Shown in pieces: positions 1 to 64,000 of a DNA stretch of 64,000 bases. The number at the start of each line of letters is the position of its first letter. Position 1 is the first letter of the stretch. Made by a program: the position numbers and the translations under genes. The stretch comes from Ignavibacteriales bacterium (GTDB taxonomy: Bacteria; Bacteroidota; Ignavibacteria; Ignavibacteriales; Melioribacteraceae): positions 224,200-288,199 of the forward strand of contig JAPLFG010000005.1 of assembly GCA_026390795.1 (NCBI GenBank). The letters are read 5' to 3'. Under the pieces are notes generated by a model. It did no database searches. It was given only the letters and a program-made list of their open reading frames with translations, and was not told the DNA's origin.

Positions 1-129
1 CAGAATTCTTCAAAAGAAAAAATAAGCAAGGATGAGTATCAGCTTTGGTCAAACAAATGGGTTTTATTTTTCATTATTTTATTATTTGCGACCGAGTGGT
101 TTACCAGAAAGAGAGCTGGAATGATTTGA
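1..129 (+). CDS. C-terminal end of a membrane protein (partial)
   Basis: Frame 1 is open from the window edge to a TGA at 127-129 and encodes 42 residues. It has a polar stretch, then one hydrophobic segment (WVLFFIILLFATEW), then a basic tail (FTRKRAGMI). A final membrane helix plus short basic cytoplasmic tail is typical of VWA-type or BatA-like membrane proteins in this phylum, but with only the tail visible the family is not established. The hemerythrin gene starts 29 bp further on, on the same strand. Confidence 0.5.
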   Translation, partial: QNSSKEKISKDEYQLWSNKWVLFFIILLFATEWFTRKRAGMI

Positions 130-158
130 TATAGAATTTTCAATTTCAGGAAAATAAA

Positions 159-563
159 ATGAGCTTTATTGATTTCAGGGCAGAGTATAAAGTTTACATC
201 CGTTCGATTGACTGCGAACACGAAATTATCGCGGGGATTGTAAATTCAATTCACGAATCAATTTTAAAAACCGATAAAAAAATAACACTTGCTGAATTAA
301 ACAGACTTCTTGAAGTTCTTGAAAGTCATTTTGAAAATGAAGAAAGACTGATGAAGGAAAATCAATTCCCCGGTTACTTTTCCCACAAACTCGAGCACGA
401 CCGTTTTTATAATCAAATGCTTGAGACAATAGAAAAATTTGGCAAAGAACAAACGGCACTTGATTCGAATAGTCTTCTGGGAATAAGGCGCTGGTTCTTC
501 AATCACATTGATATTAACGATCGTAAATGCGGACAGTTCTTATCGGATAAAGGAATTTCATAA
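159..563 (+). CDS. Bacteriohemerythrin (di-iron O2-binding protein)
   Basis: This 134-aa single-domain hemerythrin binds O2 at a non-haem di-iron centre in the cytosol. All seven expected iron ligands are visible: H21, H57 and E61 (HFENE), H76 and H80 (HKLEH), H116 and D121 (HIDIND). The length and the spacing between ligands match stand-alone bacteriohemerythrins. There is no signal peptide or fused signalling domain, so O2 storage, O2 delivery or oxygen/iron sensing are all possible. It lies between a membrane protein and a ComF-type gene on the same strand, with 12 bp to the latter. Confidence 0.93.
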   Translation: MSFIDFRAEYKVYIRSIDCEHEIIAGIVNSIHESILKTDKKITLAELNRLLEVLESHFENEERLMKENQFPGYFSHKLEHDRFYNQMLETIEKFGKEQTALDSNSLLGIRRWFFNHIDINDRKCGQFLSDKGIS

Positions 564-575
564 TAGAGAAGTTAG

Positions 576-1259
576 ATGGATTTTCTAACTGAGGTTATTG
601 ATTTTTTCCTTCCGCGGTTTTGTTCTTCTTGTAAAACAAAACTCTCTCTAAATGAAGAGATTGTTTGCGAGTCTTGTTTTTCCAAAATTAAACATGCGGA
701 TCAGGAAAGACTGAATTGCGAATTTGAAAGAAAATTCAATTCGGCTAAAATTATCAGCGGATTCACTTCCCTTTTTATTTTTGAAAAAGATAAAGAACTT
801 CAGCATATAATACACGGATTAAAATACGACGGCAAATTTAGAATTGGAATATTTTTAGGTAAACTTTTAGCTAACGAGTTGAAAAACAAATTTTCTGAAT
901 GGAATATTGATTTTATTGTTCCGGTTCCTCTTCATCATTTGAAAAAGGCGGAACGCGGATACAATCAATCTGAGTTCCTAGCGAAGGGAATGAGATCAGT
1001 CCTGAAGATATCGGTTGAGAATAAACTTATTAAACGAAACCGGTTTACTGAAACTCAGACCAATTTAACATTGCCAGAAAGAAAAGAGAATATTTATAAC
1101 GCGTTCACAATGAAAAATAGAAATATTGTGAAGCAAAAAAATATTTTGCTATTGGATGATGTTATCACCACAGGTGCCACAATTGCTGAATGTGGGAATA
1201 CCCTATTAGAGAGCGGTGCTGCTAATGTGTATGCAACCTCGGTTGCAATTGCAGATTAA
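576..1259 (+). CDS. ComF family phosphoribosyltransferase-like protein
   Basis: A 227-aa protein with the ComF layout. An N-terminal zinc-ribbon-like CxxC...CxxC (C16, C19, C31, C34) is followed by a type I phosphoribosyltransferase fold, with the PRPP loop LLLDDVITTGATI near residues 193-205 and an RGYNQSE motif typical of ComF/GntX. Family members are linked to DNA uptake in competent bacteria or to sugar-acid use; the substrate is unknown here. No other competence gene lies nearby. Confidence 0.88.
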   Translation: MDFLTEVIDFFLPRFCSSCKTKLSLNEEIVCESCFSKIKHADQERLNCEFERKFNSAKIISGFTSLFIFEKDKELQHIIHGLKYDGKFRIGIFLGKLLANELKNKFSEWNIDFIVPVPLHHLKKAERGYNQSEFLAKGMRSVLKISVENKLIKRNRFTETQTNLTLPERKENIYNAFTMKNRNIVKQKNILLLDDVITTGATIAECGNTLLESGAANVYATSVAIAD

Positions 1260-1333
1260 TATTTCCAACAGATATGCTTAAACTTCAGAATCTCTATAGC
1301 TAGACTGCCAAGTTTTCCAACTGTTAAATACTT

Positions 1334-1432
1334 TTAGTTATTCGATTTGAATTCCTTAAATAACTCACCAACCTTGTAAGAGGTTAGTAAAATAAAAAGA
1401 AGTAGAATTCCTAAAATTAGCCAGCCGTTCAT
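1334..1432 (-). CDS. Predicted 32-aa single-pass membrane peptide
   Basis: This short reading frame lies in the otherwise empty 1260-1676 gap. ATG at 1432 is preceded by a GGAG ribosome-binding site 5-6 nt upstream and the frame ends with TAA at 1334. The peptide begins MNGWLILGILLLFILLTSYK and ends with a charged tail (KEFKSNN), giving one clear transmembrane helix. No family is recognised. The good ribosome-binding site and coherent membrane topology favour a real gene, but conservation is untested. The rest of the gap holds nothing recognisable except a possible argS terminator. Confidence 0.5.
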   Translation of the reverse strand: MNGWLILGILLLFILLTSYKVGELFKEFKSNN

Positions 1433-1640
1433 ATTATCTCCGTTAATATCTACTCTATTATCGAAGAATATTTATCCAAATTAAGTGCCATCTTTTTTCT
1501 GTTCTTCTGATTTCAATTAGAAGGCTAATTATGATAATTGAGAAATTTTGAAATGTACTATTTACCGATATGCGAAAATATTTTTTTCTGCGTGCATATT
1601 ATTCGCAATTATCAAGTTAAAGGTGGGAAGCAAGAACCGT

Positions 1641-1665
1641 AAAAAGCTAATTGCTAATGGCTTTT
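1641..1665 (-). terminator. Possible terminator after argS
   Basis: Just past the argS stop, read on the minus strand, AAAAGC and GCTTTT arms flank a short loop and the 3' arm runs into TTTTT. The stem is AT-rich and partly made of the U-run, so this is a weak call. Confidence 0.35.
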
Positions 1666-1676
1666 GACTCGTCTTA

Positions 1677-3305
1677 TTACATCTTATTCGGTGCGTTCAC
1701 ACCAAGAATTGATAATCCGTTTCCGAGAACTGTCTTAACAGCTACACAAAGAGCAATCCGAGCTTCGGCTAAATTCTTTTCACTTCCAATTATCCTACAT
1801 TCGGTATAAAATCTATGGAACAGTGCCGCAAGTTCTTCAAGATAAATTGTAATTCTATGAGTCTCATAATTCTCCGCGCTGTAAAGAACATCTTCCGGAA
1901 ATTCGAAAAGTTTCTTTAGAAGATTTTGTTCTTCTTTGGTTGAGAGCAAATTCAAATTATCCAGAGAAGGATTTAATCCCTCGTCAACAGTCATCCTTAG
2001 TATAGAAGAAATTCTTGCATGCGCATACTGAAGATAGAACACCGGATTTTCATCGGATTGTTTTTTTGCCAGATCAAGATCAAAATTTAAATGGCTGGTG
2101 ATGCTTCTCATATTAAAGAAATAACGGACCACGTCGCTTCCCACTTGATCAATCAACTCGTCCAGTGTAATGTAATTAGCCTTGCGTGTGGACATCTTAA
2201 CTACTTCACCTTTTTCCATAATCGTTACAAACTGATGGATCAGCACTTTCACTTTGTCCGTATCATAACCCAAGGCGCGCAAACCGGCAAGCACATCCGG
2301 ATATGTAGCATTATGATCAGAACCGAAGAGGTCGATCATTAGATCGTAACCGCGTTCGTATTTTGTAATGTGGTACGCAATATCCGGCAGACGGTATGTA
2401 GGTTCACCGGTAGATTTCACAATTACTTTATCATTCTCGTTGCCGAGTTCGGATAACTTTAACCAAACGGCGCCATCATTTTCATAAGAAAGATCTTTCT
2501 TTTTAAACTCTGCTAAGAGAGAATCGATCTTTCCTTCTTCATATAAAACATGCTCGTTGTAAAAATTTTTCATACGGATTTGAATCCGCTCAAGTGTTTT
2601 TATGATATCACCGAATATTTCTTTCTCCGCTGCTTGTTTAAAAACTCCTTCAGCGCTTTCTTCAAGAAATTTTTCACCGTTTTCATTTTTGAGTTCTGCA
2701 GCAATTTCTTTAATGTACTCGCCCTGGTAGTAATCGTCGGGGAACTCAATTTTCTGTCCGAGTAATTCCAGATAGCGTAAGCGAACGGAATCACCTAGAA
2801 CACGCATTTGTCTACCGGCGTTGTTGAAATAATATTCACGGTCAACAGAATAACCGATCCATTCAAGCATATTCGCTACCGTATCACCGACAACCGCGTT
2901 TCGACCATGCCCAACGGTCAGCGGACCGGTTGGATTCGCCGAGACGAACTCTACCATTGCTTTCTTGCCGGCATATTTTTTTGACTTTCCAAAATTTTCT
3001 TTATGCTGGAATATTTCTTTAACAATCAGAGTATTAAATAGCGGAGTAAAATAAAAGTTAATAAATCCTGGTCCGGCAATTTCAACTTTTTCAATTACGT
3101 TTTTATCAAAATCGAGAGAACTGATAATTTCTTTCGCAATCTCTTGCGGTTTCAGTTTCAATTTCTTTGCTAAAATCATAGCGGCGTTTGTAGCATAATC
3201 GCCATGATCTTTCTGGCTTGGAACTGTGAAGACAATTTCAACTTCTTTTAGGTAAGATAGTTTTGCTTCTGTCTTTTTGAAAAGATCTATTAAGTAATTT
3301 TTCAA
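1677..3305 (-). CDS. argS: Arginyl-tRNA synthetase
   Basis: A 542-aa class I aminoacyl-tRNA synthetase that charges tRNA-Arg. The N-terminal Add-1 region is followed by the HIGH-type signature (ANPTGPLTVGHGRN, about residues 108-121), the KMSTRK signature, and an anticodon-binding C-terminus with the ArgS-specific LFHRFYTECRI. Length is normal. The start codon is TTG at 3305 with GGAG five bases upstream. rsfS ends 24 bp upstream on the same strand. Confidence 0.97.
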   Translation of the reverse strand: MKNYLIDLFKKTEAKLSYLKEVEIVFTVPSQKDHGDYATNAAMILAKKLKLKPQEIAKEIISSLDFDKNVIEKVEIAGPGFINFYFTPLFNTLIVKEIFQHKENFGKSKKYAGKKAMVEFVSANPTGPLTVGHGRNAVVGDTVANMLEWIGYSVDREYYFNNAGRQMRVLGDSVRLRYLELLGQKIEFPDDYYQGEYIKEIAAELKNENGEKFLEESAEGVFKQAAEKEIFGDIIKTLERIQIRMKNFYNEHVLYEEGKIDSLLAEFKKKDLSYENDGAVWLKLSELGNENDKVIVKSTGEPTYRLPDIAYHITKYERGYDLMIDLFGSDHNATYPDVLAGLRALGYDTDKVKVLIHQFVTIMEKGEVVKMSTRKANYITLDELIDQVGSDVVRYFFNMRSITSHLNFDLDLAKKQSDENPVFYLQYAHARISSILRMTVDEGLNPSLDNLNLLSTKEEQNLLKKLFEFPEDVLYSAENYETHRITIYLEELAALFHRFYTECRIIGSEKNLAEARIALCVAVKTVLGNGLSILGVNAPNKM

Positions 3306-3328
3306 TTATTCTCCGGAATTAATAAAGA

Positions 3329-3679
3329 CTACACTTCATTCTTTATTTTAATAACAGGCGCATCGCCCCAAAGTTTTTCCAAATTGTAATAGCTTCGTGC
3401 ATCTGCCTTAAAAACATGGACGATGACATCAAAGTAATCGAGAATAACCCAATTTAAAGTCTCAAATCCTTCCTTGTGAAAACATCTGATTCCTTTATTG
3501 TGAAGCTGATCATCAATCTCATCGGCAATTGCTTTCACCTGTCTGTCGGCGTCAGCCGAACAAACAATAAAACAGTCGGCAATACCGGAAAGTTTTCTAA
3601 GGTCGAGAATATTTATGTCGAAGCCTTTTTTTGTTTTGATGATCTCAGCAATCATCTTTGAAAATTTTAGTGGATCCAA
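3329..3679 (-). CDS. rsfS: Ribosome silencing factor RsfS
   Basis: A 116-aa RsfS/Iojap protein. The family binds ribosomal protein L14 and blocks joining of the subunits when nutrients are short. Family features are DILDLR-like text near the N-terminus (INILDLRKLSGIADCFIVCS), followed by VKAIADEI and WVILDYFDVIVHVF. Initiation is probably TTG at 3679, preceded by AGAGG five bases upstream; the next ATG would remove part of the first helix. It lies between a LytR_C-domain protein and argS. Confidence 0.95.
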   Translation of the reverse strand: MDPLKFSKMIAEIIKTKKGFDINILDLRKLSGIADCFIVCSADADRQVKAIADEIDDQLHNKGIRCFHKEGFETLNWVILDYFDVIVHVFKADARSYYNLEKLWGDAPVIKIKNEV

Positions 3680-3767
3680 TTATGCCTCTTTTCTTTTGCT
3701 AATTGAGTGAACTTGTTTCCATGCATAATATTTTATCAACTGCATCATTCGTGAATTGACTAAAATA

Positions 3768-4256
3768 TTATTTGAACGGAGCTAAATTAAAATAATCTTT
3801 CCCGACTATAATCGAGACATCTAAAAAGTAATCTTTATTGAGCTGCTGAATTACATTTTCCTTTTTAATACCAAGGATTTTTGCAGTCTTGAAAGCATTT
3901 GCCATATTTCCGGACCGATCAATGACGAGACTTTCGTTAACATCATCGGAGATGTAATTACCGGATTTAACTACGTCGAGATTATTATTCCGGAGAAAAT
4001 CAGTGAAGCGGTCTGCAACACCGTTCACTCCGCTTCCATTAAGCACTTCTACCTGTATAATATCTGAAGCAACCTGTTCGGTAAATTGATCATCTTTTAT
4101 ATGCTTGTTATTTGCCAGTTTTAAATAAATAGAATAACCCATATAAATGATTATAGCAGCTAAAAGAAAAATTGAAACATTAAGAATCAAATTTAGTGTG
4201 GATGATTTTAGACCAGCCGATTTAGAAGTTTTTTTTCTTGTGTTGTTCTGTTCCAA
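3768..4256 (-). CDS. Membrane-anchored LytR C-terminal domain protein
   Basis: A 162-aa protein with a basic cytoplasmic N-terminus, one transmembrane helix (about residues 24-45) and a periplasmic LytR_C domain, recognised from VEVLNGSGVNGVADRF and the closing DVSIIVGKDY. LytR_C often accompanies LytR-CpsA-Psr cell-wall ligases, but no catalytic LCP domain is present. In this phylum such stand-alone proteins commonly sit next to rsfS, as here. The start at 4256 is TTG with only a weak ribosome-binding site, so the exact N-terminus is uncertain. Confidence 0.8.
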   Translation of the reverse strand: MEQNNTRKKTSKSAGLKSSTLNLILNVSIFLLAAIIIYMGYSIYLKLANNKHIKDDQFTEQVASDIIQVEVLNGSGVNGVADRFTDFLRNNNLDVVKSGNYISDDVNESLVIDRSGNMANAFKTAKILGIKKENVIQQLNKDYFLDVSIIVGKDYFNLAPFK

Positions 4257-4319
4257 TGATAATTGCGCTCTAATATTTTTTAAGACGTGCGCAATTTAAT
4301 AAAAAAGTATATCTCTTTC

Positions 4320-4820
4320 TCAGAAGCCCCAATTGTTTAAATAACTTCCTCTATCAAATGGAGAGAATCCGCCGTAACCGTATTGAGAATAATATCCGCC
4401 GGGCACATTTCTGTACTGAATCATAATGTTCATATTATCAGACGCCTTAAAATTTAATTGAGCGCGGCTGATATAAACGCCGTTGATCTGCTTTGAAAAT
4501 TCCGGTCCGTATGAATTGTAGGGAGTATTAACTAAACTAATATCTGTTTCCAAATTTAGTCTATCGTTGAATTTGTAAGACATGCTGTTAGTATAAACAC
4601 CAAGAGCCATATTACCATTACCGCCGAATGAAGAGAATGAAAGACCAAAAGAATGGTGCATACTGAAATTATCTGGATTTATAAATCCAAGTAATGAGCC
4701 AAACGAATTGTTCTTTACTATTCCGCTTCTGATATCCGGTTTTTGGTTTGCTTCATCGCGGAATTGTGCATTGGAAACCGAAACTGCAAAAACAAAAAGT
4801 ATTAGAAAAAGTTTTTTCAT
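4320..4820 (-). CDS. Exported protein of unknown function, probable small beta-barrel
   Basis: A 166-aa protein with a clear signal peptide (MKKLFLILFVFAVSVSNAQ). The mature part is rich in glycine, serine, asparagine and aromatic residues with alternating polar/hydrophobic strands (LGVYTNSMSYKF, INGVYISRAQLNF), which suggests an outer-membrane or surface beta protein. An AAAGGG ribosome-binding site precedes ATG 4820. No named family is recognised. It follows the direction of the argS-rsfS group but has its own upstream gap. Confidence 0.7.
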   Translation of the reverse strand: MKKLFLILFVFAVSVSNAQFRDEANQKPDIRSGIVKNNSFGSLLGFINPDNFSMHHSFGLSFSSFGGNGNMALGVYTNSMSYKFNDRLNLETDISLVNTPYNSYGPEFSKQINGVYISRAQLNFKASDNMNIMIQYRNVPGGYYSQYGYGGFSPFDRGSYLNNWGF

Positions 4821-5004
4821 TTCATTTCCCTTTCAAAATCTATCTTTGAACAGCGGCAAAGTTCATTTTGTTTCTGTAATTATAATAAATCTTACTGCTC
4901 AATTTTATCGTATCCAAGCGTCATAATCAAGTCAATTCTGCGTTTCTTTATTCTGATGAAAGATCATATTGATGCATAATGATCAATAATCAATAATCAA
5001 TTCC

Positions 5005-5466
5005 CTAAGTATTCACTCTTACAATCATTTCGATCTCAACGGGAGAATTCATAGGCAATTCTGCAACACCCACCGCGCTTCTTGAATGCTTTCCTGCATC
5101 GCCAAAAACTTGTACTAGAAAATCGGAAGCGCCGTTTGCAATCTTTGGTTGAGAAGTATAACCGACAGCAGAGCTTACAAATACGGTTACCTTTACAATC
5201 TGTTCAATTTTATCGAGATCGCCTATCAATGATTTTACGGCACTTAAACAATTTATGGCAGACATTCTTGCGCATTCAATCCCTTTTTCCTCAGAAATTT
5301 CGTATCCAATCTTTCCTTCGGCTAATAATTTCCCATTTACAAATGGGAGCTGCCCCGATGTAAAAATTAAGTTGCCGCTTTTTTGTGCCGGGATATAACT
5401 TGCAAGAGGTTTCGGCGGTGTTGTTATTTCGAAACCGGTGAGTTCTTTGATTTTCTTTTCAATCAT
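5005..5466 (-). CDS. RidA/YjgF family protein
   Basis: A 153-aa member of the YjgF/YER057c/UK114 family; typical members hydrolyse reactive enamine/imine intermediates. The family core is visible: GNLIFTSGQLPFVNGKLL, then VKVTVFVSS, then RSAVGVAELPMNSPVEIEMI. The Arg of RSAVGV corresponds to the substrate-binding Arg of RidA. The N-terminal extension and NCLSAVKSLIGDLDKI resemble the longer RidA subfamilies, so activity need not match canonical RidA. GAGG precedes ATG 5466. Confidence 0.9.
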   Translation of the reverse strand: MIEKKIKELTGFEITTPPKPLASYIPAQKSGNLIFTSGQLPFVNGKLLAEGKIGYEISEEKGIECARMSAINCLSAVKSLIGDLDKIEQIVKVTVFVSSAVGYTSQPKIANGASDFLVQVFGDAGKHSRSAVGVAELPMNSPVEIEMIVRVNT

Positions 5467-5534
5467 TTTTACCTCTCAAATATTCTGTTTAAATATATCA
5501 AAAAAATAATGATAAAATCTTGCGGAAAAATTTC

Positions 5535-5562
5535 TTGATTCAATTACCGATAATTATCTTTG
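5535..5562 (+). promoter_or_regulatory. Possible Bacteroidota-type promoter of mazG
   Basis: TATCTTTG at 5555-5562 matches the TAnnTTTG -7 consensus known from Bacteroidota, with a TTG at 5535-5537 as a possible -33 element. The spacing of 17 nt is shorter than usual, so this is tentative. Confidence 0.25.
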
Positions 5563-5583
5563 CACACAAAATCGGAGAAAGAA

Positions 5584-6348
5584 ATGACAGGAGAGAAGTT
5601 CGAAAAACTTTGGCTAATTATGAAGCGCTTAAGAGAAGAATGCCCGTGGGATAAAGAACAGACTCATGATTCAATTAAAGCGGCTTTGCTTGAAGAGACA
5701 TACGAAACAATCGAGGCAATCGATCTGAAAGATTATGATGAACTTAAATCTGAACTTGGCGATCTACTTCTGCACATTGTTTTTCATTCTGCTATTGCAG
5801 AAGAGAATAAAACTTTTTCAATTGATGATGTGATCGATTCAATAAGCGAAAAGATGATTCGGCGCCATCCTCATGTTTTCGGGGATACAATAGTCTCGGG
5901 AACTAAAGATATTTTGAGAAACTGGGAAGAGATAAAATTAACGGAAGGACGGGATTCTCTTCTTGAAGGTGTTCCCAAAAATTTACCGGGTCTTGCCCGC
6001 GCATTTCGTCTGCAAGAGAAAGCTTCTAAAGTAGGATTTGATTGGGAGAAAAAAGAAGACGTTTGGAAAAAAGTGATTGAAGAAATTGAAGAGATGCATG
6101 AAATGGAACGATCCGGTGATAAGGTAGAATTTGAAAAAGAAATGGGCGATGTTTTCTTCGCACTTACTAACTATGCAAGATTTCTAGGTATTCACCCCGA
6201 AAATGCACTCCGGCTTACAAATGAAAAATTCATCAAACGGTTTAATTACATTGAGCAAAAAATAAAAGAGAGCGGGAAATCATTAACCAAATCTAATCTT
6301 GAAGAGATGGATAAATTCTGGGAAGAGAGTAAATCAATATTCGGTTAA
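5584..6348 (+). CDS. mazG: Nucleoside triphosphate pyrophosphohydrolase MazG
   Basis: A 254-aa two-domain MazG that hydrolyses (d)NTPs to NMP and pyrophosphate (house-cleaning). The first domain has EETYE...ELGDLLLHIVFH, the second EIEEMHEMERSGD...EMGDVFF; each carries the acidic helix motifs that bind Mg2+. RREECPWD-type text (LREECPWDKEQTH) at the N-terminus is diagnostic. ATG 5584 is chosen because GGAG lies six bases upstream; an in-frame TTG at 5560 has no such site. It is the only plus-strand gene between 1.3 and 17 kb. Confidence 0.95.
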   Translation: MTGEKFEKLWLIMKRLREECPWDKEQTHDSIKAALLEETYETIEAIDLKDYDELKSELGDLLLHIVFHSAIAEENKTFSIDDVIDSISEKMIRRHPHVFGDTIVSGTKDILRNWEEIKLTEGRDSLLEGVPKNLPGLARAFRLQEKASKVGFDWEKKEDVWKKVIEEIEEMHEMERSGDKVEFEKEMGDVFFALTNYARFLGIHPENALRLTNEKFIKRFNYIEQKIKESGKSLTKSNLEEMDKFWEESKSIFG

Positions 6349-6414
6349 TGAAATACAATTTTAATAGTGAAGGTTTTTTAATAGTATTTCATAAAAGTAA
6401 AAATAGTATTCTAT

Positions 6415-7356
6415 TTAAGATCCTTTGCCATTATTGTTATAATGTTTTTCGTATGCGTTAATGATATCTTTAACTAGTTTATGTCTAACTACATCACCTT
6501 TGTCAAAGTAAACAAATCCCACTCCTTCAATTCCATGAAGTATTTCTTTTACTTGAACTAATCCGCTTTGTGAATAACTCGGCAGATCAATCTGAGTAAT
6601 ATCTCCAGTAACAATTGATTTTGAGTTAGGACCGAGACGTGTTAAAAACATTTTCATCTGCATACCGGTTGCGTTTTGAGCTTCATCCAGAATAACGTAA
6701 GCATTATTCAAAGTTCTGCCGCGCATGTAAGCCAGCGGAACAATTTCTACAACTCCTTTTTCAAGATAATTTTTTAACTGTTCTCCAGGAATCATCTCTT
6801 CTAAAGCATCGTAAAGAGGGCGGAGATATGGATCGATCTTTTCTCTGAAATCACCCGGAAGAAATCCAAGACTCTCCCCCGCTTCCACAGCGGGTCGGGC
6901 AAGAATAATTTTTTTTACTATCCCTTTTTTGAGTGCAGCCACAGCAAATGCAACTGCAAGATAAGTCTTTCCTGTTCCGGCAGGACCGATCGCGAAACAG
7001 ATATCATTTTCCTTGACACTTTTAATGTATGTTATTTGGTTCGGCGTTTTTGCTTTGATCACGTCTTTTTTGGAGTAAAGAATTATGCTGTCAAGCTCGT
7101 TATCACTTATAATTTCTTTTCCTTGAAGAGTGAGGTCAATAATTGTATAGACGTCATTTGATTGAAGTTTGCCAGTCGTATTAAGAACAAAGATCATTTC
7201 TTTTACAACTTTTTCAATAGCCGATACTTCTTCTGCTACACCTTGAACAAAAACATTATCTCCGCGCACCGTAACATTTGAAGTAAATCTCTCCTCGAGC
7301 GGTTTAATATTGTTGTCATTAACCCCCATGAAAGAAAGAAGATCTACATTTTCCAA
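6415..7356 (-). CDS. phoH: PhoH-like ATPase
   Basis: A 313-aa PhoH-family P-loop ATPase, associated with RNA metabolism and stress. An N-terminal KH-like region is followed by Walker A GPAGTGKT (about residues 128-135), LARPAVEAGESLGFLPGD and the Walker B/DEAD-like VILDEAQNAT. The end given is the first usual start codon (TTG 7356), which has no ribosome-binding site. The frame stays open upstream, and a strong GGAGG sits five bases before an in-frame ACG at 7380; adding TQVEKILK to LENVDLL looks natural. The true start may therefore be ACG. Confidence 0.93.
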   Translation of the reverse strand: MENVDLLSFMGVNDNNIKPLEERFTSNVTVRGDNVFVQGVAEEVSAIEKVVKEMIFVLNTTGKLQSNDVYTIIDLTLQGKEIISDNELDSIILYSKKDVIKAKTPNQITYIKSVKENDICFAIGPAGTGKTYLAVAFAVAALKKGIVKKIILARPAVEAGESLGFLPGDFREKIDPYLRPLYDALEEMIPGEQLKNYLEKGVVEIVPLAYMRGRTLNNAYVILDEAQNATGMQMKMFLTRLGPNSKSIVTGDITQIDLPSYSQSGLVQVKEILHGIEGVGFVYFDKGDVVRHKLVKDIINAYEKHYNNNGKGS

Positions 7357-7402
7357 TTTTAAAATTTTTTCTACTTGCGTATTAACCTCCGTTATAATAC
7401 AA

Positions 7403-7431
7403 AAGCCCTCTTCAATTAATGAAAAGGGCTT
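7403..7431 (-). terminator. Rho-independent terminator after the LysM gene
   Basis: On the minus strand AAGCCCTTTTCA pairs almost perfectly with TGAAGAGGGCTT and the stem ends in a TTTT run. It lies between the LysM gene stop (7468) and the phoH start. Confidence 0.75.
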
Positions 7432-7467
7432 CTTACTTATGATTCACTTCTAAATAGTTTAAAATCC

Positions 7468-8172
7468 TTATTTAACCGGAGCCTGAGTTTGTGTAGGCGG
7501 AGCCGGTTTATAGTTTCTTCTGATCTTCTCATATTTCGATTTTTCTTCTTCAGTCAAGAACGGAATTTTGAAGATCTGTTTCGGGAAGATTAAATCCGGA
7601 TTTTTAATTTGGTCTCTGTTTGATTTATAAATTACAGGCCATGCAAAAGGATTTGCATAGTGTTCTTTTTTCTTAGCGATATTCCAGAGATTATCATTTT
7701 TAACTACTGTATAATTTAATTCTTTTGGTGCTTCTACCCATGCATCAAGTTTTCTTTGAAGCTGGTTATGAACCTTATCAAAAAATTCCGGCAGCGCACT
7801 AATTTTATTCTTCTTCATCGCATCCAATTCTGCCTGACGATCTGCTTTTGGTGCAACTTGACCGTCAATCTTTGAAGTAAGATCGGCTAATTGTCTTCTG
7901 AAGTTATCAACATCAGCTTTTTTAGCACCAAGCATTGCATAAAGTTCGTCAATGCAGGCGTCATAAGTTTTCAAATCTGCATTCATCTTTTTGAGATTTG
8001 CAACTTCTGTTTTTAATGAATTTAATTCTGTTGTAAGAGCTACTTTTCTTTCGGTCAGTCGGTTAATTTCATTCTGCCATTCCTCTTTTGTCATTTCTTT
8101 TTCTTGCGCAAAGAGATTGACAGAGAGGAGCATAACGAAAATGCCGGCTAAGAATAATTTGTAAACTTTCAT
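7468..8172 (-). CDS. Exported coiled-coil LysM protein
   Basis: A 234-aa protein: signal peptide (residues 1-22, ending NLFAQ), a long Glu/Lys/Leu coiled coil (about 25-145), then one LysM domain (about 150-205: YTVVKNDNLWNIAKKKEHY, YKSNRDQIKNPDLIFPKQIFKIP) and a Pro/Gln-rich tail. LysM binds peptidoglycan glycan chains, so a periplasmic wall-bound location is expected. A coiled-coil lipoprotein is encoded 30 bp upstream on the same strand, which suggests joint expression and perhaps interaction. Confidence 0.85.
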   Translation of the reverse strand: MKVYKLFLAGIFVMLLSVNLFAQEKEMTKEEWQNEINRLTERKVALTTELNSLKTEVANLKKMNADLKTYDACIDELYAMLGAKKADVDNFRRQLADLTSKIDGQVAPKADRQAELDAMKKNKISALPEFFDKVHNQLQRKLDAWVEAPKELNYTVVKNDNLWNIAKKKEHYANPFAWPVIYKSNRDQIKNPDLIFPKQIFKIPFLTEEEKSKYEKIRRNYKPAPPTQTQAPVK

Positions 8173-8202
8173 TTAAACCTCCGTCAGTTATAAACTTTTT
8201 AA

Positions 8203-8472
8203 TTACATCCCGATCTTATCGAGATTCTTTTTTGTTTCAGCTTTTTCTTTTGCGCATTGTTCAAGCTTTGCATTCTTTTCAGCAATCTCTCTTTCAATTG
8301 CCGATTTTTCTGCTTGTAACGAACCTACTTCTTTTTCAAGCGCTTTAACTTCTGAGCGAAGCGCTTCTAGTTCTGCCATCTGCTCTTCCGATACTCCGCT
8401 GCATCCGGTAAATCCTATGATGCCGGCAAAAAGGACTACAACAAGGGCAGAATTGATGATTCTTTTCATCAT
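8203..8472 (-). CDS. Small coiled-coil lipoprotein
   Basis: An 89-aa protein with a signal peptide and lipobox GFTGC (Cys24), followed by continuous heptad-rich helix (EEQMAELEALRSEVKALEKE...AKLEQCAKEKAE). The layout recalls Lpp-like lipoproteins, but the C-terminus (DKIGM) is not the Lpp lysine. AAGGAG precedes ATG 8472. Likely outer-membrane anchored. The neighbouring LysM gene makes an envelope-tether role plausible, by inference only. Confidence 0.8.
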   Translation of the reverse strand: MMKRIINSALVVVLFAGIIGFTGCSGVSEEQMAELEALRSEVKALEKEVGSLQAEKSAIEREIAEKNAKLEQCAKEKAETKKNLDKIGM

Positions 8473-8567
8473 TTGAGTTCTCCTTTGGTTTGATGAGTTA
8501 ATTTTTTGATTTGAAATATAATAATTTTCTCCTCCAAATGAAGTTGTTATTCAATATTTTGACTTTT

Positions 8568-9245
8568 TTATATAATACGTTTTTCAACCAAACTGGTGAA
8601 TTTGTTCCCGGCAATAATTATATGGTCGAAGACTTGTATGTCCATGATCTTACCCGCTTCCACCATTTTGCGCGTTAATGAAATATCTTCATTGCTCGGT
8701 TCACTATTTCCGCTTGGATGATTATGGAGAAGAATTATATTCGCAGAATTATTTTCAATTGCAACTTTGAATACTTCACGGGGATGTACCACACTTGAAT
8801 TTAGGTTGCCAACCGAAATCAATTCCATTTTAGTAATCTTGTTGGCAGAATTTAAACATACCACGTAAAATTCTTCTTTCACTTTATCACGAAGTAGCGG
8901 AATGAAGATTTCTGCAATGTCGTTCGGCGATGCAATTTTCTTTATTGAGAACAATTTCTTTTGAGTATCAATTCTGCGGCTTATTTCGAATGCGGCAATG
9001 AGCGTTGCGGCTTTATCTTTTCCAATTCCCAGCTGCTTTTGTATTGCTTCGGAGGTTTGTGAAGTGAGGTTGTTAAGTCCGTCCCATTTCTTAATTAAAT
9101 CCTGAGCGACTTGTAATACACTTTTACCTTTTGTGCCGGTTCTTAGAAGAATAGCAATTAATTCTGTGTCAGTTAAACTTTGTACACCTCGCAGAATTAA
9201 TTTTTCGCGCGGACGGTCGTCTATTGGCAGCTCTTTTACTTTCAT
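8568..9245 (-). CDS. radC: RadC family JAB/MPN-domain protein
   Basis: A 225-aa RadC-family protein. An N-terminal helix-hairpin-helix region (LGIGKDKAATLIAAFEI) is followed by a JAMM metalloprotease-like domain with HNHPSGNSEPSNED, which supplies the two His and the Asp of the metal site. Despite the old name, a role in recombinational repair is not supported for the family and its substrate is unknown. A GGAG ribosome-binding site precedes ATG 9245. It lies 30 bp beyond the guaA stop on the opposite side of guaA from gcvH. Confidence 0.95.
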   Translation of the reverse strand: MKVKELPIDDRPREKLILRGVQSLTDTELIAILLRTGTKGKSVLQVAQDLIKKWDGLNNLTSQTSEAIQKQLGIGKDKAATLIAAFEISRRIDTQKKLFSIKKIASPNDIAEIFIPLLRDKVKEEFYVVCLNSANKITKMELISVGNLNSSVVHPREVFKVAIENNSANIILLHNHPSGNSEPSNEDISLTRKMVEAGKIMDIQVFDHIIIAGNKFTSLVEKRII

Positions 9246-9275
9246 TGCTTTTCTCCAGCTAATGATTGTAATTAT

Positions 9276-10817
9276 TTATTCCCATTCAATTGTGGCAGGA
9301 GGTTTTGAGCTTATATCATATACTACACGGTTAACACCGCGTACCGAACGGATAATTTTATTTGATACCAATTCCAGAAAATCATGGTCAAAACGATACC
9401 AATCTGCAGTCATCCCATCTGTTGAAGTAACGGCGCGGAGAGCAATTACATTTTCGTAAGTCCGCATATCACCCATTACACCAACAGTTTGAATGGGAAG
9501 CAACACCGCAAATGCTTGCCAAATCTTATCATATATTTTTGCATTGTCGAGTTCAGTAATGAAAATATCATCAGCTTCACGCAGAATATCGAGCCGTTCT
9601 TCTGTAATCTCTCCAAGTACACGAACCGCAAGTCCAGGACCCGGGAATGGATGCCGGCGAATGAATATTTCCGGCAAACTAAGTTCACGCCCAATAGCAC
9701 GCACTTCATCTTTGAATAGTTCTCTGAACGGCTCAATTAATTTAAGATTCATCCGCTCCGGTAGTCCGCCAACATTGTGATGTGTTTTAATTGTAGCAGA
9801 AGCACCTTTAACAGAAACTGATTCGATTACATCCGGATATAACGTACCCTGAACGAGGAATTCGGCGTCAGAAAATTTCTTTGCTTCGCTATCAAAAACT
9901 TCTATAAAAGTATTTCCAATGATTTTTCTTTTTATCTCCGGATCAGTGACTCCGGCAAGTTTGGTAAGAAAAAGTTCAGAGGCATCTACATAATCAATAT
10001 GCATTTTATAATTATCACTGAACATTTTTTTAATAAACGCACTCTCATCTTTACGCATCATACCATGATCTACATGGATACATACCAACTGTTCACCCAC
10101 AGCTTTATGAATTAGTACCGCGGCAACAGATGAATCGACTCCTCCGCTTAAAGCACAAATAACTTTTTTACCGCCGACTTTTAGTTTAACTTCAATTATA
10201 GTTGAGTTGATAAAATTTTGTGAAGTCCAATCGGCTTTACAGCCGCATATATCAAAAACAAAATTCTCTAAAATTCTTTTACCAAATTTTGTATGTGATA
10301 CTTCCGGATGAAACTGAATGCCATATAATTTTTTGTCCGGATTAGATATTGAGCATAACGGCGAGTTTTCTGTTTTTCCTGTTACTGAAAATCCTTTTGG
10401 TAATTTGGTCACATAATCGCCATGACTCATCCAAATTATAGAACCATCATCGACACCCATAAATAGGAAATCATCTTCAAGTATTTCCAGATGCGCTTTT
10501 CCGTATTCGCGGTCATCGGCTGGTTCAACTTTGCCTCCCAGTACTTTAGACATTAGCTGCAAACCATAACAAATACCCAGCACAGGAATGCCGAGTTCAA
10601 AAATCTCTTTTGATACGGACGGAGAACCTTCTTCATTTACACTCATCGGTCCGCCACTTAAAATTATGCCAGACGGTTTTTCTTTTTTGATCAGTTCAAT
10701 CGGGAAAGTATGCGGGTGAATTTCCGAATAAACTTTACTTTCACGAATCCGCCGTGCGATAAGTTGTGTATACTGAGAACCGAAATCGAGTATTAAAATT
10801 TTTTGTTGATGAGTCAT
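9276..10817 (-). CDS. guaA: GMP synthase (glutamine-hydrolysing)
   Basis: A 513-aa enzyme that converts XMP to GMP with glutamine and ATP. Domains in order: class I glutamine amidotransferase with nucleophile GICYGLQ and the HPEV catalytic His; ATP-pyrophosphatase with SGGVDSS; and the C-terminal dimerisation domain ending in the canonical KPPATIEWE. Length is full. It is separated from gcvH by a strong hairpin. Confidence 0.98.
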
Positions 10818-10853
10818 ATTTTTTTAGAGGTGTTAAGGTATCGTGGAAAATAA

Positions 10854-10879
10854 TTGTCCGCGAAATTAATCGCGGACAA
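10854..10879 (-). terminator. Terminator-like hairpin between gcvH and guaA
   Basis: TTGTCCGCGA (10854-10863) and TCGCGGACAA (10870-10879) form a perfect 10-bp stem with a 6-nt loop. On the minus strand the stem is followed by TTATTTT. It lies between the gcvH stop and the guaA start and probably ends the efp-acc-gcvH transcript. Confidence 0.7.
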
Positions 10880-10897
10880 AAATAAATCTAAAAATTA

Positions 10898-11275
10898 TTA
10901 ACCGAGTTGAGCTTTGTAAGCTTCTGCACTGAGCAGATTATCTAATTGTGAAAGATCAGCAATCTCAATTTTAATAATCCAACCGGACGAATAAGGATCA
11001 GTATTTACAAGCTGCGGTTCATCATTTAGTTTTGTATTCAGTTCTAAGACTTTTCCTGTTACAGGAGCATACATATCACTTACTGTTTTAACCGCTTCAA
11101 TAGTACCGAAAGATTCGCCGCTAGTTATTTCCGCTAAATCAGGTGCAATATCAATATAAACTATATCTCCCAATTCACCTTGAGCAAAATCTGTAACTCC
11201 AATTGTTCCAACGTTTCCTTCAACCTTTATCCACTCATGGTCCTTGGTATACTTAAGATTTTCTGGAATATTCAT
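10898..11275 (-). CDS. gcvH: Glycine cleavage system H protein (lipoyl carrier)
   Basis: A 125-aa lipoyl-carrier protein. The lipoylation motif ESFGTIEAVKTVSDMYAPV has the modified Lys in AVK, and the N-terminal KYTKDHEW is characteristic. It shuttles the aminomethyl group between the P, T and L proteins, but no gcvP or gcvT is in the window. Instead it lies 10 bp after accC in what looks like the efp-accB-accC-gcvH transcript. AGAGG precedes ATG 11275. Confidence 0.97.
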   Translation of the reverse strand: MNIPENLKYTKDHEWIKVEGNVGTIGVTDFAQGELGDIVYIDIAPDLAEITSGESFGTIEAVKTVSDMYAPVTGKVLELNTKLNDEPQLVNTDPYSSGWIIKIEIADLSQLDNLLSAEAYKAQLG

Positions 11276-11285
11276 AATTACCTCT

Positions 11286-12626
11286 TTAGTTGATATTAAT
11301 GTGTTTATCTATGAATGAAGTATCAAAATCACCTTCGATAAATTTTTCATTTTCTAGAACTTTCATATGAAATGGGATTGTGGTTTTGATACCTTCAATT
11401 TTGAATTCTTCTAATGCACGTCTTGCTCTATTAATAGCATGTTTCCGGTCCGTTCCCCAAACAATCATCTTCGCAATTAATGAATCATAGTTTGGAGGAA
11501 TTACATAATCGTTGTAAACATGAGAATCGATTCTGACGCCAAAGCCGCCGGGAAAATGTAAATACTCAATTCGACCCGGAGATGGTCTGAAATTATGATC
11601 TGGGTCTTCAGCATTAATCCTAAATTCAATTGCATGTCCGCGGGGTTCGAGCGGTTTGTCTTCTATTGGGCGACCAGCAGCAATCAATATTTGATTTTTT
11701 ACCAGATCAAAATTACGAACCATTTCTGTAACCGGATGCTCAACTTGAATTCTTGTGTTCATTTCTATGAAATAAAAATTCTGGTGCTTATCAACTAGGA
11801 ATTCAATTGTGCCGGCACCTTCATAATTTACAGAACGAACTCCAAGAAGTGCAGCTTCGCCCATTTTTTTTCTAACCTCATTGGTAATAAACGGTGATGG
11901 AGATTCTTCAATTAATTTTTGATGTCTTCGTTGAATTGAACAGTCTCTTTCACCATACTGATAAAAATTTCCGTGAGTGTCGCATAAAACTTGTATTTCA
12001 ATGTGGCGTGGATTTTCAATGTACTTCTCTAAATAAAGATCTGCATTATTGAATGCGGCTCCGGCTTCATTGCCGGCGGTTTGAAATGCTTTTTCAATTT
12101 CGCTTTCATCCCAAACAATTCTCATTCCTTTACCGCCTCCTCCCGCAGATGCTTTCATCATAACAGGATAACCTATTTCTGCGGCAATTTTCTTTGCTTC
12201 TTCAACATCATGTACTACACCGGCACTTCCGGGAACAACTGGAACGCCGACTTTTTTCATTGTCTCTTTTGCAAATGCTTTATCACCCATTTTCCGGATT
12301 GAATCTGGTGAAGGACCTATGAATTTAATATTTGATTCGGCACAGATCTCGCTGAAATCTGCATTCTCAGCAAGGAATCCATAACCAGGATGAATAGCAT
12401 CTGCACCTGTTATCTGGGCTGCGGAAAGGATGCTACTAACTTTTAGGTAACTTAGATTACTTGGTGCAGGGCCAATGCAAACAGCTTCGTCTGCAAAAAC
12501 TACATGGAGAGAATCACGGTCAATTTCACTATAAACTGCAACAGTGGGTATTCCCAACTCTTTGCAAGTTCTAATAATTCTTAGTGCTATCTCACCGCGA
12601 TTAGCGATTAAAATTTTCTTAAACAA
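11286..12626 (-). CDS. accC: Acetyl-CoA carboxylase, biotin carboxylase subunit
   Basis: A 446-aa ATP-grasp enzyme that carboxylates biotin on AccB in fatty-acid synthesis. Visible are [15 protein letters not shown], the Gly-rich ATP loop [26 protein letters not shown] and [15 protein letters not shown] 12626 is chosen because AGAGGA sits just upstream and translation from it gives the canonical N-terminus (M)[15 protein letters not shown] at 12653 overlapping the accB stop would add nine residues not typical of the family. Confidence 0.95.
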
Positions 12627-12652
12627 AATTTCCTCTTGAAAGTTTGATAACA

Positions 12653-13117
12653 CTACGCAGTCTCAATCAGAAATAGAGGTTGATTATATTCAACTGGAGT
12701 GGCGTTTTCAACTAGAATTTTTACAATTTTTCCGCTAACGTCACATTCAATTTCATTCATCAGTTTCATTGCTTCAACAATGCAAAGAACCGAACCGGCA
12801 GTAACAACATCACCAACCTGAATATAAGGATCTGCATCAGGTGCCGGAGCGCGGTAAAATGTTCCAACTATAGGAGATTTTACTTCATGAAGTTTTGAAG
12901 ATTTTTCGGCAGGTGTAATAGTTTTCGCATCAACTTCGGTTATTACCGGGGATTGCGATAGAACTAATTGCCTTGAATAATCACCAGCCGGTTGATACTG
13001 AACTTGATTTAGATTTTTGGAAATTTTTACTTTGAGATCACCTTCAGCGACTTCAAATTCGGTGATTTCACTTTGCTCAACTAATTTAATGAGCTTTTTG
13101 AGAAGATTTATGTCCAT
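12653..13117 (-). CDS. accB: Acetyl-CoA carboxylase biotin carboxyl carrier protein
   Basis: A 154-aa BCCP: N-terminal helix ([23 protein letters not shown]), a flexible linker, then the biotinyl domain with the EAMKLMNE biotinylation site and the [19 protein letters not shown] 'thumb'. ATG 13117, ten bases after the efp stop, gives the usual family N-terminus. An alternative ATG at 13150 inside efp has AGGTGG three bases upstream and would add eleven residues. It is followed directly by accC. Confidence 0.95.
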
Positions 13118-13127
13118 GCCGTCACTC

Positions 13128-13694
13128 TTAATTTTTAACTCGTTCGACATATCCACCTGTTCTTGTATCAACTTTAAGAACATCACCTTCGTTGATAAAC
13201 AGTGGAACGTTTATTTTTGCCCCTGTTTCAAGTTTTGCAGGCTTCAGTGCACTGTTTGCGGTGTCTCCTTTGAAGCCTGGTTCGGTTTCAACTACTTTAA
13301 GCGCAACAAAAATTGGAATTTCTGCAGTGATAATTTGATCTTTGTCGTCAAGTAAAAGTTCGATCTCAACACCTTCTTTCAAATAAACTTGTCCTTCTCC
13401 AATTACGCTTTCGGCAACAGTCATTTGTTCATAAGTTCCATTATCCATTAGAACCAGTCCGCCGGTTTCTCTAAAAAGATATTGATATTTTCTTCTTTCG
13501 ACTCGAATAATTTCAACACCTTCACCGGAACGGAAAGTATTATCCAATACACGGCCTGTTTTCAAATTTTTCAATGAGGTTCTAACAAACGCACCGCCTT
13601 TACCCGGCTTTACGTGCTGGAATTCTACAATTACATACGGCTCATTTTTATACTTAATGATAAGACCATTTCTGAAATCGGAAGTATCTGCCAT
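13128..13694 (-). CDS. efp: Translation elongation factor P
   Basis: A 188-aa three-domain EF-P that rescues ribosomes stalled at polyproline. The domain I loop tip reads [10 protein letters not shown], with Lys at the position that is modified in many bacteria; no modifying enzyme (EpmA/B, EarP, YmfI) is encoded in this window. The C-terminus [17 protein letters not shown] is canonical. Linkage to accB-accC is widespread in bacteria. Confidence 0.97.
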
Positions 13695-13786
13695 AAAAAT
13701 TTTAATCCTTCTAACTTATTAAAATATAGCCACCGCTCGATCTAAAATCAAGGATGGGATTAAATGAATTGCTTACGAAAATTGAA

Positions 13787-14476
13787 TTAGCTCTCAATTT
13801 GAATGATATACCGGTCGATCTCAGAAAAAGCAGCGCTTGTTTTATAATCTTTTTTGATCATTTCAAACACCGTTTTTGCTTCGTCTTTCTTTCCAGAATT
13901 GAGCAAGTTTACTCCTGCTCTTAACAGATATTCTGCATTTGCTGGATTGCTCTTAGAAATTTTTGCTGCCTCTTGGTATAAATCTGCTGCTTTGTCAAAT
14001 TCCTTTTTCGATTCTAGTACTCCGCCTTTACCCGCAAGAGATGTGGCTTTGAATAATGGATTTGAACCTGAATAATCATTGAACATTTTGTAAGCTTCTT
14101 CATTTTTTCCGAGCATCGAATAAGCGTTTGCAAGATAAATTTTAGCTGTTTCGCCATTTTCTGTGCTGCCGTATTGATCAACAATTTTATTCAAACCGAC
14201 TGTGTTTGAGGAGGGCTGTCCATCAATAGCATCTTTAAATGCACTTGATTCATACAACGGAATTAATTTTGCGAGAAGACCGGCAGCAATTTTATTATCG
14301 CTTGCCCTTTTATTCATAAAAAGTGTAACTCCAACTGCTACCAATGCAATTGCAGCAACACCAATTAATATCCGGGCCTGGTTTTCAAGAAAAAAATTTT
14401 TAATGGTGTAATAACTTGTAACAAGTTTGTCTTCTTTCATTTGTTTTTTAGTAATCTTTTTTCTTCTCTCTAACAC
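13787..14476 (-). CDS. Membrane-anchored TPR protein
   Basis: A 229-aa protein. A basic cytoplasmic N-terminus and one transmembrane helix (about 36-54, ILIGVAAIALVAVGVTLFM) are followed by tetratricopeptide-like helices (ETAKIYLANAYSMLGKNEEAYKMF, KKEFDKAADLYQEAAKI, AEYLLRAGVNLLNSGKKDEA). The topology is like YfgM/TPR_21 proteins, which associate with periplasmic chaperones or the translocon. Start is GTG 14476 with GAGG six bases upstream. The partner is unknown. Confidence 0.8.
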   Translation of the reverse strand: MLERRKKITKKQMKEDKLVTSYYTIKNFFLENQARILIGVAAIALVAVGVTLFMNKRASDNKIAAGLLAKLIPLYESSAFKDAIDGQPSSNTVGLNKIVDQYGSTENGETAKIYLANAYSMLGKNEEAYKMFNDYSGSNPLFKATSLAGKGGVLESKKEFDKAADLYQEAAKISKSNPANAEYLLRAGVNLLNSGKKDEAKTVFEMIKKDYKTSAAFSEIDRYIIQIES

Positions 14477-14530
14477 TTTTAACCTCGTTTGTTGATAAAT
14501 CTAAAAATTCGGGGCGAAATCTAAGAAAAA

Positions 14531-15580
14531 TTATAGACCAATTCTAATATGATTTGAAAAAATCCATGCATTTTGGTTTATGTAGACTTCTACACGATAA
14601 ACGCCCTTTTCTTTAACCAAAAATTGAGTAAATGAATCGTTTATTGAAAAAATTTCTTCGCCGTTTTTAATGATTTTGATCTTTACATTCTGTTTAGGAG
14701 TTTGAATTCGCAATTTTAAGTCATTCAAAAGAGGTATCGTTTCTCCCATCTGGTAAATATTCTCTCCTTCTTCCGCTGTAAATCTAAATCCTTTTGCATC
14801 ACCATGATAGGAATTGGAGACAAAACATCTGCCCTCTTCAAGAGCTTTATAAATCTGTTTTTTTGCTGAATTGATTAATACTGAGTCGGTTGAAATTTCG
14901 ACTTCTTCTTTGAGAAGTATGTGCGTTCTAATTGATTTGAATAAAACTTTGTAGGGAAAAACTTCCATTTCCACAAAGCCGAATACATTAACTTTATGAG
15001 CGTGTGCATCTACTCCGCCAATACCAACTACTTTCCGTTTTAGGTTTAGTTTATCCCATATTTCAAGAGTGTCACTTGGAGGGGCCGAGATTGATTTAAG
15101 CGGGTGTAAAAAATAATTGTATTTATTTTGTTCGGTAAGTCCTTCCATCCATTCAGACATATGATTCCAAATTTCAATTCCAGTGAAGTCTTCGGAACTC
15201 CATTCTGTCCATGGATAAGCCGGATGCTCTTTCATGGAGGATCTTTTTTCATTCGGGTGCGCAATAAAACCGATTCCGCCAGCTTCTTTTACTTTACTAA
15301 CATATTCTTTTGCGGAAATTCGAGTAGAATAAGCCTCGTTAATACCAAAAGCGAGATAATGATTTTTGTTCTCCTTGTCGTTTATTTCACAACCGACAAG
15401 CAGAAGTGTTTTACCGTACCAGCCTTCAAATCCTTCATGAAGTGCCCGCAAAGTATTATGATCGGTAAGTAAGATAAAATTAAGCCCGGATTCGTTTGCA
15501 AACTGAGCAATATCTTTAACTTCGCCCGAGCCATCAGAATAAACTGAATGGATATGTAATGCACCAATGTATTCAAACAT
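14531..15580 (-). CDS. PHP-domain metal-dependent phosphoesterase/hydrolase
   Basis: A 349-aa protein of the PHP / CehA-McbA type. It begins with the metal-binding HIHSVYSDGS and continues with ILLTDHNTL, GFIAHPNE and GGVDAHAHK, which provide the His/Asp cluster of the trinuclear site. The last 100 residues form a separate beta domain (LRIQTPKQNVKIKIIKNGEEI), as in CehA-like hydrolases. The substrate cannot be deduced. GGGAA precedes ATG 15580. Confidence 0.85.
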   Translation of the reverse strand: MFEYIGALHIHSVYSDGSGEVKDIAQFANESGLNFILLTDHNTLRALHEGFEGWYGKTLLLVGCEINDKENKNHYLAFGINEAYSTRISAKEYVSKVKEAGGIGFIAHPNEKRSSMKEHPAYPWTEWSSEDFTGIEIWNHMSEWMEGLTEQNKYNYFLHPLKSISAPPSDTLEIWDKLNLKRKVVGIGGVDAHAHKVNVFGFVEMEVFPYKVLFKSIRTHILLKEEVEISTDSVLINSAKKQIYKALEEGRCFVSNSYHGDAKGFRFTAEEGENIYQMGETIPLLNDLKLRIQTPKQNVKIKIIKNGEEIFSINDSFTQFLVKEKGVYRVEVYINQNAWIFSNHIRIGL

Positions 15581-15638
15581 TTAAATTCCCGGATCAATCT
15601 GGCGTGAATTAATCCAATTAAATGAAAGATATGAACAA

Positions 15639-15944
15639 TTAAACGTTGTTCACTTCAAACAAGGTAGTATATTGTGTTGACTGCTCTTTGATCATATCGG
15701 AAAGTTTTGTCATTAGAATATCTATGCGTTCGTCGGTATTGTCTTCAAAATTCTCATACGATTCTTTACTTTTAAAAATATATATCTCCTCAAAGTTATT
15801 CGGTTTATTTTTCTGTTCAAATACCGAATAATTTTCTAAACCATCTGCCTTTACCAAATTCTTTAATTCACGAACTACATCCAGGTATTCTTCTCGTTTT
15901 TCCGGAAAAACATTATAACGAATGGAAAAAATTACTTTACTCAT
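15639..15944 (-). CDS. ABM-fold (antibiotic biosynthesis monooxygenase-like) protein
   Basis: A 101-aa ferredoxin-like-fold protein: IFSIRYNVFPEKREEYLDVV, then YSVFEQKNKPNNFEEIYIFKSKESYENF. This resembles the dimeric alpha-beta barrel ABM/YgiN group, which includes quinol monooxygenases and haem-degrading enzymes. No catalytic residue can be assigned, so the function is unknown. A strong GAGGAG precedes ATG 15944. It lies 17 bp from dapF on the same strand. Confidence 0.65.
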   Translation of the reverse strand: MSKVIFSIRYNVFPEKREEYLDVVRELKNLVKADGLENYSVFEQKNKPNNFEEIYIFKSKESYENFEDNTDERIDILMTKLSDMIKEQSTQYTTLFEVNNV

Positions 15945-15961
15945 TGAGCTCCTCGATTATA

Positions 15962-16816
15962 TTATATTAATAATTCTCCCTTAAAAATTATTTCTGCAAG
16001 TCCAGTTAAAGAGAGTTCCTGCACTTTCTGATTCTCAATTTTAAAATCTACCGTTAACACATCACCGCTTTGCGGGTGAATTTTAATCGGCGGATTAAAA
16101 TTATTTTGAACAAAAGAAATTAACGCCGAAGCAACGGACCCGGTGCCGCAAGAAAGAGTCTCTTCTTCAACGCCCCGTTCATAACTTCTAATTCTAATTT
16201 CGTTGTTATTAAGCTGAACAAAATTAACATTGGTTCCTTCGGGTGCAAAATCTTTGTGATAACGAATTTCTCTCCCAATTTCAAAAACTGGAAAGTCATT
16301 TATATCAGTATAGAAAGAATTTGCTTCTGCCGGATTTCTAAGAACATCGTTTATCTTTATTACAATATGCGGTGAACCAGTATCAACATAAGATGCCGGA
16401 ATTAACTGATTAGCGGCTTTAATCTTGAAATTCTGTTTCATCTTTTTCGGATTATTAAGAAAGAACTTAATTTCTCCGTTTTTTAATACTTGTCCGGAAT
16501 ATTCAATATCATTTGCTATAAATTTGATCTCATCTTCAGCAAATCTGCCGCTTATATTTCCATATCTAATAGCACATCTTGCGCCGTTTGCACATAAACT
16601 TCCGGTCGATCCATCTGAATTAAAGTATTTCATCTCAAACGCGTAACCAGTAAGGTCAGAGATCAAGAGAACACCATCGGCACCAATACCAGTGCGTCTT
16701 TTACACAGTTTATTAATGACTTCCGATGTTAATTCAACTTCCGGATTGATTTTTTTATCAAACAAAATAAAATCGTTACCGGCGCCGCTCAATTTTGTGA
16801 AGTAAAGGTGCATCAT
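15962..16816 (-). CDS. dapF: Diaminopimelate epimerase
   Basis: A 284-aa enzyme that converts LL- to meso-diaminopimelate for lysine and peptidoglycan synthesis. The catalytic cysteines lie in SLCANGARCA and TLSCGTGSVAS; the N-terminal FTKLSGAGNDFILFD and the RTGIGADGVL stretch are diagnostic. Ala replaces the common Gly after the first Cys (CANGAR rather than CGNGAR), a mild variation. It indicates a DAP-type peptidoglycan. Confidence 0.97.
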   Translation of the reverse strand: MMHLYFTKLSGAGNDFILFDKKINPEVELTSEVINKLCKRRTGIGADGVLLISDLTGYAFEMKYFNSDGSTGSLCANGARCAIRYGNISGRFAEDEIKFIANDIEYSGQVLKNGEIKFFLNNPKKMKQNFKIKAANQLIPASYVDTGSPHIVIKINDVLRNPAEANSFYTDINDFPVFEIGREIRYHKDFAPEGTNVNFVQLNNNEIRIRSYERGVEEETLSCGTGSVASALISFVQNNFNPPIKIHPQSGDVLTVDFKIENQKVQELSLTGLAEIIFKGELLI

Positions 16817-17024
16817 TCTGGTTTCAAATTTACGGCATTAATGTCCCTAAAGCAACGAAAATTGGGTGCTGGCACGGTTTTTATGCATACGATTTTTGAT
16901 AATCAGCCCGAATAATTATTCGCCGAGTTACACGTTGGGATAAATATGAGTACTTCCAATTCCATATATTAGTTCTGTATTTAAAGAAACTTCCAATGAG
17001 TAGAATTAGGGAAAATAATATTCG

Positions 17025-17489
17025 ATGAACTACTACATAATAGATGGAAATAATTTAATAGGTCGGATAAAATCATTACAGCAAATTCAAAAAAAAGATA
17101 AACAGGCCAGCCGTGAACAATTAATTTATTTTCTTAATAGACATTTTGCAGGCAAGAAGGTAAAGCTTTCACTTCATTTGGATGGGCATCCGAATCTCCC
17201 TCTATCAATTTCAAAAGGAAAAATAACGTATTCCTTTAATCAGCCATCCGATAACTTTATTAGAAAAGAAATTGAAATCTCTTCCAATCCAAGATTGATA
17301 ACCCTTGTAACTTCAGATCATAGTTTAATGAACTTCGGAAAAGTTTGCGGCTGTAAGGTAATATCAGCGGATGATTTTTATAGAGAAACCGAAAAATCTT
17401 CTGTAAAGAATGATGAGGCGGAAAAGATAAACCAGTTAGAAAAAAATAATGATGAGTTCCTAAAACTTTTTCAGAATAAAAAAAGGTAG
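17025..17489 (+). CDS. NYN-domain (YacP-like) ribonuclease-family protein
   Basis: A 154-aa PIN-like NYN domain. It starts with YYIIDGNNLIG, the acidic metal-binding start of YacP/NYN nucleases, and continues with LVTSDHSL and CKVISADDFY. The C-terminal 35 residues are charged and helical. Relatives such as Rae1/YacP act on RNA at the ribosome; this role is inferred. A hairpin with TAGATTT/AAATCTA arms begins at the stop codon. Confidence 0.82.
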   Translation: MNYYIIDGNNLIGRIKSLQQIQKKDKQASREQLIYFLNRHFAGKKVKLSLHLDGHPNLPLSISKGKITYSFNQPSDNFIRKEIEISSNPRLITLVTSDHSLMNFGKVCGCKVISADDFYRETEKSSVKNDEAEKINQLEKNNDEFLKLFQNKKR

Positions 17490-17504
17490 ATTTTCATAAA
17501 TCTA
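17487..17504 (+). terminator. Hairpin at the end of the NYN gene
   Basis: TAGATTT and AAATCTA form a 7-bp stem with a TCAT loop, starting on the stop codon of the NYN gene. There is no U-run after it, so terminator function is doubtful. Confidence 0.3.
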
Positions 17505-17603
17505 GAACAATTTTACTTTGTCTACTAAATATCATTAACTAAATTGCAATTTAAAATTGCCAGTTAAAGAAACTCCAATAATTTCCTTTGGGGAAGCACC
17601 TTA

Positions 17604-18920
17604 ATGTTCTGGATAAGCAAAACCATACATTATCTAAGCAGATTCAAGCGCCGCACAATATTACTCTTTGCTGTTATAGGTCCCGGTATAATAACGATGG
17701 TTGCCGATAATGATGCGGGCGGCATATCAACTTATGCGGTAACCGGTTCAAAGTATGGGTTCAATTTGCTTTGGGTATTTTTCATTCTTATACCGATGGC
17801 ATATTTTATTCAAGAAATGACTGTTCGTTTGGGTGCAGTAACAAAACGCGGTCATGCAGAAGCAATCTTTGACGGTTTCGGAAAATTTTGGGGTTGGTTT
17901 TCAATTTTTGATCTTGCAGTAGTTAATTGGCTTACTCTGGTTACAGAGTATATCGGCATGACAGAAGCAATGCTGATGTTTGGTGTTCCTCCGTGGATTA
18001 CATTTCTATTTGTTACAGCAATTTTGATGCTGGTCGTTCTCTCCGGTAAATATTGGACGTTCGAAAAAATTACACTATTGTTTTGCGTTTTCAATCTTGT
18101 TTATATACCTGCAGCATTATGGGCTATGGACACGCCTACAGCACCGGGCTGGGGTGCAGTTGCGGATGGTTTTATCAATCCGAAATTTCCCGGCGGCTTA
18201 ACTCAAGACTTAATTTTTATTGTGATGGCAAATATTGGAACTACAATTACACCATGGCAAATATTTTTTCAACAGAGTGCAGTTGTTGATAAAGGAATGG
18301 ATGTTAGAGATATTAAATATGGAAAGATAGACACGCTTGCAGGTTCAACATTAACCGGTATTGTTGCAGTTTTTATTATTATCGTTACAGGCGCCGCATT
18401 TTATTATCACTCTCCACAAATAATCATTCAAGATGCAAAACAATCGGCAGATGCTTTAGTTCCTTTACTTCCACACGGGCAGGGAGATTGGGCACGGAGA
18501 TTATTCGCAATCGGTCTTTTCGATGCTGGATTTCTTGGCGCTTTGTGTATCTCGCTTTCAACATCTTGGGCGGTAGGAGAAGTATTTGGCTGGGCGCACT
18601 CACTTAATAAAAGCGTTAAGGACGCACCTTGGTTTTATGTTGTTTACTTAGGAACATTGACAACAGCAGGCGCTATTGTGCTAATTCCCGGTGCACCGCT
18701 AATTACAATTACAATGTTCGTTCAGGTTGTAGCCGTTACGTTATTACCCGCGGCGTTAATGTTTCTAATTTTGCTTTTGAATGATGAAAATTTGATGGGC
18801 GAATACAAAAACACCCGGACACAAAATATTATTAACTGGGGCATTACAATTTTTGTAGTTCTTATCTCAACACTGTTCGGCCTAACTATCCTATTTCCCG
18901 AATTTATTAAGTTAGTGTAG
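17604..18920 (+). CDS. NRAMP (SLC11)-family divalent metal transporter with non-canonical metal site
   Basis: A 438-aa inner-membrane protein with about eleven hydrophobic helices and NRAMP-type helix 1 (GPGIITMVADNDAGG, residues 26-40) and helix 6 (NIGTTITPWQ, 210-219). In canonical Mn/Fe NRAMPs helix 1 has DPGN and helix 6 has MPH. Here they read DAGG (D37, G40) and TPW (T216), so Asp is kept but the Asn and the Met ligand are lost. Loss of the soft Met ligand argues against classic Mn2+/Fe2+ selectivity. Mg2+, as in NRAMP-related magnesium transporters, is a reasonable idea, since the next gene encodes MgtE-type cytoplasmic domains 10 bp downstream. Confidence 0.88.
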   Translation: MFWISKTIHYLSRFKRRTILLFAVIGPGIITMVADNDAGGISTYAVTGSKYGFNLLWVFFILIPMAYFIQEMTVRLGAVTKRGHAEAIFDGFGKFWGWFSIFDLAVVNWLTLVTEYIGMTEAMLMFGVPPWITFLFVTAILMLVVLSGKYWTFEKITLLFCVFNLVYIPAALWAMDTPTAPGWGAVADGFINPKFPGGLTQDLIFIVMANIGTTITPWQIFFQQSAVVDKGMDVRDIKYGKIDTLAGSTLTGIVAVFIIIVTGAAFYYHSPQIIIQDAKQSADALVPLLPHGQGDWARRLFAIGLFDAGFLGALCISLSTSWAVGEVFGWAHSLNKSVKDAPWFYVVYLGTLTTAGAIVLIPGAPLITITMFVQVVAVTLLPAALMFLILLLNDENLMGEYKNTRTQNIINWGITIFVVLISTLFGLTILFPEFIKLV

Positions 18921-18930
18921 GAGAAAATTT

Positions 18931-20214
18931 ATGGCACAATTAAATAATCATACTATTAAGATGCATGAGTTGCCATCGGGTACAAAAGAATTTAGATTTT
19001 TAAATTTTCTCGAGCTTATCAAACTGCCAGTTTGCGCCGGAAAGATTAAAGACAAAATCGGAAAGGTTACAGATATTGTATTTAAGCTTAGCGAACCATT
19101 CCCCGAAGCAATTGGAATTTACATCGAACATGGTTGGGGAAAACCTACAGAATTTGTTCAATGGGATAAAGTTATAAAGATTGAAGATGATGCAATTTTT
19201 GTTCAGAAACTTGAAGAAGGAAAAACTTATCCGCCTTTTGTTGATCAGCCCGGATGGATTTTAGTAAATGAGCATTTGATCGGCAGAACAATTCTTGATA
19301 TGGATGGAAGAAGAATTGAAGTTGTAAATGATGTTCATCTTCTTGAAACAAAAGAAAAAATGATAATCGTTCATGTTGATATTTCTTTCAATGGATTTTT
19401 ACGAAAGTGGGGATTCAGACGAATAAGAGTAATGAAAGATCAGTTGATACCATGGAAATATGTTCAGCCGTTATCTCTAGAAGATGCTGGAAGCAAAGAT
19501 AAGGTCTCACTTTCAATTACAAGAAATCAAATCAAAGAATTGCCCGCGGAAGATCTTGCAGATGCGTTGGAAGAACTTTCAGGCGAAGAACAGCAGGCTG
19601 TCTTTTCTGCTCTTGATTCAGAGACTGCAGCAGAAACATTGATTGAAGCTGAACCACGGGCTAAAAGACAATTGATGTCTAATCTACGCAAGGAAAGAGC
19701 ACAAAATATTTTATCCGAGATGTCAATTCCTCAACTCGCTAATTTGTTTTCAGTTCTTCCAAACGATGATGTAATTGAATTAATACAATTAGTACCCATA
19801 GCAGATGCAGAGAAGATTAGCAAGATACTATCGGAAAAAGAAGAAACTGCCCGCGTGATGATGACTTCAAATTATCTTGCAGCACCAAAAGAAAAGACAA
19901 CCGGTGAAATTTTAAAGTCATTAAAAAATTCGGATGTTGATCGAAGTAATATATCTTACATTTATGTAATCGCACCGGAAGATAATACTCTTCTTGGCGT
20001 AGTTGATTTAAGAGAACTTGTAATTGCACCGGATGAAACTACGTTGGCAGATATAATGGTTTCTCCGGTAGTAACTGCTGAAGAGGAAGATCTTAGAGAT
20101 GATCTTGAAGAATTATTTGCCAAGTATCATTACAGAATGATCCCGATTGTTGACAGACATGATAAACTTCTAGGCGTCATTAAAGATAAAGATATTTTAG
20201 CAGGAGCAGATTAA
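18931..20214 (+). CDS. Soluble PRC-barrel / MgtE_N / CBS regulatory protein
   Basis: A 427-aa cytosolic protein. Residues about 25-180 contain two PRC-barrel-like beta units (AGKIKDKIGKVTDIVFKL; IGRTILDMDGRRIEVVNDV). About 203-305 form an MgtE N-terminal helical superhelix (LPAEDLADALEELSGEEQ, IPQLANLFSVLPNDD). About 308-427 form a CBS pair (TTLADIMVSPVVTAEEEDL, YRMIPIVDRHDKLLGVI). These are the Mg2+/nucleotide-sensing parts of MgtE channels, but no MgtE membrane domain follows. It lies 10 bp after the NRAMP-like gene, so it probably controls that transporter in trans. Confidence 0.88.
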   Translation: MAQLNNHTIKMHELPSGTKEFRFLNFLELIKLPVCAGKIKDKIGKVTDIVFKLSEPFPEAIGIYIEHGWGKPTEFVQWDKVIKIEDDAIFVQKLEEGKTYPPFVDQPGWILVNEHLIGRTILDMDGRRIEVVNDVHLLETKEKMIIVHVDISFNGFLRKWGFRRIRVMKDQLIPWKYVQPLSLEDAGSKDKVSLSITRNQIKELPAEDLADALEELSGEEQQAVFSALDSETAAETLIEAEPRAKRQLMSNLRKERAQNILSEMSIPQLANLFSVLPNDDVIELIQLVPIADAEKISKILSEKEETARVMMTSNYLAAPKEKTTGEILKSLKNSDVDRSNISYIYVIAPEDNTLLGVVDLRELVIAPDETTLADIMVSPVVTAEEEDLRDDLEELFAKYHYRMIPIVDRHDKLLGVIKDKDILAGAD

Positions 20215-20237
20215 AAAAAATCAATCAGAGGTTGAAG

Positions 20238-20351
20238 ATGCCGCAAGTAAAAACAACTCCTATGGTAAAATTTGCCATGATATTTTTAAGATTGTATCTG
20301 ATTATAATGCTGGTACTGATCGGATTTAAATTTTTCAAAAGTATTTGGTAG
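20238..20351 (+). CDS. 37-aa single-pass membrane peptide in the metal-transporter operon
   Basis: A short gene 23 bp after the CBS protein, with AGAGG seven bases before ATG 20238 and TAG at 20349. The peptide is MPQVKTTPMVKFAMIFLRLY, then a strongly hydrophobic LIIMLVLIGF, ending KFFKSIW; one transmembrane helix with a basic C-terminus is evident. No family is recognised. Position and topology recall small membrane proteins that tune Mg2+ or Mn2+ transporters in other bacteria, which is inference only. Confidence 0.6.
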   Translation: MPQVKTTPMVKFAMIFLRLYLIIMLVLIGFKFFKSIW

Positions 20352-20419
20352 TATAATTTTCTCTTAACAATTATCTTTTAATGAGAATAGCGGATCAAAG
20401 CAAAAATTAAGTTCTACGA

Positions 20420-20596
20420 TTATTTTTTGATATAAGCGTTCAGACCAATTATCACATTTTTACCATCAACGAGACATTGCGTTGTAGTATTGCCGTGTGT
20501 AGTTGCTACTACTAAAGTTTTTCCTGAAGCACTTGGTGTTGGTTCCTGCAAATCAATGCTTATAAGAAGCTTTCCATTTTCGATTTTTACTTCCAT
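20420..20596 (-). CDS. 58-aa conserved-looking small protein
   Basis: ATG 20596 is preceded by AGGAG eight bases upstream and the frame ends with TAA at 20420. The 58-residue product begins MEVKIENGKLLISIDLQE, contains SASGKTLVVATTHGNT and ends VIIGLNAYIKK. The SASGKTLVVA-(S/T)-x-GN pattern resembles a small conserved protein I recall from scattered bacteria, of unknown function. No signal peptide or membrane segment. It points toward the metal-transporter operon from the opposite strand. Confidence 0.7.
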   Translation of the reverse strand: MEVKIENGKLLISIDLQEPTPSASGKTLVVATTHGNTTTQCLVDGKNVIIGLNAYIKK

Positions 20597-20721
20597 GTTC
20601 TCAATCTCCTAATTTAAAATTATGATATTCTGTAAATCAATATTCTCACTCATCATCTAATAAACATTTTGGACTAAACTAACTATTACGATTGGATTCA
20701 TTTTTATTATAAAGATCACGC

Positions 20722-21507
20722 TTAACTTATTTTTTTCATTAACGCTTTCACTCTGTCAGGATCAATTGGATTTGACCATATACCATTTACCTTAAAATAA
20801 GATCCGATAATGAGAGCGTCGCAATATTCAAAATATTGATTTACATTCTTTTCTGTTAAACCGGAACCGGCAATCACCGGAATATTAACATTCTCTTTCA
20901 CTTGTTTAATTTCATTTAAGGATGGTTCTTTACCAGTTGCGCTTCCTGTTATTATGACTCCATCGCTTAAAAAGAATTCCGCTGCTTTGGCTGTATCAAC
21001 AATATCCGTATCGGATGTAATTGAGTGCGAGCTGTGTTTTTTCTTGATGTCTGTAAATACTAATACATTCTCCGCGCCAATTTGTTTTCTGTAGCGTAAT
21101 AATTCACCTGCATCTGAATTGAACATACCTTCATCCGCAATGTGAGCAAATACAAATCCTTCTGCCCGTATAAAATCCGCTCCGGCAGAATGCGCGGCGG
21201 CAATTGCTTGTTTATTAGCACCGGCAAGGATCTGAATTCCGGTTGGCATTTCGAAATTCCTTTTGATCTCATATAATATTATGCTCATGAGCGATGTAAC
21301 TTCTGGTCCAACAATTCGATTAAGATAGGGAACATCATGCATATTTTCTATCATCAATGCGTTTAGACCACACGAGCGGTATAATGATGCCTCTGATTTT
21401 GCTTTATCGATAATTGCTTTGACGTTTCCAGAATATTTTGGTGTACCCGGTAAAGAATCAACGTGGATCATACCTATTATTGGTTTGTGATTATTAAATA
21501 GTTTCAT
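20722..21507 (-). CDS. BtpA/SgcQ family TIM-barrel protein
   Basis: A 261-aa protein with the family signature KPIIGMIHVDSLPGTP at the N-terminus, then LNALMIENMHDVPY, ADFIRAEGFVF, VIITGSATG and IPVIAGSGLTEKNV, giving a TIM barrel. BtpA is needed for photosystem I stability in cyanobacteria, while SgcQ-type homologues occur widely in non-phototrophs with unknown substrate, which is the more likely case here. It stands alone between the 58-aa gene and the GIY-YIG gene. Confidence 0.88.
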   Translation of the reverse strand: MKLFNNHKPIIGMIHVDSLPGTPKYSGNVKAIIDKAKSEASLYRSCGLNALMIENMHDVPYLNRIVGPEVTSLMSIILYEIKRNFEMPTGIQILAGANKQAIAAAHSAGADFIRAEGFVFAHIADEGMFNSDAGELLRYRKQIGAENVLVFTDIKKKHSSHSITSDTDIVDTAKAAEFFLSDGVIITGSATGKEPSLNEIKQVKENVNIPVIAGSGLTEKNVNQYFEYCDALIIGSYFKVNGIWSNPIDPDRVKALMKKIS

Positions 21508-21598
21508 AGTATTTTTAATTTATTTGGTATATCAATATATAACCTGGACAATTATTTCTCACCAAAACCTTAACAAAATATTAGTAAGTATATAGATA

Positions 21599-21841
21599 TT
21601 AAAAATGCTTCTTAGAAAATGTTCTACCGGAATTACTTTTCAAATATTTTTCGAAGGAGTAGGCTTTGTGCGTATCGGAGAATGAACTTGAAGTAGTAAG
21701 TTGCCAAAGTTTGTATTTTGAAGTATGAGCCGATCCCCCTTGATTATGCTTGTCTAAACGTCTTTTAAGATTAATAGCACAGCCGACATAATAATTTCCG
21801 GGATACTTGATACTCCCTAATATATAAACGTAATAAAACAT
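21599..21841 (-). CDS. Single-domain GIY-YIG endonuclease-like protein
   Basis: An 80-aa GIY-YIG (URI) domain. YVYILGS and YYVGCAINLKRRLDKHN hold the two strand motifs and the catalytic Arg; FEKYLKSNSGR holds the catalytic Glu. No DNA-binding domain is attached. Such solo domains are numerous in this group of bacteria and their function is unclear. It lies directly downstream of the tmRNA 3' end on the same strand, separated by a nested-hairpin spacer. Confidence 0.85.
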   Translation of the reverse strand: MFYYVYILGSIKYPGNYYVGCAINLKRRLDKHNQGGSAHTSKYKLWQLTTSSSFSDTHKAYSFEKYLKSNSGRTFSKKHF

Positions 21842-21863
21842 AGCAGAGTAGTACTACGTCGTA

Positions 21864-21959
21864 GTTTTGAGCGACAACATTCTAAAGCCGAACTTTTCGG
21901 CTTCGTCCCAAAATTCGGGATTATGCCGTATTCGGCTTCATTTTTCGCAAGCTCAAAAC
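21864..21959. repeat. Nested inverted repeats between tmRNA and the GIY-YIG gene
   Basis: Outer arms GTTTTGAGC (21864-21872) and GCTCAAAAC (21951-21959) are perfect 9-bp inverted repeats. They enclose AAGCCGAA/TTCGGCTT (21885-21903, 3-nt loop) and GCCG/CGGC (21925-21936), with a TCCC/GGGA pair in between. The whole 96-bp block can fold as a three-armed structure. It may be a processing/termination signal for tmRNA or a REP-like element. Confidence 0.6.
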
Positions 21960-21968
21960 GAAGTAAAG

Positions 21969-22317
21969 TGGAGGTGGCGGGAGTCGAACCCGCGTCCGAA
22001 ATTATAATCCAATGAACTTCTACACACATATTCTCTTTTTTGATTTCATCCCGTTAACATCAAGAGACAGATTTTAGCGGGACAATTCCGAAATTTAGTT
22101 CGCCTCTTCTATCCGGAAGTTCGATTCAGCTATCACGCCAAGCGGCGTTCTTTCAATCCCCGGCGTGAGTGGAACTGAAGAACGGCTGCGTAAATTACGC
22201 AGCTAAAGCGTAGTTATATTCGCCTTTTATCTTTTTTACCGTCGTTTAACGTGTCTACGGAGAACACGGTGTGCAATTCAAAGAACTGATAACCCCGTCG
22301 AAGCCAATGTCACCCCC
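21969..22317 (-). ncRNA. ssrA: Transfer-messenger RNA (tmRNA)
   Basis: Read on the minus strand, the RNA opens with GGGGGTGACATTGGCTTCGA at 22317 and closes with the tRNA-like T-arm GGTTCGACTCCCGCC and CACCTCCA at 21969. The first seven bases pair with CACCTCC (one G-U), A is the discriminator, and CCA is not encoded. The tag reading frame at 22224-22195 gives GEYNYALAA and stops at TAA; the full tag would be Ala plus this peptide. It rescues stalled ribosomes together with SmpB, which is not in the window. Confidence 0.95.
22195..22224 (-). other. tmRNA proteolysis-tag reading frame
   Basis: Within ssrA, GGC (22224-22222) is the likely resume codon, followed by codons for EYNYALAA and a TAA at 22195-22197. 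The C-terminal ALAA is the usual ClpXP/Lon-type degradation signal. The choice of the resume codon is inferred from similarity to GENNYALAA-like tags. Confidence 0.8.
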
Positions 22318-22340
22318 AGAAAAAAATTGAGAATGGAAAA

Positions 22341-22889
22341 TCATTTTTTCCACTCAACATCCGGGTGTCTTGACAAAAAATTTTCAAATCTAGCAAGAAC
22401 AAATAAAAGATCAGAAAGACGATTCAAATATACTTCTATTTGATCATTAATCCCTTCTTCTCTGGTTAACGCAACAACTTCTCTTTCGGCTCTCCGGCAA
22501 ACAGTTCTTGCATGATGTAATATTGCAGAAACTTTTGAGCCACCCGGTAAAATAAAATTTTTCAAAAGAGGAAGTTGTGAATCATATTTATCAATCAATG
22601 ATTCAAGTCTAGCTGTAAATGTAGAATCAATACGAGGTATCGTAAAATTTTTATTCCCGTTTTCAAGCGGAGAAGCTAAATCTGACCCTACAGTAAATAA
22701 GTCATTCTGTATCTCTGCAATAATATCTTTGAGTTCCGCAAAAGTAATTTCCGCTACTGCAACTCCTAGAATTGCATTTAGTTCGTCAACAATTCCATAA
22801 GCTTTAATTCTTAAATCGTCTTTCCGAACTCTTTTACCGCCAAAGAGAGATGTCTCTCCTTTGTCACCGGTCTTCGTATAAATTTTCAT
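22341..22889 (-). CDS. PduO-type cob(I)alamin adenosyltransferase
   Basis: A 182-aa ATP:corrinoid adenosyltransferase that makes adenosylcobalamin. Diagnostic text: IYTKTGDKGETSLFGGKRV at the N-terminus, IKAYGIVDELNAILG, and the C-terminal HARTVCRRAERE...YLNRLSDLLFVLAR. Its ATG overlaps the stop of ygfZ in an ATGA, so the two are probably translationally coupled. No cobalamin-dependent enzyme is in the window. Confidence 0.95.
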   Translation of the reverse strand: MKIYTKTGDKGETSLFGGKRVRKDDLRIKAYGIVDELNAILGVAVAEITFAELKDIIAEIQNDLFTVGSDLASPLENGNKNFTIPRIDSTFTARLESLIDKYDSQLPLLKNFILPGGSKVSAILHHARTVCRRAEREVVALTREEGINDQIEVYLNRLSDLLFVLARFENFLSRHPDVEWKK

Positions 22890-23980
22890 TTTGCTTCCGG
22901 CAGCTCATAAAATTTTAGTTCTACCTTTTTATTATCAGATTCGATCGTATAAAGTGCTCCCTTTTCCAATGCTTTCTTTCTGATAATCGCTAAACCTTTT
23001 TGTTCCGGTAATAGTTCAGCTTTGGATAAAGTTGTAATCTTTCCAACTTCATTATCAAGCGAATCATTTATAACGTATGATTCCGTTGGACAAACTGGAT
23101 CTTCCAATCCAACTTGTAAAAATCTTTTTTGCACTTTATCGTACGTATCAAGTCTTGCAATAACTTCCTGGCCGATATAACAACCCTTGGTAAAACTAAC
23201 TTCGTGAATAAGATTTACTTCATGAGGATTTGTTTCATTATTAATTTCATTGGGATAAACCGGAATTTTATTTTCAATTCTGAATGCGTCGAAGGCATCA
23301 TCACCAACTAGATTCAAATCGAAAACACTTTTGATGCTAAAAAGGTATTCAATAAAATCTACACTTTTTTCTGTGTTGATTAATACTTTGTAAATCTTGA
23401 TTCCATTTATTTCTTTTTCGACAAAAAAGTAAAACGTAAAACCGTCAACATCAAATCTTCTCACAGTAGTAAAATCAAGCGTGTTGATTTCTTTTCCAAT
23501 TAAGAGAGTTAAAAATGATTCCGATTGGCGCCCGATAAAATCAACAATCACAAAAGTGCCGGAGACATCTTTGATTGTAATATCTTCTGTTATGATGAAT
23601 CTATCAATCCAGCTGTAAAGCTGTCTGCTATTTTTCGAATTACCGATAAGAAGAAAATCATTTTCAAAACTTATAAGTGTAGTACGATCTATAAATCTTC
23701 CTTTTTCATTTAAGAAGAGTGTATTTCTCTTTTCCAGCACTTTTAAATCTTTTAGAGAATTTGATGAAACTCTGTGCAAAAAGTCTAATACATCTTTACC
23801 ACTCAATTGTATCAGCATCAATTCCGAGTTAACTCTTAAACCAATTCCGTTGCGCAGTGAATCAAACTCATCTTTAGCAGAAGTAAAACTTCTAAACACA
23901 GAATTTATTTTTACGTTATCCGGAAATCTTTTGTTCAAATAATCGGTAATAGATGACATTAGCTGGTTTTCCTGAAACAT
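22886..23980 (-). CDS. ygfZ: YgfZ/GcvT-fold folate-binding protein
   Basis: A 364-aa protein with the YgfZ signature KGCYIGQEVIAR, in which the Cys is essential in characterised homologues, and the GcvT-like N-terminal region (IQLSGKDVLDFLHRVSSN). YgfZ/IBA57 proteins use tetrahydrofolate and support assembly or repair of certain Fe-S enzymes. It is coupled to the downstream adenosyltransferase by a 4-bp overlap. The ribosome-binding site before ATG 23980 is weak. Confidence 0.9.
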   Translation of the reverse strand: MFQENQLMSSITDYLNKRFPDNVKINSVFRSFTSAKDEFDSLRNGIGLRVNSELMLIQLSGKDVLDFLHRVSSNSLKDLKVLEKRNTLFLNEKGRFIDRTTLISFENDFLLIGNSKNSRQLYSWIDRFIITEDITIKDVSGTFVIVDFIGRQSESFLTLLIGKEINTLDFTTVRRFDVDGFTFYFFVEKEINGIKIYKVLINTEKSVDFIEYLFSIKSVFDLNLVGDDAFDAFRIENKIPVYPNEINNETNPHEVNLIHEVSFTKGCYIGQEVIARLDTYDKVQKRFLQVGLEDPVCPTESYVINDSLDNEVGKITTLSKAELLPEQKGLAIIRKKALEKGALYTIESDNKKVELKFYELPEAK

Positions 23981-24008
23981 TTTATTCTTTTCTCATTTTT
24001 AAACTGGA

Positions 24009-24863
24009 TTAATATTTTCTGGACCATCTCGGGTTTTTATCCGAAATGTAAAGTTCCCTCTTCACGCTCCAATAAAACGGTATTGAATCGAGAACGCGTA
24101 TAGAATAAAGTGAATCTTGCCTCGTATTTCTTGTGAAAAGAAATTCGTAATAATCCGGGAATTTATCGTTGTTAATATTTGCAAGAGTTCTCTTTAATGC
24201 TATTCCGGCATAAGTCTCCATTAGATGAGGCGGTTTTCGCCAGCCATCAACCATAAAGAAGTTATAATTTCGATGACCGGAGATAATACCATCTTCGTAA
24301 TTAAGTTCTACGTACTTTATATTTTTTGCTTTCCAATTCTTAATTGTAATTCGATTGAAGCCGCCATGGATTGGGACTTCAGATTCCCAGAGTCTCTCGA
24401 ACTGTCCATCTTTACATTCAAATAAAGTCAGCCAGAAAAATGCGGTGCCGAGTTTTGTGCTGTCTAAATTGATATAGCTTGATTCATATCCGACTACATT
24501 TTGCGTTTCAATGTTGCGTTCACTCGGTTTTGATTTCGCAATTACTGAAAGTACAAAGTTTCCGCCATCTCTAAAGTAAACCACCGCTTCCTTCGGTACG
24601 TTGAAAGTGTAAGTTCTATCAAACTGAACGAGATAGGTTCCTTTTTCGTAATTGTTGAGAATAAATTCTTTTAAAGAGATCGTATCGCACTCAAACCGGT
24701 TTTTAGTCTGTTCTTTTTGAATATCAATATTGTAATTTCTGAGCTCCTCATCTTTAGCACTTGAAGTAGCGGCATCGCCCTCAGCTTCCCCCTTTTTGGA
24801 CGTACATGCAAGTGCCATTAATCCCAAAAGAGAAACCACTATAAATAATTTATAGAGTTTCAT
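24009..24863 (-). CDS. Lipoprotein of unknown function
   Basis: A 284-aa protein starting at ATG 24863 (AGGA seven bases upstream) with signal peptide and lipobox ALAC. The mature part is beta-rich (TYLVQFDRTYTFNVPKEAVVYFRDGG; VELNYEDGIISGHRNYNFF) and ends with basic-aromatic text. No family is recognised. An in-frame ATG at 24896 would place the signal peptide 11 residues too far in. It follows the M20 peptidase gene by about 40 bp. Confidence 0.7.
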   Translation of the reverse strand: MKLYKLFIVVSLLGLMALACTSKKGEAEGDAATSSAKDEELRNYNIDIQKEQTKNRFECDTISLKEFILNNYEKGTYLVQFDRTYTFNVPKEAVVYFRDGGNFVLSVIAKSKPSERNIETQNVVGYESSYINLDSTKLGTAFFWLTLFECKDGQFERLWESEVPIHGGFNRITIKNWKAKNIKYVELNYEDGIISGHRNYNFFMVDGWRKPPHLMETYAGIALKRTLANINNDKFPDYYEFLFTRNTRQDSLYSIRVLDSIPFYWSVKRELYISDKNPRWSRKY

Positions 24864-24905
24864 TGTACAATCCTGTTTAGTAAAAAAGAAATTCATTATC
24901 TAAAA

Positions 24906-26273
24906 TTAAGTCTTTGAAAATTCATCCAGAAAAAGAGCGGAGGCGTAAAGTCCTTTTTCAAAATTTTCAAGTAAAAAATGTTCGTTTGGAGAATGAATAT
25001 CATCCGAATCCAAACCTAATCCCATTAGCACGGCTGGGGCTTTGAGCTCGTTAACAAAATCTACTACAACCGGTATGGAACCGCCTTCACGTGTAAAAAT
25101 AGTTTTTTTGCCAAATGCTTTGGATGTTGCTTTTGCAGCCGCATCAATTGCTTTACTTTCCAAAGGAACTACAACACCATAGCCATAATGTAAAGTTCGC
25201 ACATCTGTTTTGATGCTCTTCGGAGAAAGTGAGTAAATATATTTTGTGAATTCCTTTGCAAGTTTTACCGGATCTTGATTTGGAACGAGGCGCATACTTA
25301 TTTTAGCCAACGCTTTTGATGGAAGAACTGTCTTCGCGCCTTTCTCTGTAAATCCGCCAATTATTCCGTTACAATCCAATGTAGGACGAGTCCATAATCT
25401 TTCTAAAGTTGAATATCCGGATTCACCTTGTAATTCTTTTACACCAAGTTCCTTTGCATATTGTTTATCAGAAAACTTTAACCTCTTGAAATTTTCTTTT
25501 TCTGTTTTGGAAAGTTTAAGAACGTTTTTATAAAAATTTGGGACAGTTACTTTTCCATTTTTATCGTGTAGTTTTGAAATTATTTTTGCCAATTCATTAA
25601 TTGGATTTGCAACTGCGCCGCCAAAACTACCAGAATGTAAATCGCGGTCCGGTCCGGTCACTTCAACTTCCATATAAAGCAATCCGCGCAATCCATATGT
25701 AATGGTTGGAACACCTTGAGCATACATACTTGTATCTGAAATCAAAACAGCATCGCACTTCAGCAAATTTTGATTTTGCTTTAGAAATAATACAAGGTTA
25801 TCGCTGCCAATCTCTTCTTCACCTTCAAGAATAAATTTGACGTTTAGAGGAAGTTCCCCAATAGTTTTAAAAAATGCTTCTACACTTTTGATATGTACAA
25901 AATGCTGTCCCTTATTATCATTTGCACCGCGTGCCCAAATTTTACCATCTCGAATTACAGGTTCGAATGGAGGATCATTCCATAATTCCAGCGGATCGGC
26001 AGGTTGAACATCATAATGCCCATAAATTAGAACAGTCGGTTTATCAGGTTTGCCGAGCCATTCTGCATAAACAAGAGGATTGCCGGCTGTTGGAAAAATT
26101 TCAACACGTGTCATACCGGCATCTTTCAATTTTTGAACAGCAAAGCCGGCACACTTAACCATTTCATTTTTATGTGAATCGAGCGTACTAATGCTTGGAA
26201 TTCTTAAATAATCTTTTAATTCTTCCAGGTAATTGTTAAAATTATTTTTTAAATGATTTATGACTACTTCCAC
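24906..26273 (-). CDS. M20 family dipeptidase
   Basis: A 455-aa zinc metallopeptidase of the M20 (CPG2/carnosinase-like) family. Metal and catalytic motifs: IYGHYDVQPAD (His ligand, Asp), RGANDNKGQ, LEGEEEIGS (general-base Glu pair), and a closing GLGLDSDDIHSPNEHF (His ligand). The start is GTG 26273 because GGAGG lies exactly five bases upstream; longer in-frame starts lack this. Probably cytosolic; no signal peptide. The substrate is likely a dipeptide. Confidence 0.93.
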   Translation of the reverse strand: MEVVINHLKNNFNNYLEELKDYLRIPSISTLDSHKNEMVKCAGFAVQKLKDAGMTRVEIFPTAGNPLVYAEWLGKPDKPTVLIYGHYDVQPADPLELWNDPPFEPVIRDGKIWARGANDNKGQHFVHIKSVEAFFKTIGELPLNVKFILEGEEEIGSDNLVLFLKQNQNLLKCDAVLISDTSMYAQGVPTITYGLRGLLYMEVEVTGPDRDLHSGSFGGAVANPINELAKIISKLHDKNGKVTVPNFYKNVLKLSKTEKENFKRLKFSDKQYAKELGVKELQGESGYSTLERLWTRPTLDCNGIIGGFTEKGAKTVLPSKALAKISMRLVPNQDPVKLAKEFTKYIYSLSPKSIKTDVRTLHYGYGVVVPLESKAIDAAAKATSKAFGKKTIFTREGGSIPVVVDFVNELKAPAVLMGLGLDSDDIHSPNEHFLLENFEKGLYASALFLDEFSKT

Positions 26274-26563
26274 TAAATCCTCCAATCTTCTCAATTGTAA
26301 GTAATAAAATATAACTTTCCGTTTCAAATTTACATCTATCAATTTCTGTATTCAAGTAAATAACCATTTAATTAGTCGAAATCATTGGAGGTAAACTGCT
26401 TTGGAAATTAAAATTTTTGAAGGATAATTACTTTTTGAAACTCTTCCGTATGTAAAATCGCTATCCCGAACTAAAGTAATGAAATCTAGATCTTAAAGTA
26501 AAGGTTTTGGATTCTTTTCTATTTATGGTAAATTTCGACTTCAAAGCCGTATATGAATTACCT

Positions 26564-27928
26564 ATGATAATTATAAAATATATACTGAAAAACCATCTTA
26601 TCCCGTTCTTATTTTCGATTTTTATTTTACTATCTGTTTTTGTACTGCAGTATATGGTGAAGATGGCAGACCGCTTGGTTGGAAAAGGGTTAAGTGCATG
26701 GATAATAATTCAGCTGGTCACTTATAGTCTTGCTTGGATGGTTGTTCTAGTTGTACCAATGTCGGTTCTGATTGCTACACTAATGGCGTTTGGTTCTATG
26801 TCTCAGAACAATGAAATCTCAATACTAAAAGCAACAGGCGTAAGTTTATACAGGATGCTGATTCCCCCACTGCTAGCAAGTGTACTGATTGCACTTTTTC
26901 TTGTTCATTTTAATAACAATATTTATCCAGATGCAAACCATGCACTGAGAATTTTATTAGAAGATATTTCAAGAAAAAAACCAACTCTTTCTTTAGTTCC
27001 GGGAGTTTTTTCTCAAGAAGTTGCAAACTATTCTATACTTGTACGGGATATTGACCAGAACACGAATCAATTGAAACAGATAACAATTTATGATTATTCC
27101 CGCCTTCCAAAAGTAAACATTGTTACAGCGTCAACAGGTAAAATTTATTTCTCGCCAGATCAGAAAAAATTAATTTTGGATTTGAATAACGGCGAGATTC
27201 ACGAAACAGATAATACCCAAAAAAATTCTTACCAGAAACTTCAGTTTAAGCGGCATAAGATTGCAATGCCTGCAGAGCAATTTACATTTGAACAGTCAGG
27301 ACCGGGAGGACAACGCGGTGATCGTGAACTTGGTGCAGTGCAGCTAAAAGTACTAGCAGACAGCATCTCGCGAATACAATCAAATTATGTCGCGGATTAC
27401 AACAAAAAAATAACGTCGTTGATTAATTATCAAAATAATTCGCGGCTGAATGATAATAATACGAACGGAAAATTTGTTTATTTAAAAGCACAACAAAAAC
27501 TTCGAACTGATGAAAGCGCTATGAATGATATACTCTACCGATTAGACTCTAATGACAAGGAGTATGATAGATATTGGGTTGAAATCCACAAAAAATATTC
27601 GTTACCGTTTGCATGTATTATTTTTGTTCTGATTGGTGCACCTCTTGGAACTATGATGCGCAAAGGCGGTTTTGGAATGGCCGCGGGGATGAGTTTAATC
27701 TTCTTCTTGGTTTATTGGGCATTTCTGATTGGCGGCGAAAAGTTGGCAGATAGGGGATTGCTTTCGCCTTTGATGGGAATTTGGAGTGCAAATATTTTTC
27801 TCGGCATTCTTGGAATTTTATTAATGATCAAAAGTGCAAGAGAAAAAGTTACGATCAGTTTTGATTTCTTTTACAAACTTATTCCTAAGTCATGGGGACC
27901 TCAGATAGAGAATGATGAAAATTCTTGA
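26564..27928 (+). CDS. lptF: LptF/LptG family permease (first copy)
   Basis: A 454-aa YjgP/YjgQ-family protein. Three or four N-terminal membrane helices (IPFLFSIFILLSVFVLQYMV; VTYSLAWMVVLVVPMSVLIATL), a large periplasmic beta domain and three C-terminal helices (FACIIFVLIGAPLGTMMRKG) are visible. With LptG it forms the inner-membrane part of the LPS exporter; the LptB ATPase is not in the window. ATG 26564 aligns with the family start (IIIKYILKNHLIPF); an in-frame ATG at 26525 is also possible, and neither has a strong ribosome-binding site. Confidence 0.9.
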   Translation: MIIIKYILKNHLIPFLFSIFILLSVFVLQYMVKMADRLVGKGLSAWIIIQLVTYSLAWMVVLVVPMSVLIATLMAFGSMSQNNEISILKATGVSLYRMLIPPLLASVLIALFLVHFNNNIYPDANHALRILLEDISRKKPTLSLVPGVFSQEVANYSILVRDIDQNTNQLKQITIYDYSRLPKVNIVTASTGKIYFSPDQKKLILDLNNGEIHETDNTQKNSYQKLQFKRHKIAMPAEQFTFEQSGPGGQRGDRELGAVQLKVLADSISRIQSNYVADYNKKITSLINYQNNSRLNDNNTNGKFVYLKAQQKLRTDESAMNDILYRLDSNDKEYDRYWVEIHKKYSLPFACIIFVLIGAPLGTMMRKGGFGMAAGMSLIFFLVYWAFLIGGEKLADRGLLSPLMGIWSANIFLGILGILLMIKSAREKVTISFDFFYKLIPKSWGPQIENDENS

Positions 27929-28997
27929 CCGCTACCTTGTGAAACAATTTCTTCAGACAATTCTATTCGGATTGCTTGCATTTACTTTACTTTTTGTAGT
28001 GATCGATTTAATGGAAAACCTTGGGGACTTTTTAGATCAGAATGTACCGAGCCATCTTATAATACAATATTACATTGTCTTTATTCCGGAAATGATCCGT
28101 TTGATGACACCCGTATCAGTTCTTTTAGCAAGCCTGTTTACTGCCGGTAAAATGGCAAACACAAATGAATTAACTGCAATTAAAATCAGCGGTGTTAGTC
28201 TCTATCGATTCATGGCCCCTTTTATTATTACTTCATTGTTGATTAGTATTATTTCAATCTATTTCGGCGGGTATCTTGTACCGATAGCCAATAAGCAGAA
28301 AATTTTCATTGAACAAAATTCAATGAAGAAAGGAATAGTTTATTTTGGCAATAACATTTTCTTCCAAGACAACAGCACTAGAATAGTAACAATTAATTAT
28401 TATGATGTCTCACAAGGACAGGCTAATCAAATCAGCATTCAAGAATTTAATCCGAATGATAAAACAAAGCTTGTCTCCCGTTCCGATGCATTCCGCATGA
28501 AATATGATCCGGCAAAAAAATCTTGGTTTGTATATGACGGCATCACAAGGACTTTTACAGATTCGACCGAAACGATTGAGAAATTTGCTATGAAGGAATT
28601 CAAGAATTTAAATTTCAAACCAGACGATGTTATGAAGAAACAGCGTAAACCGGAAGAAATGACTTTAACCGACCTTAATAATTATGCACAGGAACAATTA
28701 CGAACCGGAAATGATCCGACTTCCACGTTAATTGAATATCATTCACGTATTGCATTTGCATTTGCTAGCGTGATAGTAGTACTGTTCGGGCTGCCTATCT
28801 CTTCTGGTCGGAGACGAGGTGGACTCGCAATTCAGTTCGGGATCAATTTGCTAATAACTTTTATCTATCTTGTCTTCATGAAAGTGAGCCAAGCATTTGG
28901 CAAAAGCGGTGTTTTGAATCCTTTGATAACTGCGTGGTTTGCTAATTTTATTTTCTTGCTTGCAGCGATTTACAATATTAAACGGGCACAAAAATAA
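27912..28997 (+). CDS. lptG: LptF/LptG family permease (second copy)
   Basis: A 361-aa paralogue of the preceding gene, overlapping it by 17 bp. The N-terminus MMKILDRYLVKQFLQTIL is typical for LptG, with PVSVLLASLFTAGKMANTNEL, a periplasmic jellyroll-like middle, and C-terminal FGLPISSGRRRGG followed by two or three helices. Together the pair indicates LPS export to the outer membrane. Which is F and which is G is assigned by order only. Confidence 0.9.
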   Translation: MMKILDRYLVKQFLQTILFGLLAFTLLFVVIDLMENLGDFLDQNVPSHLIIQYYIVFIPEMIRLMTPVSVLLASLFTAGKMANTNELTAIKISGVSLYRFMAPFIITSLLISIISIYFGGYLVPIANKQKIFIEQNSMKKGIVYFGNNIFFQDNSTRIVTINYYDVSQGQANQISIQEFNPNDKTKLVSRSDAFRMKYDPAKKSWFVYDGITRTFTDSTETIEKFAMKEFKNLNFKPDDVMKKQRKPEEMTLTDLNNYAQEQLRTGNDPTSTLIEYHSRIAFAFASVIVVLFGLPISSGRRRGGLAIQFGINLLITFIYLVFMKVSQAFGKSGVLNPLITAWFANFIFLLAAIYNIKRAQK

Positions 28998-29040
28998 AAA
29001 ATTAGAGAATTTTAACTAGGTTATTGTTCAGTGTGCTTTC

Positions 29041-31254
29041 TCACTTAGATTTCATCTCGAATACACCATCCCAATTTTCACTCGGAGGATTTTTCAAGTA
29101 GAATTCACAACGCTGCATATAAACTTTGGATGGATAATCTCCAAGTTTTTCAAATGATCTTTTGAAATAATCTTGAGCAGAATCAAAACTTCTCTGACGA
29201 TATAAATCTATCGCCTGAAAATATAAATCCATTTCCTCTATTGCTGTCTCGGCTTTTTTATCTCCAACAACACTTATCAATTCGTATACTTTAGTCGGTT
29301 TGCTTTTCCCTTTTACACGAATTACATCTAGCTGCCGAGATAGAATTTTATCTTTGCACTTTTCATGAGTGGATTCGCCAATCATAATATTTGTCCCATA
29401 TTCTTTGTTGGCGCCTTCAAGTCTGGATGCTAAATTAACATCATCACCAAGGACAGTATAATCAAACCGTTTCACCCCACCAATGTTGCCTACAATAACA
29501 TCTCCTGAATTAATTCCGATCCTAATTCTAATTGGAATTTCTCCGCTCTTCGACCACTTTTCCCGCATCTCCGCTAATTTAGTCTGCATTTGTAACGCGC
29601 TCAGACAAGCCTTATAAGCATGGTTTTCAACTTCAATAGGAGCTCCCCAGAAAGCCATTACAGCATCACCCAAATATTTATCAAGAGTTCCTTCATTGGC
29701 TAGGACAATCTCTGTCATTTCATTCAGATACTCATTAATAAAACTGACCAGTTCTTCCGGTTGTTTATTTTCTGCAAATGATGTGAAGCCTGCTATATCA
29801 CTAAATAAAACGGTTACGTTTTTCCGCTCACCACCAAGACGAAGTTTCTCCGGATTGGATAAAAGTTCATTTACAACATGCTTGCTCACATACTGGCTGA
29901 ACATTCCTTTTATTAAAACATTTTGCTGGCGTTCACGCAAGAAATGGTATGCAGTGCTGCTAAAGTAGCCGATTATCACCGCAACCGAAGGACTTACGAT
30001 TGCAATCACAAGTTTGTTTTGAATGAACAGAATAATACTCAATTCATAAATTCCAAAGACAAGAAGAATTATAAAAACTACATTGAGCACTTCAACTAAA
30101 AAGCCGATTTTAATCTTTATCTTTCTAATAAATGAAGAGATATAAAATGATATAAAAGTTAAAAAGAAAATGGCAAAGAGTTCACTTCCTTTTGATTGGT
30201 TGAAAAGAAAATCATTGTTCAGAATATTTTGAATAATGTTCGCATGGAATTCCACACCGTAAATCAGATTGTCTCCTTTATGCTTTCCTTCAGCAAATGA
30301 ACAAGCCAACATATCTCTGTCTTCCGGCATAGTTGATCCGATGATAACAATTTTGTCTTTGAACTTACCGCTCTGCAGAAGTCCGTATCCGGGATCATCC
30401 CAAGTATTGATATCACCAGAATCAATTTCATCAATCGTTTTGAAACTTTTATCATCAATTACATCTATTAGTTTTACGTGAGGGAATGTTCCGCTTGAAC
30501 CATAGAAATTTATTAAGACAGTTGTCGCGTCATATTGCGGAATTTTTTTCCCGCCAAGAAGGAAGAATCCATTTTTTCTTTCTGCAGTTCTATTGCTCTT
30601 AAATCCATAATACTTATTGAGCAGGGCAAAACCAAAACTTGGAATTCTTTCTTGAGTTATATCTGTATATCTAAATGGCAAATATCGGCGGAAAACTTTA
30701 TCAAAATCCGGCGGTGGCTGAACTATTCCGATTGAACTGTCAACTCCATAAAACATATTTCCATAATCTTCAAATATTTTTGTAACGTTTGATTTCCTTT
30801 GATCAATCAAACCCTCGGTTGTCTCATCAATTTTCCCCGCCAAAACAACTTTGCCGGATTCTCTGATAGCGCGCATCAATAATGTATCATTTGACGGAGA
30901 GAATCGATCAGGACCTGCCATTTCAACATCAATGCCGATGGCTTTTACTCCTGCTTTGGTCAGATTCTCAATAGCCTTTGCATAAATGAATCGCGGGAAA
31001 GGAGATGTATTGTATGGCGGCGGAATTTGATCAAACAGCTCCTGTGTTATATTGACAATTAAAACTTTAGATGAATCCTCAATATCAATCTTTCCCCTTT
31101 TGAGAAATCTTTGATCAATTAGTTTTAATTCCAGCTCTTTGAGTTGTGAGAATGTAAATAGATAATCTTGTGTAAGAAGCACAGTGAAAAGAGCGGCGGA
31201 AAATACAACTGCAAATTTTTGTATAAACTTGTTTCCTTTAATACCGCCGCTCAT
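29041..31254 (-). CDS. CHASE2-domain class III adenylate cyclase
   Basis: A 737-aa sensor. One N-terminal helix (13-28), an extracytoplasmic CHASE2 domain (about 35-345), three membrane helices (about 358-376, 383-410, 415-437), then a catalytic domain (about 478-660) and a short TPR-like tail. Metal Asp residues are D486 and D530; the adenine Lys is K526; the second purine position, seven before N607, is T600 rather than Asp; transition-state residues are N607 and R611. Lys/Thr defines class IIIb, the bicarbonate-responsive group, so cAMP production is expected. Last gene of the four-gene cluster that begins at 35518. Confidence 0.93.
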   Translation of the reverse strand: MSGGIKGNKFIQKFAVVFSAALFTVLLTQDYLFTFSQLKELELKLIDQRFLKRGKIDIEDSSKVLIVNITQELFDQIPPPYNTSPFPRFIYAKAIENLTKAGVKAIGIDVEMAGPDRFSPSNDTLLMRAIRESGKVVLAGKIDETTEGLIDQRKSNVTKIFEDYGNMFYGVDSSIGIVQPPPDFDKVFRRYLPFRYTDITQERIPSFGFALLNKYYGFKSNRTAERKNGFFLLGGKKIPQYDATTVLINFYGSSGTFPHVKLIDVIDDKSFKTIDEIDSGDINTWDDPGYGLLQSGKFKDKIVIIGSTMPEDRDMLACSFAEGKHKGDNLIYGVEFHANIIQNILNNDFLFNQSKGSELFAIFFLTFISFYISSFIRKIKIKIGFLVEVLNVVFIILLVFGIYELSIILFIQNKLVIAIVSPSVAVIIGYFSSTAYHFLRERQQNVLIKGMFSQYVSKHVVNELLSNPEKLRLGGERKNVTVLFSDIAGFTSFAENKQPEELVSFINEYLNEMTEIVLANEGTLDKYLGDAVMAFWGAPIEVENHAYKACLSALQMQTKLAEMREKWSKSGEIPIRIRIGINSGDVIVGNIGGVKRFDYTVLGDDVNLASRLEGANKEYGTNIMIGESTHEKCKDKILSRQLDVIRVKGKSKPTKVYELISVVGDKKAETAIEEMDLYFQAIDLYRQRSFDSAQDYFKRSFEKLGDYPSKVYMQRCEFYLKNPPSENWDGVFEMKSK

Positions 31255-31269
31255 AAATTAGTCGTCATG

Positions 31270-33681
31270 TTATATTGTTACTCGTGCTGTTAAGCCGACG
31301 ATTGAATTAGTAGATGCATCCGGAATTCTATAAATTCTTGATTGAAACATCAAATTAAAATTCAGAAAGACATTATAATCAGCAGTGAACTCAAGAGCTT
31401 GTCTCTTATAATCTCCAAAACTCGGGCTCAGAGTTGCCGTTAACTGTAATTTATTTTCAAGCAACCGATATCTGCCGCCAACAGTTAGAGTAAAATAATT
31501 GAATGGAATTCCTTTAATATCACTCGCGCTATATACAAAGCCGAATAATGACATCAATGATTGAGTCCAGTAACTATTTACATTCAGAGAAGTGGAGTTA
31601 AATTTTGCGTTTGTCATTGCCAAACTTTTATCATCTCTTGTAGACGTGGTAAAAGAAAGCGAACTGTTATGCTTCACTACCATCATGAAATCATAGGATA
31701 ATTGTAAAAGGATTCTATTGGTTACATCATCAACTGCGTATTGTCCGTTGATAGGATCTGAGGATTTCAAACTGTTATTATTCAAATATTGGTTGTAACC
31801 GATTGTTATGTTGGGAAAATTGATCCGCGGAAAAATTGAGACAGATGCACTTAGAGTTTGATACGTAGTGGTTGCAATTTTAGTTTTTTGAAGATTGTCC
31901 TGCAGACTCTCGTAACCGAATGATACGAATAATTTATTATCGAGCATTCTGAATCGATCAACCAGGTTTACACCCTTAACATCGGTTCTTAAAAATGATT
32001 GACCGAAGGATTGGTATTCATTGCCGCGGTAGATATACGAAGCACGGAGAGAATTATTAAAATAGTTAAGTGCTAAAGCAGCTTCTGCCGCAAGTGAAGA
32101 AAATTCCTGGGGGTTCCATGGACCGATATACTGATTAACAGTTATAAATTTACCAAGAATATCCCGGGCTTTTTTTACATTGCTTGGATCAATATTAAAA
32201 TTACCATTCGGCCCAAAGACAGAATCAATCTGTGCATCCGTTAAATTTCCGCTCGAAATATCTTTGTTGTAAACATCAACTGCCGCTTGAGACGTGAATA
32301 AGATGTTCTGATTATCAAAAGCGAACATCAAATCAGTTCCGATCACAATATTTTCTTGAGGGCGGGCGCCAAACTCAATAGAATTTTTATCGTCTTTAGA
32401 ATGCAGATAACTTAAGCCGAATTGGAAATTTTCCCCGCTTCCGAATGAAGGGCGGATTGCAAAAATTGTTCTGTTATAAGTACCAAGTTCAACTTTGCCA
32501 AATGAAAAACCATTGTATTTACTGCTACTAATTGGAATTATATCATTTCCCAAAGGCGCATTGCTCGCGGTAAACTTTTCTATCAAAGTACCTTCAACAT
32601 TACGAACTGTCTCTCCGGAAGTCACCTGTAGATTAATGAATCCTAAATTTACAGCGCCAGTAAAACCGCGCACTCGTTTTCCGTCCATTATCAAATTTGG
32701 AAAACGCGGGAATGCATCCCCGACTTTCAAATCGAGCCAATCTCCGCCTTGTATTGATGCTGAGTATCTGTTGTAGGGCTGCAGATTATTTTTTTCTTCC
32801 GATGTTAAATAAGCATAACCGTTTAACTTCCATTGATCTACAGAACCATTGAATTCTGCCGAGATATTATTACGCCAAACAGATGTAGAACCAAAATTTT
32901 CACTTCTCGATTCACCCATTGCATAACCGTTGTACTTCCATCTCGACCCTACAGCTTTTGCAACTTCTACCGATACAGTTTCAAAACTTCTGGAAACAGT
33001 GTGATATAGATTTCCCTCTTTATCAAAGACCTCAACCTTCAGCAATTTAGCACCAAAGCCTATTTTATTTTCAAGATTTTCACCGCTAAGAATAATTAAA
33101 TCGCCTGCTATTAATTCGCTTGAAGAAATATCCACATTGTTTAAGAATATTTTGGTTTTTTTAATATCAACAATATCCGGTGCTTTTATGAATGAAATCG
33201 ATATTAATAGTTCTTTTTCAGACATCAATTCACCATCCGCGGGACTTATAATATTAATTTCCCTATCCTTTTGTGAGAAAGCCGAAACCGGTATCTGAAG
33301 CGGATTGACACCTTTATCGACATCCATCGGATATGTTTGACTAGAGCCGTCTTTGATTCTTATTACAAGATAAAACTCAATATATGGCGGCTGAATAATT
33401 TCTGCGGGAATTGTGACTGAAGCTGTATTGCCTGCAATTAACATCTCAGCTTGTTTGTATTCATTTTGCCCAAATGATTTGTACGCGATATTAATTTCTG
33501 AAATATTCTCCGAACTAAATAGTTCAGCCGAAATTGAGAGAGCGGTTTTCTCTTTTGCATCGCCATATTTAACCGACGAAACTATGCTGCTGATCTGTCC
33601 AGAAGTCTTTACATTAAGTAGGAAAATTAAGAGCAGACCGAATACAAAAAAATCTTTAATAATTATTTTTTTTCTATTCAT
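31270..33681 (-). CDS. Large outer-membrane beta-barrel protein of unknown function
   Basis: An 803-aa exported protein. A signal-type hydrophobic N-terminus (FFVFGLLLIFLLNVKTSGQ) precedes Ig-like beta modules (about 130-230, IISPADGELMSEKELLISISF), and from about residue 250 alternating amphipathic strands rich in Tyr/Asn/Ser run to the end (VGLTARVTI). This looks like a barrel of 20 or more strands. ATG 33681 has GAGGAAT upstream; a TTG at 33693 is the alternative. It lies between the FecR-domain gene and the CHASE2 cyclase with 15 bp to the latter. Confidence 0.75.
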   Translation of the reverse strand: MNRKKIIIKDFFVFGLLLIFLLNVKTSGQISSIVSSVKYGDAKEKTALSISAELFSSENISEINIAYKSFGQNEYKQAEMLIAGNTASVTIPAEIIQPPYIEFYLVIRIKDGSSQTYPMDVDKGVNPLQIPVSAFSQKDREINIISPADGELMSEKELLISISFIKAPDIVDIKKTKIFLNNVDISSSELIAGDLIILSGENLENKIGFGAKLLKVEVFDKEGNLYHTVSRSFETVSVEVAKAVGSRWKYNGYAMGESRSENFGSTSVWRNNISAEFNGSVDQWKLNGYAYLTSEEKNNLQPYNRYSASIQGGDWLDLKVGDAFPRFPNLIMDGKRVRGFTGAVNLGFINLQVTSGETVRNVEGTLIEKFTASNAPLGNDIIPISSSKYNGFSFGKVELGTYNRTIFAIRPSFGSGENFQFGLSYLHSKDDKNSIEFGARPQENIVIGTDLMFAFDNQNILFTSQAAVDVYNKDISSGNLTDAQIDSVFGPNGNFNIDPSNVKKARDILGKFITVNQYIGPWNPQEFSSLAAEAALALNYFNNSLRASYIYRGNEYQSFGQSFLRTDVKGVNLVDRFRMLDNKLFVSFGYESLQDNLQKTKIATTTYQTLSASVSIFPRINFPNITIGYNQYLNNNSLKSSDPINGQYAVDDVTNRILLQLSYDFMMVVKHNSSLSFTTSTRDDKSLAMTNAKFNSTSLNVNSYWTQSLMSLFGFVYSASDIKGIPFNYFTLTVGGRYRLLENKLQLTATLSPSFGDYKRQALEFTADYNVFLNFNLMFQSRIYRIPDASTNSIVGLTARVTI

Positions 33682-33721
33682 TTTATTCCTCAAATAGTTT
33701 AAGGAACCCTATAAAAAATAT

Positions 33722-34426
33722 TTATTTATTTTCTGATGAGTAGTACTCTATTTCCACATCACCAAGTTTGGTCTTTATCTTAACTTTCTTTGTGTTAGTA
33801 TTTTTGATTGAACTATTCTTGTCTTTATCAGCCTGCGTCTGCGGATTGATGCTTATATTCCCAGAGTTATCAATTCTTGCAGTATTCCCTTCCGTGAGAG
33901 AACCTTCTTTTTTGTCCCCTTTTAAAGATTGAAAATCAAGTTTACCTTTATCTAATCTTATTATTGTAGAATTATTATCATCAACCTCCAGAGATCCATC
34001 TGTTCCGCGTATTGATGCCACAGCAGTAGGAGTTGTGAATTTAAATTCTTCGTCTTCCTGCTTGTTTACTTCAAATCCAATCGTACCTTTGTTAAGAACG
34101 GTGTTTTTGTTCAGTTTTTTATTTTCTGATTTACCATAAACATTGAGTATCGCATTTTCTCTAACACGTAAAAGTCCGGAGCCATCTGTAAATATTATTA
34201 GTGCGAGAGACTTTGGACCGGTTTTTACTTGATCGCCGTCATTTAAAGGCAGTCCGGTTTTAGCAGCATCCCAATCGCTTTGCCCGCCTTTTTTATATGT
34301 AACATCTATTACTATTTTCTTTACCAAAGCTACAGGTGTATCTGATGAGGGTGTTGATTTCTTGCCGGAGTTAAAACCCAGCAGAAATGGAATAATAAAA
34401 ATAATGATTAAGCTTTTCGCTTTCAT
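33722..34426 (-). CDS. Exported FecR-domain protein
   Basis: A 234-aa protein with a signal peptide (MKAKSLIIIFIIPFLLGFNS) and a FecR domain (about 58-165: LNDGDQVKTGPKSLALIIFTDGS; FTTPTAVASIRGTDGSLEV; IIRLDKGKLDF), then a Lys/Asn-rich tail. It lacks the N-terminal cytoplasmic/transmembrane part of sigma-regulator FecR proteins, so it is a periplasmic or surface FecR. Such proteins are often found with CHASE2 cyclases, as here. Confidence 0.88.
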   Translation of the reverse strand: MKAKSLIIIFIIPFLLGFNSGKKSTPSSDTPVALVKKIVIDVTYKKGGQSDWDAAKTGLPLNDGDQVKTGPKSLALIIFTDGSGLLRVRENAILNVYGKSENKKLNKNTVLNKGTIGFEVNKQEDEEFKFTTPTAVASIRGTDGSLEVDDNNSTIIRLDKGKLDFQSLKGDKKEGSLTEGNTARIDNSGNISINPQTQADKDKNSSIKNTNTKKVKIKTKLGDVEIEYYSSENK

Positions 34427-34441
34427 AGTTTTATCAACCTT

Positions 34442-35518
34442 CTATTTAGCAGTAAAGTTTATCGAAATAACAGCTTCTTTATGTGTTTCCAAAAATGAAA
34501 GTATCTGTAAAAAGTCTGATAGAGTGATTGCTCGATCATTTTCATCAGTAATTTGAATTTGATCCATGGAAATATTTCCGCTTGATAATTTGGCTACAAA
34601 TTCTTGATTGACCTGATTGGAAATTAAATTTGCCAGACGAATTAGATCCGGATTAATATTTGCTGCATCGGACCGGTTATCGCCGGATTTATCTAATAGG
34701 AAAGTGACCGGAGAACTTTTTAACAAAGTGCCTCCTCCGGGTCCTGATATATATGCGCTTACTGAAAGAACAATGCGTTGACCGCCAACCCATTGACGGT
34801 CTAGAATAGTACTTAGATTAATAACATTGGCAACTCCCACATCTCTATCCTTTATCAACGGGTCGCCACTGTTCAGAGCATCTTCCAGACTCGAAGAACC
34901 TTCCGGTAATATGCAAGCGCGTATTATATAACTTGTTGCACCTGCAACTGGAGTCCATTGTGCTTGAACATTTCCAACATCATATGAACTTTCATTTTGT
35001 GGTGATAGAATAGAAATTGTCTGAGCAGGATTAAAAAAATCAAAGTCTCTATATCCAGGGGGAGGAAGTTGGTTTAAAAAATTCCCGCGGTCATCATATA
35101 ACTGCAATGATATTCTAATAACACCGGTGGGTTTTCCTCTTTTAGCTAATTCTTCTGCAAGAGTTTTATCTCCATTCACCGATTGCAACTGGATATCGGA
35201 GTTACCGACATCTGCATTTGTAAAACTCCTCGCTTTAAAAACTTTTGTCTTGAAATTAAATATTTCGCGGAAGCCACTGGTCAAGTCCATTTTCCAATTA
35301 ACTTGTCCCTGAACAACAACATTTTTACCTTCTGGAATAATAGTTATTTGGAAAATTCTTGGCTGGCCGCTAAGATCATTGGAGATTAAAAATGCGCCTA
35401 AATCCACTGTACTCAAATCCTGAAAAACTTCTAAACTGATTTGAGGCGTTTGCGCTCTTAATAATAAAGAAGTGCTTAAAAGAAATAGTATTGTGAAAAA
35501 AATGCTTACCCTTCTCAT
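34442..35518 (-). CDS. Exported protein of unknown function, beta-rich
   Basis: A 358-aa protein with a signal peptide (to about residue 23, LLLRAQ). The N-terminal half is beta-rich (ITIIPEGKNVVVQGQVNW) and the middle has a fibronectin-III-like segment (ISILSPQNESSYDVGNVQAQWTPVAGATSYII). The C-terminal 60 residues are helical. GGGAG precedes ATG 35518. It is the first gene of the cluster with FecR, barrel and cyclase, 15 bp before FecR, so co-expression is likely. No named family is recognised. Confidence 0.7.
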   Translation of the reverse strand: MRRVSIFFTILFLLSTSLLLRAQTPQISLEVFQDLSTVDLGAFLISNDLSGQPRIFQITIIPEGKNVVVQGQVNWKMDLTSGFREIFNFKTKVFKARSFTNADVGNSDIQLQSVNGDKTLAEELAKRGKPTGVIRISLQLYDDRGNFLNQLPPPGYRDFDFFNPAQTISILSPQNESSYDVGNVQAQWTPVAGATSYIIRACILPEGSSSLEDALNSGDPLIKDRDVGVANVINLSTILDRQWVGGQRIVLSVSAYISGPGGGTLLKSSPVTFLLDKSGDNRSDAANINPDLIRLANLISNQVNQEFVAKLSSGNISMDQIQITDENDRAITLSDFLQILSFLETHKEAVISINFTAK

Positions 35519-35649
35519 ATATTTACTCCCATAAAGTCAACTTATTGTAAAACAAAAGTTCTTTACTACATAAATAAAGTAGGTATTTCTTTTAACTAAC
35601 TCAAGGAATGATTTCGAGTAAGAAATGAGTTGTGATATAGATTGTAAAT

Positions 35650-35671
35650 GAGGTTCTCAAAAGAGAACCTC
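35650..35671 (-). terminator. Terminator-like hairpin after the DUF3467 gene
   Basis: GAGGTTCTC and GAGAACCTC form a perfect 9-bp stem with an AAAA loop. It lies seven bases past the DUF3467 stop. The U-rich side is on the plus strand (TTTATTT), so it may work in either direction or only as an RNA 3' end stabiliser. Confidence 0.55.
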
Positions 35672-35677
35672 TTTATT

Positions 35678-36004
35678 TCAATTTACTTTTTCGTTTTTAT
35701 CACTGCTTATAAAACCGAATTGAGGTGTGGGTTGAGCATCAATTTTAATTTCACCAAAACGGGATTCGAATTTATCAAGATTATCCTTCAATGCACGCAT
35801 TAACATTTTTGCATGCTGAGGAGTAGTTATAATACGAGATAAAACCCGTGCTTTTGGTACACCAGGCACAACACGTGTAAAATCAATAACAAACTCTGCC
35901 GGCGAGTGTGTTATTATCGCAAGATTAGAGTAAATACCCTCTGCTTCTTTTTCCCCAAGTTCGATATTTATTTGTTGAGGATTTTGATCATTATTCTGGT
36001 TCAT
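35678..36004 (-). CDS. DUF3467 family protein
   Basis: A 108-aa protein: INIELGEKEAEGIYSNLAIITHSPAEFVIDF, then RVVPGVPKARVLSRIITTPQHAKMLMRAL. This is the characteristic DUF3467 pattern, cytosolic and of unknown function. ATG 36004 with AGGTGA upstream is chosen; the upstream in-frame stretch overlaps a terminator hairpin and is unlikely to be coding. It is flanked by hairpins on both sides, so it is probably a monocistronic gene. Confidence 0.85.
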   Translation of the reverse strand: MNQNNDQNPQQINIELGEKEAEGIYSNLAIITHSPAEFVIDFTRVVPGVPKARVLSRIITTPQHAKMLMRALKDNLDKFESRFGEIKIDAQPTPQFGFISSDKNEKVN

Positions 36005-36032
36005 TTTATCACCTTTGATGTTCATAAAAAAA

Positions 36033-36062
36033 CCCACAATCCCGCATTCGCGTGACTGTGGG
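36033..36062 (-). terminator. Terminator after the 386-aa TPR gene
   Basis: On the minus strand CCCACA pairs with TGTGGG around a GC-rich inner section and is followed by a run of seven T. It lies 24 bp past the TPR gene stop. Confidence 0.75.
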
Positions 36063-36085
36063 CTTACGTTCAAATAGAATAAATA

Positions 36086-37246
36086 TTATTTGTATTGTTC
36101 GGCTTTCTTAAACGCTTCTTCAGCTTCCTTTTTCATTCCAAGATTAGCATATACTTGTGCTAAACTAGTCCATACTTTACCTTCGCCTGGTTTAATTTCC
36201 AAATATTTTTGTAGATATGGAATTGTTGCTTTGAATTTATCCAAGTAAGATTTATCGTTGCTTTCTTTTTTAATCGCAACTTCTCTAAGATCGTTTCCCC
36301 AGCTGATATAAGTAGCGGCTAAATTATAATTGGCGTCTAAATTATTAGGATCCATTTTAACAACTTCTTCAAGAACTTTTGTCGCCTCATCATATTTTTT
36401 TGATTTTAGAAGAACTACACCATAGGCATATTTTAGCTCTCTGTTAGTCGGAGATCTTTCCGATAAAGTCTTGAATGATTCTGTTGCTACGTCCAGTTTT
36501 TCGGATGAATAATAAGCGTTTCCTAGTTGAAGAAGTATTTCCGCATCCGTAGGAAATTTTTCTCTTCCTTTTTCCAAAACATTAATTGCTTTCGAATACC
36601 ATTCAAACGCTTTTACGCTGTCAGCTGCATTTTTTGATGTATAGTATGAATCCATCAAGTTAGCGCCTTTGAGTATAAAAATTTGTCCCAATCTTGAGAA
36701 TGCAAATGCAGGTCTGCCCAAAGAAACTAATTTTTCCAATACAGGAACCGACTCATCTGTTTTTCCCATATTCAAATAAGAAGCTGCAACATTTTCATAA
36801 CCAATCGTTGAATCAGGTTCGCATGCAATTGAGTTATTGAATTGTTGGATCGCGTTTGCGAAAAACATTTTCATACTGTCGGGATTGGTAGTCTTCACTG
36901 CACTATTGAAGAATCCAACACCCTTGTTGAAACTTGTTTGCCAGGTGTACTTCTTGTAATCGGTTATTTGCGGTTCATATTTTTTGCTGACTTCGAGGGA
37001 TTTGTCGAATGCTTTTAACATTTCAATAACGTTGCCTTCTTCACTGTAAACGCCGCCTAACAAAAACCATCCTTCATCACTTTTTGGATTTTTTTCAACT
37101 TCTTTCAACAAGGTTTCTTTCGCTTTTGCATATTGTTTTTGATTAAGATACATCTTTGCGCCAGTTAATTCGGCTGATGCGCATTCAAATGCTGTAAATC
37201 CTAAAACCATACTTAAAAGACTTAAACCAATAAGTACTTTTTTCAT
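36086..37246 (-). CDS. Exported tetratricopeptide-repeat protein
   Basis: A 386-aa protein with a signal peptide (MKKVLIGLSLLSMVLGFTAFECASA; the Cys in FEC could act as a lipobox but the context is poor). At least eight TPR units follow (GWFLLGGVYSEEGNVIEMLKAF; ILLQLGNAYYSSEKLDVA; DANYNLAATYISWGND; VWTSLAQVYANLGMKKEA). Periplasmic scaffold role expected; partner unknown. A good GGAG precedes ATG 37246. Confidence 0.85.
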   Translation of the reverse strand: MKKVLIGLSLLSMVLGFTAFECASAELTGAKMYLNQKQYAKAKETLLKEVEKNPKSDEGWFLLGGVYSEEGNVIEMLKAFDKSLEVSKKYEPQITDYKKYTWQTSFNKGVGFFNSAVKTTNPDSMKMFFANAIQQFNNSIACEPDSTIGYENVAASYLNMGKTDESVPVLEKLVSLGRPAFAFSRLGQIFILKGANLMDSYYTSKNAADSVKAFEWYSKAINVLEKGREKFPTDAEILLQLGNAYYSSEKLDVATESFKTLSERSPTNRELKYAYGVVLLKSKKYDEATKVLEEVVKMDPNNLDANYNLAATYISWGNDLREVAIKKESNDKSYLDKFKATIPYLQKYLEIKPGEGKVWTSLAQVYANLGMKKEAEEAFKKAEQYK

Positions 37247-37375
37247 TTATGCTCCTGTGTATTAAAAAGAATCGAATTTTACTGGACGAAAAATAACCAT
37301 TTTAAGAAGGTGAAGTCAAGGCGAATTTGTGGTTCGTGAATGAGTGTAAAGCTTTATTTCAAAGATTTACATTAA

Positions 37376-37406
37376 TTGATTTTCGGAACGCAAAAGGATA
37401 ATTTTG
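37376..37406 (+). promoter_or_regulatory. Possible promoter of the adenosine deaminase gene
   Basis: TAATTTTG at 37399-37406 matches the TAnnTTTG -7 consensus known in Bacteroidota; a TTG at 37376-37378 lies 20 nt upstream, the expected spacing. It sits 16 bp before the start codon. Consensus use in this lineage is not proven. Confidence 0.35.
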
Positions 37407-37422
37407 AAAGAAAGGAAAATAA

Positions 37423-38511
37423 ATGAAAACAGAAGAAATAATCCGCGGAGTTCCTAAAGTACTTCTTCATGATCATCTTGACGGAGGATTAAGAACTCAG
37501 ACAATTATTGATCTTGCAAAGGAATTAAAATATACGAAGCTGCCGACTACCAATGCCAGTGAACTTGCTGAATGGTTTTTTCGCGGAGCCAATAAAGGCA
37601 ACTTAGTTGAGTACCTTCAAGGGTTTGAGCATACGTGCGCCGTTATGCAAACAAAAGAAGGCTTAACACGCATCGCGTATGAAATGATGGAAGACATGTA
37701 TAAGGACGGTGTTTGTTATGTTGAAACTCGTTTTGCACCAGTTTTTCATACCGAAAAAGGTCTTTGGTATGAGGATATTATCGCGGCAGTGTTAGAAGGA
37801 CTTGAAAAAGGGAAAAATGATTTTGGAGTTGGCTACGGCTTAATCCTCTGTGGTATGCGTAATATGAAGAACACTTTGGAGATGGCAGAACTTGCTGTTA
37901 ATTTTAGAAGGAATGGTGTCGTAGGATTTGATTTAGCCGGTGAAGAAGGCGGTTATCCTCCGAAGAAACATCTTGATGCATTTCAGTTTATCAAAAGAGA
38001 AAATTTCAACATTACAATTCATGCTGGCGAAGCATTTGGCAAAGAATCGATCTGGCAGGCAATTCAAATTTGCGGCGCTCACCGCATTGGTCATGCAACG
38101 CGGTTGATTGAGGATATGGTTTTCGATGCACAAGGTAATATTGTTGCATTGGGACAACTTGCACAATACATTTTAGATACACGCCTTCCGCTCGAGATAA
38201 ATTTGTTAAGTAACGTTCATACTGGAGCGATTGATAAATTAGAAAATCATCCCTTTATAAAATTATACAATGAAAAATTTAGAGTATTCCTTAATACTGA
38301 TGATCGGCTTATGAGTGATACAACATTGACTAAAGAATATTCTATTGCGAGCGAAATGTTTGGGTTAACCTTGGATGATGTTGAAAAACTTAATATAAAT
38401 GCAATGAAATCTTCTTTCATTCCGTACAAAGAAAGATTACCCTACATTTATAATGTAATCAAACCCGGTTACCAAAAGATGCGGGAAAAACTTCTTTCAC
38501 TAAAAGTATAA
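37423..38511 (+). CDS. add: Adenosine deaminase
   Basis: A 362-aa amidohydrolase that converts (deoxy)adenosine to (deoxy)inosine. Zinc ligands and catalytic residues: LLHDHLDGGLR (HxH), the His and Glu of ITIHAGEAFG, IGHATRL, and the metal Asp in LNTDDRLMSD. The usual DDP reads DDR here, a small deviation; otherwise the core is intact. AAAGGAAA precedes ATG 37423. First gene of a plus-strand group with a 112-aa unknown and urocanate hydratase. Confidence 0.93.
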   Translation: MKTEEIIRGVPKVLLHDHLDGGLRTQTIIDLAKELKYTKLPTTNASELAEWFFRGANKGNLVEYLQGFEHTCAVMQTKEGLTRIAYEMMEDMYKDGVCYVETRFAPVFHTEKGLWYEDIIAAVLEGLEKGKNDFGVGYGLILCGMRNMKNTLEMAELAVNFRRNGVVGFDLAGEEGGYPPKKHLDAFQFIKRENFNITIHAGEAFGKESIWQAIQICGAHRIGHATRLIEDMVFDAQGNIVALGQLAQYILDTRLPLEINLLSNVHTGAIDKLENHPFIKLYNEKFRVFLNTDDRLMSDTTLTKEYSIASEMFGLTLDDVEKLNINAMKSSFIPYKERLPYIYNVIKPGYQKMREKLLSLKV

Positions 38512-38537
38512 TCTATTTTCAGAAGGCAAATACCAAT

Positions 38538-38876
38538 ATGGCAAAACCACTTTTCAAAAATTATGTGTACACTCTTGACAAGAATGAGAGAAAAATTCTT
38601 ACTACTTTCTGTAAGACGATGCTTAAACAAATGTCTGCCGATGAACGATTCTTTGCGGATATAAAATCGTTCAATTCAATTATCGAAAAACTTAACGACG
38701 GAACCGACGAAATAAAATTAACCAAAGATGAAAAAACAAAATTAGTCTTCCGGTTGAAGGAAAACGTTGACCATATGAAAAAGCAAGCCGCAAAAGGATT
38801 CTTTCTAAAACGCTGGTTCTATAAATCTGCATATTCTCAATACGATAATCTCTTACAAAATTACTTCTTGGATTAA
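38538..38876 (+). CDS. Conserved-context protein of unknown function, 112 aa
   Basis: A helical, Lys-rich cytosolic protein ([39 protein letters not shown]) with no signal peptide or membrane segment. No family is recognised. It is placed tightly between adenosine deaminase (26 bp) and urocanate hydratase (2 bp), so it is probably co-translated with the latter. Confidence 0.65.
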
Positions 38877-38878
38877 AT

Positions 38879-40537
38879 ATGGAAATAATGGAAAAAATTA
38901 TAAAAGCACCGACAGGCTCAAAAATAAGTTGCAAAGGTTGGATTCAAGAAGCAGCAATGAGAATGTTGATGAACAATCTTGATCCCGATGTTGCTGAGAG
39001 ACCTGAAGATTTAATTGTTTACGGTGGATCCGGTAAAGCCGCGAGAAATTGGGAATCATACGAAGCAATTATTTCATCATTGAAAAATTTAGAAAATGAT
39101 GAAACTCTCGTTGTTCAATCTGGCAAACCGGTTGCAATTTTCAGAACACACGAAAACGCACCGCGAGTAATTATATCCAATGCTATGCTTGTTCCGGATT
39201 GGGCTACTTGGGATGAATTTCGGCGGCTTGATGCTTTAGGATTAACCATGTACGGTCAAATGACTGCCGGGAGCTGGATCTATATTGGCACTCAAGGAAT
39301 CTTGCAAGGTACATATGAAACATTTGCAGAATGTGCCCGTCAACATTTCAATGGAACTCTAAGTGGAAAATTTTTATTAACAGCTGGATTAGGCGGAATG
39401 GGCGGCGCTCAACCTCTTGCAGCAACAATGAATGGTGCTGCATTCCTTGGAATTGATGTTGACCGCTCGCGAATTCAAAAAAGAATTGATACCGGTTATC
39501 TTGATGTTATGACTGAAGATTTAGATGAAGCACTAAAACTTGTTCTTGATGCACAAAAAAATAAGAAAGCTCTCTCTGTTGGATTTATAGGTAATGCAGG
39601 AGAAGTTCTACCAAAAATCTTAGAAAGAAAAATCACTCCGGATATAATTACAGATCAAACATCGGCACACGATACTCTTAACGGGTACATTCCGATGGGA
39701 ATGAGTTTTGAAGAAGCATTAGATCTTCGCAAAAGCGATTCTAAAAAATATATTGCGTTATCAAAGAAAACTATTGTTGAACATGTAAAAGCCATGTTGG
39801 AATTTCAAAAACGCGGTTCGATCGCTTTTGATTACGGGAATAACATCCGCGGCGAAGCAAAGGAGAACGGTTTGCAAAACGCATTTGACATTCCCGGTTT
39901 TGTACCTGAATATATCCGTCCTCTCTTCTGTGATGGTAAAGGTCCTTTTAGATGGGCAGTTTTAAGCGGCGATCCAAAAGATATTTTTGAAACCGATAAA
40001 GCTGTGATGGAAACATTTCCGGAAAATAAAGCTCTGATAAGATGGATTGAACTCGCACAGCAAAAAGTACATTTCCAAGGATTGCCGGCACGAATCTGCT
40101 GGCTCGGTTATGGTGAACGAGCCAAGATGGGAAAAATTTTCAATCAATTAGTTGCGGATGGAAAAGTAAGTGCGCCAATTGTTATCGGAAGAGATCATCT
40201 TGATTGCGGATCGGTCGCTTCACCAAACCGTGAGACCGAGGCAATGAAAGACGGCAGCGATGCAATTGCAGACTGGCCTATTCTCAATGCCATGTTAAAT
40301 GCTATCGGAGGTGCAAGTTGGGTTTCTGTTCATCATGGTGGAGGTGTTGGTATCGGTAAATCAATTCACGCAGGAATGGTTGTGGTTGCTGATGGGACTA
40401 AAGATGCCGAAGTGCGGATTGAACGTGTTTTAACGTACGATCCCGGAATGGGGATTGCTCGTCATGCTGATGCCGGTTATGATAGAGCAATTGATAATGC
40501 AAAAAAATTCTCTGTAAAAATTCCAATGATGAAATAA
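38879..40537 (+). CDS. hutU: Urocanate hydratase
   Basis: A 552-aa NAD+-dependent urocanase, second step of histidine degradation (urocanate to imidazolone propionate). Visible are [12 protein letters not shown] near the N-terminus, [21 protein letters not shown], the NAD-binding [12 protein letters not shown] and the C-terminal [15 protein letters not shown]. Full length. No hutH, hutI or hutG lies in the window, so the pathway genes are dispersed or incomplete. Two bp after the 112-aa gene. Confidence 0.96.
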
Positions 40538-40603
40538 CTCCAAAAGAGATCCAAATATGTATTCAACAGTAATTGAAAAGTAACAAATATCCTTATATAT
40601 AAA

Positions 40604-40623
40604 CCCCACGCTTTAGCGTGGGG
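40604..40623. repeat. Left-end outer palindrome of the IS
   Basis: An 8-bp perfect stem CCCCACGC/GCGTGGGG with loop TTTA, preceded by AAA. The same AAACCCCACG text begins the right-end palindrome. Confidence 0.85.
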
Positions 40624-40642
40624 TGATAAATACAAAAACCAT

Positions 40643-40658
40643 CTGGGCTTTAGCCCAG
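40643..40658. repeat. Left-end inner palindrome of the IS
   Basis: A 6-bp stem CTGGGC/GCCCAG with loop TTTA, 15 bp before the transposase start. It could also limit translation from outside transcripts, as in other IS200 elements. Confidence 0.75.
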
Positions 40659-40672
40659 CATTAAAAAGTATT

Positions 40673-41104
40673 ATGTCACATGTTAAAATATGGATTCATG
40701 CGGTATGGGGTACAAAGAACCATGAGCGCATTTTGACAAAGGAAGTAAAACAACAACTTTTTTCGCATATACAAAAGAACGCAAAAAAGAAACAGATTTA
40801 TATCGATTCCATTAACGGAGATCTAGATCACGTACACTGCTTGTTAGCATTAAATGCAGATATGACAATCGCAAAGGCAATCCAACTAGTAAAAGGAGAA
40901 GCTGCGTATTGGACAAATAAAAACTCGCTACTAAAACCAAAGTTAGAATGGGCGGATGAATACTATGCGGTTTCTGTTAGTGAATCAATGCTTAATAAAG
41001 TAAGGGATTACATCCAAAATCAAGAAGAACATCATAAAAAATCTACATTCAAAAGTGAGTATGAAGAATTTATAGCAAAATTCGGATTTACTCATCATGG
41101 CTAA
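40673..41104 (+). CDS. tnpA: IS200/REP-type Y1 HUH transposase
   Basis: A 143-aa Y1_Tnp domain protein. The HUH motif is DHVHCLLAL and the catalytic Tyr lies in KVRDYIQNQEEHH. VKIWIHAVWGTKNHERIL at the start and KAIQLVKGEAAYW are typical. Length is full and the frame is intact, so the copy may be active. No tnpB/Fanzor-like gene accompanies it. The stop codon lies inside the right inner hairpin. Confidence 0.93.
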   Translation: MSHVKIWIHAVWGTKNHERILTKEVKQQLFSHIQKNAKKKQIYIDSINGDLDHVHCLLALNADMTIAKAIQLVKGEAAYWTNKNSLLKPKLEWADEYYAVSVSESMLNKVRDYIQNQEEHHKKSTFKSEYEEFIAKFGFTHHG

Positions 41105-41109
41105 AGCCA
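41098..41109. repeat. Right-end inner palindrome of the IS
   Basis: TGGC/GCCA with loop TAAA, which includes the transposase stop codon. Confidence 0.65.
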
Positions 41110-41129
41110 AGTACACGAATGATCTGAAA

Positions 41130-41149
41130 CCCCACGATAAATCGTGGGG
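41130..41149. repeat. Right-end outer palindrome of the IS
   Basis: An 8-bp stem CCCCACGA/TCGTGGGG with loop TAAA. It shares the CCCCACG foot with the left end but has the complementary loop. Confidence 0.85.
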
Positions 41150-41202
41150 TTAATTCTTAAAGTTGCATTATTTTGGTGTATATAAAATCAAGGAGTTCTA
41201 AG

Positions 41203-42147
41203 ATGAAAGTATTAATCGCAGACAAATTTCCGGAAAATCATATTCAGACTTTGAGAGATGCCGGATTTGAAATTAGTTATGAGCCTAAAGCCGGAGAGAA
41301 TGATATTCCAAATTTAGTTAAAGACGCTGAATTTATTGTTGTGCGTTCGACCAACGTCAATGCGGCTGCTATTAATGCCGGCAGCAATTTGAAAATTGTT
41401 ATACGTGCCGGATCGGGCTACAACAATATTGATGTCGCTGCGGCGACCGCAAAAGGAGTTTCAGTTTCGAATACTCCAGGCAAAAATTCAATTGCGGTGG
41501 CAGAACTTGCAATGGGTCTAATCATTTCACTCGACAGAAAAATTCCGGATAACGTAAAAGATTTTAGCAATGGCGTCTGGAATAAAGCAAAATATTCTAA
41601 AGCCGAAGGACTTTTCGGAAAGACATTGGGAATTATCGGTGTTGGAAATATCGGTAAAGAGATTGCAAAACGTGCGCAGGCATTCGGAATGAAAGTTATC
41701 GGCTACGATGTTTTCAAAACCGAAGGAATTGGTGTTGAATATATTGATGATGTAGAAAAATTAATTTCAATGGCGGATGTTATTACACTCCACGTTCCGG
41801 CAAATCCGCAAACCAAAGGAATGTTCAACGAAAAATCATTTGGATTAATGAAGAAAGGTGCGATGTTGATCAACACTTCCCGCGCCGACGTAATTGACGA
41901 AGACGCTCTGATCAAAGCTGTAAAAGAAAAAGGAATTGTAGCCGGAGTTGATGTATTCAAGGGCGAACCGGAAGGAAAAGATGGAGCTGTTGCTTCTAAA
42001 CTGCAGAACATAGAAGGTATTTACGTCACACATCATATTGGCGCCTCTACAGAGCAAGCACAGGATGCTGTTGCTGAAGAAACTATTAAAATCATTTTGG
42101 ATTATAAAAGCACTGGGAAAGTTTTGCATTGTATAAATAAGAAGTAA
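41203..42147 (+). CDS. D-2-hydroxyacid dehydrogenase (3-phosphoglycerate dehydrogenase-like)
   Basis: A 314-aa NAD-dependent dehydrogenase. NAD-binding GIIGVGNIGKEIAKR, catalytic Arg/Glu/His in LINTSRADVIDE, VDVFKGEPEG and THHIGAST. It has no C-terminal ACT or ASB domain, so it is a short SerA-like enzyme; serine synthesis is likely but glyoxylate/hydroxypyruvate reduction cannot be excluded. ATG 41203 has AAGGAG upstream. A terminator follows. Confidence 0.9.
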   Translation: MKVLIADKFPENHIQTLRDAGFEISYEPKAGENDIPNLVKDAEFIVVRSTNVNAAAINAGSNLKIVIRAGSGYNNIDVAAATAKGVSVSNTPGKNSIAVAELAMGLIISLDRKIPDNVKDFSNGVWNKAKYSKAEGLFGKTLGIIGVGNIGKEIAKRAQAFGMKVIGYDVFKTEGIGVEYIDDVEKLISMADVITLHVPANPQTKGMFNEKSFGLMKKGAMLINTSRADVIDEDALIKAVKEKGIVAGVDVFKGEPEGKDGAVASKLQNIEGIYVTHHIGASTEQAQDAVAEETIKIILDYKSTGKVLHCINKK

Positions 42148-42167
42148 AGAGCCAATCTAATTTTATC

Positions 42168-42205
42168 AACCTTGAAGGTCGCTGTAAGATCTTCAAGGTT
42201 TTTTT
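42168..42205 (+). terminator. Rho-independent terminator of the dehydrogenase gene
   Basis: AACCTTGAAG and CTTCAAGGTT form a 10-bp stem (loop 13 nt) followed by TTTTT. It lies 20 bp past the stop codon. Confidence 0.88.
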
Positions 42206-42208
42206 ATG

Positions 42209-42967
42209 CTATAAAAACTTCACATCAAACATGTCCTCAATAATTCCGTGGAAGAAAATAAGTCTAATCAACTCGTTAACTGCATTGAGTTCATTGTCGG
42301 TCATATCAAAATAGAGCGAACCAATATTCTGAGTGATAAAGGATTTTGCTTCTCTACTTATGTTCAATAGATCAATAATTTTTTCAATCTGATCTTCAAT
42401 AATCGGATCGATTGCATTAACCGACTCATTGAATTTTTGAAGTGCTTCTCTATCGGGAGACGCAAAGACATAGTTTACATAAGGGTATTCCAATAATTCC
42501 GATGCTTCATCTGCCAGACTTAATGCATTCTGAACATTCCACGATGTAAAATTTTCATCGCCTACTACAAGAAAATCCTTTCCTTTCTCCACGTTTTTAC
42601 TTGGATCGAGAGAAATTTCAAGATTGGCAGAATATCGTTCCGAAAAAAGTATTTTGGTAAGAAGAATTTCATTTAATGAAACATCACCTCTAAGGTAAAT
42701 TTTTTCAATCTTCTTCTCCCCTTCAATGAAATGGAAATAAGAGTTTGACAATGCCCCATCGAATGCAAGAGCAAGCTTATTTGATACAAATAAATTGCGG
42801 TGGTTTATAAGATCGAGTGAAGGTATAAGCGCTATTGCCGATGTGTTGAATTCCAAATCCTTGCTTATAAGGGGCGATTCTTTGTAGGATATTTCAAAAC
42901 CTTCATTCTTCTGAAGTTCGGAAATCAAAATTGAAGAATAAATATTTTTAGGAAGTATGAGCTTCAT
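42209..42967 (-). CDS. Divergent MqnA/MqnD-like protein, function uncertain
   Basis: A 252-aa protein with the outline of a type 2 periplasmic-binding fold used by MqnA/MqnD of the futalosine menaquinone route: SAIALIPSLDLINHRNLF, LALAFDGALSN, IYLRGDVSLNEILLTKILF, SLADEASELLEYPYVNYVFA. The match is to general text only and the catalytic residues of MqnA cannot be placed. No other mqn gene is in the window. It is the last gene downstream of rplS, after a terminator. Confidence 0.5.
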   Translation of the reverse strand: MKLILPKNIYSSILISELQKNEGFEISYKESPLISKDLEFNTSAIALIPSLDLINHRNLFVSNKLALAFDGALSNSYFHFIEGEKKIEKIYLRGDVSLNEILLTKILFSERYSANLEISLDPSKNVEKGKDFLVVGDENFTSWNVQNALSLADEASELLEYPYVNYVFASPDREALQKFNESVNAIDPIIEDQIEKIIDLLNISREAKSFITQNIGSLYFDMTDNELNAVNELIRLIFFHGIIEDMFDVKFL

Positions 42968-42987
42968 TCATTTTCTCAATATCTTAA

Positions 42988-43013
42988 AATAAAAAACCCC
43001 GCACCGCGGGGTT
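42988..43013 (-). terminator. Rho-independent terminator of rplS
   Basis: On the minus strand AACCCCGCGGTGCGGGGTT forms a GC-rich hairpin followed by TTTTATTTT. It lies 18 bp past the rplS stop and closes the ffh-rplS operon. Confidence 0.88.
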
Positions 43014-43030
43014 CAAAAATCCGGATAAAA

Positions 43031-43378
43031 TTATTTCTGGTTTTTATCTTTGATACGTGCGGCTTTACCTGAAAGTTCTCTCAAGTAGAAAAGTTTTGCT
43101 CTTCTAACTTTACCTTCGCGTACCATTTCAACTTTTGCTAGTTTAGGTGAGTTATAAGAGAAGATTCTTTCAACACCAACACCGCTTGCAATTTTGCGAA
43201 CTGTGAAAGTTTTATTCAATCCCGCGCCTCTGATGCTTATAACATCGCCTTCAAACGGCTGGATTCTTTCTTTATCGCCCTCAATAACTCTAACGTGCAC
43301 ACGAATATGATCACCGGTTTTAAATGCCGGAAAGTCTGTGCGCAGTTGCTCTTTTGTTAGTTCATTTAATTTGTCCAT
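43031..43378 (-). CDS. rplS: 50S ribosomal protein L19
   Basis: A 115-aa L19 at the 30S-50S interface. [33 protein letters not shown] is typical, ending with [21 protein letters not shown] 43378 is used; GGAG lies ten bases upstream. It follows trmD by 6 bp in the conserved rpsP-rimM-trmD-rplS order. Confidence 0.98.
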
Positions 43379-43384
43379 TACCAA

Positions 43385-44065
43385 TTACTCCATGCTATTT
43401 ATTTTTTTCCATTTTTCAGTTAAAACTTTTGATTGAGCTTCTTTCCACTCTTTTATTTTCTTTTCATGACCGGATAACAAAACTTCCGGTACAGTCATTT
43501 CTTTATATTCAGCGGGACGTGTGTAATAAGGTGCTTCAATAAACTCGCCGTCCATCAAAGAATCGTTTAAGGCCGATTCGCTATCGTTCAACACTCCCGG
43601 TATAAGCCGTACAACAGAATCAATTATTGCAAGAGCAACAATTTCTCCGCCGGTTAAAACATAATGTCCGATTGAAATTTCGTCAGTCGCAAATTTCTGA
43701 CGAACTCTATCATCAACACCTTTGTAATGCCCGGCTATAATCATCAAATTCTCAACGAGCGAAAAATCATTTGCCATCTTTTGATCGTAAATTTTTCCTC
43801 CCGGAGTAGGAAAAATTATATGATCGTATTTTCGTTCGCAAAGAAGTTTTTCAATACATTCAAAGAACGGTTCCGGCTTAAGAAGCATTCCGGGTCCGCC
43901 GCCAAACGGCTTATCATCAATCTGTTTATGTTTATCGAAAGCATAATCACGCAGATTATGCAAAACAATTTCAACTTTATTTCGTTCTTGGGCCCTCTTT
44001 ATTATGCTTGTGTTAAGCGGACTAGTAAGAGAGTCTGGAACCGCAGAGATAACATCAATTCTCAT
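43385..44065 (-). CDS. trmD: tRNA (guanine-N1)-methyltransferase
   Basis: A 226-aa SPOUT methyltransferase that makes m1G37 in tRNA. Knot motifs: DDKPFGGGPGMLLKPEPFF, IIAGHYKGVDDRV, EISIGHYVLTGGE; C-terminal domain with YTRPAEYKEMTVPEVLLSGHH-like text ending in a Lys-rich helix. The start is one of two adjacent ATG codons (44068 or 44065) inside the 3' end of rimM; 44065 gives the canonical MRIDVIS. Confidence 0.97.
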   Translation of the reverse strand: MRIDVISAVPDSLTSPLNTSIIKRAQERNKVEIVLHNLRDYAFDKHKQIDDKPFGGGPGMLLKPEPFFECIEKLLCERKYDHIIFPTPGGKIYDQKMANDFSLVENLMIIAGHYKGVDDRVRQKFATDEISIGHYVLTGGEIVALAIIDSVVRLIPGVLNDSESALNDSLMDGEFIEAPYYTRPAEYKEMTVPEVLLSGHEKKIKEWKEAQSKVLTEKWKKINSME

Positions 44066-44573
44066 CATCGTAGAGCAAATCACAATCAGGCACTAATTCT
44101 AATCTCTTTTTTACCGGGTCAAAGGAATGAATAAAATCCTTAATTGCCGGTATTAAAATTTTTTTATGATCAATCATATTGATTACATAAACATCGTTAG
44201 CCGGGTAAGCCATTACATCAACTAAAAACCCGAGCAATATTGAATTCCGATAGACTTCACTGCCAATTAGATCATGAACGAAGTAAGTGTCTTTTGAAAG
44301 CTTGACCGAATTTTCTTCAGTAACAAAAATTTTCTTCCCGAGAAGGAAATTAACATCATTGCCGGAATTAAAATTTTTGAATTTGAGCGCAATTCTTCCG
44401 CCAACTTCAATAACATTTTCAACAAAGAACTCTTTCTTCGAGCCGAACAGTTCTAAAAAAACAGAATTCAGCTTAAAAAATCTTTCTGAGAAATCAGAAA
44501 ATGAATCAATCAAAACAAAACCGTTTGAACCATGAACTGCTTTAATTTCTGCAATAAGAAATAATTCATCCAC
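44055..44573 (-). CDS. rimM: Ribosome maturation factor RimM
   Basis: A 172-aa RimM. An N-terminal beta-barrel domain with IAEIKAVHGSNGFVLI is followed by a PRC-barrel domain (YFVHDLIGSEVYRNSILLGFLVDV, DVYVINMIDHKKILIPAIKDFI). It assists 30S head assembly with S19. The start is GTG 44573 without a clear ribosome-binding site, 11 bp after khpA, consistent with coupling. Its end overlaps trmD. Confidence 0.95.
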   Translation of the reverse strand: MDELFLIAEIKAVHGSNGFVLIDSFSDFSERFFKLNSVFLELFGSKKEFFVENVIEVGGRIALKFKNFNSGNDVNFLLGKKIFVTEENSVKLSKDTYFVHDLIGSEVYRNSILLGFLVDVMAYPANDVYVINMIDHKKILIPAIKDFIHSFDPVKKRLELVPDCDLLYDDEN

Positions 44574-44584
44574 AGTTAACTTGA

Positions 44585-44818
44585 TTAATCCAGTATTTTT
44601 AAGATAGCACGTTTACCGTCTTTTGCCGCAATTGCCGTAAGCAAGGTTCTCATTGCTTGAGCAGTTTTACCTTGTTTGCCGATAACTTTGCCCACATCAT
44701 CCGCACCGACTTTAAGAGAAAGTTCAACAGTTTTTTCGTCGGGAGTAGCTTCTTCCAGAACAACACTGTCCGGAGAGTCCACAAGGTGTTTCGCGATAAA
44801 TTCAATAAATTCCTTCAT
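44585..44818 (-). CDS. khpA: KH-domain RNA-binding protein KhpA
   Basis: A 77-aa single KH domain with the GxxG loop in GKVIGKQGKTAQAMRTL. In Gram-positives KhpA pairs with KhpB as an RNA chaperone; the gene is commonly found between rpsP and rimM, as here. AAGG precedes ATG 44818. Confidence 0.95.
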   Translation of the reverse strand: MKEFIEFIAKHLVDSPDSVVLEEATPDEKTVELSLKVGADDVGKVIGKQGKTAQAMRTLLTAIAAKDGKRAILKILD

Positions 44819-44906
44819 GAGACTACCTTTACATTAAGTGATCGTCAGAGTACGTAATTAGTGCAAGCCATTCCGTAAGGAATTAGTCTATTTCGGAAGC
44901 AGTACC

Positions 44907-45329
44907 CTATGCTACCGTTTCGTTCTCAGTTTTATCTTGCTTTTCAGCCGATGTTTTTTTTGCTTTAGCTTTTTCTGATTTCTTTTTTGATGCTGCCGCT
45001 AAATTTGCTTCGTTTAGCTTTTTCCATTCATCCATTTTCAATGTAATCTGTTCTTCGCTTAAACCTTGATTCATCAATTCACGTTTTAGAATAATACCTT
45101 GATGAGATAAAAGATTTTTTACTGTATCTGTAGGTTGAGCGCCAACTCCCAGCCAATACATTGCCCGGGCTTCTTTAATATCTACAGTAGCCGGATCGGT
45201 CTTGGGATTGTACAGACCAATAGCTTCAATAAATTTTCCATCTCTTGGTGAACGTGCATCAGCCGCAACTACTTTATAAACAGGCTGTTTTTTCTTTCCC
45301 ATTCTTCTCAATCTTAACTTAACTGCCAA
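44907..45329 (-). CDS. rpsP: 30S ribosomal protein S16
   Basis: A 140-aa S16 with the conserved [28 protein letters not shown] split across the first 40 residues ([23 protein letters not shown]). The C-terminal tail (about residues 100-140) is long and rich in Lys, Ala and Glu, as in Bacteroidota-type S16. The start is TTG 45329 with AAGGAG seven bases upstream. Between ffh and khpA. Confidence 0.97.
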
Positions 45330-45356
45330 TTTGTTACTCCTTATTGATTTTATAAA

Positions 45357-46685
45357 CTAATTATATCTTATGTTTTTTGGTAATGAAAATTTTCCACTAT
45401 TCTTATTCATCATTTTCATCATCTGCTGCATTTGTTCGAATTGCTTTATCAACCTATTCACATCTTGAACCGTGTTTCCGCTTCCCCGCGCAATTCTTTT
45501 TCTTCTGCTTCCGTTTAAAATTTTTGGATTCGTTCTTTCTTTCTTTGTCATGGATTGAATTACTGATTCAACCACAATGAGCTGTTTTTCATCAACATCT
45601 GCATTCTTAACTGCCGAACTTATACCCGGCACCATTCCAAGAAGACTTTTTAGTGAACCCATCTTCTTGATCATTTTTATCTGCTTCAAGAAATCGTCAA
45701 AATCAAATTTGTTCTCTTTGAATTTCTTTTCAAGATCATCCGCTTCTTTTTCGTCGAATTGGGCTTGAGCTTTCTCAACAAGAGAAATTACATCTCCTTT
45801 ACCAAGAATTCTTGAAGCCATTCTATCAGGATAAAAAGATTCAATCGAATCGAGTTTCTCGCCCAGACTAACAAACTTAACCGGGCGGTCAACTACAGCA
45901 CGAATTGAAAGAACACAACCTCCGCGTGAATCTCCATCAAGTTTTGTAAGAACAACACCGTCAAATTCAACTTTCTCGTGAAAAGCTTTTGCCGAATTAA
46001 CGGCATCCTGTCCGGTCATAGAATCCACAACAAATAAAGTTTCAGTCGGATTAACTTTTGCTTTAATTTGTGCGGCTTCATTCATCATATCATCATCAAC
46101 GTGTAAACGGCCGGCAGTATCAATGATTACAGTATTAAGACCATTTTCCTTCGCATAAATCAATGACTCGGAAGCTATCTTTACAGGTTCCTTGCTATCC
46201 TCAATTGTAAAAACCGAAACGTCAATTTGACTTCCCAGAATTTGCAATTGTTTAATAGCAGCAGGTCTGTAAACATCTGCAGCAACTAAAAGAACATTTC
46301 TTTTTTTATTTTTTAATGACTTTGCAAGTTTGGCACTGAAAGTAGTCTTGCCGCATCCTTGCAGTCCAATAAGCATTATTACAGTAATCCCGGACGCATT
46401 CAAACTCAGTTCTGAACCGCTACCGCCTAAAAGTTTAGTCAACTCATCATACATTATTTTTGTAATGAGCTGACCTGGAGTAACTGAATTCAGAACTTCA
46501 GTACCGAGCGCTTTTTCTTTTACATCATCGATAAATTTTTTAGCGACTTTGTAATTTACATCCGCATCTAAAAGAACACGCCGGATATCTCTAAGAGTAT
46601 CCGAAATATTTGATTCTGTTAATTTACCTTGGCCGGTTATTTTTTTTAACGCCCGCTCAAGTTTTTCTGTCAAATCATCGAGCAT
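45357..46685 (-). CDS. ffh: Signal recognition particle protein Ffh
   Basis: A 442-aa SRP54 GTPase. N domain, then the G domain with P-loop GLQGCGKTTFSAKLA (QGCGKTT, with Cys where Ser/Ala/Val is common), DTAGRLHVDD, TKLDGDSRGG, and the Met-rich M domain (EQMQQMMKMMNKNSGKF) that binds signal peptides and 4.5S RNA. No SRP RNA gene was recognised in the window. Confidence 0.97.
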   Translation of the reverse strand: MLDDLTEKLERALKKITGQGKLTESNISDTLRDIRRVLLDADVNYKVAKKFIDDVKEKALGTEVLNSVTPGQLITKIMYDELTKLLGGSGSELSLNASGITVIMLIGLQGCGKTTFSAKLAKSLKNKKRNVLLVAADVYRPAAIKQLQILGSQIDVSVFTIEDSKEPVKIASESLIYAKENGLNTVIIDTAGRLHVDDDMMNEAAQIKAKVNPTETLFVVDSMTGQDAVNSAKAFHEKVEFDGVVLTKLDGDSRGGCVLSIRAVVDRPVKFVSLGEKLDSIESFYPDRMASRILGKGDVISLVEKAQAQFDEKEADDLEKKFKENKFDFDDFLKQIKMIKKMGSLKSLLGMVPGISSAVKNADVDEKQLIVVESVIQSMTKKERTNPKILNGSRRKRIARGSGNTVQDVNRLIKQFEQMQQMMKMMNKNSGKFSLPKNIRYN

Positions 46686-46746
46686 CTTGCACCAACCCTA
46701 ATGAAAGATAATAAAAACAATATTCATTTCAAACGTAAACAATTTT

Positions 46747-47631
46747 TTAGGACTCTTTAAGGGCATTCGCTCCGGAAACGATTTCTAAGATTTCTTTGGT
46801 TATGGATGCCTGGCGAACTTTGTTATAAGTTAGATTCAATGAGCGAATCAACTCTTTCGCATTTTCAGTTGCCATATCCATCGCAGTCATTCTAGCTCCC
46901 AATTCAGCAGCATAAGAATCAAGCAAAGTAGTCCACATTTGAGCATTGAGATGTTTAGGCAAAAGTACACCAATAATGCTTGCTTTGTCCGGTTCATAAA
47001 TATAATTAACATCTTGAACCGTTTCGCTGGTCTTTGCTTCAAAAGGTTTAATTGGGAACAATTGTTCAACAGTTGTTTTTTGCTGAATGACAGATTTAAA
47101 TTCGTTATACACAACCAAAACTTTGTCAATCTCACCGGAGATATATTTAGCGGTGAGTTCTTTAATCAATCCGGATGCAAACTCAAACTTTAGATGAGAG
47201 AAAATTCCTGGGTAGGAACCAACTACATTGTAGGGTCTTTTTGTGAAGTAATCATTACCTTTTTTACCGATACAATACAAAGCTAAATTACCATCATTAT
47301 TGTAATTCGCGAGTTCATCTTTAGCTAATTCTTCTGCTTTACGAATTACATTCATATTAAAACCGCCGCATAAGCCACGGTCCGAAGTTACAACAATAAG
47401 AGCAATTCGTTTTACTTCCCTCTCAGCAAACAGAGGGTTACTAAAATTCTTTTCGATGTTCAAAAGATTTTGAAGCATCTCGGTAATTTTTTTTGAGTAT
47501 GGCTTTGCATTAATAATATTTTCTTGGGCGCGACGCAGTCTGGCAGCTGCAACCATTTTCATTGCTTTTGTAATCTGCTGGGTGCTCTTAACACCTTTGA
47601 TTCTTCCCTTTATGTCGCGGAGTGTTGCCAT
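46747..47631 (-). CDS. atpG: ATP synthase gamma subunit
   Basis: A 294-aa rotor-shaft subunit of F1. The N-terminal coiled coil (IKGRIKGVKSTQQITKAMKMVAAARLRRAQ) and the C-terminal helix (ENAKELIRSLNLTYNKVRQASITKEILEIVSGANAL) are canonical, with VTSDRGLCGGFN in between. Last ATP synthase gene of the operon; atpD and atpC do not follow. Confidence 0.97.
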   Translation of the reverse strand: MATLRDIKGRIKGVKSTQQITKAMKMVAAARLRRAQENIINAKPYSKKITEMLQNLLNIEKNFSNPLFAEREVKRIALIVVTSDRGLCGGFNMNVIRKAEELAKDELANYNNDGNLALYCIGKKGNDYFTKRPYNVVGSYPGIFSHLKFEFASGLIKELTAKYISGEIDKVLVVYNEFKSVIQQKTTVEQLFPIKPFEAKTSETVQDVNYIYEPDKASIIGVLLPKHLNAQMWTTLLDSYAAELGARMTAMDMATENAKELIRSLNLTYNKVRQASITKEILEIVSGANALKES

Positions 47632-47638
47632 CTAAATT

Positions 47639-49186
47639 TTAACTCTTCCTAAACTTTTCAATAAATTCTTCAACTGCTTTTTTAACAAGCTGAACTGTAT
47701 CATCCTTCATTTCTTTCGTTTGACGGATGTTCTCTAATATTTGAGGATACTTCAATTCAACGTATTCCAAAAATTCTTTTTCGAATCTTTTAACATCTTT
47801 AACTTCGATTGATTCAAAGTAATTATTTGTTCCGATGTAAACACTCAGGACTTGTTTTTCAACCGGTACGGGTACGTATTGACCTTGCTTTAGGAGTTCA
47901 ACAAGCCGAGCGCCTTTGCCAAGTGTTCTCAATGTTGATTTATCAAGATCTGAACCGAACTTTGCAAATGCTTCAAGTTCGCGGTACTGTGCAAGATCTA
48001 ATTTCAGTGAACCGGCAACTTTTTTCATTCCTTTAATTTGAGCATTGCCGCCAACACGTGAAACTGAAATTCCAACGTTGATTGCGGGGCGAACACCGGC
48101 ATTAAATAAATTTGGCTCAAGATAAATTTGCCCATCTGTAATTGAGATAACGTTTGTAGGAATATAAGCCGATACGTCACCTTGCTGTGTTTCGATAATT
48201 GGTAAAGCTGTCAAACTTCCGCCGCCAAGTTTATCACTTAATTTAGAAGCACGTTCTAATAATCTTGAATGCAAATAAAAAACGTCGCCCGGATAAGCTT
48301 CACGTCCGGGAGGTCTTCTCAATAACAATGAAAGTTCTCTGTATGCAACAGCTTGCTTGGAAAGATCATCATAAATTACAAGAGCATGCTTCCCGTTATC
48401 TCTGAAAAATTCTCCTAATGTTGCGCCTGAATACGGAGCGATATATTGGAGCGGTGCCGGAGTAGATGCAGCTGCATCAACAACAGTTGTATATTCCATT
48501 GCGCCGGATTCTTCAAGTTTTGCAACAACTTGAGCCACTGTTGAATTTTTCTGACCGATTGCTACATAAACACAATAAACAGGATTAACGCCGTTCTTTT
48601 TTGCTTCTTCTGTATGAGTATATTTCTGATTAATGATTGCATCAACCGCTACAGCAGTTTTACCGGTCTGACGGTCGCCAATTATCAACTCACGTTGACC
48701 GCGCCCGATCGGAATCATAGAATCAATTGCAGTGATACCAGTTTGCAACGGTTCTTTTACCGGCTGACGCTGAATAATACCCAATGCTTTCCGTTCAATA
48801 GGCATGTATTTATCAAATTGAATTGTCCCCTTTCCATCTAATGGAACACCGAGCGGATTAACAACTCTGCCAAGCAGTTTTTCTCCAACAGGAAATGAAG
48901 CAACGCGGTTGGTTCTTTTAACCGTATCGCCCTCTTTAATAAGTGAACTTTCGCCGAATAGAACGCATCCAACGCTGTCCTCTTCAAGATTTAAAACCAT
49001 TCCCATTACATCATTTGGAAATTCAACAAGCTCGCTAGCCATAACTTTTGATAGACCATAAACTCGCGCAATACCATCGCCAACTGAAAGAACCGTTCCA
49101 ACTTCGTAGATGTCGGTTTCGTTTTCAAATCCGGCAAGCTGTTTTCTTAATATCGCAGAAACTTCATCGGGTCTTACTTCCGCCAT
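47639..49186 (-). CDS. atpA: ATP synthase alpha subunit
   Basis: A 515-aa non-catalytic nucleotide-binding F1 subunit. P-loop [45 protein letters not shown] and the Arg-containing [17 protein letters not shown] are all present. GGGAG precedes ATG 49186. It is separated from atpH by a 70-bp spacer with two hairpins; it ends 7 bp before atpG. Confidence 0.98.
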
Positions 49187-49206
49187 TTTATTTTTTCTCC
49201 CATAGG

Positions 49207-49245
49207 TCCGAAGGACTCCTTCGGAGGGTCCCGATTTTTCGGGAC
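49207..49245 (-). repeat. Tandem hairpins between atpH and atpA
   Basis: TCCGAAG/CTTCGGA (within 49207-49225) and GTCCCGA/TCGGGAC (49228-49245, loop TTTT) are two adjacent stem-loops in the only large gap of the atp operon. They may be a REP-like repeat or a processing/stability element for differential expression of F1 genes. Confidence 0.65.
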
Positions 49246-49256
49246 TAAATTTATCT

Positions 49257-49814
49257 TTAGTTATTAGATATTTTTATTTCTTGTGAAAATTTTTTGCGCA
49301 ATAAATTCAATTGATTTTTTACAGAAGCATCATAAACAGTATCTTCGATGCGGACGATGAAACCTCCGATCAAATTCGGATCTACATGATAATTGGCTGA
49401 AATCTTTTTGTTAGTCTTCTTTTCAAGATCACCGACCATTTTTTGTTTTATCTGATCATTCAAATCAATTGCAGATACAACTTTTGCTTTTACAACTCCG
49501 TTCTTCTTATCCACCAAGACAAGAAATTCTTTGAAAATATCAAAGAGAATATCTTCCCGGTTCTTTTCAACTACAAAATTGATAAAGCTCTGTGTTTCAC
49601 CATTAATTTTATTTTGGAATATTTTTTCCAACAAAGCTTTCTTATCGGTCGATTTTACAACCGGACTTTTCAACACAGCCCGAAGTTCTTTTGATGCATT
49701 AAATGTATTAAAGATAAGGTCAGCATCATCAGAAATTTTTTGGAAAATATTCTTCTCTACTGCAAGAAGCATTAAAGAATTCGCGTAACGATATGAAATT
49801 CGGAAAACACTCAT
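49257..49814 (-). CDS. atpH: ATP synthase delta subunit
   Basis: A 185-aa OSCP/delta subunit, the top of the peripheral stalk. [18 protein letters not shown] at the N-terminus and [30 protein letters not shown] at the C-terminus are typical. It starts one base after the atpF stop. Confidence 0.95.
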
Positions 49815-49815
49815 T

Positions 49816-50361
49816 TTAGTTTTTCAAGTCATCCAAATATTTGTTAACCAACTTTACTTGTTTATCTTTATCGAGAGTTTCTCTAATTATCTTTTCGGCA
49901 GCATTGACGGCAATATCCGCTACCTGTCCTTTAAGGTTGTTAAAGGCTTCGCTGTTTTTTCGTTCGATTTCGCCTGTTGCGTCTAATATCATTTTTCTTG
50001 CTTGGGCTTTACTCTCTTCAAGAATTTGAACTTTCAATTTTTCAGCCATCTCTCTGCCTTGTTCAATTATTTTATTGGCATCGTCTTCGGCTTTAGAAAG
50101 ATTAACTTTATTCTCAGCCAGCAACTTCTCAGCATCTTTCTGAGCTTTATCGGCTTTCTCAAGAGAATCTTTAATAAAATTTTCTCTTTCGCTCAAGGAA
50201 TTGAGAATTGGTTTCCATGCAATCTTTTTTAAGATCAGCAGAAGTAAGACGAACGTTACAACAGTCCATAATATTACGCCGGGATTTACATCCAGGGGAC
50301 TGCCGCTTTTTTCACCGCCTTCAGAAAAGATAAACAACAACAAAAAACTAATTGTATTCAT
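49816..50361 (-). CDS. atpF: ATP synthase b subunit
   Basis: A 181-aa peripheral-stalk subunit. One membrane helix (about 30-46, [18 protein letters not shown]) then a long charged coiled coil ([28 protein letters not shown]). Only one b-type gene is present, unlike the b/b' pair of phototrophs. Confidence 0.95.
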
Positions 50362-50395
50362 TTCTATTCCTGTTTTCGAAAAAGAATTTTAATTC

Positions 50396-50614
50396 TTACT
50401 TAAGTGCCAAAAGAATACAGATAACGAGCGCGAAAAGAGAAATACCTTCAATAAGAGCTGCTGCAATAATCATTGATGTTCTGATATCGCCGGCTGCTTC
50501 AGGCTGACGTCCGCTTGCTTCCATAGCTGAGCTCGCTAATTTTCCAATACCGAATGCACCACCGATAACCGTTAATGCTGCGCCGAAACCGGCTGCTAAA
50601 TATGCAAATTCCAT
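50396..50614 (-). CDS. atpE: ATP synthase c subunit
   Basis: A 72-aa hairpin of two membrane helices joined by the polar loop GRQPEA. The ion-binding carboxylate is E56 in ALIEGISLF. The helix-1 Gln that marks Na+-type rings is replaced by Ile in GGAFGIGK, so H+ coupling is expected. A strong GGAGG precedes ATG 50614. Confidence 0.97.
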   Translation of the reverse strand: MEFAYLAAGFGAALTVIGGAFGIGKLASSAMEASGRQPEAAGDIRTSMIIAAALIEGISLFALVICILLALK

Positions 50615-50647
50615 TTAATTCCTCCTGTTATATTCTGTTAATTAAAA

Positions 50648-51496
50648 TTAATGTTCTTGATGAACCGCCATCCCGATAAATAACGACGACAGCATTGTAA
50701 AAATATATGCTTGAATCAGTGCAACTAAAATCTCAAGGAAAAAGATAAACAATGTAAAAGAAACCGAAACCGGTGCTACAAAATATGTATGAAGAATAAA
50801 TATCAATCCTAAGAGCGATAAAATAACAATATGTCCGGCTGTCATATTCGCAAAAAGACGAACAGCTAATGCAAAGGGTTTTGTAAATAAACCTAATAAT
50901 TCAACGGGTATCATAATCGGCAGCAGCCAAATCGGAATTCCATGAGGGACTAATCCTTTCAAATATCCGAAGACTCCGTTTTTCATCATTCCGCCGGCTT
51001 GAATAACAACAAAAGAAATTACAGCAAGTGTTGCTGTTACCGCAATATTGCTTGTTGCAGTTGAACCGTACGGAATTAGTCCGAGAAAATTACATGTCAA
51101 TATGAAGAAGAACACTGTTAACAAATAAGGTAAAAATCTTTCGTAACCTTTGCCGATTGTCGGTTTAACAATTTCATCGCGGACAAAAACAATCAATACT
51201 TCCGTTAAGTTTGTTACACCTCGCGGAACAAGAGATTTTTTATATGTCTTTGCTACATAGAAGAAAGTAACAACTAAAATTACAAATGCCAGCCACATGA
51301 AGAAAACATGTTTAGTAATCGAAATATCAATACCGAACAAATGAATTTCCGGCAGATGAACAATACCAAAAGGAGTAAAATCAAGTTCTCTAGAATCAAG
51401 AACGTGATGCATTATCCAGCCTGTGTCCTGTTTCTCTCTCACTTCTAGTGCTGTTTTGATAGTATCAGCAACTGTATTAGGATTATAAACCCACAT
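50648..51496 (-). CDS. atpB: ATP synthase a subunit
   Basis: A 282-aa membrane stator with about six hydrophobic helices. The essential Arg lies in KPFALAVRLFANMTAGH; NFLGLIPYGSTATSNIAVT is conserved. The N-terminal 60 residues are a soluble extension common in this phylum. It lies between the AtpI-like gene and atpE. Confidence 0.96.
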   Translation of the reverse strand: MWVYNPNTVADTIKTALEVREKQDTGWIMHHVLDSRELDFTPFGIVHLPEIHLFGIDISITKHVFFMWLAFVILVVTFFYVAKTYKKSLVPRGVTNLTEVLIVFVRDEIVKPTIGKGYERFLPYLLTVFFFILTCNFLGLIPYGSTATSNIAVTATLAVISFVVIQAGGMMKNGVFGYLKGLVPHGIPIWLLPIMIPVELLGLFTKPFALAVRLFANMTAGHIVILSLLGLIFILHTYFVAPVSVSFTLFIFFLEILVALIQAYIFTMLSSLFIGMAVHQEH

Positions 51497-51517
51497 ATTC
51501 CACGCAAATTTTGTGTT

Positions 51518-51892
51518 TTATCGTCTCTCTAAACCACGCCTGACGATAGCGATTTCAAAAATTAAAAAGAAAGTATACCAAATAAAGAGTGCAAATATAA
51601 ACCCAAGTAGGTCAACTTTCAAGAATTTTATGCTTATAAATACAAGAACAAGCATAAGCAAGAGACGAACTCCCATACCACCCAATGTGAACAAAAGGAA
51701 GATTTTGTTTGATTTTTTGATCGAATACACATATGCGGAAGTAAATACAACAAAATTAACAACTGTAATGAGTAATGCGTTAAGAATAGAATAACCTAAA
51801 AGCGGGGCGATTATTTCAAAAAAAATCAAAAAAAGAAGAATGATTGCGGCTGCAATTGAAATTAGAAGAGCTATTCTACTTTTTTCTATCAA
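51518..51892 (-). CDS. AtpI-like small membrane protein
   Basis: A 124-aa protein with four hydrophobic helices (LLISIAAAIILLFLIFFEII; ALLITVVNFVVFTSAYV; VRLLLMLVLVFISI; FIFALFIWYTFFLIFEI). Position before atpB and topology match AtpI, which helps assemble the c-ring or imports Mg2+; the sequence identity is weak. The start is TTG 51892, overlapping the AtpZ gene by 17 bp. Confidence 0.7.
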   Translation of the reverse strand: MIEKSRIALLISIAAAIILLFLIFFEIIAPLLGYSILNALLITVVNFVVFTSAYVYSIKKSNKIFLLFTLGGMGVRLLLMLVLVFISIKFLKVDLLGFIFALFIWYTFFLIFEIAIVRRGLERR

Positions 51893-52133
51893 TTTTTTTC
51901 TTCTGATTTAATTGCAGAACTGTATGAATAAAATTATAAATACCGGCAAATCCGCCGATGAATGAACAGATTAAAATCATTAGAGGAGTAGAATTAAATT
52001 TTTCATCAAGCCATCTACCAAGAAAAAACATGAAGATTATAGATGCAGCTAATTGTGTACCTAATCCAAGATAAGGTCCTACATTTTTAAATGACTGACT
52101 AATCTTCTCTGTAGATTTTTGTTCTATGCTCAT
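51876..52133 (-). CDS. AtpZ/AtpI family protein
   Basis: An 85-aa protein with two membrane helices: PYLGLGTQLAASIIFMFFLGRWLDEKF and MILICSFIGGFAGIYNFI. This is the AtpZ (F0F1-ATPase subunit, putative Ca2+/Mg2+ transporter) pattern. Its ATG overlaps the bactofilin stop (ATGA) and its end overlaps the AtpI-like gene, so all three are coupled. Confidence 0.85.
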   Translation of the reverse strand: MSIEQKSTEKISQSFKNVGPYLGLGTQLAASIIFMFFLGRWLDEKFNSTPLMILICSFIGGFAGIYNFIHTVLQLNQKKKIDRKK

Positions 52134-52498
52134 TCCTCTTTTGGTTCAGAAGAGACACCGTTATTCATACTGCTGAATCCTTCAAAGTGAGCGCCTTCTT
52201 CTATAATTAAAAATTTCGTTATCAAATCGCCTTTCAAATAAGCTTTAGATTCCAGTTTTAGTTTTTCCAATGAATTGATTTTGCCCAAAACTTTTCCGCT
52301 CATAGTAATATTTTTAGCTTTTACCTCGCCGTAAATTTCACTTACGTCTCCAATTGTTAAATTACCACTCACTGAAATATTGCCTTTGATACTTCCGTCA
52401 ATTCTTACATTACCATCGCTGTAAAGATTTCCATCAATTTTTACTCCGCTGCTAATTATGCTAACATCTTCTGTAATTGAATCTCTTTTATTTGCCAT
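52130..52498 (-). CDS. Bactofilin (polymer-forming cytoskeletal protein)
   Basis: A 122-aa bactofilin. A beta-helix core with regular repeats (IDGNLYSDGNVRIDGSIKGNISVSG; IYGEVKAKNITMSGKVLGKI) is flanked by short disordered ends. Bactofilins polymerise at the membrane and recruit wall-modifying enzymes. It lies 11 bp after an M23 peptidase gene and overlaps AtpZ. GGAG precedes ATG 52498. Confidence 0.93.
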   Translation of the reverse strand: MANKRDSITEDVSIISSGVKIDGNLYSDGNVRIDGSIKGNISVSGNLTIGDVSEIYGEVKAKNITMSGKVLGKINSLEKLKLESKAYLKGDLITKFLIIEEGAHFEGFSSMNNGVSSEPKEE

Positions 52499-52509
52499 TT
52501 AATGCTCTC

Positions 52510-53349
52510 CTACTTTAATAATATTTTTTGAGGATCCACCGGTTTACCATTCTGCCAAATTTCGAAATGAAGATGTGGTCCGGTTGTATTTTTGCCTGAA
52601 TCTCCGCTTAGAGCTATTAATTCTCCTTGAGAAACATAATCGCGTACCTTTTTAAGTAATGATGAACAATGTCTATAAATTGAGATATAATTTTGATCAT
52701 GTTGAATAATTATTGTATACCCGCCGGAAATTGTGTAATCGGAAAATGTTATTAGACCGCCGGCAGATGCGTAAACAGGATTGCCGGATTTCAATCCATA
52801 GTCAATTCCCATATGTCCCTTATCCGGCATAAACTCAGTCGTAATAATACCGTTTACGGGCTCAATAAAAATTAATGGGTTTGATTTTTCAGCGACTTGA
52901 AAAATTTTATTCATCAAATCGTTAAATGCAGAAAAAATATCTCCGCCAATTTTGATCTTTTTATTAATCGGCTTACGAAGCGAATCATACAAAGCATCGT
53001 TACTTTTTACGGAATCTTTTTGTGCCAGCATCATTGCGAATTTCATCCGCTCGTTAGTGGACGCAATATTTTGAAGCTGAGCAGTTAGAGTCTCAACACT
53101 ATTTTGCAATAGTTGAATCTTTTCCCGCTGTGTTTTCAATTCGTTATTATCAATCACAAATAAAAAATCTTTTAATGGGGTTATAGAAAGAATAAAGATC
53201 AAAACAAGCCATGATAATATTGTATAAACCCCTAGATAAGCAACCAGTCGGATAATGCTGTATTTGTATCTTTGAGTAGTAATGATTGGAAGATTAGGAG
53301 TTATGTGAAATGAAGAATTTCTAAGATTCTCCAGATTAAACCATTTCAT
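52510..53349 (-). CDS. M23 (LytM-type) peptidoglycan endopeptidase
   Basis: A 279-aa membrane-anchored peptidase. A membrane helix (about 30-55), a periplasmic coiled coil (ELKTQREKIQLLQNSVETLTAQLQ) and a C-terminal M23 domain with zinc ligands HMGIDYG (H and D) and HLHFE, plus the catalytic His of YRHCS. Metal ligands are complete, so an active endopeptidase is likely. The pairing with bactofilin is known for cell-shape systems. Confidence 0.93.
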   Translation of the reverse strand: MKWFNLENLRNSSFHITPNLPIITTQRYKYSIIRLVAYLGVYTILSWLVLIFILSITPLKDFLFVIDNNELKTQREKIQLLQNSVETLTAQLQNIASTNERMKFAMMLAQKDSVKSNDALYDSLRKPINKKIKIGGDIFSAFNDLMNKIFQVAEKSNPLIFIEPVNGIITTEFMPDKGHMGIDYGLKSGNPVYASAGGLITFSDYTISGGYTIIIQHDQNYISIYRHCSSLLKKVRDYVSQGELIALSGDSGKNTTGPHLHFEIWQNGKPVDPQKILLK

Positions 53350-53398
53350 TTATTTTCCTCGATGGTGTGCAAATATATGAATTTACAGGTACTTATTC

Positions 53399-54418
53399 TT
53401 AATGAAGGATAAATTCTTTTATAGAAGCGATTAAAACATCGGGCAAAAGTTTTTTCCCGCAGTCGAATGTTTTTATTGGGCATTCCATATGTCCATGAAT
53501 TCCACATGGTTTGCAGTCTAGGCCATCGAGTGAAAGTGATTTACTTTTTCGATTATAAGGATAAAAACCAAATTCTGGTACGGTAGAACAATAAATTGTT
53601 ATGGTTGGGATGTCCGCTATCATGCCAAGATGGGTCGGCGCACTATCGTTAGATATAAGGAGAGCGCATTTTTTAAGCAATGCAATTGATTCTATTACAG
53701 TTAATTTTCCCGCTAATGAATGAACACCAGCCTTATAATTATTAGCCAAATTATTACAAAGTCGTTTATCGGCACTTCCGCCAACAAGATATACATCATA
53801 ATTTTGATTGACTAAATAATTAATAGCATCTAAAAAATATTCTTGCGGGTAGATTTTAGTTGACCAGACTGATCCTGGAGCGACTGCCGCGAATCTCTTT
53901 TTTCCTAGATTTTCAATTATCTCACCAATTTTAATTTCTGCAGCACTCCCGGTATTAATAAATGGCAGCACCTTCCATTTTTCACCGGATGTATCATAAC
54001 CAATTAAATCAAGGTTGCGCGCTACTTCATGTTTAGAAGAGAAATACTTTATTCTTCTCTTGTAAAAAAAGCTGCAGCTTGCAATATCAAATCCGGAGCT
54101 GTTTTTTACACCTGAAAACATGACAAGAATTGAGGATCTAAACGATCGATGCGGGGAATAGATTTGTGTAAATTTTTGTTCATTAATTTGTTTAATCAAT
54201 TTAATATAACTCAAAAACGATTTTTGTTCTCCTCTCTTGTCATAAACAATCGTTTCGTCAACAGATGGTGAATGCTCAAACAATTCTTTGGTGGAAAGAA
54301 TGCAAAGTACTTTTAGAATCGAGGCTGGGAATTTTTCTTTTAATTTTTGAATCATTGGCAAAGTTAAAACCGCGTCGCCAAGAAATGCTGTCTGAATGAT
54401 AAGAATTTTTTCTTGCAC
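53399..54418 (-). CDS. Glycosyltransferase family 9 (heptosyltransferase-like)
   Basis: A 339-aa GT-B fold enzyme of the ADP-heptose:LPS heptosyltransferase type: ILIIQTAFLGDAVLTLPMI at the N-terminus, FAAVAPGSVWSTKIYPQEYF, and LISNDSAPTHLG. It probably adds heptose to the LPS core. GTG 54418 overlaps the preceding TAG stop by one base and has GGAAA upstream; TTG 54430 is the alternative. Confidence 0.9.
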   Translation of the reverse strand: MQEKILIIQTAFLGDAVLTLPMIQKLKEKFPASILKVLCILSTKELFEHSPSVDETIVYDKRGEQKSFLSYIKLIKQINEQKFTQIYSPHRSFRSSILVMFSGVKNSSGFDIASCSFFYKRRIKYFSSKHEVARNLDLIGYDTSGEKWKVLPFINTGSAAEIKIGEIIENLGKKRFAAVAPGSVWSTKIYPQEYFLDAINYLVNQNYDVYLVGGSADKRLCNNLANNYKAGVHSLAGKLTVIESIALLKKCALLISNDSAPTHLGMIADIPTITIYCSTVPEFGFYPYNRKSKSLSLDGLDCKPCGIHGHMECPIKTFDCGKKLLPDVLIASIKEFILH

Positions 54419-55293
54419 TAATATTTCCAAATTTTATGCATCCAAAAATATTGGTCCGGATTTTTTCTGATATGTTTTTCTAAGAATGAAATGTATTGCT
54501 GGGTTAGTACTCTAACTTTTTCTCCGTTTTCTTCCGGAAGATTATCACATTTCAACTCTTCCAGATGCATTTTGTATGAATAATCCTTTTGACGTTCAAA
54601 TGCAGTCATAATAACCGGGCAATTTGTTTTTATTGCAATGCTTGCTGCGCCGGTGTAGAGAGCTGTAGATCGTCCGAAGAAACTGAATCTAGGTCCTTCA
54701 TAATGACCTCTCTGATCGCCCGCAATTCCAATGATCCCGCCGCTTTTAATAGTTTCATATATTTTTCTAATAGAAATACCTGAAAGAATAATTTTATTGC
54801 CAAATTTTGCTCTTGCGCGCATTACATAATCAGAAACGCCAGGATTGCTCTGCGGTTGAGCCAAAAGACTTACTTCTCTGTCGAATTTTAATGAAAGAGA
54901 CGACATACAATATTCCCAACCTCCGAAATGGCCAGTAAGAATGATTGCTGCTTTATTTGTTCCAATAATTTTTTGAATAGCTTCAAGATTTTCAATTACA
55001 ATTGATGATTGAACCTCTTCTTCTTTCATCGAAGGAAGATACATCAGCTCGAAAAAAGTGATAAGAATATTTTGATAAGTATGGCGCGCAAGTTTTCTAA
55101 TTTCGGAATTGGATTTTTGCGGTAGTGCTGTTTTCAAATTACTTATTACAATCTTTTTCCTTAAAGGAATCAGATAATATAGGACATAAGCAAGATATCT
55201 TGTACTTCGCCTAGTTCTGTTTAATCCAATTAACTTAAATAGATTAGCAAAAGAATTGAAAATGAAAAATTCAATTTTATGTTTTGTTCGCAT
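54418..55293 (-). CDS. Lipid A acyltransferase (LpxL/HtrB family)
   Basis: A 291-aa membrane-associated acyltransferase. The catalytic HxxxxE motif lies in LTGHFGGWEYC; IGIAGDQRGHYEGPRFSFFGR and YFWMHKIWK are family text. It adds a secondary acyl chain to lipid A. It overlaps the heptosyltransferase gene by one base, which forms an LPS-synthesis pair. Confidence 0.92.
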   Translation of the reverse strand: MRTKHKIEFFIFNSFANLFKLIGLNRTRRSTRYLAYVLYYLIPLRKKIVISNLKTALPQKSNSEIRKLARHTYQNILITFFELMYLPSMKEEEVQSSIVIENLEAIQKIIGTNKAAIILTGHFGGWEYCMSSLSLKFDREVSLLAQPQSNPGVSDYVMRARAKFGNKIILSGISIRKIYETIKSGGIIGIAGDQRGHYEGPRFSFFGRSTALYTGAASIAIKTNCPVIMTAFERQKDYSYKMHLEELKCDNLPEENGEKVRVLTQQYISFLEKHIRKNPDQYFWMHKIWKY

Positions 55294-55299
55294 CAGTAA

Positions 55300-56679
55300 T
55301 TATTGAGTGCTTATTCTTCTCATCCAATTCTCATCATGTAATTCATCACGTTTTGTGGAATGGAGCAATTCATAATTTCCAAAACCGGTTAAATCTCCAA
55401 AGACAAAGGATGTACCACCTTCTATTTGATTGTAAAACCAAATTTCATAAGGTTTTAAATTTGGTTCATTAGGGAAATAATCTTTTTGATCGGGTTCGCC
55501 GTATAGAAGAACTACTCTGCCTCTATCTGTTAAATAACCTTCTTTGTTCATTCTTGTAAAATTATTATTTGCATAAGCAACTCTCTTCTCATATTCTTCC
55601 TTAAATTCATTTTTGGGTGTTTCGGGATTTTCATCTCTATTTTTCCAAAAATTAAAAAGGAATTCTCTTTTGGCGTCCAAAGAACCGAGATTCTTGTATT
55701 GGTCTATTTCTCTCTGAGTTGCAAGGTACTTTGCCTGATTAAAATTGTTGTTACATTCATCAATATTATACATACCAAATTCGCTGTTTATCACTCCAGT
55801 ATTTAAATATGTTGTACTGGTCGAATCAACGACATTAGGATTATATAAATAGAAACGCTTAGTTGATAGAAATGCTTGTTTGGAAATTGGATCAATTAAA
55901 CTTACCTCAAAATAATATGAATCTGTTGGAAACTTCGACAAATTAACTACCCCATATTCTACAACTGCTTCTTTTTGCTGCTGAATTGTTTTTGTACTTT
56001 TATAAAGTGGTTTGCCTGAGCTATTATAAAGTGTTTTTTGAAAAGAGAAATCGGCTTTTTCATCATGTAATTTTAGATTGTACAATTCCATATAGAAAAA
56101 CATTGCCGGGAAAAGATTGGAATAAATCATAGTTGGATTCGGAATTACTTCGAGAGAATTTTTATAATAAAGAGATTTTTGATCGGCATCATCTTTTTTA
56201 ATTTGCCGTGCGAGTTCAATATCACTCAGTGAAAATTTATCCTTTTTAATAGGTTGGACAACAACGTTTTCAGTAATAGTTTTTTGCATGGCAGGGTTTT
56301 TTAAATCATGAATCGTCAGCACAAGAGAATATTTTCCTTCGGGTACAACAAATCCCAAGACATCATTTATGCTTTCTCTCGCTTTTTTATTGGTGTCAAC
56401 AATAGCTTGAATTTTCCAATCCTTGTTAATCGAGAATTCATTGGTTGCATTATTTTTTAATTCAAGATGAACAACCGCTTCAATGAGTCCTCCTTTGTCA
56501 GTTGGGGTGATTTGCATTCCTTTCGAATTAAGTTCGTAATAAAATTCAATGTACACAGAAGAAGAATCGTAGTTAAAACGTGCATAATCAAATTCAAAAT
56601 TCAGGTCGGTTTGGTTTTGAGCCGATACAAATGATGTTAATAAAAGAATAAAAGAAAGAAATATTGTAAACTTCTTCAT
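55300..56679 (-). CDS. Exported GWxTD-domain protein
   Basis: A 459-aa protein with a signal peptide (ending SFVSAQ), a beta-sandwich N-terminal half, and a C-terminal GWxTD domain of which the name motif reads GYLTD (EGYLTDRGRVVLLYGEPD), with KPYEIWFYN and a Phe-Gly-Asp strand. The family is of unknown function and frequent in Bacteroidota/Ignavibacteria. GAGG precedes ATG 56679. It lies 6 bp before the lipid A acyltransferase gene. Confidence 0.88.
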   Translation of the reverse strand: MKKFTIFLSFILLLTSFVSAQNQTDLNFEFDYARFNYDSSSVYIEFYYELNSKGMQITPTDKGGLIEAVVHLELKNNATNEFSINKDWKIQAIVDTNKKARESINDVLGFVVPEGKYSLVLTIHDLKNPAMQKTITENVVVQPIKKDKFSLSDIELARQIKKDDADQKSLYYKNSLEVIPNPTMIYSNLFPAMFFYMELYNLKLHDEKADFSFQKTLYNSSGKPLYKSTKTIQQQKEAVVEYGVVNLSKFPTDSYYFEVSLIDPISKQAFLSTKRFYLYNPNVVDSTSTTYLNTGVINSEFGMYNIDECNNNFNQAKYLATQREIDQYKNLGSLDAKREFLFNFWKNRDENPETPKNEFKEEYEKRVAYANNNFTRMNKEGYLTDRGRVVLLYGEPDQKDYFPNEPNLKPYEIWFYNQIEGGTSFVFGDLTGFGNYELLHSTKRDELHDENWMRRISTQ

Positions 56680-56826
56680 AAAATTTAATCCTCTTGAATT
56701 ATCTTGTAATTATTTTGGAATCTATTTACACATTAGCGGTTTTATTATCAACCCATATTAATTATCACCGAATCAAAAATACAAACATGCTTATCGGCAG
56801 GCAAGAAGAACATTTTTAAAATAAAA

Positions 56827-56848
56827 AACCCCGGCAATTGCCGGGGTT
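56827..56848 (-). terminator. Rho-independent terminator of the PorV-like gene
   Basis: AACCCCGGCA/TGCCGGGGTT is a perfect 10-bp stem; on the minus strand it runs into TTTTTTATTTT. It lies 24 bp past the PorV stop and separates this trio from the GWxTD gene. Confidence 0.9.
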
Positions 56849-56872
56849 TGAAGATTTCAAAGAATAAATATC

Positions 56873-57898
56873 TTAGAAACCAAATTGAAGAGAGATTACA
56901 TGGTTATTATCGAAGAATTTAGTTTGTCTAAATGCATAATCTAACTTCATCGCAGTTCCACCTACATCATACTTAACACCAATACCGGCTGTAATACCAT
57001 ATATGTTATAATCGGTATTATCAGCAAAACTCGGTGTAAATGCATAACCGCCACGAATAAAGAACATATTGTTCAGATTATATTCTAAGCCGACTCTATA
57101 TTCATCTGCGTAGTAGTTACTGTTTTGATAATCACCTTCAAGTTGAAATGAATTAGATGAATTAATATTGTAATTGTAGCTAAGACCTATTTCGAGTGTT
57201 GATGGTAAATCAAATGCTGCTGCAGTCATTTTATAAGTAGCTTCTCCTCTTTCAAGACCAGCAGGAGTTGCGTTCAAATATAAACCAGATCCATCGTATC
57301 TCATTTGAGGACCAAAGTTCTTTAATGCAATAGCAAGATTGAATCCATTAATATTCGCTAGGTTTCGGTATGTAACACCAAAATTAAACCCCAAAGCATT
57401 TGAGCTAACAAGATCTAATGTTTCCGAGATATAATTCATTGTTACACCTACTGAGATTCTATCACTTAACAATCTCGAGTATGTTACACCTAAGGTCATA
57501 AAAGTAGGCTTGAATGACTGCCCGTTTCCATCTGGATTATCAACTGTAGTAATATTTATGGTACCAACTGATAACGATTTTAGAGTAAAAGCAAGTGAAC
57601 CAAAACCTTCCAGAGTCGTTGATACTCCAAAATATGTAACTCCGATATCTGCAATATGTGACATATAAGAAAACATAACATCAGTCCCACCACCCATAGC
57701 AAGGTTGGCAGGATTCCAATAGAGTGCTTCTAAACCGGAAGAACCGGATACTGTAGAACCACCCATTGCAATTCCCCTAGCACCAACAGGTATCAAGAGC
57801 TGTGAGGCAGCGCCTGTACCATTTCTAACACCGCCATCTGCAAATACGGTGCTGGCAGCAAGAATCAGCAAAAATAATTTTAAATATATTTTTTTCAT
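56873..57898 (-). CDS. PorV/PorQ family outer-membrane protein
   Basis: A 341-aa UPF0164/PorV-type barrel: signal peptide (to STVFA), ASQLLIPVGARGIAMGG, then SGLEALYWNPANLAMGGG, the family hallmark. C-terminal strand ends in Phe (ISLQFGF). PorV shuttles or retains T9SS cargo; here it follows a T9SS cargo gene by 18 bp. GGGAG precedes ATG 57898. Confidence 0.9.
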   Translation of the reverse strand: MKKIYLKLFLLILAASTVFADGGVRNGTGAASQLLIPVGARGIAMGGSTVSGSSGLEALYWNPANLAMGGGTDVMFSYMSHIADIGVTYFGVSTTLEGFGSLAFTLKSLSVGTINITTVDNPDGNGQSFKPTFMTLGVTYSRLLSDRISVGVTMNYISETLDLVSSNALGFNFGVTYRNLANINGFNLAIALKNFGPQMRYDGSGLYLNATPAGLERGEATYKMTAAAFDLPSTLEIGLSYNYNINSSNSFQLEGDYQNSNYYADEYRVGLEYNLNNMFFIRGGYAFTPSFADNTDYNIYGITAGIGVKYDVGGTAMKLDYAFRQTKFFDNNHVISLQFGF

Positions 57899-57916
57899 TT
57901 TTTTTTCTCCCATCTT

Positions 57917-60900
57917 TTAGAAGTGGTCAAGAATCTGTTGTTCTTGAATTACAGCTAGTTTTACGATTTTCGTTTTACCTAAATCAGGCATATCGATGTG
58001 AACTATATATAATCCACTAGCAACAGGGAACGAACTATCATTTACAAGATCCCAGGTAGTAAACTGGCTGGGAGAATCTTTCTCAATTATACGCACAAGC
58101 TGTCCAGCTAAATTAAATACTCGTAATGTAGCTCTTTGCGGTAAGTGACTGAAAGTTACAAAACGTTGATATTTATTTACTTCTCGTGGGTTTGTACCAT
58201 AATATGGATTCGGGAATACGTTTATATTTTCAACATCAGATTTTGCAACGTTCTGATCAACAGTAACCTTTGCTGGAGCTGTAAATGTAAAAGTATCTTT
58301 ACCGAACTGTAATGGATTGGCATATACGAACTTAATCTTATCGCCAGCTCCATAATGAGTAGAATAAAATACCCATACCCATGTAGCTAACGCATTATTA
58401 GCATCTGTTGTCTTATTAGTAATAATTTGAGTAGCACTATAATTTGAATTAACAACAATTGCATAAACCCTAGCTTCAGTATTCCACGACCTGAACGGGT
58501 CTGCAGTAGCGGCTTGTTCACGATCTCTAAACATCAGATTTACCTGGCGTGGATGAGCCGGATCAGATACATTCCATACTTCAAAAGGAATTCTTACTAA
58601 GTAAGGTCCATTTGCTTGTCCGGCTGGAAAATCCGGGCGTGCACTAAATGCCGTTCCTGAAGAAAGAGCAAAAACAGTAGCCATCTGACCGCCACTCTTT
58701 GTAGTAATCAGTTTTTTCCCATTTGGTAAGGTGGTTGTTTCAGTTACACCGGTGAATCTAACTTCATAATCTTGTTGAAGTTGATCCATATCATTAGTAC
58801 CAAATGCAAAATTATCAATTGCCTTACTTGTAATCGTTCCACCAAAAAAAGTATAGTTGACTATTCGTATTCCATCACCTGCACCACCACTTGTGGAATT
58901 AAATGGTGTACTATGTGTTGTAGTTAGTGTCGCAGATTTCCACACAATTGGGGCAACATAACTTCCGGTCGGTACGGTTACCTGTAAACCATCAACAATT
59001 GGCTGGGAAGTAGTTCCAACATTACCAGCACCTAGAGCTCCAAGCGAACCTCCAGGTCCACTTGCAGGATCTGTAGTATAATAAAGATCCGTGGTACCAA
59101 TTACTGTTTGATTTGATAATTTAGTTACACCTGTAGTCAAATCTTTTAGATTCCAAACATTTTGAGTTACAAATTTATTGCCTAATGCACTTATGGTTAC
59201 AGTTCCTGTTGCATTTATTTGAGTACCGGTATTTCCGTATGCGTCGTCAAAAATAGTATAGTTGACAGTAAAAGGTAGCGAATAATTGCTAACATTTACT
59301 TTAAATGTCTCACCGCCTGCAAAAGGACCATTTTCAGTCATTTCTCCATTAACATTTCCAAAATCAATTACATTTCCATTTATAACTGGTGTAATTGATC
59401 CGTTACCAGCATCAAAATTAGGTGCGCTGTTGATTTTTATACCAGCAGGGAAAGTTAATCTAATACCATCCGCATATGAAAAAACTGCTGATTGGATATC
59501 AGTAACAAAATTAACGTCAATACTTCCGTTTATGGAGTAAACTCCTGCTGCTGCTAAAGAAGACGGAGATACATCTTTCCCTTTACCAATTTTATCTGGG
59601 AAATTAGTTGATTTCCAAGTTCCATCCGAGGCTAAATAAAAATATGCTTGTTTAAAAGATACTTCGTAATTATCGCCTGTAACTTTTAAGGGATCAACTA
59701 CTCTAACACTGACACTAGCATCAGCCGATCCTTTAGCATGTAGTACAGACAAAGATGCATCCGGTTCTCCTGTAATAACAACACCAGGATCAGGCATGTG
59801 TGGAACAGCAAGTATTCTTGAAGAAAGACTTTCAAGTACGTTAGGAACCGTTTCTGGATCAATGTTAACGGCATATGAGGATACTACAAAATAGTATTCA
59901 GTTCCGTTAGCAAGCGGTATACCGCCTCTTATCAAGTCTGTTTTTATAGCAACACTTCTTTGAAGACCGCTATTAGTACCATATTTATTGATTGTTTTTG
60001 TCTCTTGGTTTGTTGCCGCATCAAATGAAGTACTTAATACTAAACCTGGATCTGTTCCAAGGTCGTATGTAGCAACAATTTTAGCTTCGTTTAATTGAGC
60101 ATTTAGACGTGGCAATTGATATACAACATATCCTTCAAATTTATAACCGAGTTGGTTAAAGCTTTCAATCTGAGCCACTGAAGAAGCGTCATCGCCCCAA
60201 TTGATAACTATTTCTTTGTCAAATTCTGATGCCTTACCAATTTTAGTAACAAGATCAACAGGAACTAGTGGTGGTTTAGGAGGTTGTGGAACGACAAATA
60301 AGTTATCATAAGCTTTTTGAACTTGTCTATCTTGGAATTTTAAAAGTGCGACAGCACCAAGTCTTCCAATAGGTGCAACACCGCCGGCAGCAAGCTGACC
60401 TACTACTACTTCTTGAGTATCGCCTGCGGCTAATGTAAATGGACCTGAAACCAAGCCCATACGTCTATCTTGTTTTGGGAAGAGAATTCCATCTACCCAG
60501 CCCTTTCCTGTAACTGGGTCACCTGGACAGAAGAATGGTGTTGTTAGTCCGGTAAGCGGATCTCTAAATTTAGTTCCCAAAGCACCAACTTTACCTTGCA
60601 TCAGGTTTTTAACTGCCAATGCGCCGGTTTGGTAAACACCAATTGCCGGATCGGTATAGTTAGGAACACTTTGAGTAAAAAGATAGAATGCGGTCATAGG
60701 CATGTTTTTGTAACCGAATCTATATTTCCCTTTGAAGATTGCTCTATCGGTTGGCTGTCCAGGAATCATTGGACCCTGCAAAAAGTCAAATCCAGCTGAA
60801 GGGATATAAGAACCATAAGAAGGATCGCTATCATCACCATTATAGATGAAACCAATGCTCAATGTAGTATCACATCCGGCAAAGTCATCTCCAGCGTCAC

Positions 60901-61717
60901 CGCCAAGATCGGGATCGGACCACATATTAACATAACAACTATCAATCCGATTTCCGCCTTTATTGACTAAAGTATACTTTCTGAAAAGGGCGTCACCAAG
61001 AGCATTCTGTTGATTATATCCCCATACAGTCAACTGCATTTCTATACCAAGCCCAACTGAACCATACATTTTTTGTGCTTGTGTGGGATCTTGATCGTTG
61101 CATACATACCAAATGGTCTGATCTGCACCAGGTACTCCAGGGATATCTATGTTTGGATCGTATTTACCGTTTCCGTTTTTATCTTCAAACGGGGCGCCGT
61201 ATTGTGCTGGCCATTCATTCCAGTCTTTATCATATTGCGCATAAATTTGGGCTTTAGTAGAAGGACTCTCATCTAGAATTTCTTTACTATAATCGGCATT
61301 TGGATCTTTATAGTCTCTACGAACTCTATAGATTCTTGCAGCATCATTGTCCTTAGGTGGACCCCAGCCCCAACTACCCGGCACCATGCCGCTTGGTGAA
61401 TATGTAGAACCGCATACTCGCCATTCGTTATTTACGTAACCGCCGTATAAGAAACCTGATTCGTAAAAGACTGTTTTACCGCTGCCTATCGGAAATTGAA
61501 ATCCAGAGGCACCCTTATTGGAAACATCTGAGTCTCCATTATTATAGAAAAATGTAGAAATGTTATTTATATTAAATTTAGTCGCTGCTGGAGAGCCAGT
61601 CGTCTTATTAAGCACTTTACCTTTTTTTCCATCGACTCCTTCGGCCCTAACATTTACGTTAGCACTTAAAAGAATTAATGTGAGAACTAGATAAAAGCCA
61701 AATTTTATTAATTTCAT
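57917..61717 (-). CDS. Large secreted protein with T9SS C-terminal sorting domain
   Basis: A 1266-aa protein: signal peptide (to NVRA), a long beta-rich mid-section with calcium-like acidic loops (DKNGNGKYDPNIDIPG), Ig/FN3-like modules, and a C-terminal type A sorting domain (about 1175-1266: NVFPNPYYG, LRVFNLAGQLVRII, WDLVNDSSFPVASGLYIVHI). It should be exported by T9SS and anchored at the surface. The function of the body is unknown. GGAG precedes ATG 61717. Confidence 0.88.
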   Translation of the reverse strand: MKLIKFGFYLVLTLILLSANVNVRAEGVDGKKGKVLNKTTGSPAATKFNINNISTFFYNNGDSDVSNKGASGFQFPIGSGKTVFYESGFLYGGYVNNEWRVCGSTYSPSGMVPGSWGWGPPKDNDAARIYRVRRDYKDPNADYSKEILDESPSTKAQIYAQYDKDWNEWPAQYGAPFEDKNGNGKYDPNIDIPGVPGADQTIWYVCNDQDPTQAQKMYGSVGLGIEMQLTVWGYNQQNALGDALFRKYTLVNKGGNRIDSCYVNMWSDPDLGGDAGDDFAGCDTTLSIGFIYNGDDSDPSYGSYIPSAGFDFLQGPMIPGQPTDRAIFKGKYRFGYKNMPMTAFYLFTQSVPNYTDPAIGVYQTGALAVKNLMQGKVGALGTKFRDPLTGLTTPFFCPGDPVTGKGWVDGILFPKQDRRMGLVSGPFTLAAGDTQEVVVGQLAAGGVAPIGRLGAVALLKFQDRQVQKAYDNLFVVPQPPKPPLVPVDLVTKIGKASEFDKEIVINWGDDASSVAQIESFNQLGYKFEGYVVYQLPRLNAQLNEAKIVATYDLGTDPGLVLSTSFDAATNQETKTINKYGTNSGLQRSVAIKTDLIRGGIPLANGTEYYFVVSSYAVNIDPETVPNVLESLSSRILAVPHMPDPGVVITGEPDASLSVLHAKGSADASVSVRVVDPLKVTGDNYEVSFKQAYFYLASDGTWKSTNFPDKIGKGKDVSPSSLAAAGVYSINGSIDVNFVTDIQSAVFSYADGIRLTFPAGIKINSAPNFDAGNGSITPVINGNVIDFGNVNGEMTENGPFAGGETFKVNVSNYSLPFTVNYTIFDDAYGNTGTQINATGTVTISALGNKFVTQNVWNLKDLTTGVTKLSNQTVIGTTDLYYTTDPASGPGGSLGALGAGNVGTTSQPIVDGLQVTVPTGSYVAPIVWKSATLTTTHSTPFNSTSGGAGDGIRIVNYTFFGGTITSKAIDNFAFGTNDMDQLQQDYEVRFTGVTETTTLPNGKKLITTKSGGQMATVFALSSGTAFSARPDFPAGQANGPYLVRIPFEVWNVSDPAHPRQVNLMFRDREQAATADPFRSWNTEARVYAIVVNSNYSATQIITNKTTDANNALATWVWVFYSTHYGAGDKIKFVYANPLQFGKDTFTFTAPAKVTVDQNVAKSDVENINVFPNPYYGTNPREVNKYQRFVTFSHLPQRATLRVFNLAGQLVRIIEKDSPSQFTTWDLVNDSSFPVASGLYIVHIDMPDLGKTKIVKLAVIQEQQILDHF

Positions 61718-61747
61718 TTTGCTTTCTCCTTTATTTAAAATATTCCA

Positions 61748-64000
61748 TTAATAGTCTAATCTGATGCCTAATCGAACCTGACGCATAGTGTTCCACAATC
61801 CATTACGAGCAATATTTAAGTTATAAATATCTACATATGTCTGACCGTCAGTGGCAAGACGCTGCTGTAAGGTTGTTGGATTACTTAAGTATCCGTCATC
61901 AGTATTAGTACCGGTTAATAAGTATACTTCAGTAGCATTCTTTGTATTCAATAAATTCAATACGGTAACATAAATTGTAGCTCTTAATTTATCGAATAGC
62001 GAGAAAGACTTATCAACTTTTAGATCAATATTGAAATAATCAGGCATTTGAGAAGATCCTAATGGCTCAATTGGAGTCCTGAATCTTGCATCTCCACTAT
62101 TATTTTGTGAAATACCAACCGATGCAGGATTTCCAATTGCTCTTGTAAATGGACGACCGGATTGATATGTCAAAAGTAAATTAATTCCAAAGTTATGAAG
62201 AACTGCTATACCATCATTATCTCCAAAACGGTAATCCAGATTAAGGTTAGATGTAAATGGTCTATCAAATTCAAGAGGAGAAATGTTCTTTGGTGTATAA
62301 GGTTGGCCTGCAATTACAGGTGCACCAACAATACCGCGGTTTGAACTTGGATATGAACCGGTTCCTTTTGCATCTTGGAATGACATACTGCCATTAAGTT
62401 GCAATCTTTGGAATCTTCTCATATTAATCGCAATTTCAACTCCCTTTGTTGTTGCAAAATCAACATTCGACCTTAAGTAATAAGTACCATAACCAGAAGC
62501 TAATAGAGGATCAACCTCAGTCATTTGGACTAAGTCTTTAATATCTTTATAATATGCTGTAATATCAAAAGACATAAAATCAGCAATCTGCTGAGAGAAT
62601 CCTAACTCATAATTAGTTGTTCTAGTTGGTCTAAGTCCAGGTCCTTTTTGTGTTGTAAAGAAGAAACCGGTGGTTAATTCATACGAATACCTATCAAAAC
62701 CAATATATGATTCATTCAAGTCAGGCTGTTGAACGAATTTTCCATATTGTGCATGGAATACAGTTTTATCCGTAACCGGAAAAGAAATACCAATACGTGG
62801 ACTTACTGCACTGAATGATGGAACTTTTTCCCAGCCAGCTGGAAGCAAATTTTGAGTTGCTTTTTCAATTGCAAGATCTGGTCTGGTTGGATCTACCATT
62901 TGTAAGTTATCAATGTCGATATAATCATATCTTAAACCGATATTTAAGATAATATCTTCATACTCAATTTTGTCCTGTAAGTAAGCCGATGCGAATACCG
63001 GTCTATGTGCTTCATGAAAAATATCATCGGTGCCGTCATATTTATTACCGGCATAATCGTAGCCATAAATATTTGCTCCGCCAGCTTTAAGAATATCGGC
63101 TTTAATTTGAGCATCGCTTAATTTATCTGGATTGTTAACAGGTAAACTATTGTTATAGAGACGTGTAGAAAGAGTAGAATATCCTACTGACCAGGTAGGG
63201 AAATAATTTCTGTATGTCCAGTTTTGGTAATCACCGCCTAATTTTATATTGTGGTATTTATTTGGCAGCCAGTTTAAAGCGCCTGCAAACGATAGTGAAT
63301 TAGTTTCATTTTTCTGATAAGTTGCATTAACAGCTCCAGTGCGGGCAAAATTCCAATCATAGATTGAGTATGCACGTGGTGCATAAAACTGACCGTAAGC
63401 ATTTCGAGCAATATCTTGAGGTGTTCTTGTCCATTTGTATCCAACATTTGCGTTTGCAACGCTATCGCCGTATGACCAGAAATTATCCAATAGGCTAGGA
63501 TCTTGTTCAGAATAGTCCGAGAAAACGAGACCCGCATTTAATTCATAGAACAAATTAGGACTAAGAACATGAGTCATTTTTACGTTGAAAGTTCCGTTAT
63601 GATTTTGATATTGACCTGGACGGTCATTATAAATATTGTAAGGACCGGTAGCATTATTATTGTTTTCATCAATGTAATAAGAACCGGATAATCTGAACAT
63701 GAGCGGCTTAAAATCTAAATTTAGAGTACCCGTAAATGTATAATATTTTCTCGCCGCTTTCGGCTGAGCGCCGTTATTAAAAACAAAATTAACAGTATCT
63801 CTCTGATTTGCCGGTATGTTTGGATTCCAAACATTGCCAAGATTAATAGCTGGTTGATCTACACCAACAGTGCTTCTGTTAAACTGATAATACACGTTTG
63901 CAAAGAATTTAATTCTCTGATCAAAAAGAGGACCACTAAGAGAAGCGCTGGTTTCGTCCTGACCATACCAGTAGGTTCCAAATGCGGTTTTCTGTCCGTC
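61748..64000 (-). CDS. TonB-dependent receptor (N-terminus beyond the window)
   Basis: The frame is open without a stop from the right edge, so the gene is cut; 750 residues of the barrel part are visible. Typical text: SASLSGPLFDQRIKFFANV, FASAYLQDKIEYEDIILNIGLRYDY, FGKFVQQPDL-like FVQQPDLNESY, GVEIAINMRR and the closing aromatic strand VRLGIRLDY. The plug domain and TonB box lie outside. It takes up a large substrate through the outer membrane; the substrate is unknown. It is 31 bp upstream of the T9SS cargo gene. Confidence 0.9.
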   Translation of the reverse strand, partial: DGQKTAFGTYWYGQDETSASLSGPLFDQRIKFFANVYYQFNRSTVGVDQPAINLGNVWNPNIPANQRDTVNFVFNNGAQPKAARKYYTFTGTLNLDFKPLMFRLSGSYYIDENNNNATGPYNIYNDRPGQYQNHNGTFNVKMTHVLSPNLFYELNAGLVFSDYSEQDPSLLDNFWSYGDSVANANVGYKWTRTPQDIARNAYGQFYAPRAYSIYDWNFARTGAVNATYQKNETNSLSFAGALNWLPNKYHNIKLGGDYQNWTYRNYFPTWSVGYSTLSTRLYNNSLPVNNPDKLSDAQIKADILKAGGANIYGYDYAGNKYDGTDDIFHEAHRPVFASAYLQDKIEYEDIILNIGLRYDYIDIDNLQMVDPTRPDLAIEKATQNLLPAGWEKVPSFSAVSPRIGISFPVTDKTVFHAQYGKFVQQPDLNESYIGFDRYSYELTTGFFFTTQKGPGLRPTRTTNYELGFSQQIADFMSFDITAYYKDIKDLVQMTEVDPLLASGYGTYYLRSNVDFATTKGVEIAINMRRFQRLQLNGSMSFQDAKGTGSYPSSNRGIVGAPVIAGQPYTPKNISPLEFDRPFTSNLNLDYRFGDNDGIAVLHNFGINLLLTYQSGRPFTRAIGNPASVGISQNNSGDARFRTPIEPLGSSQMPDYFNIDLKVDKSFSLFDKLRATIYVTVLNLLNTKNATEVYLLTGTNTDDGYLSNPTTLQQRLATDGQTYVDIYNLNIARNGLWNTMRQVRLGIRLDY

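Follow-up and report, generated by a model that had tools for sequence, protein, structure and literature searches.

The locus described here raises the question of why a metal transporter, a soluble protein resembling the cytosolic part of an MgtE channel and a very small membrane peptide are encoded side by side. The window, as we call the 64,000-nucleotide stretch of an Ignavibacteriales contig (JAPLFG010000005.1) that was analysed, carries the three genes on the + strand. They are nrmT (17604..18920, 438 aa), the gene of a soluble sensor protein (18931..20214, 427 aa) and a gene for a 37-aa one-helix peptide (20238..20351, with the ATG at 20238 and the stop codon ending at 20351), which we propose to be a detached transporter helix. 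The gaps are 10 bp between nrmT and the sensor gene and 23 bp between the sensor gene and the peptide gene, and these coordinates agree with the three-gene layout given by a first-pass annotation of the locus. The upstream neighbor on the same strand encodes a YacP-like NYN protein (17025-17489). Downstream, the opposite strand carries a 58-aa ORF of no family (20420-20596) and a BtpA-family gene (20722-21507). A promoter and terminator scan was uninformative, with 14 promoter-like sites vs 12.5 expected and 1 terminator-like site vs 1.8 expected. The genome to which the window belongs also carries two other NRAMP genes, and an MgtE_N domain occurs there in a frame of 455 aa.

The first gene product matches Pfam Nramp with 265.6 bits, and the first-pass annotation had called it a transporter of the NRAMP fold. 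The fold assignment stands, but the generic label has to give way to the NRMT branch, because the nearest solved structure is EleNRMT (7qia, E=5e-65) and the next NRAMP chain reaches only 9e-17. Passages of PMC8806188 name Asp55 on helix 1, Glu133 on helix 3, Thr224 on helix 6 and Gln379 on helix 10 of EleNRMT, and describe the Met ligand of classical NRAMPs as changed to Ala. At the metal-site places of EleNRMT, the alignment puts D37, G40, E115, T213 and Q374 of the window protein, with the D37 codon (17712..17714, +) opposite the metal-binding Asp55. The Asp is kept (D37), the helix-1 Asn is changed to Gly (G40), the helix-6 Ala is changed to Thr (T213) and the helix-6 Met ligand is absent. 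Within the TM6 metal site T213-T-I-T216 (18240..18251, +), the Met is replaced by Thr216 and not by Ala, so the window transporter appears to be a variant of the NRMT branch rather than a typical NRMT. Relatives occur in two operon layouts, nrmT-sensor-peptide (the first layout, that of the window) and nrmT-peptide-sensor (the second). The residue at the Thr216 place is Thr in 20 and Ala in 10 of 31 first-layout rows, with one row unmatched by the pattern, and Ala in 55/55 second-layout rows. A reading as a classical MntH was discarded for two reasons: the Met ligand is missing, and EleNRMT outscores the classical NRAMP chains by a wide margin. Sequence comparison thus assigns the first gene to the NRMT branch of the NRAMPs, a branch proposed for Mg2+.

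The second gene product matches PRC (36.3 bits), MgtE_N (62.8 bits) and CBS (54.7 bits, in two stretches) in Pfam. The PRC-barrel domain covers residues 28-96 (19012..19218, +), MgtE_N residues 205-301 (19543..19833, +) and the CBS pair residues 307-423 (19849..20199, +). Between the PRC and MgtE_N domains, residues 109-174 (19255..19452, +) have no Pfam match, and the strand pattern of the AlphaFold2 model indicates a second beta-barrel-like region, which is probably PRC-like. The model was built from 55 sequences (54 of 72 listed sensor references plus the window) and has a mean pLDDT of 83.9 and a pTM of 0.43. It consists of two strand-rich regions, with strands supporting the PRC barrel, a helical N domain and the CBS pair, and shows no transmembrane part. 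In a structural search with this model, MgtE chains took the top eight rows (Z 18.8-20.9), at rmsd values of 14.6-16.4 Å. The placement of the domains therefore differs from that in MgtE, the overall rmsd being about 15 Å. The sensor ends 4 residues past the CBS match, and the plug helix and the channel domain are absent. Accordingly, its match to TIGR00400 covers only positions 20-248 of 450, at 110.8 bits and a cut-off of 232.75. The soluble PRC/MgtE_N/CBS protein without a channel, as first annotated, is confirmed: by sequence it is what an MgtE-type channel has in the cytosol, with two predicted beta-barrels added. As the protein stops right after the second CBS domain, any gating has to act in trans. 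No fusion of sensor and transporter was identified among the relatives; some sensors lie within long open frames of up to 935 codons.

We inspected which ligand sites of MgtE the sensors retain, using the ATP-binding residues from passages of PMC5529423 and the Mg2+-site residues from passages of PMC5882242. In 79 clade A rows, the residue class of the ATP pocket is kept at Y170 in 97%, R187 in 95%, D188 in 91% (mostly as Glu), V207 in 97% and F227 in 96%, and at N203 in 4%, that is, at 5/6 places of the pocket. The window has Y343, R361, E362 and Y401 there. The Mg2+ sites are less well kept in the clade A sensors, with E59 in 95%, D247 in 96%, D95 in 78% (Asn in the window), D226 in 11% and D91 in 0%. 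Averaged over the 229 columns of the alignment with MgtE, the figure is 46%. Sensors of clade B retain D91, D95 and D247 in 5/5. Because the ATP pocket is kept better than the Mg2+ sites, a response to ATP is better supported than a full Mg2+ switch.

The pairing of the two large genes and the idea of regulation in trans are already known from PMC4072509. In the portions of its text used here, Shin et al. 2014 state that most members of the NrmT group have a neighbor homologous to the MgtE cytosolic domain, propose feedback regulation by this MgtE-like neighbor and report that co-expression of the neighbor from Acidobacterium capsulatum brought no further improvement of Mg2+ rescue (PMC4072509). 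One common additional gene is named there, and the word "peptide" is absent from the searched text. No report of such a peptide was found in the open PubMed Central literature among the matches listed. The new part of the operon is the 37-aa peptide, a conserved protein with one helix that neither Pfam nor NCBIfam covers. It had been given little weight in the first-pass annotation and is the best supported of the new parts.

Fixed co-occurrence of transporter and sensor, which the first-pass annotation had put forward for a survey, is borne out. In 296 Bacteroidota genomes we found 35 NRMT genes above 500 bits, located in 34 genomes (a partial second copy, G177:C67 at 291 bits, was left out), and a sensor gene adjoins 34/35 of them. 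The 35th locus (L033), from the same genome G177, ends shortly past nrmT and the peptide. Six weaker NRMTs (244.8-254.2 bits) were also examined: five, forming clade B, have a sensor upstream and no peptide, and the sixth, with a Met-type site (L069), has neither sensor nor peptide. In the window's genus the distribution is patchy: the full set of three genes is present in G047, the NRMT match of G176 is weak, and G082 has none. A wider scan of genome contigs gave 582 confirmed relatives, and the best 80 of these were analysed; counts on this set describe the branch that contains the window and the sister of that branch, and do not extend to all NRMTs. A sensor was found in 77/80 of these loci, and the other three (L095, L104 and L132) are cut by contig ends. 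Judging by the record titles, the loci come from a wide range of bacterial phyla, from CPR groups and from methanogenic archaea; most are metagenome bins, and individual taxon assignments may be wrong.

The window peptide matches no family in Pfam or NCBIfam, and 30 peptide members gave isolated weak matches only, the best being DltX at 0.0017 in one of the 30. Hydropathy predicts a transmembrane helix at residues 12-30 (20271..20327, +), within which the motif L17-R18-x-Y20 is conserved (L in 30, R in 27 and Y in 30 of 30 rows). The profile search alone found the peptide in 75 of the best 80 of 582 loci; in two more, L118 and L156, it is present in a frame earlier dropped by a length filter. 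A homologue in the same operon is thus present in 77/80 of the best 80 of 582, and the three others (L095, L104 and L114) are cut by contig ends. In other words, every complete locus examined in this branch has the peptide (77/77, best 80 of 582). By layout, and again within the best 80 of 582, it occurs in 26/29 first-layout loci, with three cut, and in 51/51 second-layout loci, one of which (L132) has its sensor cut off. In Chlorobiota, the homologue has 55-59 aa and lies between nrmT and the sensor gene; it is present in 27/27 loci (L010-L036).

Whole genomes gave the same picture. Among 292 Bacteroidota genomes, 34 gave a match to the peptide profile, and 33 of these have a close nrmT. The 34th match (G148) is weak, contains an internal stop and has no NRMT match listed, and was taken as chance. 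One genome with a close nrmT and the peptide, G295, is not among the 34 matches; the 292-genome draw may not include it. The genomes behind 36 of the 80 loci have a peptide match in 36/36, and in the five checked by coordinates (L117, L121, L129, L138 and L163) the operon copy accounts for the main match. We examined three extra weak matches in these genomes. Two of them, L183 and L184, lie at additional nrmT genes that share about 42% identity with that of the window, where a frame of 75 or 82 residues directly after nrmT ends in the same helix as the peptide. The third (L185) falls mostly outside the model helix, in a 219-aa frame without a transporter match, and was taken as chance. The peptides of the window and its nearest relative, G047, differ by 7.5 synonymous changes over 22.0 sites and 1.5 nonsynonymous changes over 89.0 sites, and 30 distinct Chlorobiota peptides gave a median dN/dS of 0.08 over 306 unsaturated pairs. 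The peptide is thus under purifying selection. These comparisons establish it, at the level of sequence, as a conserved family with one predicted helix beside nrmT in two operon layouts, and the 37-aa gene called by the first-pass annotation holds.

Several exceptions to the three-gene arrangement indicate that the peptide goes with the transporter and not with the sensor. At L183 and L184, where the helix follows nrmT, searching 8 kb with four sensor queries at E 1e-3 brought up no match, with only ~1 kb upstream available at L183. A C-terminal helix fused to the transporter, described below, was found in 34 plasmid records, and a match to one sensor query is absent in 23/34 of them. This query saw the plasmids only, and a sensor elsewhere in those genomes is possible; fused helix and sensor match occur together in 11 records. 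Conversely, the 5/5 clade B loci have the sensor without the peptide. In L126, nrmT and the peptide are of the second layout and stand beside a first-layout sensor that is 76% identical to the window's. In a tree built by a quick method, which left out L104 and L166 (internal stops), the two layouts each form one group (support 99 and 98) and are sisters (95). EleNRMT groups with clade B (83). The branches are long, and the deeper joins are unsure.

The fused helix occurs in some plasmid-borne NRMTs of 530-573 aa (as extracted), whose C-terminal end consists, by hydropathy, of an additional TM12, a charged linker and TM13. The 34 plasmid records above were found with this end as the query. Of the 13 clade C loci, L181 gave no protein and L182 a partial one, leaving 11 proteins for scoring. 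The best match of the peptide profile is TM13 in 11/11 complete long NRMTs. All matches fall within profile positions 23-56 in one register, with i-E from 1e-6 to 9e-3; only L172 has a second profile match, of negative score. In a six-frame scan of 18,787 frames, the clade C ends scored 9.6-18.0 bits in 11/13 loci and under 5 bits in L172 and L181, and chance frames reached up to 10.8 bits and once 17.3. As these scores are low and overlap with chance, the uniform place and register of the matches carry the argument. In the NRAMP fold, helix 11 is expected to end outside. TM12 would therefore return and TM13 would start inside, in agreement with the predicted topology of the peptide, in which Lys and Arg are more numerous before the helix than after it in 28/30 members and equal in two. 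The nrmT gene of A. caldus is followed by that of a separate product of 71 aa, which scores 20.6 bits against the peptide profile. From these matches, a helix corresponding to the peptide forms the predicted C-terminal end of the transporter in distant NRMTs. A screen of viral contigs for fused NRMTs gave 4 pattern matches and 0 relatives.

We propose that the three gene products together make up a divalent-metal importer whose substrate is most likely Mg2+. The peptide would insert with its N-terminus in the cytosol and pack on the transporter as a detached thirteenth helix. It is because we read it as a detached transporter helix that we regard it as an integral subunit. The soluble protein would bind the cytosolic side of the complex and, as its domains do in cis in MgtE, reduce uptake once Mg2+ and ATP are plentiful in the cytosol. 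We put the probability of an NRMT with the peptide as its thirteenth-helix subunit and an MgtE-type regulator in trans at roughly 0.55. The broader statement, that an overlooked one-helix subunit runs through a large NRMT branch of bacteria and archaea, together with an ATP/Mg2+ gauge acting in trans and with parts that are separate, fused or swapped, seems to us somewhat better than an even bet. The first-pass annotation had inferred a modular swap of the gate onto an unrelated pore. The detached domains do stand beside an NRAMP, but since the NRMT branch is proposed to carry Mg2+, a Mg2+ sensor next to it would be a smaller swap than supposed there.

The metal itself may be questioned. The transporter may carry Mn2+ or another divalent metal, with the sensor reporting ATP or that metal. 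The related A. capsulatum transporter gave full rescue of a Mn2+ defect (PMC4072509). The window, for its part, has Thr216 instead of Ala, and the sensor has largely lost the MgtE Mg2+-site residues D91 and D226. Against this reading, an M-box riboswitch lies upstream of nrmT in 5/80 related operons (best 80 of 582), and no Mn2+ riboswitch reached the threshold in any of the 80. The M-boxes are 280-630 nt upstream on the same strand, in L097, L099 and L101 of the first layout and L139 and L158 of the second, and their carriers form two tree groups. Short ORFs lie between the M-box and nrmT in the two loci looked at (L097 and L139). The window has no M-box; three sub-threshold matches were taken as chance. 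We consider a metal other than Mg2+ doubtful, though a serious contender. At the TM6 place, 5/5 of the M-box carriers have Ala where the window has Thr, which leaves Mg2+ as a probable rather than a demonstrated substrate of the window system itself.

The role of the peptide can also be read differently. Its helix may sit in the membrane as an adaptor whose cytosolic end recruits the sensor to the transporter, replacing the MgtE plug helix. This would fit a sensor that has no membrane part, a cytosolic peptide end that is basic and partly conserved, and the presence of all three genes together in most of the best 80 of 582 loci. However, the peptide occurs in L183 and L184 with no sensor match nearby, the fused helix lacks a sensor-query match in 23/34 plasmid records, and clade B sensors do without the peptide, which makes an adaptor unlikely. 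We find it just as hard to favor a peptide that inhibits or stabilizes the transporter under some conditions only. The modulation of transporters by small membrane proteins has precedents (MntS, abstract of PMC4361602), but a conditional factor accords poorly with an operon copy in 77/77 complete loci (best 80 of 582) and with a matching helix that distant NRMTs have built permanently into their chain. That the 37-aa ORF is a stray frame with no product is hardly credible. In favor of this stand the lack of a known family match and the PLSDB tables of two plasmid records, which are incomplete and list no gene at the relatives of the peptide. We rejected it in view of its conservation in 77/80 related loci (best 80 of 582), its fixed position and the purifying selection.

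Should the peptide prove to be a subunit, any reconstitution of transporters from this branch that omits it deals with an incomplete transporter, and a conserved gene that no Pfam or NCBIfam model covers has been overlooked so far. The peptide, if the operon in question also encodes one, might bear on the lack of effect when a related sensor was co-expressed. The natural fusion, separation and swap of the parts provide clean test cases for a channel's regulatory module controlling an unrelated carrier.

Among known systems, the operons of Shin et al. 2014 resemble the window in that, in the portions of that paper used here, an NRMT-type transporter stands beside a gene for an MgtE cytosolic domain and feedback in trans is proposed. 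EleNRMT shares the Asp, Gly, Thr, Glu and Gln of its metal site with the window transporter; it differs by Ala, not Thr, at the TM6 place and falls outside the peptide-bearing group in the tree (support 83). The cytosolic domain of the MgtE channel (2yvy, 5x9g) shares MgtE_N, the CBS pair and the ATP-pocket residue classes with the sensor, whereas the sensor has two added beta-barrels, lacks the plug helix and channel and has partly lost the Mg2+ sites. KdpF, MgtS and MntS are tiny membrane proteins that are encoded or induced with transporters, and the peptide is like them in this respect. Compared by description only, it is unlike them in that the matching helix is also found fused to the transporter.

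M-box Mg2+ riboswitches lie upstream of related operons that carry nrmT, the NRAMP transporter gene of the NRMT branch, in L097 (3316-3493), L099 (3201-3375), L101 (499-675), L139 (3513-3680), and L158 (3511-3678), and both operon layouts, nrmT-sensor-peptide and nrmT-peptide-sensor, are represented among these loci. A cobalamin riboswitch at L153 (7145-7339), 3' of the nrmT operon, apparently has no relation to it.

At L126 (902-3820), the sensor is 76% identical to that of the window and adjoins an nrmT and peptide of the second layout. This locus appears to be a natural swap of the sensor gene.

The nrmT, peptide, and sensor set is also found at 4001-6713 of L167 (NZ_LR881935) and L168 (CP068396), which are conjugative IncHI plasmids with Citrobacter freundii and Serratia marcescens as hosts. 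Next to the set are genes for a P-type ATPase and for transposases; the incomplete PLSDB gene tables hold no entry at the peptide position.

The transporters of L183 and L184 are about 42% identical to that of the window and represent a further NRMT-like lineage. Directly 3' of each is a peptide frame of 75 or 82 residues (gene and frame: L183 1071-2759; L184 3841-5604). Their metal site is changed, with GATVTPW and with END in place of DND, and no sensor match was found in their neighborhood. In the distant Caballeronia locus L182 (NZ_CP049158), two reading frames seem to share one NRMT, an apparent split.

Downstream of the window's operon, a BtpA/SgcQ-family gene lies on the opposite strand (20722-21507, minus). 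BtpA is tied to photosynthesis and was named in photosynthetic groups; the window genome falls outside those groups.
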